A stretch of DNA of 22,436 bases. Source: a virus. Of this stretch, positions 1 through 22,436 are shown one piece after another; the stretch's first letter is position 1; each line of letters opens with the position of its first letter. A program made the position numbers and the translations under genes. The stretch spans positions 1 to 22,436 of the IMG/VR virus record IMGVR_UViG_3300044638_005128; one strand, 5' to 3'. The notes under the pieces were generated by a model that saw only the letters and a program-made list of their open reading frames with translations, had not been told where the DNA came from and did no database searches.

Positions 1-109
1 GAACGGTGAGACACAGGAGTTTGTGACCTGTGGCCGTGAGTTTGACAACTACAAGGACATGTGGATGCGCAGGGTTGAGAGCTTCATAAAAAATAGCCCC
101 GAAGCGTGA
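1..109 (+). CDS. 3' end of an unidentified plus-strand gene (35 residues visible)
   Basis: Reading from position 2 gives 35 codons open to TGA at 107-109; the upstream part lies outside the window. The fragment contains FVTCGREFDNYKDMW and ends in RRVESFIKNSPEA, a normal-looking soluble C-terminus with charged helical character. It is the only plus-strand gene and converges on the minus-strand late operon. Its stop codon sits in the loop of the hairpin at 95-120, so the two converging transcription units share that structure. The product is not recognisable from so short a piece. It is credible because the frame is open to the edge, the composition is protein-like and the terminator fits, but a chance open frame of 35 codons cannot be fully excluded. 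Confidence 0.6.
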   Translation, partial: NGETQEFVTCGREFDNYKDMWMRRVESFIKNSPEA

Positions 110-120
110 GCCTCGGGGCT
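86..120 (-). terminator. Intrinsic terminator of the minus-strand late operon
   Basis: An 8-bp GC-rich perfect stem pairs AGCCCCGA (95-102) with TCGGGGCT (113-120) around a 10-nt loop. Read on the minus strand it is followed directly by ATTTTTT (complement of 88-94), the classic hairpin plus U-tract. It lies 37 bases beyond the last minus-strand stop codon (157-159). On the plus strand there is no U-tract after the hairpin, so it is mainly a terminator for the phage operon, though it may slow plus-strand polymerase as well. Confidence 0.85.
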
Positions 121-156
121 TAAGTCCAACTCAGGCAACTTACAACAATCGCAGAG

Positions 157-315
157 TTATTTTGCACGCGCTGCGCGCATGTTGTCAACTAGATTTGGGT
201 AGGGTCTGCCCGCTTTTTTTGCAGCCGCCTTGGCAGATGCTTTCTTGGCGGGGGTCAATGCTTTTGGCTTGCCCAGACCTTTTGGTCGCGCTTTATCCCA
301 GACTTCTTTTTTCAT
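157..315 (-). CDS. Small Lys/Ala-rich basic protein (52 aa), possible nucleic-acid binder
   Basis: The ATG at 313-315 overlaps the TGA of the upstream gene (ATGA), and GAGG about 10 nt upstream can serve as the ribosome site. The product starts MKKEVWDKARPKGLG and has a low-complexity core, LTPAKKASAKAAAKKAG, before a short tail containing RPYPNLVDNMRAARAK. About a quarter of the residues are Lys or Arg and acidic residues are very few. The AKKA-type repeats resemble histone H1-like and other DNA-compacting tails. It is the last gene of the operon, coupled to a Dps-like protein and just before the terminator. DNA binding is inferred from composition only. It could instead be a small virion or scaffold peptide. 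The tight overlap and clean stop before the terminator make the gene itself convincing. Confidence 0.75.
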   Translation of the reverse strand: MKKEVWDKARPKGLGKPKALTPAKKASAKAAAKKAGRPYPNLVDNMRAARAK

Positions 316-683
316 TTCAGGTGCCTCAATTTGTAAAGGGTGCTTAGGTACGTTGCAAGTGCATCGTCAATCAGATTTTGAATGGTTGTGTCTTTTTTGT
401 CTACAGCGCCATAGCGAAGTTCTTCAATATCATCCATGTACTTCTTAAGGCACTTGACGATGTCGTCTTCCTCCTCGTACTTAAGATACGGGATTTCAAT
501 AAGGCCGTGGCGGCCTTGGTAGGCTTCGGTAATCTTGTCGCCATGATCGCCCACAGCAGGGTAGAACTCACCCAGCGCACTGTGCTTGGCAAAGCTGCCG
601 GGGCCTGTTACGGCCAAGTGCGCACGATGAGCCACTTCGCGGCTTAAAAACAGCGTGCCAACTAGTTGTCCAATTAAATTCAT
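312..683 (-). CDS. Dps-like ferritin-fold protein (123 aa)
   Basis: The start has GGAG about 9 nt upstream. The N-terminal half reads like the first helices of Dps: AHRAHLAVTGPGSFAKH (residues 18-34), then GEFY and DHGDKITEAY. Aligned by eye to E. coli Dps, H22, H34, D49 and E53 fall at the spacing of the Dps ferroxidase ligands H51, H63, D78 and E82. The D67 position is Gly here, with Glu39 next to it. The C-terminal half (about 65-123) is charged and helical and ends in a Lys/Arg-rich segment. Dps proteins (known family) bind iron, consume peroxide and protect DNA. At 123 aa it is shorter than Dps (about 167). Phage proteins of this kind are usually left as a DUF of the ferritin-like clan. 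Its place at the end of the virion operon suggests late expression, perhaps packaging or nucleoid protection. Activity is not shown. Confidence 0.7.
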   Translation of the reverse strand: MNLIGQLVGTLFLSREVAHRAHLAVTGPGSFAKHSALGEFYPAVGDHGDKITEAYQGRHGLIEIPYLKYEEEDDIVKCLKKYMDDIEELRYGAVDKKDTTIQNLIDDALATYLSTLYKLRHLK

Positions 684-695
684 GTCGTAACTCCG

Positions 696-3600
696 TTATC
701 GCTGTTGACTCTGCATCTGGGCTTGACGTTGCTGCAACAAACCGCTGATCGGATCGTTCGGGAACATTGAAGGATACATCAGTTGTGTATTGCCCGGCTG
801 TTTAGGCGCGCCCATGGGGATGCGAGAATTAAAGTCTGTTCCACGTGTTGGTGGAGCAGGTGGCATCGCCCGCAACATTTGCTGTGCAGAAGTTTTTGGC
901 ACAACAGGAAGGTTTTGCATATCGCCAATTGGAGATTGTTTGCCTTCCAAAGTTGCTTGAGTGGCTTCCTGCATTACGCCACCTCGCGCCACATCGCCCA
1001 TGTACTGAGACATAGTGATGCCAATTTTTTGCAATTCTGCTGCTGCTTTTTCTGCCTCTGCTTTTGAGCCAACATTTGTCAAAGCTCTGGCTGCTTCAGG
1101 ACTTTCTAGCGCACGCGTCATCATGCGGGCATACACATCCTTTTCCAAACTTCCTGCCATCCTCAAACCAAGCGCCAACGCGCCCGTAGTGGGGTTAATT
1201 CGGCCTACAGCGGCTTCGCGCAGCGTGGTGGTACCAAACTGAATACCGAAGCCTAAATAGCGCTTTAAAGCCGCATCTGTTGATTCAAAGACAGGCATTG
1301 TTCCCGTTACATCGGAGAAAGCAAATACGCGACGTTGCAGTTCAGACAGTTTCTTCAAGTCTTCCAGATGTCCAGCATCCTTAAAAAGCACTTTCAATGC
1401 TTTTTCGTTGGTATCTATGAATGATTTGAGAGAGCCGCCTTTTTCTGAAGCGCCTTGTGCAATGTCAAACACAGAACGGCGCAACGCGGACAACATTTCC
1501 GGGTCTTTTTCTACGCCACGTACCAAGGTATGCATGGTTGCTGGGTCACGCATTGCTAATGCCAAAGTCTGTGCAGGGTCAGCCCCGGGCCGTGTAGCTT
1601 TGGCCAATAGACTGTCTAACTCTGAATCGGTTGCAGCAACGCGGCGTTTATCTATTTCTCCTAAACGGCGAACATAATCATCGGCAAACTTGACTTCGTC
1701 TTGCAGTTTCATCTGCACACTGGCAGGAAGTGCTTCAACGATGTTTTTGTTCTTGTCCAGCACTTGACGGATTTTCTTGGGATCAACTAAGCCCTCAGGG
1801 GTAAGAACATTTTTTCCACGAATCCAGTCAATTGCACCGCGTTCAATGATGGAGGCAGTCTGGGGGTTGTTGCCCAATGTGGTCTGAAGTTGACGTAAGT
1901 TTTCAGCCGTTTTAAACGCTGTCTTCATCAGGTCTTCGTTGGGTAACAAGAAGTCACGGCCACCTGCACGTTTAGATGTCAACAACAAAGGCAAGCGCTG
2001 CTCAAACCCTGCGTTGTAATCGTCCAACATCATCTTCATGGCATCGTATTCTTGACGTGCCTTAGGGATGGACTTGAGGACAAGGTCTTCAACATCCTTA
2101 AACCCTGCGTTACCACGATCTAGCAGTAGCTGCGCATCCGAAATACGCACGCCCCGGTTTTCCATCTGAGTGCTGTTAAAACTATTTACAGCATCATGGC
2201 GCGCACGTTGTGCTGCTGCCAACAAATCTAAAGCCTCTGGCAGGTTTAAATCTAACACAGAGCTGTTTTGCGCAATTAATTGAGAATCAAGTTTAATTTG
2301 CTCAGGATTAATGTAAACAGGCTTTCCGTAAATGCCAGTTGCTACAGGTATTTCGTTTTTGCCAACTTCTAGTTTAAGTAAATTAGTTTGACGTTGTGCT
2401 TCTTGCATTAACTTTGCGCTTTTAGCAGACGAAGGCTCCACTAATAGACGAACGTTTTCTATAAGTTTGGCGTATATGTCTTCTGGAATATCCCTGCCGC
2501 CGAGCTGCTCGTCAACACGTTGCCTGATTACAGAGTCAAAAGCAGTGTCAAGTGCTTCTTTACGTTTTTGATCGGTAGTTTTGACCATGTTTGCCAAAAT
2601 ACGAATAGGCTCGGGCACCGGGCCGCCTAGCGTTTTTGTGGCACGTGCAGGGTAGTACTTGTTCACCAAAGAACGAGCGGCATCTTCAATGTTAAACGCT
2701 GGATACTGCGGCAAAGATTTGCCGGCGTTGGGGCCGTCACGGAAACGAGTGTCCGCTAACGTGCCGTCTGGGTTTGTTGCGCGCTTCATGCCAAGGCGAG
2801 ACATGATCTTTTGGCGCATGCCAAAGTCGGCTTCCATGTCGGCCATCAACACACCACGCAACTCGTTGTTAAGTTGATCAATGTTCTGTGGTCCAAGACG
2901 CTGGGATAGTTCTGCAAGCTCCCCGTCAGTCAAATCTTTTTTGCTCAATACCAAATCGTCAAAAAACTTCTGACGATCTGCTTGCGCTGCACGGAAAGCC
3001 TCTTGAACAGGTACGCGTGCCTCAGGAGACATGTTTTCAAACAACTTTTGAAACGCTGAAATGTTTTTGTTTTCGCGTTCTATGTGTGAAGCGGCAGCCT
3101 TAGGATCAAGTTGGCTTAAATTTTCCCGCTGCTTAGCAAGCATGGCAGGATCCATGGTTTCTTCAACAATATTGAATTTAAAACCGGCTTGTGCAACGCG
3201 AGGATCTTCTAGCGTTTGTCTAAGTGCGGCTAAGGCCTGCTGTGTTTCAGGAGCTTCTAATGAGCCAAATGCTTTTGTCAGCTTTTCCTCAGCTTTGTTC
3301 ATTACATTTTTAGTGTAAAGATTTACAAAAGGCCATTTATATGGGCCCGGAAGCGTGTCATATATTTCTTTTTGAACGTCCCCAAGTGCAGGGCCACCTG
3401 CTTTTCCTGCGGCCCACTTTGCTGCACGTACTGAGGGCATTACGGAAACCGCTGCAGGAATACCCATAAAAGCTGCAGCAGGAAGAAGTTCTTCATACAG
3501 CTTTTTATTGGGATTGCTGTCGTCTACCGATTCTTTAACCGCTTGACGAAGTCCTTCGTAGCCTGCACCAAACGCGACATCAAGAGCGACAGCCGCTCTT

Positions 3601-4088
3601 GGATTTTTTTGAGCGAATTTAATAGCATCATCTGCAATTCCTTTAAGTATTCCTTTGGCAGGTCCTGCCGCAGAGATAAGAGGTCGGGCAGCAGCAACTG
3701 CTGCTATGTAGCCTGTAAAAGGCAATCCCCCACCTGCGCCTTCGCCAAGGGCTCGGGCAAAACGCTCCTCGATATTCTGAGGAGCACGTTCTGTTCTTCC
3801 GCCTAATTTCTCAGGCAAAGATTTGTTAAAAAGGCGGGAGAATTGGAAGACCTCATCTTCTCCCATGCCCAGTTGTTTGCCAATAGCGCGCTGTGCGGCA
3901 TCAGGCAAAGAGAACATGGCGGTTTGAACACCCCATGTCAGTTGATTGAGTTTGTCAAAAGCGTTGGATGGAACTTCTGGAGCACCCGGAGCGCGCGCTT
4001 GGCGTTCTGTAGGAGCGCCTTCTTCCCGGCCAAGCACTTGCCCTGTAGAGAGATCGTGCATTACCCCATTGACGTCTTTAACAATCAT
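696..4088 (-). CDS. Very large virion protein, likely internal/ejection protein (1130 aa)
   Basis: The start ATG overlaps the stop of the upstream gene by 4 nt (ATGA), with GAGGT about 8 nt upstream. The N-terminal 250 residues contain amphipathic and Ala/Gly-rich hydrophobic stretches (about 114-148 and 164-225) of the kind found in proteins that enter or cross membranes. The middle (about 250-1000) is long, charged and largely helical with many Gln, Lys and Glu. The C-terminus is Pro/Met/Gln-rich and ends near YPSMFPNDPISGLLQQ. No enzymatic motif was recognised. It is the last of four large, compositionally biased genes after the fibre and stabilisation genes. In podoviruses such as T7 and P22, genes of this size and composition encode internal or ejection proteins that form the channel for DNA entry. 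That role is inferred from size, composition and position. Confidence 0.6.
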   Translation of the reverse strand: MIVKDVNGVMHDLSTGQVLGREEGAPTERQARAPGAPEVPSNAFDKLNQLTWGVQTAMFSLPDAAQRAIGKQLGMGEDEVFQFSRLFNKSLPEKLGGRTERAPQNIEERFARALGEGAGGGLPFTGYIAAVAAARPLISAAGPAKGILKGIADDAIKFAQKNPRAAVALDVAFGAGYEGLRQAVKESVDDSNPNKKLYEELLPAAAFMGIPAAVSVMPSVRAAKWAAGKAGGPALGDVQKEIYDTLPGPYKWPFVNLYTKNVMNKAEEKLTKAFGSLEAPETQQALAALRQTLEDPRVAQAGFKFNIVEETMDPAMLAKQRENLSQLDPKAAASHIERENKNISAFQKLFENMSPEARVPVQEAFRAAQADRQKFFDDLVLSKKDLTDGELAELSQRLGPQNIDQLNNELRGVLMADMEADFGMRQKIMSRLGMKRATNPDGTLADTRFRDGPNAGKSLPQYPAFNIEDAARSLVNKYYPARATKTLGGPVPEPIRILANMVKTTDQKRKEALDTAFDSVIRQRVDEQLGGRDIPEDIYAKLIENVRLLVEPSSAKSAKLMQEAQRQTNLLKLEVGKNEIPVATGIYGKPVYINPEQIKLDSQLIAQNSSVLDLNLPEALDLLAAAQRARHDAVNSFNSTQMENRGVRISDAQLLLDRGNAGFKDVEDLVLKSIPKARQEYDAMKMMLDDYNAGFEQRLPLLLTSKRAGGRDFLLPNEDLMKTAFKTAENLRQLQTTLGNNPQTASIIERGAIDWIRGKNVLTPEGLVDPKKIRQVLDKNKNIVEALPASVQMKLQDEVKFADDYVRRLGEIDKRRVAATDSELDSLLAKATRPGADPAQTLALAMRDPATMHTLVRGVEKDPEMLSALRRSVFDIAQGASEKGGSLKSFIDTNEKALKVLFKDAGHLEDLKKLSELQRRVFAFSDVTGTMPVFESTDAALKRYLGFGIQFGTTTLREAAVGRINPTTGALALGLRMAGSLEKDVYARMMTRALESPEAARALTNVGSKAEAEKAAAELQKIGITMSQYMGDVARGGVMQEATQATLEGKQSPIGDMQNLPVVPKTSAQQMLRAMPPAPPTRGTDFNSRIPMGAPKQPGNTQLMYPSMFPNDPISGLLQQRQAQMQSQQR

Positions 4089-6418
4089 TGTGTTTGACCT
4101 CGTAAAGTGGCTGGGTTTACAGCTATAACTTGTCCATCAGGCTTACGAATATGAACGATTGCATTTGGCGTAGATACTGTGCCCACAGTTTTTCCAAGGA
4201 AGTTATACATCCGATTAGCTTCTGCTGGATCGCTGCTGATCACAAATGGACTGTTTTTGGTACCCAAGGCAGGCGCTCTCATTACCCGCTCTGTGCCATC
4301 GTACCCGGCCTCAGTGATGTACACGTGTCGATCATTTAAAAGGCTTGTTCTAAGTGACTGGAACTCTTGCAGCATTACTTCAGGATCAGAGAAGAATTTT
4401 GCAGAAAGAGTAGGCAATATGTCGCGTGCCCATTGCTGTGTCTGCACTGATTCTCTGCCACCGCCGCCGCCTTCGCTGGCCAACTGCTTGCTCAAATTAC
4501 TTAACACCTTATCAACACGCGCCTTCTTATCTGCTGTTTCCAATGAAGGACTCAACGGAGTTACAGGAACAATCAATTTGTTATAGGTATCCTTGAAGAA
4601 GGAAGCAGGGCCATAAATGCCTGCAACGTCATCCAAGACGCTATCAATTGCAGATAATGAACGATCTATTCGTTGGATGCCTTTCAACACATCAGGCAAC
4701 GCGTCTTTGTCTACCACCATAGTTGGCGCGGGGCCGCGTTCCGTGACATATGGGTTAGTCGCAGCGTTAAGGTTAAAACGGCTATTGCGCACTGCTCTAA
4801 CCGTTGGGCTGTCCTCATTAAGTTCCATGCCCAAGAAATTACCTCTTTTATCCTCTTTCATAAGGCGTCCACCGCCACCGTCTTTTTTAATAACTTGTCC
4901 GCTTTCAAGATCGTTCTTAAGAATCAACTCTTTTGCCTTGTTCAAAGCCTTGTTGTTATCAACAGTCAACTGCTGGATGTACTTGTCTTCTTCCTGAATA
5001 GTGGAGAAGGCCTGTGACAGCGCCGCAGTCTTAATCTTAAGCTCGCGGTCCTTGGCCTGTGCATTAAGCGCCATGAGACCTCTTGGAATGCCCGCAGAAG
5101 CTTCTCCAACAGCCATTGCAAAGGTGGGCTGGCGGCTAGACGCTAATTTGAAGCCAGCATCTGCCAATAATAACAATGCGTTGGTCTTGATGTCTTCTTT
5201 GTTGTCACCCAAGATCTCTTGGAACAACGGAGACATGTTTTCATATTCCGCTCTAGTCCGCTCAGCACGGGTCTTTTGTTTGACGCTTCCTTTAAGTTCA
5301 CGCTCATTAAACAATTTCATCTTTTGGTCAATGAAAGTGCCTAACGGATCAGTATCAACTTTGGCAGGCGCGGCTAATTGGCGCTCGTCGATTGCTGCTT
5401 GCTCTGCTTCTGTTGTAGCAGCCGGTGCTACAGGAGGTGTCGCTTGTTGAGTACGAGAAGGCGAAGGCGTTTGATCAATCGCTGCAAGTTGTGCCATCTT
5501 GTCATTGTAAGAAGCCACTTGTTCAGGGGTCATGTTCTCGTTAGATGCACCCTTCATAAAGGGCACTGCAGCCAACATCCCTATACCCGGAGCCACACGT
5601 GACAAAGCTTCTGCCACACGTGGGTATTCCTGCGCAGTGCGCTGCACACCCATCTTCAAGCCTTCAGTAAACGTAGGGCTCATCAAAGGGCCCATGGTTG
5701 TATAAGGAGCGAGCTTTGTGCCTACGCCTTCAGCAATCGTGCCAGCAGGTCCTTGGACCAAGGTCTCTCGTCCTTGCACCGACAAAGGCATAGGAGGGCT
5801 ACCACCCGTGACGCGTTGTACAGTAGGCTGTGCGCGCATGGTCAAGTTGCCTAAATACTGATTTATCGCAGGACCATACTGAGCGGCCTTATCACCCATG
5901 AACTGAGCAGCACGTGTGAACGGTGTAATGAATGCACCTCCTGCCGCCGTTATTGGAGGCATGCCATCAGGGGTGGGCGGAGCCTGCTCAGCCCCGCCCT
6001 GTGGAAAAGGGCCAGCGCCCTCCATTCCGGGAGGCATTCCTTCTGGTGGCATACCACCTTGTGGCGGCATCATTGGAGGGGGAGCCATTTGTTGGCCCTG
6101 TGGCAATGCACCGATACCGCCTTGAGGAGCGGCCAGTTGTGTTTGCAGCAAAGCAAGAACTTCAGGGGGTGTTTCCATGGCGGCTTCTTCGCCAACCATC
6201 TGCGCTAATTCTTGTACACGTGCATTGGTAGAACGCATGTCCCCACGCAAAGTATTCATCAAGATTTCAGGATTTTGAGGCGTGCGCGCCATCTGAGGCA
6301 TATCCGTTTCGGGCTCCTCGGGCATTTCTTCGTCAAACCCAGCCATGATGCCGCTGTTACGTGACTCTTTTGACAGAGGCATCGCAAACATGGCGCGCTT
6401 CAAAATCTCATTCTTCAT
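4085..6418 (-). CDS. Large Pro/Met/Gly-rich virion protein, likely internal/ejection protein (777 aa)
   Basis: The start is MKNEILKRAMFAMPLS, with AAGGA about 7 nt upstream. Residues 1-90 are acidic and Met-rich with a helical segment (VQELAQMVGEEAA). Residues about 93-155 form a Pro/Gly/Met low-complexity linker rich in PPQGGMPPEGMPPGM-type repeats. The middle, about 370-540, is a helical Ala/Lys/Glu region, and the C-terminal third contains runs such as SEGGGGGRES. No catalytic motif is visible. Its acidic N-terminus with PPEVLALLQ recalls PPEALELLN in the 1067-aa protein upstream, suggesting that proteins of this cluster share a short anchoring or assembly segment. It overlaps the next gene by 4 nt and lies 9 nt after the previous one. 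A role inside the virion in DNA ejection is inferred from company and composition. Confidence 0.55.
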   Translation of the reverse strand: MKNEILKRAMFAMPLSKESRNSGIMAGFDEEMPEEPETDMPQMARTPQNPEILMNTLRGDMRSTNARVQELAQMVGEEAAMETPPEVLALLQTQLAAPQGGIGALPQGQQMAPPPMMPPQGGMPPEGMPPGMEGAGPFPQGGAEQAPPTPDGMPPITAAGGAFITPFTRAAQFMGDKAAQYGPAINQYLGNLTMRAQPTVQRVTGGSPPMPLSVQGRETLVQGPAGTIAEGVGTKLAPYTTMGPLMSPTFTEGLKMGVQRTAQEYPRVAEALSRVAPGIGMLAAVPFMKGASNENMTPEQVASYNDKMAQLAAIDQTPSPSRTQQATPPVAPAATTEAEQAAIDERQLAAPAKVDTDPLGTFIDQKMKLFNERELKGSVKQKTRAERTRAEYENMSPLFQEILGDNKEDIKTNALLLLADAGFKLASSRQPTFAMAVGEASAGIPRGLMALNAQAKDRELKIKTAALSQAFSTIQEEDKYIQQLTVDNNKALNKAKELILKNDLESGQVIKKDGGGGRLMKEDKRGNFLGMELNEDSPTVRAVRNSRFNLNAATNPYVTERGPAPTMVVDKDALPDVLKGIQRIDRSLSAIDSVLDDVAGIYGPASFFKDTYNKLIVPVTPLSPSLETADKKARVDKVLSNLSKQLASEGGGGGRESVQTQQWARDILPTLSAKFFSDPEVMLQEFQSLRTSLLNDRHVYITEAGYDGTERVMRAPALGTKNSPFVISSDPAEANRMYNFLGKTVGTVSTPNAIVHIRKPDGQVIAVNPATLRGQTQ

Positions 6419-6427
6419 GATGCGTCC

Positions 6428-7528
6428 TTAAAACAGTCCACCAGCGGTCTTTGCTGCCGCTGCTGTAGACAAAATACCTGTGCCTAAACCAGCGATCTGC
6501 TGGAAGGGGCTTGGAGTAGCCATGTTTTGCGTTGTGACGCCCATTTGGGTGGACGGCGCACCTTTGTAGATGTCGGACAAGAAGCCCAACTGCTGATAAG
6601 GCTGCATGTTCTGTGAAAGAACGTTTTGACGTGCGGCATCCAACTCGGCTTGAGATTGCTTTTGCTGCATTGAACCCAAGTTGAACAAGAAATTGACATC
6701 CTGCTGACCAAGGCCCTGTGCCTGTTGGCCAAGACCCGCCACTTGCGCGCCCATATTTGCCTGCTGGCCGGCCAAAGAACCGAGGCCCTGAGCTAACTGA
6801 GAGCCCATGCCAAACTGCTGACCGGCTAAAGAACCAATGCCCGCGCCAATGTTTGCCAATTGATTAGCACCACCCATTTGAACTTGCTGCTGCTGCTGTG
6901 CAGTACTTAATGCTTGGCCATAGCCTTGCTGCATTGCATTTGCAATGGCTTGGTTTTGTGTTTGAGCCAAATTACGTCCCAATTCAGCACGTTGAATGCC
7001 TTCACGAGAACCGCCAAAAGCTCCTGATTTTGCAGCCTGTGCTTGTAAGTTCTGACCCTGAATGCCTGCTTGACGATTCATCTCTTGCAACTGCTGATTC
7101 AGTTGCAAGTTCATGTAAGGGTTCATGTATTGAGCAATTTGCTGCTCACCAATAGGACGCGCCGCACCCAAGGTATTTTGGGCGGCCATGCCGGTCAAAC
7201 CCTGCGCTACATTGAATTGATTGCGGGTATCAGCACCCTGCAAGACATTCGTGGCTTGTCCCAACAAGTTCTGTCCGCCCACCATTTGAGTAGCGGCATT
7301 TGATAGATACGGCTGATATGCACCAATTCCAGCAGCCCCTGCGTTCAGAGCATTCTGCTGGTTTTGTGTCAACCCCGCGATCTGGTAATCGGGAGCTAAA
7401 TATCGACCCTCGGTTGCGGCCCGATTTGTTGCATCGACTTGGCCCTTGGCGCTTTCTAATAAGCCCGTTTTAAAGGCTTCAATTAGCGGTGCTTCGCGTA
7501 CTATCTGGGTTTCTTCGTTTATGGCCAT
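6428..7528 (-). CDS. Gln/Ala/Gly-rich virion protein (366 aa)
   Basis: GAGG lies 7-8 nt before ATG, and the upstream gene stops 3 nt before it. The product is extremely rich in Gln, Ala and Gly. Residues about 130-205 contain the recurring phage signature QYMNPYMN followed by AAKSGAFGGSREG and AELGRNL, which I recognise from uncultured-phage structural proteins. Residues about 207-275 are near-repetitive (QQQQQ, then GSLAGQQ at two places, and GLGQQ at two places). The C-terminal 60 residues are Gly/Ala hydrophobic, ending GILSTAAAAKTAGGLF, and could insert in a membrane or pack inside the virion. No enzyme motif is seen. It sits in the middle of the large virion genes and is probably a helical-bundle component of the ejection apparatus. 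The specific role is unknown. Confidence 0.55.
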   Translation of the reverse strand: MAINEETQIVREAPLIEAFKTGLLESAKGQVDATNRAATEGRYLAPDYQIAGLTQNQQNALNAGAAGIGAYQPYLSNAATQMVGGQNLLGQATNVLQGADTRNQFNVAQGLTGMAAQNTLGAARPIGEQQIAQYMNPYMNLQLNQQLQEMNRQAGIQGQNLQAQAAKSGAFGGSREGIQRAELGRNLAQTQNQAIANAMQQGYGQALSTAQQQQQVQMGGANQLANIGAGIGSLAGQQFGMGSQLAQGLGSLAGQQANMGAQVAGLGQQAQGLGQQDVNFLFNLGSMQQKQSQAELDAARQNVLSQNMQPYQQLGFLSDIYKGAPSTQMGVTTQNMATPSPFQQIAGLGTGILSTAAAAKTAGGLF

Positions 7529-7531
7529 GGT

Positions 7532-10500
7532 TTAACCTCGTGCTGCGTTCTTTTCAAGTTGATGCATAAGAGCGTACATGCGTTTCGCTCCGGCTCGTCT
7601 GTCGCCTTTACCTGCTCCACGAACAGCTTTGGCAGTCATTACGAATTCGCCGTCAGACAGCATTGCAGGGATTGAATCAGAGGTCGCGGTCCCCGGACCG
7701 TCAATTTGACCATTGCGTCGAGGATAACCTCCCTGAGCCAATCCTGCAATACCGCCCATGTTCATAAACTTAGCTGGAACAGACGTAACTTCCTGTTTGT
7801 CTTGTGGCAAAGTAGGCATTACACGCTGTACTCCGGGAAGTGTGTAATTTACATCGGGAATGGTTGTGATCCCCCCTGTTACTGTATCGGGCACTGCAGG
7901 TGTTCCCTTGCGCGTGCTTAATTCACCTAATGGGCCGGTAGGCGACAAGTAGGAGCTCAGGGCGTTAGCATTGTTATAGGTCTGTGCTACAGGCGCGGGG
8001 GCCGCGATTGGTGTACGAGCGCCCGTGGCTGGGTCAACCTTATAGTTGCCCAAAATGGCTTCATTCTTAGCGTTGTAATACCGAGTAATTACCTCTGGCA
8101 GTCCTAAACCAGAAGCAACTGCATATTTCTGGGGAGTAATGCCACTCACATCCATGCCCGCAGCTATTTGCAGATCATCAATTGCGGGATACGACCCAGT
8201 TCCGCCGGTAGGCATTTGTGTGCCGCCTACCGTTGTTTTTGGCATTGTTTTTATACCACCCGGGGCTAAGTTAAAACCGGCGGTATTGGAAAACACAGTG
8301 GAAGTTCCAGTTGGGATAACAGTGGCGAGCTTAGTGGGAGAGGCTGTACCAAACTTAACGCCCTGCCCTGTCATGGAAGACAAATCCGCATCAGTCAAAC
8401 CAAATTTAGTTTTAATGTAATCAAAGTTGGTGTTATAACTAGCCAGCAAACCGTTTAACAAATTGATGTCGCCTGCGACGAAGGCGTTATACATCGCCTC
8501 ATCTGCTGCGCTGTATTTTTCGCCGGTTGGGCTTAATACAGTATCTCTAGCGTTTATGGTTGTTGTGCCCGCAGGTGGAGTATAAAAATCAACACCTTCG
8601 CGCTGATCAATCCACGCTATATCGGCAGCCGGCAAATTAAAACGTGTTTGAATCTCGTCCGCCGTTACTTTGTTGTCTGTAATAAGTTGGTTGACTTTAG
8701 CTGAATCGCCCGCTTTGTAAGCATCGTATATTTGTTTATCTACGCCACCACCAAGGTAGTAATGCATGGGCATTGCATCAGCAATACCACCCTCAGCAAA
8801 ACGCTCAGGCATGGCATCAACAATACCGCCTGTTGCCATGCCGGGGGGCTTTCTTAAAGAGCCGTCGTAGTACTGCACACCGGGCATGTTTTGCACATAA
8901 AAGCGATAAGGGTTATCCCTCATCAGTGATTCTGATGAGCCGGGGCCGCCTTTGAGCATTTTGCTTGTGTCGGATTCTTGGATAGGACGTGGGCTAAAAC
9001 CACCCATTAAGCCTAATGTGCCAAGGCCTACTGCAGTCATTGGACCGTAAGTAGACACAATACCGGGAGAAGCTGCTTTATACGCGTTTTGATATGCCGC
9101 TTCCTTCATGGCCGGCGTTGCATCAGGAATGCGCGCTGCCAGATCCGTAACAGCCTTGGCCCCTGCTTCTTGAGCCGCGGGCATGCCAGCTTGCTGAATG
9201 CCAGTGGGAGAGAGGTTGTTTCTGTAGAAATCTTTAGCGCTATCAAAAAAACTAGGCTGCTGGTTAGACATAATCCCTGTTTTGTCAAACGCGCCGGGGA
9301 ACTGCGTACCATCCATTGGAGTACCAATAGAAGGAGCAATTGCATTTCCTGTCGAAGCACTTGTCATGGCAGGAGGCTGCGTGTTAATAGGGGGAGCCAC
9401 TGCATTACCACTGGTCGCAGTTGCAGCACTTGCATCTACAGGGGGAGCCACGGAGCCCATGGCTGTGTTGCTCAATGGCGCTTCACCAAACGCACCATAA
9501 TTTGTAGTGGTAGGCGCAAAAGGATTTGCTGCGTTCTGTGTTACTACTGCGCCGTTAGGCATGGTAACTTGCTCACCCACGTTGCCTACTGACAATTTTT
9601 TAGCGGCAAACGCCGAATCTCCTGCACCCGCAGTGGTGTCTCCAACTGCTGAATTAGGATTGTAAAATGCTTCAGGATTAGTTTTATATAATTCCCCGGC
9701 ATATGCTTCGCGTGCCGCGTTTGACGTAGCGTTATCCGTCAATGCCCCCTGAGCCGTGTATTCAGGGAAAGGAGGAGGTGTAACCGCCCCAGTAAACTTG
9801 TCAATTTGACCACCAATAGTGGTTGGACCTGTATAACTACCGGCAGCAAACGCATCTGTACCACTAAAAGCACCTGCAGCACCGGCTGTTGCGCCAGCGG
9901 TCAAACCACCCACAGCACCTGCTTTCAACGCGTCTTTTAAATTGCCACCAGCAAGAAGAGTAGAGCCAGCACTGCCCACAAAACCACTGACCGCGGCTAC
10001 CGCAGCAGTAGACGTAGCGCCCATAAAAGTAGCAGCAGCAGGGCCTAAGAAGAAGCCGAGGGCCACGGTTGTGACAATACGGCCCACGGTGCTATTTGCA
10101 AAGCTTTTAACGGCTCTGCCCACAGACTTAAACGCGTTGCCAATCTCTTTAAACAAATTAAAGAACTCAGGCAAACCTGTGTCAGGGTTAATCGTGCCGC
10201 TACCGCCTTTGCGGCGCAGCATGCGTGCTTCGGCAGGGGTAATGTGGGCCAACATGGTGTCGCCATTACGGCCATAGTCAGCAATAGCCTTGGCTACAGG
10301 CTTGAGTTCAGCAATACCGCCTTTGGCAAAAGCCTGCACACCCGCGGGCTCACCAATCATCTGGTCCACAGCCATGTTCAACGCAGCAAAGAATTGGGGA
10401 TCAAACTGCTCTGGCAAGATTTCGTCAGGCGCGCCCATTTCCTTGTACTTGGCACGAATCTCGGCGTACTGCTCAGGATTAGCCAGAATCTCATCCACCA

Positions 10501-10735
10501 TGTTGTTGAGCAACTCAAGCGCCTCTGGGGGCATCTCAATCTGCTCTAACGCAGACCTAAACGCAGCAACTTCCTCTGGAGCAGCCTGCTCCGCACCCGC
10601 CAACATTTCGTCGCCAAATTCCTTTGGAGACACGGTTTGACGCATCTGCTCATACACCGCCATCGTATTAGGATCGGCAAAAGGGTTTGCGCCTTCTTGT
10701 GGCATCTCTTGGGCGGTTTGGGGTGCTGTAGCCAT
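7532..10735 (-). CDS. Large modular virion protein with membrane-like and repeat segments (1067 aa)
   Basis: AAGGAA lies 5 nt before the ATG. Order of segments: acidic helical N-terminus (1-135); a recurring phage motif, FAKGGIAEL to GRNGDTMLAHITPAEA and GSGTINPDTGLPEFF (136-192); an amphipathic segment then a Gly/Ala hydrophobic stretch (about 217-290) that could span or disrupt a membrane; a long Ala/Pro/Thr-rich low-complexity middle; short repeats (GGIVDAMPERFAEGGIADAMP); two copies of a roughly 55-residue domain (DNA 8576-8740 and 8336-8503); and a C-terminus with GPGTATSDSIPAMLSDGEF, a motif also seen at the ends of tape-measure and virion proteins. The function is not certain. It may be the length-determining or ejection protein of a short-tailed phage. 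It is the first of the four large genes, preceded by the jelly-roll fibre. Confidence 0.6.
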   Translation of the reverse strand: MATAPQTAQEMPQEGANPFADPNTMAVYEQMRQTVSPKEFGDEMLAGAEQAAPEEVAAFRSALEQIEMPPEALELLNNMVDEILANPEQYAEIRAKYKEMGAPDEILPEQFDPQFFAALNMAVDQMIGEPAGVQAFAKGGIAELKPVAKAIADYGRNGDTMLAHITPAEARMLRRKGGSGTINPDTGLPEFFNLFKEIGNAFKSVGRAVKSFANSTVGRIVTTVALGFFLGPAAATFMGATSTAAVAAVSGFVGSAGSTLLAGGNLKDALKAGAVGGLTAGATAGAAGAFSGTDAFAAGSYTGPTTIGGQIDKFTGAVTPPPFPEYTAQGALTDNATSNAAREAYAGELYKTNPEAFYNPNSAVGDTTAGAGDSAFAAKKLSVGNVGEQVTMPNGAVVTQNAANPFAPTTTNYGAFGEAPLSNTAMGSVAPPVDASAATATSGNAVAPPINTQPPAMTSASTGNAIAPSIGTPMDGTQFPGAFDKTGIMSNQQPSFFDSAKDFYRNNLSPTGIQQAGMPAAQEAGAKAVTDLAARIPDATPAMKEAAYQNAYKAASPGIVSTYGPMTAVGLGTLGLMGGFSPRPIQESDTSKMLKGGPGSSESLMRDNPYRFYVQNMPGVQYYDGSLRKPPGMATGGIVDAMPERFAEGGIADAMPMHYYLGGGVDKQIYDAYKAGDSAKVNQLITDNKVTADEIQTRFNLPAADIAWIDQREGVDFYTPPAGTTTINARDTVLSPTGEKYSAADEAMYNAFVAGDINLLNGLLASYNTNFDYIKTKFGLTDADLSSMTGQGVKFGTASPTKLATVIPTGTSTVFSNTAGFNLAPGGIKTMPKTTVGGTQMPTGGTGSYPAIDDLQIAAGMDVSGITPQKYAVASGLGLPEVITRYYNAKNEAILGNYKVDPATGARTPIAAPAPVAQTYNNANALSSYLSPTGPLGELSTRKGTPAVPDTVTGGITTIPDVNYTLPGVQRVMPTLPQDKQEVTSVPAKFMNMGGIAGLAQGGYPRRNGQIDGPGTATSDSIPAMLSDGEFVMTAKAVRGAGKGDRRAGAKRMYALMHQLEKNAARG
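8336..8740 (-). repeat. Diverged tandem duplication of a ~55-residue domain inside the 1067-aa protein
   Basis: Copy 1 (8576-8740) begins DKQIYDAYKAGD and ends EGVDFYTP. Copy 2 (about 8336-8503) begins DEAMYNAFVAGD and ends QGVKFGTA. Both share the pattern (I/M)Y(D/N)A(Y/F)xAGD, a central (I)xT(R/K)F(N/G)L followed by (A)AD, then GV(D/K)F. The copies are about 237 nt apart and diverged at DNA level, so this is an old protein-domain duplication, not a recent DNA repeat. A weaker third copy may follow near 8100. Confidence 0.6.
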
Positions 10736-10771
10736 GTCAGTTCCTTGGGAAAAGGTATTTGTTCAATTGTA

Positions 10772-11458
10772 TTAGGTTGGCAGCGCTGAGACAAATGTTA
10801 TTGACCCGATTGCTGATGGGACTGCCGGATATGCCATGGGGCTTGTTTGGGCGGCGCGGTAGTCAATGTAGATGCCTTTTGCCCCGCCGGAGGTGGCCGC
10901 TTGATCTGTGCCCCACCACAAACCTACAGTGTTTCCTTGTTTCAGCGTAAAAACGACTTCGGAATACCCGCAAACAAAGTTTGGAAGTAGCGCACTTTTT
11001 CGGGCTTGTAGGGTAAAAACAGTTGTTGAATTTGGCACGTCGGCAGCGGAGGTGGAGCCGTCTATACGTAACCAAACAATAGCATCATGAATGGCGTTGT
11101 CGTTATTGGCAAACTGAAGGCTGTAAGTTATTTTGTAGATGCCCGGAACCTGCGCCGTGGCCGTACTGTTTGCATTTAGCGTAAACCCCGTGCCGGCATC
11201 TAACGAATCCCACTGAACTATGGTTGGCGTATTAGCCGCTGTTGCATATTGAACCGCGCTGTACGATGCAGCAATATGGGGGAACGCAATGTACTTACCC
11301 CCATCTGGGCCAAACAACTCACTAAATGCATTTTGTAACTGGTTAAAGTACAAACGCAAAACGTTTGTAAATTGATCTTGATAGCGGCGCTCGTAGTCAT
11401 CCGTTGCCAACGGCAAGTTAGGCGGTGCGGGAGTAAAGACCCTGTTCTTGGATGTCAT
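10772..11458 (-). CDS. Putative jelly-roll (TNF/C1q-like) head or tail fibre protein (228 aa)
   Basis: The start overlaps the stop of the stabilisation gene by one base (TGATG), so the two are translationally coupled. Residues 1-55 hold a Pro-rich leader and an amphipathic helix (DDYERRYQDQFTNVLRLYF), which fits a trimerising or virion-anchoring stem. Residues about 58-225 are beta-rich with the alternating pattern of TNF/C1q-like jelly rolls: GTGFTLNANSTATAQVPGIY then a hydrophobic strand, AIVWLRIDG, and a Gly/Trp strand, GNTVGLWW. C1q/TNF-type trimers are known as head fibres and receptor-binding tips in phages. The fold is inferred from strand pattern, not from a profile search. It probably decorates the virion or binds a surface ligand. 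Confidence 0.6.
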   Translation of the reverse strand: MTSKNRVFTPAPPNLPLATDDYERRYQDQFTNVLRLYFNQLQNAFSELFGPDGGKYIAFPHIAASYSAVQYATAANTPTIVQWDSLDAGTGFTLNANSTATAQVPGIYKITYSLQFANNDNAIHDAIVWLRIDGSTSAADVPNSTTVFTLQARKSALLPNFVCGYSEVVFTLKQGNTVGLWWGTDQAATSGGAKGIYIDYRAAQTSPMAYPAVPSAIGSITFVSALPT

Positions 11459-13578
11459 CAGCGTCTACCGTCCTGACGAATATCGATACGAGGCGCACCG
11501 ATCTGCCATGCTGTATTGATCTGGTTGGAGGAGATCTTGAAGATCATCTGACGTCCACGCAAGCGGGTGTAGATCTGCCCTGTGAACTCTTCCGTGATCA
11601 CATAGGTAGAACTACTTGCTACAGGCGCACCAGCAGAACTTGTTGAGCCCGAACCAGAGTTGGACAAGCCATACAGCGTCATGGTCAAGGTAGGTACAAC
11701 CGCTTCAGGGGAATTGGTTGAATTTTGGAACGTCAAGTCTGGCAACATGCGCCAAACAAAACCAAAATTGTGGCCGTCGCCAATGTCAAACTCAGAGGAC
11801 GAAATATACGCCTCTAGCGCAACCGTTGTAGCGGTTTCGTTGTTGTTCAGTCCCTGCTCGTGGTTGACCAGATTCCCTGTCTTTGTCACGTCGTCGTAGA
11901 TTGCACCAATTGGATAATCACGCAGGCCAGAATCCAACCACGCACTGCGCTCCATCGTGCCGTAATACCAGATTCTCTCCAAATAGTTGTAGATCACATA
12001 GCGATCATTTTTAGTGGAGTCGGCTGACGGATAGAACCACCATACCTCGTTAAATCCTTCGTTCGTGCCACACGTTACTTGCAAAGACTGCAAGGGGTTG
12101 TAGTCTTGGAAGATGAAACGACGCAGGTCGCAATTAAGCGTCTGCACACGGCCGTCATACTGGTAGAACTTATCTACGCCCATCCAATAAATAATGCCGG
12201 AAGCGATGACCGCAGCATTGGGACCAACAATTGAAATGTTGTCACCAAGAAGCTGCGTTCCCCACACAAAAGGAGGGCCAAGATATTGGAGCGAATAGAC
12301 GGCTGAATCGGTGAATACCACAATCTCTTGACGAGCTTGGACAGCGGTAACAATTTCTGATCCGTGGGACAAGCGAACACTGCCTGCCTGATTGGTGGCT
12401 GTCGGGGTCCAGTTGTACGGATCATCCTGATTGGACCAACGTATCAACATTGGATCCATTGACACGCTGCCATAGTCATTGCAGCCCATTGTAAGAATAA
12501 ATCGTGAGGTATCCGATACCGTTATATTGTTCTGCTTAACAGGAACATCCACGATCAACGATACATAAACACCGGTTCCCGTAGAAGAGGTGTTGATGAG
12601 GTTGCCCGCGCCATCTATTAAATTAGACGTCAAACCGCTTACATTGAAAACATAATAGTTTGTAGCCGCAGAAATGCCCGTGGGCAACGAAGTAGTGGCC
12701 GCAAACTGCAGTGCCGCACCCTCTGTAAACCCAACAGTGGATGTCATGACCGTTGGCGAGGCGTTAGTGAATGTCACCGTTCCACCCAAAGAATTAAGCA
12801 GCACGCCGCGTGCTGTCAATCCTCCAGAAGCTTCCCAGTAATACAGGCCCCCGCCCCGCGGACCAAAAACAAGGTCTTCACCATAATTTATCTGGTTCCA
12901 CAATTGGATGTAAAAAAGAGTGGTAGATGTCGTATTACCCCATGTGGACCCTGATTGATTCCAGCTTCCCGCGCTCCAGCCGGTTAGTGGAATCTGACTA
13001 GCAGGACCTACATTGACTTGATATGCCGCAGTAACTGTTCCGCCCACAGGAGAGTTGCTCTGGTCCGTGGCGTTTGGCACTGAATTGATGACAATCGTAT
13101 AGGTGTTAACGTTGATAACAGTAACTTGAAATTCTCTATTAAAGTCGTTTGCGCTGATATTTCCGCTGGGGTAGGTAATGGTGGCCCCGCTGAAAGTCAC
13201 AAAATCCCCAGTTCCGCACCCATGGCTTGCGTCTGTGACAGTCACGGTAGTACTGCCGTTCACCACGGCAAACGGATTGGTCAGTGTTGCTGTTTCGCGG
13301 ATCGGAGTGATGTCGTAATAAGCCCCGCCGCTTTCAATGTAGAACTTGAGATTGGTGCCTACACCGATCAGGTTGTTAAACCCAAGTGTTACCCAGTTCC
13401 ATAGAGAACGGCACACGCCTTTAAATGTATTGGACGTAATCCGCTGCCACCCGCCAAGCACTTCTGGTGTGCCTTGACGAAAACGGATTTTGTCGCACTC
13501 GGACCAGCCGCCTTCCGTGGTGTATCGAGTGTTCTCCCGGTTGACGCCCGGCTTCAGAAGGATTTTTTGTAATGGCAT
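11458..13578 (-). CDS. Phage stabilisation / tail accessory protein, P22 gp10-like (706 aa)
   Basis: AGGA lies about 7 nt upstream of ATG. The N-terminus, from LKPGVNRENTRYTTEGGW through CDKIRFRQGTPE to GGWQRI, is a conserved opening I recognise from stabilisation-type proteins of uncultured podovirus-like phages. Residues about 60-380 are beta-rich with many Gly, Thr and Asn. Residues about 395-560 carry propeller-like strands (EIVVFTDSAVYSLQYLG, YWMGVDKFYQYDGR, NEVWWFYPS). P22 gp10 (known) is a tail accessory factor that plugs and stabilises the portal after packaging and is built as a beta-propeller assembly; at 472 aa it is shorter than this protein. It lies directly after the endolysin gene and is coupled to the jelly-roll fibre. 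The assignment supports a short-tailed virion. Confidence 0.7.
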   Translation of the reverse strand: MPLQKILLKPGVNRENTRYTTEGGWSECDKIRFRQGTPEVLGGWQRITSNTFKGVCRSLWNWVTLGFNNLIGVGTNLKFYIESGGAYYDITPIRETATLTNPFAVVNGSTTVTVTDASHGCGTGDFVTFSGATITYPSGNISANDFNREFQVTVINVNTYTIVINSVPNATDQSNSPVGGTVTAAYQVNVGPASQIPLTGWSAGSWNQSGSTWGNTTSTTLFYIQLWNQINYGEDLVFGPRGGGLYYWEASGGLTARGVLLNSLGGTVTFTNASPTVMTSTVGFTEGAALQFAATTSLPTGISAATNYYVFNVSGLTSNLIDGAGNLINTSSTGTGVYVSLIVDVPVKQNNITVSDTSRFILTMGCNDYGSVSMDPMLIRWSNQDDPYNWTPTATNQAGSVRLSHGSEIVTAVQARQEIVVFTDSAVYSLQYLGPPFVWGTQLLGDNISIVGPNAAVIASGIIYWMGVDKFYQYDGRVQTLNCDLRRFIFQDYNPLQSLQVTCGTNEGFNEVWWFYPSADSTKNDRYVIYNYLERIWYYGTMERSAWLDSGLRDYPIGAIYDDVTKTGNLVNHEQGLNNNETATTVALEAYISSSEFDIGDGHNFGFVWRMLPDLTFQNSTNSPEAVVPTLTMTLYGLSNSGSGSTSSAGAPVASSSTYVITEEFTGQIYTRLRGRQMIFKISSNQINTAWQIGAPRIDIRQDGRR

Positions 13579-13586
13579 CGGCAGTC

Positions 13587-14063
13587 CTAGGATAGAAACA
13601 AGGCCCGCTCGTCGATGCGACGCTTTTGCAGCCCTTTGAGAATTTTACCCCCCGCCATGCAATACTTCAAGAGTTCTTCTGCTGCGCCTTCCATATCACC
13701 ACGCAATACCTTTTGACGCATGGTTGACCTTTGTAAAGTACCTAGGCCAACGTTGAAAGAAAAGGATACCAGCGCATCAAACTGTCCTTGAGTAAGAGGC
13801 ACAGGACAATAAGTAGCCACTCCCTTCTCAAAGCGAGCAAGATCGGCCCTAAGTATTTCATCGACTTCCTCCATGCTGTGCTTACGCATAGCTTCTGCGG
13901 GTGGTGTAAACGCATCCCGCTGGTCTATCTTTAACTTGCCCTGCTCTGGAAACATGACATGCCCAACGCCCACAGTCCACAACTTTGCGGGACATTTATA
14001 CGGGTTCTGCCGCACACCTTCATGGTGGCGGATCATGTGCAGGCACTTTTCTGAGATGTTCAT
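13587..14063 (-). CDS. Endolysin, GH24 T4-type lysozyme (158 aa)
   Basis: This enzyme cleaves the beta-1,4 bond between MurNAc and GlcNAc in peptidoglycan. The catalytic pattern E-8-(D/C)-5-T is complete: E15 in HHEG, C24 in place of the T4 Asp20, and T30 in the WTVGVGH motif (29-35). Cys at the second position is known in several lambdoid endolysins. The C-terminal lobe has the GH24 hallmark QGQFDALVSFSFNVGLG (about 113-129) and KRRIDERALFL at the end. There is no N-terminal signal or SAR segment, so it should depend on a holin. The start overlaps the stop of the GTA-type holin by 4 nt (ATGA). Length matches the family (150-165 aa). Confidence 0.93.
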   Translation of the reverse strand: MNISEKCLHMIRHHEGVRQNPYKCPAKLWTVGVGHVMFPEQGKLKIDQRDAFTPPAEAMRKHSMEEVDEILRADLARFEKGVATYCPVPLTQGQFDALVSFSFNVGLGTLQRSTMRQKVLRGDMEGAAEELLKYCMAGGKILKGLQKRRIDERALFLS

Positions 14064-14575
14064 TTACCAAACGCCCGACCACCAAAGTGGAACGCAATGA
14101 TTGAGGCAAACAAGGCTTGGGTTTCTGTGTCCCACAGCATCTCTAACAAGTCGTTAAAGGGGACGGACATATAGTATCCATACCAGAAGCCCCCAATATC
14201 CACAAACACTAATAGAAAGAAGAAGCCATAGGTAATGACAGGTCTAACACTCGCTCGTAGGTTTTTCATCCATGTTGAAGTCCCCTCGTTTAAACTTGCG
14301 TCATGGGCGTAGATTGCCTGCATCTCGGCTTGCTGTGCGCCTATCAATACTTGAGCAGTGTTAGCCGCGCTCTCTGTTGCCAGTTGGTCTGACCTGATAT
14401 GTTCTATCCGTTCCTGCGCTTCAAAGCCTGCTTTACGAAGTTCTAACTCACGCTCAATCTGTAGCCTAGCCAAAGCCAACTCATGGGCTTTATCTTGCTG
14501 GCCTTGGAAGAACTCCAAAAGCTTGGGCAGGCCGCCCATCAGGAACGAGATCAGGGTTGAGAGAAGAGTTAGCAT
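14060..14575 (-). CDS. Holin, 3TM / GTA-holin type (171 aa)
   Basis: Residues 2-23 are a hydrophobic N-terminal segment (LLSTLISFLMGGLPKLLEFF). Residues 25-95 form a highly charged helix (ERELELRKAGFEAQER) that looks like a coiled coil. Residues about 110-137 begin LRASVRPVITYG and make a strong TM helix, and the protein ends with a third hydrophobic stretch, FASIIAFHFGGRAFGK. The RP before the TM and the C-terminal GGR..K are signatures of the GTA-type 3TM holin family (PF11351, from memory). It would permeabilise the inner membrane and release the SAR-less endolysin encoded directly downstream. It overlaps its upstream neighbour by 7 nt and the endolysin by 4 nt. Confidence 0.8.
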   Translation of the reverse strand: MLTLLSTLISFLMGGLPKLLEFFQGQQDKAHELALARLQIERELELRKAGFEAQERIEHIRSDQLATESAANTAQVLIGAQQAEMQAIYAHDASLNEGTSTWMKNLRASVRPVITYGFFFLLVFVDIGGFWYGYYMSVPFNDLLEMLWDTETQALFASIIAFHFGGRAFGK

Positions 14576-14838
14576 TTGCCATCCTTTTTAGAGTCTTCAT
14601 TTTGCATGAGTTTGATACCAGACAGGAACCCAATCATGCCGCCGATAAGAGTAGAAAAAGCGGGTGAAATCATTTTGAAAATCTCGGCGTTGTCCACCTC
14701 CTTGGCCCAAAGACCCAACATAAAGGCGGTTACCATAGCCAATACGGAGATACACAGGGTTGTGCTTACCATTAGCGTGACGTACAGGGTCAGCTTTTCC
14801 TTGGTGTCCCGTATCGGTTCTTGCGGTTTCTTGGTCAT
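14569..14838 (-). CDS. Small two-TM membrane protein, holin or antiholin candidate (89 aa)
   Basis: The charged N-terminus (MTKKPQEPIRDTKEKLT) is followed by a TM helix at about 17-44 (LYVTLMVSTTLCISVLAM and on) and a second at about 56-77 (ISPAFSTLIGGMIGFLSGI), then a charged tail ending KKDGKC. Size, two helices and charged termini match class II holins. Since a 3TM-type holin follows at once, this may be a second holin or an antagonist. The start is preceded by no good Shine-Dalgarno and overlaps the upstream stop by 4 nt, so translation is probably coupled. Topology with both ends in the cytoplasm is inferred. Confidence 0.65.
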   Translation of the reverse strand: MTKKPQEPIRDTKEKLTLYVTLMVSTTLCISVLAMVTAFMLGLWAKEVDNAEIFKMISPAFSTLIGGMIGFLSGIKLMQNEDSKKDGKC

Positions 14839-15074
14839 ACGTATTTGTCAAAATGTTTTGTGTTGTTAAAAATTTCTAACTCAATCGTGTTTTGCCTTGC
14901 CCGTTTGTTGTACAACTCAATCTCAAGTGCATCAACTGCTTTGTTTACCTTCTCGGCTTCTACAGCCTGTTTGTACTCAGCCTCCAACCGTTCCGCCCTA
15001 CGCTCCGAAGCTATTGCTCGGACATCGTATGGAGAGGGGAACACAAACGGAAACCATTTGCGAAGCTGAATCAT
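14835..15074 (-). CDS. Small coiled-coil protein in the lysis region (79 aa), unknown function
   Basis: A short aromatic N-terminus, MIQLRKWFPFVFPSPYD, is followed by an almost uninterrupted charged helix (residues about 20-70; ERRAERLEAEYKQAVEAEKV) with Glu, Lys, Arg and Ala in a heptad-like spacing. The hydrophobic WFPFVF patch is too short for a membrane span. It overlaps both neighbours by 4 nt (ATGA), so it is translated with the lysis genes. A role similar to the periplasmic coiled coil of an inner-membrane spanin would fit the position, but the membrane anchor is missing. I do not assign a function. Confidence 0.65.
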   Translation of the reverse strand: MIQLRKWFPFVFPSPYDVRAIASERRAERLEAEYKQAVEAEKVNKAVDALEIELYNKRARQNTIELEIFNNTKHFDKYV

Positions 15075-15358
15075 TTCTTTTCACGTTTAATCGCTTCTTC
15101 ATAACCGCGCAAAATTAAAGATCGGGCTTCTGCCGAATCTGCTGTACCCGCCCACATAGGCAGGTTGTTCCAAATCACCACATAATCTTCTGATTTGCAG
15201 TAGGACGCATTGTTTTTCAGCCAAGCAATCATTTGCTGATGGCGCTCGGATGGGTTGTGGATTGTGTAGCCAATTCCATAGAACTCGCGCACATGGCAAC
15301 CATTCTTGGCTACGGCTCCAACTAGCCCCAATAACAATAACAGAATGAGCCAACGCAT
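15071..15358 (-). CDS. Small exported or membrane-anchored protein (95 aa), unknown function
   Basis: The N-terminus MRWLILLLLLGLVGAVA is a strong signal peptide or anchor, followed by KNGC. The exact lipobox spacing is poor (Lys-Asn-Gly before Cys21), so lipidation is doubtful. The mature part has two cysteines (C21, C54) that could form a disulfide, the conserved-looking YGIGYTIHNPSERHQQMIAW, and VIWNNLPMWAGTADSAEAR before a basic tail (KREKK). I recognise this architecture from lysis regions of uncultured aquatic phages, where it is uncharacterised. Its neighbours suggest a periplasmic or outer-membrane step in lysis, such as a spanin partner. A TGA TGA pair lies directly before the ATG. 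Confidence 0.65.
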   Translation of the reverse strand: MRWLILLLLLGLVGAVAKNGCHVREFYGIGYTIHNPSERHQQMIAWLKNNASYCKSEDYVVIWNNLPMWAGTADSAEARSLILRGYEEAIKREKK

Positions 15359-15361
15359 TCA

Positions 15362-15454
15362 TCACACCAAAGTCCATGCAATTATGTACGTGCCAAAGAT
15401 GACAAAGGCCACAAGACAGGCTGCGGCAATGAATGCTTCAGCCCAGTCCCACAT
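15362..15454 (-). CDS. Single-TM micropeptide (30 aa) in the lysis region
   Basis: The ATG at 15452-15454 shares its last base with the TGA of the kinase gene (TGATG), and the peptide ends at TGA 15362-15364, just before the next gene. It begins MWDWAEAFIAAACL and continues as one hydrophobic helix (VAFVIFGTYIIAW) that fills nearly the whole peptide. It bridges an otherwise unexplained 95-base gap, and both junctions match the coupling style of the operon. Tiny TM peptides in lysis cassettes are often holin regulators or accessory holins, but no family is recognised. Confidence rests on junctions and composition. Confidence 0.6.
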   Translation of the reverse strand: MWDWAEAFIAAACLVAFVIFGTYIIAWTLV

Positions 15455-16239
15455 CACACACCCATTTGTTTGCGTATTTTAGTAGCCGAAATTGCGTGTG
15501 TAGCATCGTCAAAAGACTCCTGCTCAATTTTATATCCTACATCTCGACCATAGGTAATATTTACTACATTAGGCACAAGCTGTATTTCGTACTGACCTTG
15601 ATACAAAGGGTCTAAATCACGCTTGATAAAGTCTTTGACCTGATTGGCCGCAAACGGGTTTGAGCCGTTCCAACCCTGACAGTCTCTAATTTGAATCACA
15701 ACCTGACCAGTCTTTGCCAAGGCTTTTTCAAACAGCTTACGATGACCTTCATGCCAAGGTTGCCATCTGCCAAGCATCTGCACAGTTTCTTTTTGCCAAT
15801 CAAAGACAGGACGTTGGCGGTTGTCCAAGATGTGGGCGGCAATGAACTCACTCCACTTCTCAGCCTTTTGTTCAGTAATCCTAAAGTCATACTGCTCTGG
15901 GGCAACAAACACCTTGTTGGTATCTTCAAATCGGCCTTGATTGATGGTGTCAACCCAGACAGTCCAGTCAGCCTTGAAGTTGTTACGCATCTCAACCAGA
16001 GGGGCAACAAAGTCACAGATAACATAATCCACGTCGTAGCTATCGGCCAACTCGCGCATCCGCAAGCTTTGGCGAATACGTCCTTCATGGGAAAAGTCCC
16101 AATCGTTGTATTTCTTACGAACATCATCAGCGTTCAGCCACATGACTGTTTTGCGCTCGTTTTGCAAATGTTCAAGAATGTGCTGCGCTAGGTAAGTTTT
16201 ACCAGCACCGGGCAAACCCATAACTAGAATTCTTTTCAT
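15454..16239 (-). CDS. Two-domain nucleotide enzyme: APS-kinase-like P-loop kinase + HxGH nucleotidyltransferase (261 aa)
   Basis: Residues 1-140 form a kinase domain: P-loop GLPGAGKT (8-15), then LNADDVR (35-41) and DFSHEGRI (48-55), which match the LDGDNVR and GFSxxDR positions of adenylylsulfate kinases, and CDFVAP (75-80) matching the FISP strand. Residues 150-261 form a nucleotidyltransferase: GRWQPWHEGH (157-166, HxGH class), NPFAANQ (194-200) and ISATKIR (250-256), closest by eye to NMN adenylyltransferase (NadM/NadR style). A pairing of kinase and adenylyltransferase could make PAPS or act in NAD salvage, as NadR does in the opposite domain order. The start has AAGG upstream and overlaps the sulfotransferase stop by 4 nt, which favours PAPS supply. 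Real ATP sulfurylases use a different HxxH context, so sulfate activation is not proven. Confidence 0.75.
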   Translation of the reverse strand: MKRILVMGLPGAGKTYLAQHILEHLQNERKTVMWLNADDVRKKYNDWDFSHEGRIRQSLRMRELADSYDVDYVICDFVAPLVEMRNNFKADWTVWVDTINQGRFEDTNKVFVAPEQYDFRITEQKAEKWSEFIAAHILDNRQRPVFDWQKETVQMLGRWQPWHEGHRKLFEKALAKTGQVVIQIRDCQGWNGSNPFAANQVKDFIKRDLDPLYQGQYEIQLVPNVVNITYGRDVGYKIEQESFDDATHAISATKIRKQMGV

Positions 16240-17057
16240 CCCTTGACCTTATAAAGTTGTTTGATTGCAAACTCTGGTGCGGGGGTGCGCCAAAAGTCTT
16301 TGCCAGCATACTTGTCCCAAATTGATTTAGGAAGAATTGATGGGCGTTCTTGCCATGTTACTTCTTTCCTGACTGTGTGCAGACTTTTCATGTTCAAGGC
16401 CTTGTCATACACCTCATTTTCATACTCAACATTTTTAAAGTCATGTTCGTAATAAGGCTTGCCAATAAACCCGTAAATCTCACGCATCACGCCCTCAGGC
16501 TTTTTGCATAACGATTCGTACTCAACCAACATAATCATGTCAGGGTTTAACAGTAAACCTTCTTCTAGGAAGTAATAGGGCTTGACCACCTGACCTTCCT
16601 TCTTCACATCCATCAAAGCATCGCACCTCGTGGTAACAGTCTGCCTTGCTTCGTCATCTGTTAATGTTGCGCCATACAAAGAATTTTTAGCCGCAATACG
16701 TTCAAAACTATCAAGTATCCAAGGCAAGTCCCGAACACAACAGATAATTTTGGTTTGTGGGTAGAGGTCTTTTAAAAGAGATGTTTTAGCAGTCCAACCT
16801 CGGCTAGTGTCAAATACTGTGTTTGGTGTGACTGCTTTGTAGTAAGCATTAAACAAATCTTTAAGTATCTGTTTGCGTCTTTCTTCATCTACTAAATGGT
16901 TGCTCTCACTGGCCGTAATGACGTTAATGGTTGATGTAACCAAGTTTTGTACTGGCGATGAAATATCTGCATAAAATTCAGGGTTTTGACGCAAGATAGC
17001 CGAAAGCAAGGTTGAGCCTGACCTTGGTAAACCTGAGATAAAGAAGAACTCTTTCAT
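16236..17057 (-). CDS. Sulfotransferase, PAPS-dependent type (273 aa)
   Basis: It would transfer a sulfuryl group from PAPS to an acceptor not identifiable here. The 5'-phosphosulfate loop is ISGLPRSGSTLL (7-18). The 3'-phosphate site is CCVRDLPWILDSFER (106-120), where R109 and S117 are 8 residues apart, as are R130 and S138 in human SULT1A1. The rest matches bacterial sulfotransferase-3 type proteins in length (250-300 aa) and pattern, such as LVEYESLCKKPEGVMREIYGFIG (broken here by VEY and LCKK). I start at ATG 17055-17057, two bases after the upstream TAA, because a further TTG start would add 8 residues before the conserved strand and run into the upstream gene. The gene is coupled by ATGA to the kinase gene. 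A host or virion glycan, or a small molecule, are possible acceptors. Confidence 0.85.
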   Translation of the reverse strand: MKEFFFISGLPRSGSTLLSAILRQNPEFYADISSPVQNLVTSTINVITASESNHLVDEERRKQILKDLFNAYYKAVTPNTVFDTSRGWTAKTSLLKDLYPQTKIICCVRDLPWILDSFERIAAKNSLYGATLTDDEARQTVTTRCDALMDVKKEGQVVKPYYFLEEGLLLNPDMIMLVEYESLCKKPEGVMREIYGFIGKPYYEHDFKNVEYENEVYDKALNMKSLHTVRKEVTWQERPSILPKSIWDKYAGKDFWRTPAPEFAIKQLYKVKG

Positions 17058-17059
17058 GC

Positions 17060-17488
17060 TTAAGATTCTTGTGCAACCCAATTGACTGTGGCTTCATCCC
17101 ATTCATAACGCACATTGCCACCATTTATAACTGCATCAGCGGGTCTTGCTACAGGAGCAGCCCATGACATTGTGTCTAAATAACCAACCCAAGATGGATA
17201 AGGTTTACGGGCTTCATGTTCAGCAGTTCTAGCTGCGGTGTATTCTTCTTCTGTCAATACTTGCAAAACACCCGCAATGGTTGTGTCTGCATCGTCATCG
17301 CAAGTGCCATAGTACTTGGGCGCTGTTAGATATGTGCCATCAGGCGTTGTTGCTACAGGCCAAGTTGAACTGTTATTCCACAAATAAACCCAACCTTTGA
17401 TATCGGGCAGAGATGGCCCGGTGCGTTGCGGCTCTACTGTGCAAGGTATTTTAGTTGCTGCATCTACTTCGGTTATTACAATATACAT
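17060..17488 (-). CDS. Unknown small protein of the tail-fibre region (142 aa)
   Basis: AAGAGA lies 5-10 nt before the start ATG. The product begins MYIVITEVDAATKIPCTVEPQ and carries WVYLWNNSSTWPVA (33-46), an acidic CDDDADTTIAGV segment (63-74), VLTEEEYTAAR (77-87) and a Trp-rich end (RYEWDEATVNWVAQ). It has no signal peptide, TM segment or known catalytic motif. It follows the adhesin and precedes the sulfotransferase by 2 nt. The Trp-rich C-terminus and its place after a fibre recall tail-fibre assembly proteins, but I cannot confirm the family. The composition suggests a compact soluble domain. Confidence 0.6.
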   Translation of the reverse strand: MYIVITEVDAATKIPCTVEPQRTGPSLPDIKGWVYLWNNSSTWPVATTPDGTYLTAPKYYGTCDDDADTTIAGVLQVLTEEEYTAARTAEHEARKPYPSWVGYLDTMSWAAPVARPADAVINGGNVRYEWDEATVNWVAQES

Positions 17489-17544
17489 AATGTCTCTTTT
17501 AATCCAACAAGTTTTGTAAGCTGTCCGTTAAAGAAATTAAAGGC

Positions 17545-19011
17545 TTAAGCTGCCACTCTACGAATTGCTCGAACACGGTTGTATTGAGATTTGTAGTAGT
17601 TGCCGTACTGACGACCGTTACTAAAGTTCTGTAACCATGCTTTTCCGGTAGCAGCAGTATTCTGGGTACTAGACCAGTAATAGCCATTTACATATGCCTC
17701 TGAGTTTGGAATTTGGAATGCTGTTGCCGAAGTTCGTGCAGGTGTTCCAGCCGTGTAGTTTGAAGCCCTAGCTGGTACTGCATTAGGGTTTATGCCTGAA
17801 GCGGTAGAGTTGGATGCTGTGTCGGGTTTTAAATTAAAATAGCAAACGTCAAGCTCATTCTTAGCGGGCATATACCAATCAGAGAACCCGCCAATGGTTA
17901 AACCTTCGCAGAAGAAAGCTGCGGGGTTAGCTGCACTGTTCAGGTTAGCACTATTTGTCGGGCCATTAATATCCGAGTCCGTGCCAGCTACTGCCGACCC
18001 TGTGTTTCTATATCTTATGTTTAAATCTTGTGCGGATGCCGCAGGGCCAACAATTAAGTTGTGCGTAGCTGTACCACCTACACCAATCTGACCAGCAAAA
18101 AATCCGCCACCAAAAGCCGCGCCAATTGCTGGTAGCGGTGTTGTTATTGAATTACTTGCCGCACTTGCCGCACTTTGACCAACAGAGTTAGTTGCTTTAA
18201 CAGTAAATGTGTAACTCGTAGAAGGCGACAAACCGGAAACCGTAATTGTGCCGGAACCGGCTGTTGCCAGCGTACCTGTAATACTACTGGGGGACGATGT
18301 TGCTGTGTACAGTGTGATGGTTGCACCACCATCGCTTGCTGGCGCTGTGTATGCCACAGTTGCTGTGGTTGAGCTAGTCTGTGTAGCTGTACCAATAGTT
18401 GGTGCTCCGGGCACTGTAGCCGCAACAGAAGCTGTAGAGTTTGAATTTGCGCTTACAGCAGATACGGCGTTAGTTGCAGTCACCACGCAACGAATCGTGT
18501 TGCCAACGTCTGCTGCAACCAGCACATACGTACTAGAAGTCGCGCCACTGATATTGGTAGTGACACGTTGCCACTGATATGTAAATGTAGGTGTCGGAAC
18601 ACCAGTCCAAGTGCCATTTGTAGTTGAGAGGGTTTGACCAAAAGTTGCTGTACCTGAAACAACGGGGGCCACGGTATTCACAGGGGCATTACCCGCCACA
18701 GAAGCTGTAGAGTTGGAATTAGCCGAAACACCAGAAGGTGCAACTGAATTGGTAGCCGTTACAACACAGCGAATTGTGTTGGCGTAATCTGCTGCAACAA
18801 GCACGTATGTACTAGAAGTTGCGCCGCTAATATTTACGGCTGAACGTTGCCACTGATATGTAAATGTTGGCGCAGGTGCGCCTAGCCATGTACCGTTGGT
18901 TGTTGTAAGAGTTTGTCCAACGGTGGCCGTGCCGGTAACAGCAGGTGCAACCGTATTTACAGGGGCACTCCCGTAGGAGTTCCCCACAGCCATCATTAGA
19001 ATTCCACTCAT
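17545..19011 (-). CDS. Modular adhesin: two Ig-like + Fn3-like + C-type-lectin-like tip (488 aa)
   Basis: The start overlaps the upstream stop by 4 nt. Residues 16-108 and 109-199 are tandem Ig-like domains (APVNTVAP, then FTYQWQR and ISGATSSTYVLVAAD, then NTIRCVVTATN). Residues 200-292 are Fn3-like (VPGAPTIGTA, GLSPSTSYTFTVKATN). Residues about 300-488 are a head domain with GGFSDWYMPAKNELD and GYYWSST, ending near QYNRVRAIRRVAA, the pattern of DUF1566/Lcl-type C-type-lectin folds. Phage receptor-binding proteins and targets of diversity-generating retroelements (Mtd type) use this lectin fold with a ligand face near the C-terminus. It is probably a tail-fibre or spike tip binding the host surface. 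The tip is rich in AAC and TAC codons. No reverse transcriptase or template repeat is visible in this window. Confidence 0.75.
   Translation of the reverse strand: MSGILMMAVGNSYGSAPVNTVAPAVTGTATVGQTLTTTNGTWLGAPAPTFTYQWQRSAVNISGATSSTYVLVAADYANTIRCVVTATNSVAPSGVSANSNSTASVAGNAPVNTVAPVVSGTATFGQTLSTTNGTWTGVPTPTFTYQWQRVTTNISGATSSTYVLVAADVGNTIRCVVTATNAVSAVSANSNSTASVAATVPGAPTIGTATQTSSTTATVAYTAPASDGGATITLYTATSSPSSITGTLATAGSGTITVSGLSPSTSYTFTVKATNSVGQSAASAASNSITTPLPAIGAAFGGGFFAGQIGVGGTATHNLIVGPAASAQDLNIRYRNTGSAVAGTDSDINGPTNSANLNSAANPAAFFCEGLTIGGFSDWYMPAKNELDVCYFNLKPDTASNSTASGINPNAVPARASNYTAGTPARTSATAFQIPNSEAYVNGYYWSSTQNTAATGKAWLQNFSNGRQYGNYYKSQYNRVRAIRRVAA
18415..18966 (-). repeat. Tandem Ig-like domain repeat in the adhesin (2 x ~92 codons)
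   Basis: Codons 16-108 (18688-18966) and 109-199 (18415-18687) encode Ig-like domains that share long identical runs, such as the ISGATSSTYVLVAAD segment. At DNA level, blocks such as cgttgccactgatatgtaaa occur in both copies. The copies are partly diverged, so the duplication is not very recent. Confidence 0.85.
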
Positions 19012-19886
19012 GTTACGTTACCTGTGACGACACAAACAGTACCAGAAATGAACAACACGTTGCAAATACCGCGTGTTGCCAACGAAATCGTAGCTTTGTC
19101 AGCGTCTGTACCGCCAATGTAAGCCGTAGTAATTGTCATGGTCAATGTGATTGCGCCAGAAGTGTTGTTAAAAATAACAACAGCATCGCCAGCAGCAAAT
19201 GTGGCATCAGGCACAATAATGCTGCCGCCCGTATTAACTTGGATGAGTTCACCAATGTCACCTACAGCAAGCGTATAGCTGGAAGTTTTAGCTGCGCCAG
19301 ACAGAGGAATGTTGAGGTAGCCCAGCGAACCAGATGGTGGCAACGTAACGCTTGTAGATGCGCCAACAGTCAATGTTGTTGGGAAGTTGCCTGAAATTGT
19401 CAGTGTGCTGGCCGCGTTGTTTGCAACGCCTGTACCGCCGTTGGCTGGGCCTAATGTGCCACTTAAAGCAGTTATTAGGCTAGACGCTACTTTAACAAAA
19501 TCAGAACCGTTCCATACCGCCAGACATTCTTCTCCAGCAGCAATCGTAATACCTGCGGTAGGTCCAGTAACACCCTTTAATACAACGGCAGCATCGGACT
19601 GGTTGTCAACAATGTATGCTTTGCTTGAGTTAGGTGCTAGGATATTTCTAGAAACCCCCGGAGTACCCGTTGGAATCAAAATCGCTTTACGCGCTTCATT
19701 AGAAGCACCCGATCCGGTTGTAGAAAGTGTCCAGTTGCCGGATGTCACACTTGCTGTGGCAACGCCTGCAATCGCATCCTCTTCAAGCTGCGTGATGGAG
19801 TTATTGACGGTGTCGCCCCATGTACCGGAGAGTTCTCCGGTAACCGGAAGGGCAAAGCCCAAGAGTGATGTATATGCCGTTGTCAT
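19008..19886 (-). CDS. Tail-fibre-like structural protein (292 aa)
   Basis: TAGGAG lies 5-10 nt before the start and overlaps the upstream stop codon. The N-terminus contains GFALPVTGELSGTWGDTVN (10-28), a motif I recognise from fibre proteins of uncultured phages. Residues about 141-160 contain LSGTLGPANGGTG, a GGTG shaft motif common in phage fibres. The rest is beta-rich with Thr, Ser, Gly and Val in alternation and has little charge (SLGYLNIPLSG, TSSYTLAVGDIGELI). It lies in the fibre cluster and overlaps the adhesin start by 4 nt. A shaft or anchoring part of the same fibre is plausible. It has no enzymatic motif. Confidence 0.65.
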   Translation of the reverse strand: MTTAYTSLLGFALPVTGELSGTWGDTVNNSITQLEEDAIAGVATASVTSGNWTLSTTGSGASNEARKAILIPTGTPGVSRNILAPNSSKAYIVDNQSDAAVVLKGVTGPTAGITIAAGEECLAVWNGSDFVKVASSLITALSGTLGPANGGTGVANNAASTLTISGNFPTTLTVGASTSVTLPPSGSLGYLNIPLSGAAKTSSYTLAVGDIGELIQVNTGGSIIVPDATFAAGDAVVIFNNTSGAITLTMTITTAYIGGTDADKATISLATRGICNVLFISGTVCVVTGNVT

Positions 19887-19895
19887 TTAAAGCTC

Positions 19896-21176
19896 CTAAT
19901 TTGTAGGAATTGTCGTCCACCCTGCGGTTTGGACATCGTTGATATTTTGCCAGTTTGCGGTTTGCGTGTCATCTATTATTTCCCAGAAAGGCCGTGCTGT
20001 GATTAAATCTGTGCCAGTTGCTAATTCATTAATGGAAGCTATAAACGCCGCTGCCGCGGCTAAAGTGTCCGCGCTTACCGCTGCTTCTGCTACCGTTCCT
20101 ATGAAAGCTACTTGCGCCGCAACCACCTCGGTTCCCGTTGCACTCTCAGTAACCGCCGCACTGGCCGAGAAACTACTTACTACTGCATCCGATCCTGTTG
20201 CTGTTTCTTGTATATCACCATACAGTATAAAACTAGAATTTACAGCATCCGTGCCTGTTGCAGTTTCGTCTACCACTGCCGCGTACACAGGGACACTCGA
20301 TATCGCCTCCGTCCCAGTCGCCGTTTCAGTCACTAAAACGGCAACACCGTTTGACCCCGTTATAGTATCTGTTCCCGTTGCACTTTCAGTAATTGAGGGA
20401 CTCACTGTAAGCAATGAATCGACGGCATCCGTTCCTGTAGCCGTCTCGCTAACCAAAACTCCAACACCGTTTGACCCTGTTATAACGTCTGTGCCTGTAG
20501 CTGATTCTAAAACAGATGCCGCAAAAGTAAGTACAGAACTAACCTCCTCTGTTCCAGTTGCTGTTTCAGTGACTAAAACAGCGGACGTTAGTGCTGCTTC
20601 TGTTGCATCGCTACCCGTACTTGTTTCAGTAATCTGCGCCGCAAACACTGATCCTGCTAAAACTTCGTCTGTGCCCGTAGCTGTTTCAGACGAGCTTACG
20701 TTGATTGTCAACGTAGACGTTATGGCGTCTGTAGCAACTGCTATTTCACCGATGCCACCCCAAGCGTTATAGCCCCATGCGCTCTCGCCCCAACCCGTAC
20801 CCGCCACTGCCGCATCGTATATCTCACCACCAGCAAGTGAATCTGAGCCTGTAGCGGTTTCAGTGATAGCCGCGCCCACAGATATAGCAGAAACAACAAC
20901 ATCTGAACCAGTACCTGACTCGACTATCTCTGTGTCGTACAGCGGAGACCCCGCCATAACATCCGTACCTGTCGCAGCTTCGATTACAGCGGAGGTGTAC
21001 AGCTTACTTGTTGTAAGTGCGTCTGTACCTGTGCCTGTCTCACTAACAGTAGGGGCTACGCTAAGCGCAGAAACAACTGCATCTGCTCCGGTGGAGGTTT
21101 CGTCTATGGAGCTAGTAAAGGCGGTAAAACCGCCCCAACCACTTGAGCCCCATGAGCCGTCACCCCACCCGGCCAT
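19896..21176 (-). CDS. 20-residue repeat protein, probable elongated virion fibre (426 aa)
   Basis: After a Gly/Trp N-terminus (GWGDGSWGSSGWGG), the protein consists of about seventeen near-exact 20-residue units with consensus (V/I)xE(T/S)ATGTDAVxS followed by a variable hydrophobic stretch. Residues 124-143 interrupt the array with a second Gly/Trp segment (GWGESAWGYNAWGG) like the N-terminus. The C-terminus has two units of (D)xQTAxW. The strict 20-residue phase and alternating Val/Thr/Ser residues suggest a regular beta structure such as a solenoid or triple beta-helix shaft. ATG follows the upstream TAA by one base, so translation is coupled. Role in the virion fibre is inferred from position between structural genes. 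Ice-binding or adhesin repeats are alternatives. Confidence 0.65.
   Translation of the reverse strand: MAGWGDGSWGSSGWGGFTAFTSSIDETSTGADAVVSALSVAPTVSETGTGTDALTTSKLYTSAVIEAATGTDVMAGSPLYDTEIVESGTGSDVVVSAISVGAAITETATGSDSLAGGEIYDAAVAGTGWGESAWGYNAWGGIGEIAVATDAITSTLTINVSSSETATGTDEVLAGSVFAAQITETSTGSDATEAALTSAVLVTETATGTEEVSSVLTFAASVLESATGTDVITGSNGVGVLVSETATGTDAVDSLLTVSPSITESATGTDTITGSNGVAVLVTETATGTEAISSVPVYAAVVDETATGTDAVNSSFILYGDIQETATGSDAVVSSFSASAAVTESATGTEVVAAQVAFIGTVAEAAVSADTLAAAAAFIASINELATGTDLITARPFWEIIDDTQTANWQNINDVQTAGWTTIPTN
19974..21107 (-). repeat. 60-bp tandem coding repeat array (about 17 units)
   Basis: The array covers codons 24-401 of the repeat protein in 60-bp phase, interrupted once at codons 124-161 by a Gly/Trp spacer plus one degenerate 18-residue unit. 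Most units encode E(T/S)ATG(T/S)(D/E). Two non-adjacent units (around 20340 and 20460, 120 bp apart) share the near-identical DNA run caacaccgtttgacc, which points to a duplication of a two-unit block. This is coding repeat DNA, not CRISPR: there are no spacers of unrelated sequence. Confidence 0.9.
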
Positions 21177-21177
21177 A

Positions 21178-21768
21178 TTAAGCCGCCAAGCTGAATGTGT
21201 ATGTCACAGACAATGTATCGCCGTTAACCACAGAACGGTCACCGGGTGAGCCAAAATCAGCAGCAGAGAACAATGTGCCTGCGTCAAAGCCTGAGTCTGG
21301 TGTCTTTGGGCTACTGCTAGTCAAAAACGCGCCGCCAACAGTTGCTGTTGCATTGATATTAAACACAGCGGGTGAAGCCGTATTAGTAACCACAGATGGG
21401 TTTGCTGTTGTAGCTGTTGCAAGCGTAGCGGCTACGCGAGTTGCATTACTGTAAGGAGCAATTTCTGTCCAACCCGCGTGAGTGGCCATAGTATCGTTAG
21501 CCGCAGGGGTGTTAGAAGCTGCCGCGCCGTACAAACCAAGATACCAAGTGGTGATCTGGGTTACTGAAGTCAGAGCACTACCAGCCATGTAGCGCAGGCC
21601 AGCGTTAACTACCAAGTTATCAGACTCAGCAGTCCACTTCAAGTTACCATCTTTGTCACGGCACTCAACGTGGTATTTGCCAGAAGCTTGTGCAGCTTCA
21701 CCGGCTTTAGTGTTACAGGACAGGCCACCAGAAACAACGTCCGTGGCTTTGGTTTTTTCAATAGTCAT
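21178..21768 (-). CDS. Virion-associated protein, unknown function (196 aa)
   Basis: AAGGAG lies 6-11 nt before ATG and overlaps the upstream stop codon. Residues 30-60 read GKYHVECRDKDGNLKW then AESDNLVVNAGLRYMAG, a conserved opening I recognise from structural proteins of uncultured phages. WYLGLYGAA follows at about 75. The rest is Ala/Thr/Ser/Asn-rich beta-type sequence ending DTLSVTYTFSLAA. No signal peptide or catalytic motif. It sits between a small structural gene and the repeat fibre, so a tail or fibre-base component is likely. Confidence 0.6.
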   Translation of the reverse strand: MTIEKTKATDVVSGGLSCNTKAGEAAQASGKYHVECRDKDGNLKWTAESDNLVVNAGLRYMAGSALTSVTQITTWYLGLYGAAASNTPAANDTMATHAGWTEIAPYSNATRVAATLATATTANPSVVTNTASPAVFNINATATVGGAFLTSSSPKTPDSGFDAGTLFSAADFGSPGDRSVVNGDTLSVTYTFSLAA

Positions 21769-21773
21769 AGTGA

Positions 21774-21779
21774 CTCCTT
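21774..21779 (-). promoter_or_regulatory. Ribosome binding site AAGGAG overlapping upstream stop
   Basis: Read on the minus strand, the stop TAA (21778-21780) of the 140-aa gene is the first part of TAAGGAG, which then places AAGGAG 5 nt before ATG 21766-21768. The strong site fixes the start of the 196-aa gene and links termination of one gene with initiation of the next. The same TAGGAG arrangement occurs at 19893-19898 before the 292-aa fibre gene. Confidence 0.75.
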
Positions 21780-22200
21780 AAGTGATGCGAATGATCGCGT
21801 TAGTGCTATTGGCAGTTGGAAATTGCACAGTAAACGAAGCAACAGATGTTTTATCTGAGCCAAAGTCTAATACACAAACAGTCGGATTAGAACCACCTGA
21901 TTGGTAAATTAAAGCGCCGCGTGCAGTAAGTGGGCCGTACCACGTTACATTAGAAAACGAGATATAGCTAACGTTGTTAGCCGATATTGGTACAACAGAA
22001 ACTGGAAGCGCGATACCACCTGCGGTGTAACCTGTAGCTACAACTTCACCTGTTATGCCAGCGGTATAAACAGCGGTATCTGGGCCTAGTGTTGCTGCAC
22101 CTGTGTACAGCGCCATTTTAAATGAGCCAGACGTAAAGTTGTAGACACCGTTCATTAGTCCGGTGGCAAACGCATTGGTAGCGCCTTGTTCAAGAGCCAT
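21778..22200 (-). CDS. Small virion-type protein, unknown function (140 aa)
   Basis: The start ATG shares its last base with the TGA of the adaptor-like gene (TGATG). The product is low in charge and beta-rich: MALEQGATNAFATGLMNG, then YNFTSGSFKMALYTGAA (20-36), VTWYGPLTARGALIYQSGG (about 85-103), and VCVLDFGSDKTSV (108-120). No TM segment or enzyme motif is seen. Position immediately after the head-tail adaptor-like gene and before other virion genes implies a structural or decoration role. Confidence 0.6.
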   Translation of the reverse strand: MALEQGATNAFATGLMNGVYNFTSGSFKMALYTGAATLGPDTAVYTAGITGEVVATGYTAGGIALPVSVVPISANNVSYISFSNVTWYGPLTARGALIYQSGGSNPTVCVLDFGSDKTSVASFTVQFPTANSTNAIIRIT

Positions 22201-22436
22201 CAGGTCACCGCCTGTCTATACTGACCAGAACGATAAGCATCCTGACGCTCCATACCATCGCCCAGACGTTTAGCCAACGCAAGCGCTTCTTGGTATTTGC
22301 CGTTATATAACGCCATCATGTCTTGCTCACCCTTCATGTAGGTGTAGGCTTCGACTAAAGAGCCATATAAAAGCACTGAGTCAAAGTTGTCACCAAGCCA
22401 TGTAGTCGATGCTGTGACGATCGACTCTGGGTAATA
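22200..22436 (-). CDS. Head-tail adaptor-like protein, C-terminal 78 residues (5' end outside window)
   Basis: The reverse strand is open from the window edge to TGA 22200-22202. The fragment reads YYPESIVTASTTWLGDNF, then SVLLYGSLVEAYTYMKGE, MMALYNGKYQEALALAKRLG and ends RQDAYRSGQYRQAVT. The helical pattern of LLYGxLVEAYxxMKG, Y..KYQEAL and R.D.YRSGQ.R is one I associate with phage head-tail adaptor or connector proteins of P22 gp4/gp6-like types. The start and full length are not visible. Being upstream of the fibre genes fits the usual order from head completion to tail. Confidence 0.6.
   Translation of the reverse strand, partial: YYPESIVTASTTWLGDNFDSVLLYGSLVEAYTYMKGEQDMMALYNGKYQEALALAKRLGDGMERQDAYRSGQYRQAVT

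Follow-up and report, generated by a model that had tools for sequence, protein, structure and literature searches.

The DNA analysed here, all 22,436 bases of which we call the window, is the IMG/VR virus record IMGVR_UViG_3300044638_005128, and its minus strand carries all of the large genes. Tail-type proteins are encoded in it alongside the three marker genes that head the list below, and its phage character is clear.

6428-7528: DNA-ejection-like protein, a marker of phage character.
11458-13578: virion structural protein, a marker of phage character.
13587-14063: phage lysozyme, a marker of phage character.
15454-16239, minus strand: P0001, a kinase-nucleotidyltransferase fusion of 261 aa that matches phrog_10255 over its full length (2.1e-49); predicted compact PAPS-synthase-like enzyme.
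15457-15801, minus strand: HxGH nucleotidyltransferase domain of P0001 (residues 147-261), with GRWQPWHEGH, NPF, YGRDVGY and ISATKIR; NMNAT/PPAT-like.
15817-16239, minus strand: APS-kinase domain of P0001 (residues 1-141), with a GLPGAGKT P-loop, D38, R41, F49 and R54, and a short lid.
16236-17057, minus strand: P0002, a predicted PAPS-dependent sulfotransferase of 273 aa, type ST1, with GLPRSGST, R109 and S117; phrog_27463.
17060-17488, minus strand: small 142-aa gene with a partial match to phrog_7759, immediately upstream of ST1.
17545-19011, minus strand: adhesin-like tail protein with fn3 and a C-terminal Lcl_C, from domain matches.
17560-17931, minus strand: Lcl_C tip domain (residues 361-484 of the adhesin-like protein, E=1.1e-10), which co-travels with ST1.

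The first-pass annotation had described an ATGA-coupled pair at 15454-17057, lying between adhesin and lysis genes, and both parts of this description held. The two ORFs were confirmed on the minus strand, with the P0002 stop overlapping the P0001 start in the ATGA at 16236-16239, and the cassette is flanked by the fn3/Lcl_C adhesin-like gene on one side and the phage lysozyme on the other. Host contamination was considered and can be ruled out, since the pair is surrounded by phage genes and hundreds of viral contigs carry it.

P0002 is a PF13469 sulfotransferase with all the PAPS-binding signature residues; that it binds and uses PAPS is inferred. It scores above the cut-off for both PF13469 (E=2.5e-18, 67.6 bits against a cut-off of 27) and PF00685 (E=3.4e-11). 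The 5'-phosphosulfate loop GLPRSGST begins at residue 9, and the Arg/Ser pair for the 3'-phosphate, R109 and S117, is invariant in all 112 relatives that cover it (117 were aligned), in keeping with the earlier claim that both PAPS-binding elements are retained. The best PDB matches, TPST1/2, were weak (E about 0.01), as was an NCBIfam match to NoeE, a nodulation sulfotransferase.

For P0001, the same annotation had proposed an APS-kinase-like domain on the strength of the motifs GLPGAGKT, LNADDVR, FSHEGRI and CDFVAP. All four are present, and the proposal is upheld by profile, fold and APS-binding residues, but with a shortened lid. Only residues 3-89 match PF01583 (APS_kinase), at 38.8 bits against a cut-off of 21.1. 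A profile search against the PDB, using a family profile of 43 diverse members, ranked APS kinases and PAPS synthases first (best E 5e-14), and the AlphaFold2 model of P0001 (pLDDT 91) had human PAPSS1 (PAPS synthase 1) as its top Foldseek match. On structural re-alignment, APS kinases reached a Z of 18.9, with an rmsd of 1.9 across 139 residues, while the next family, gluconate kinase, stopped at 15.2, and 30 entries with an APS-kinase or APS-kinase-like domain outranked every other kinase. Polynucleotide kinase, zeta toxin and other P-loop kinases were weaker candidates than APS kinase in both profile and fold. The refutation that had been set for this domain, namely a better alignment to ribosylnicotinamide or polynucleotide kinases together with the absence of APS-binding residues, was thus run and did not refute it.

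In the M. tuberculosis CysC complex, Arg483 and Arg497 hold the phosphosulfate of APS, Phe492 and Phe576 stack its adenine and Asp480 is the likely base (PMC4373884). The counterparts of Asp480, Arg483, Arg497 and Phe492 in P0001 are D38, R41, R54 and F49, which are invariant or nearly so across the 43 diverse family members. The lid of P0001 is about 11 residues shorter than that of its haloarchaeal homologue, and the segment with the second stacking Phe (Phe576) is missing or unalignable; F104 was considered for this role and dropped, as a MAFFT alignment with the haloarchaeal proteins puts it on the KGxY motif. Lys562 of CysC falls at a variable position and is not kept, and Asp478 is replaced by Asn in most members. 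The cut-off of the apsK equivalog TIGR00455 was missed (28.1 against 138.7 bits), and the best NCBIfam score of the phage protein was to NF004041, a short adenylyl-sulfate-kinase-like subfamily. Given the short lid and the loss of Lys562, we class P0001 as a derived relative and not a canonical APS kinase. It belongs to the APS-kinase family and has a derived lid; its activity is inferred from fold and residues, and it remains possible that a close analogue of APS is the substrate.

In the second half of P0001, CTP_transf_like (PF01467) is matched at residues 156-183 (21.5 against a cut-off of 21), and GRWQPWHEGH, NPF, YGRDVGY and ISATKIR are largely invariant in the nucleotidyltransferase family. 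The nearest structures to its profile are NMN adenylyltransferases (best E 1.1e-10), mainly over the first half, and with the domain modelled alone (pLDDT 89) PPAT and NMNAT tie as the highest-ranking folds at a Z of about 10. No Pfam match of this domain to PF01747 (ATP sulfurylase Sat) was obtained, sulfurylases were absent from its profile matches down to E=10, and ATP sulfurylases were not among the listed rows of the domain-only fold re-alignment, a list that is not a full search. The cut-off of the NMNAT equivalog TIGR01527 was also missed widely by P0001 (28.9 against 181.2 bits). The domain is NMNAT/PPAT-like and, by sequence, outside the ATP-sulfurylase family PF01747 and no NMNAT equivalog. 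PAPSS1 chains do align with the whole P0001 model over 1-261, but with an rmsd of 16-20. Val/Ile at position 201, which may replace a phosphate-binding Arg of NMNAT, was not used as evidence. Formation of APS by this domain has moderate support and is inferred from context, without substrate data, because the domain shares a chain with an APS kinase in the order found in animal PAPS synthases, where the HXGH histidines are essential for the sulfurylase activity of PAPSS1 (PMC11697783).

Viral relatives of the fusion number more than 590, which is far above chance. A sulfotransferase lies in the flanks of 101 of 159 viral fusion loci, or 91 of 148 distinct loci after removal of 11 contigs that had been fetched twice, and none was found in the flanks of the other 57. 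The flanking sulfotransferases fall into at least 11 families (<50% identical) and share the strand of the fusion in all of the cases listed. On the kinase tree, the starred branches require ST1 and ST2 each to have changed five times or more, so the kinase-sulfotransferase pairing arose or was swapped repeatedly. In control phages, chosen as relatives of the 706-aa structural protein of the window, neither the kinase fusion nor a sulfotransferase was found in 80 loci or in 35 whole records. Because the conserved block, from about 15458 to 17500-18400, sits in backbones whose other DNA barely aligns, and because the relatives of the structural gene lack the pair, we reject the idea that the pair is kept only by common phage descent. 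A lack of co-conservation in relatives had also been named beforehand as a refutation; this too was run and did not refute the link, for P0001 and P0002 are conserved with each other and the fusion also with many other sulfotransferases.

The linkage is not universal. A sulfotransferase scored over cut-off in 24 of 42 IMG/VR kinase-bearing records, against none of the control records, and in 23 fusion-bearing records without a clear PF13469 match, PF00685 was found in none and PF03567 only in DLP_6. In this phage (L083, L445) the PF03567 match is an annotated sulfotransferase at record positions 38223-38837, about 90 kb from the fusion. In Casjensviridae (L082, L085, L086, L087) the fusion stands beside a NADAR-type gene, with cysteine dioxygenase and MazG-like genes close by, and the genomes of the members with the fusion yielded no sulfotransferase. 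Three contigs of more than 340 kb from very large phages (L190, L217, L227) likewise have the fusion without a clear sulfotransferase match. It is possible that phages of this kind use unrecognised or host sulfotransferases, or put PAPS or APS to some other use. Two further observations concern individual contigs: at L239:5037-5996 and L194:5488-6378 the sulfotransferase and the fusion are separated by an additional kinase-like ORF, and a 302-aa ORF of L096 looked sulfotransferase-like by eye, but matched no Pfam family and was rejected.

Around ST1 itself the association is much more specific. The 142-aa gene is immediately upstream of ST1 in 63 of 63 ST1 loci, and 62 of the 63 have the Lcl_C adhesin tip. 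Both are absent from all 96 of the remaining kinase loci, where the sulfotransferase is of a different type or lacking. The reciprocal search from ST1 recovered the fusion in 74 of 74 testable loci, the small gene in 75 of 75 and the tip in 74 of 74. DNA conservation among ST1 contigs typically stops near both borders of this four-gene block. The ST1 loci are mostly at least 90% identical, and the counts overstate their independence; deeper members of the module are few (L203, L212, L215, L223). ST1, the fusion, the small gene and the Lcl_C tip form one tightly linked, recently mobile module. The tip or the small protein could be the acceptor or a functional partner, a suggestion that rests on linkage only and leaves the acceptor unproven. 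Conserved tyrosines in both are too many for any single sulfation site to be singled out. The Legionella Lcl protein binds sulphated glycosaminoglycans (PMC11162425), and the relevance of this is uncertain.

The pairing extends to cellular genomes. All 7 of the loci examined on haloarchaeal plasmids (Natrinema, Halostagnicola, Halocatena, two Haladaptatus, Haloprofundus and Natronococcus) have the fusion directly downstream of a sulfotransferase, separated from it by no more than a single small ORF. The kinase there, checked in three, is a full-length canonical APS kinase with a full lid (8.3e-45), fused to the same nucleotidyltransferase. A YqcI/YcgG family gene joins the sulfotransferase and fusion in haloarchaeal cassettes (L435 8869-9618 and other loci).

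In SAR11 the kinase and nucleotidyltransferase are mostly two overlapping genes, as near 8001-8782 of L118. In six loci of one clade (L118, L091, L120, L090, L127, L133) the pair immediately precedes a TENA-like gene and aprMBA, i.e. AprM-like, AprB and AprA genes (APS reductase). Most other SAR11 pairs belong to a different cluster with a dimethylglycine-dehydrogenase-like gene; in L140, a gene beside the pair (8789-9637) matches HalD (halogenase-like), and the cluster also holds an M24 peptidase and a DMGDH-like oxidoreductase. Where the two domains are fused, as in some SAR11 genomes, the gene sits among apparent surface-glycan genes, glycosyltransferase-like and sugar-epimerase-like ORFs recognised by eye from the ORF sequence. 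PF13469 is matched in 24 of 29 SAR11 genomes. Sat was absent from 26 of 29 and CysD from all 33 SAR11 genomes searched, but these are partial assemblies from single cells or metagenomes and the absences are suggestive only. Two SAR11 genomes carry an apparently secreted protein of 726-773 aa between the split kinase and nucleotidyltransferase genes (L137:8424-10604, L167:6477-8798).

Among the other alphaproteobacteria, Bradyrhizobium has either tandem TPR-sulfotransferases next to genes for HlyD secretion, or a small sulfotransferase that directly follows the fusion or is convergent to it. HlyD genes, two tandem TPR-sulfotransferases and the fusion are found together in L103 (4048-8771), L105 and L110, and the Alsobacter locus (L111) has the fusion after genes for an RTX/cadherin protein and HlyD. 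These Bradyrhizobium and Alsobacter loci may represent a sulfated secreted adhesin system resembling rax, although this is no more than a possibility. A sulfotransferase also adjoins the fusion or the gene pair in SAR116 and another alphaproteobacterium, one bacterial sulfotransferase neighbour sits beside an autotransporter-like ORF, and several alphaproteobacterial fusion loci have no sulfotransferase nearby. CysD is encoded by some Bradyrhizobium-type genomes and by SAR116.

Considering these findings, the reading we favour, with a probability of roughly 0.6, is that the cassette is a self-contained sulfation module in which P0001 acts as a compact non-orthologous PAPS synthase feeding the sulfotransferase; the catalysis is inferred. 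The nucleotidyltransferase half of P0001 would convert ATP and sulfate to adenosine 5'-phosphosulfate (APS), a step that is itself an inference, and the APS-kinase half would turn this APS into PAPS by 3'-phosphorylation, as predicted from fold and residues without an assay. The translationally coupled P0002 would then use PAPS to sulfate an acceptor, which rests on its invariant PAPS-binding residues. The acceptor would most likely be a virion component, either the Lcl_C adhesin or the 17060-17488 product, since it is exactly these that travel with ST1; the host surface is not excluded. That the cassette makes and uses PAPS is likely and well supported, again by inference and without enzyme data. 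The original suggestion that the pair could make PAPS and modify a glycan, lipid or virion component is therefore supported, with the APS step inferred and the acceptor unidentified.

The alternative that survives best keeps the same chemistry and places the acceptor on the host, as a surface glycan or lipid modified for superinfection receptor masking or glycan remodelling. It differs from the main reading only in the acceptor, and its likelihood overlaps that of the main reading. The fused SAR11 versions in apparent surface-glycan islands and the weak NoeE match speak for it; however, ST1 is tied to an adhesin tip and a small gene and not to glycan genes, and the Bradyrhizobium sulfotransferases sit with secretion and adhesin-type genes, so that the balance leans slightly against it.

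An unlikely alternative is that the kinase makes PAPS from APS supplied by the host, through CysDN, Sat or a reversed APS reductase as in SAR11, leaving the nucleotidyltransferase only a side reaction (for instance APS and pyrophosphate to ATP and sulfate) or a role in binding or regulation. In its favour, the nucleotidyltransferase is outside PF01747, the SAR11 aprMBA neighbours could give APS without a sulfurylase, and CysD is present in some Bradyrhizobium-type and SAR116 genomes. Against it, nearly every member has the domain either fused to the kinase or encoded next to it, its catalytic HxGH, GR and ISATxxR motifs are kept, and most SAR11 genomes are without any known ATP sulfurylase.

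Less likely still is a donor that merely resembles PAPS, where some other small anion or a phosphate would be activated as an NMP derivative, given a 3'-phosphate and its group transferred. A CysC-like enzyme in Campylobacter capsule phosphoramidate synthesis offers an analogy, and the shortened kinase lid, the best score to NF004041 and the NMNAT/PPAT-like nucleotidyltransferase would fit. Yet the partner transferases are PF13469 proteins with intact PAPS signatures, the haloarchaeal kinase is a fully canonical APS kinase, and some SAR11 members adjoin APS reductase. Finally, NadR-like NAD salvage by a nucleoside kinase and NMN adenylyltransferase unrelated to the sulfotransferase, for which the closest sequence affinity of the nucleotidyltransferase (archaeal-type NMNAT) and the NADAR-domain gene adjoining a Casjensviridae homologue can be cited, is very unlikely. 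The kinase is APS-kinase-like (E=5e-14) and matches the NadR kinase poorly (8x7f, E=4.5e-4), the curated NMNAT cut-offs are missed widely (28.9 against 181.2), and the pairing with sulfotransferases recurs across phages, bacteria and archaea.

Under the favoured reading of a self-contained sulfation module, one common type of phage sulfotransferase now has a dedicated partner that makes PAPS and a link to a specific adhesin tip, and with it a concrete substrate to test. A bolder joint reading, which we regard as possible only, is that the nucleotidyltransferase adds a third, non-orthologous type of ATP sulfurylase to Sat (PF01747) and CysDN, one which in phages powers sulfation of the receptor-binding tip of the virion. 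Such a sulfurylase would have about 115 residues, would come from the NMNAT/PPAT lineage and would be partnered by an APS kinase in phages, alphaproteobacteria including SAR11, and haloarchaea. If the domain does make APS, the very abundant SAR11 of the ocean would contain an unrecognised ATP sulfurylase, which would bear on how these bacteria, mostly without a known sulfurylase yet carrying APS reductase, handle sulfite and sulfate. A PAPS synthase of 261 aa, if confirmed, would also be a useful tool enzyme.

No paper on the kinase-nucleotidyltransferase fusion was found in the open-access literature searched, and the closest comparisons are with its parts. P0002 shares the GxPRSGST PAPS loop and the R...S pair with the tyrosylprotein and TPR-type sulfotransferases (PF13469), but is without the TPR domain of the latter. 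The nucleotidyltransferase has the HxGH fold and the GRxQPxHxGH and ISxTxxR motifs of archaeal-type NMNAT/NadM and PPAT, whereas its second half has little sequence match to them, its YGRDVGY motif is distinct and the NMNAT cut-offs are missed. With CysC/PF01583 the kinase shares its fold and P-loop, the catalytic Asp, both phosphosulfate Arg residues and one of the stacking Phe residues; unlike CysC, the phage, SAR11 and most alphaproteobacterial members have a shortened lid, Asn for Asp478 and no conserved Lys562. As systems, the nearest bacterial parallel is the cysD-cysN-cysC-sulfotransferase cluster of C. jejuni HS:19 (PMC8743553), which likewise places dedicated sulfate activation beside a sulfotransferase. 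Rhizobium nodPQ/nodH and Xanthomonas raxPQ/raxST are also sulfation sets with a dedicated PAPS supply. Bacterial sets of this kind use CysD/CysN for APS, whereas the phage cassette would use one small fusion instead. The architecture of P0001 is that of animal PAPSS1/2, with an N-terminal APS kinase followed by a C-terminal HxGH adenylyltransferase in one chain, but it is reached in 261 aa against about 620, with a shortened lid and with an NMNAT/PPAT-like domain in place of PF01747.
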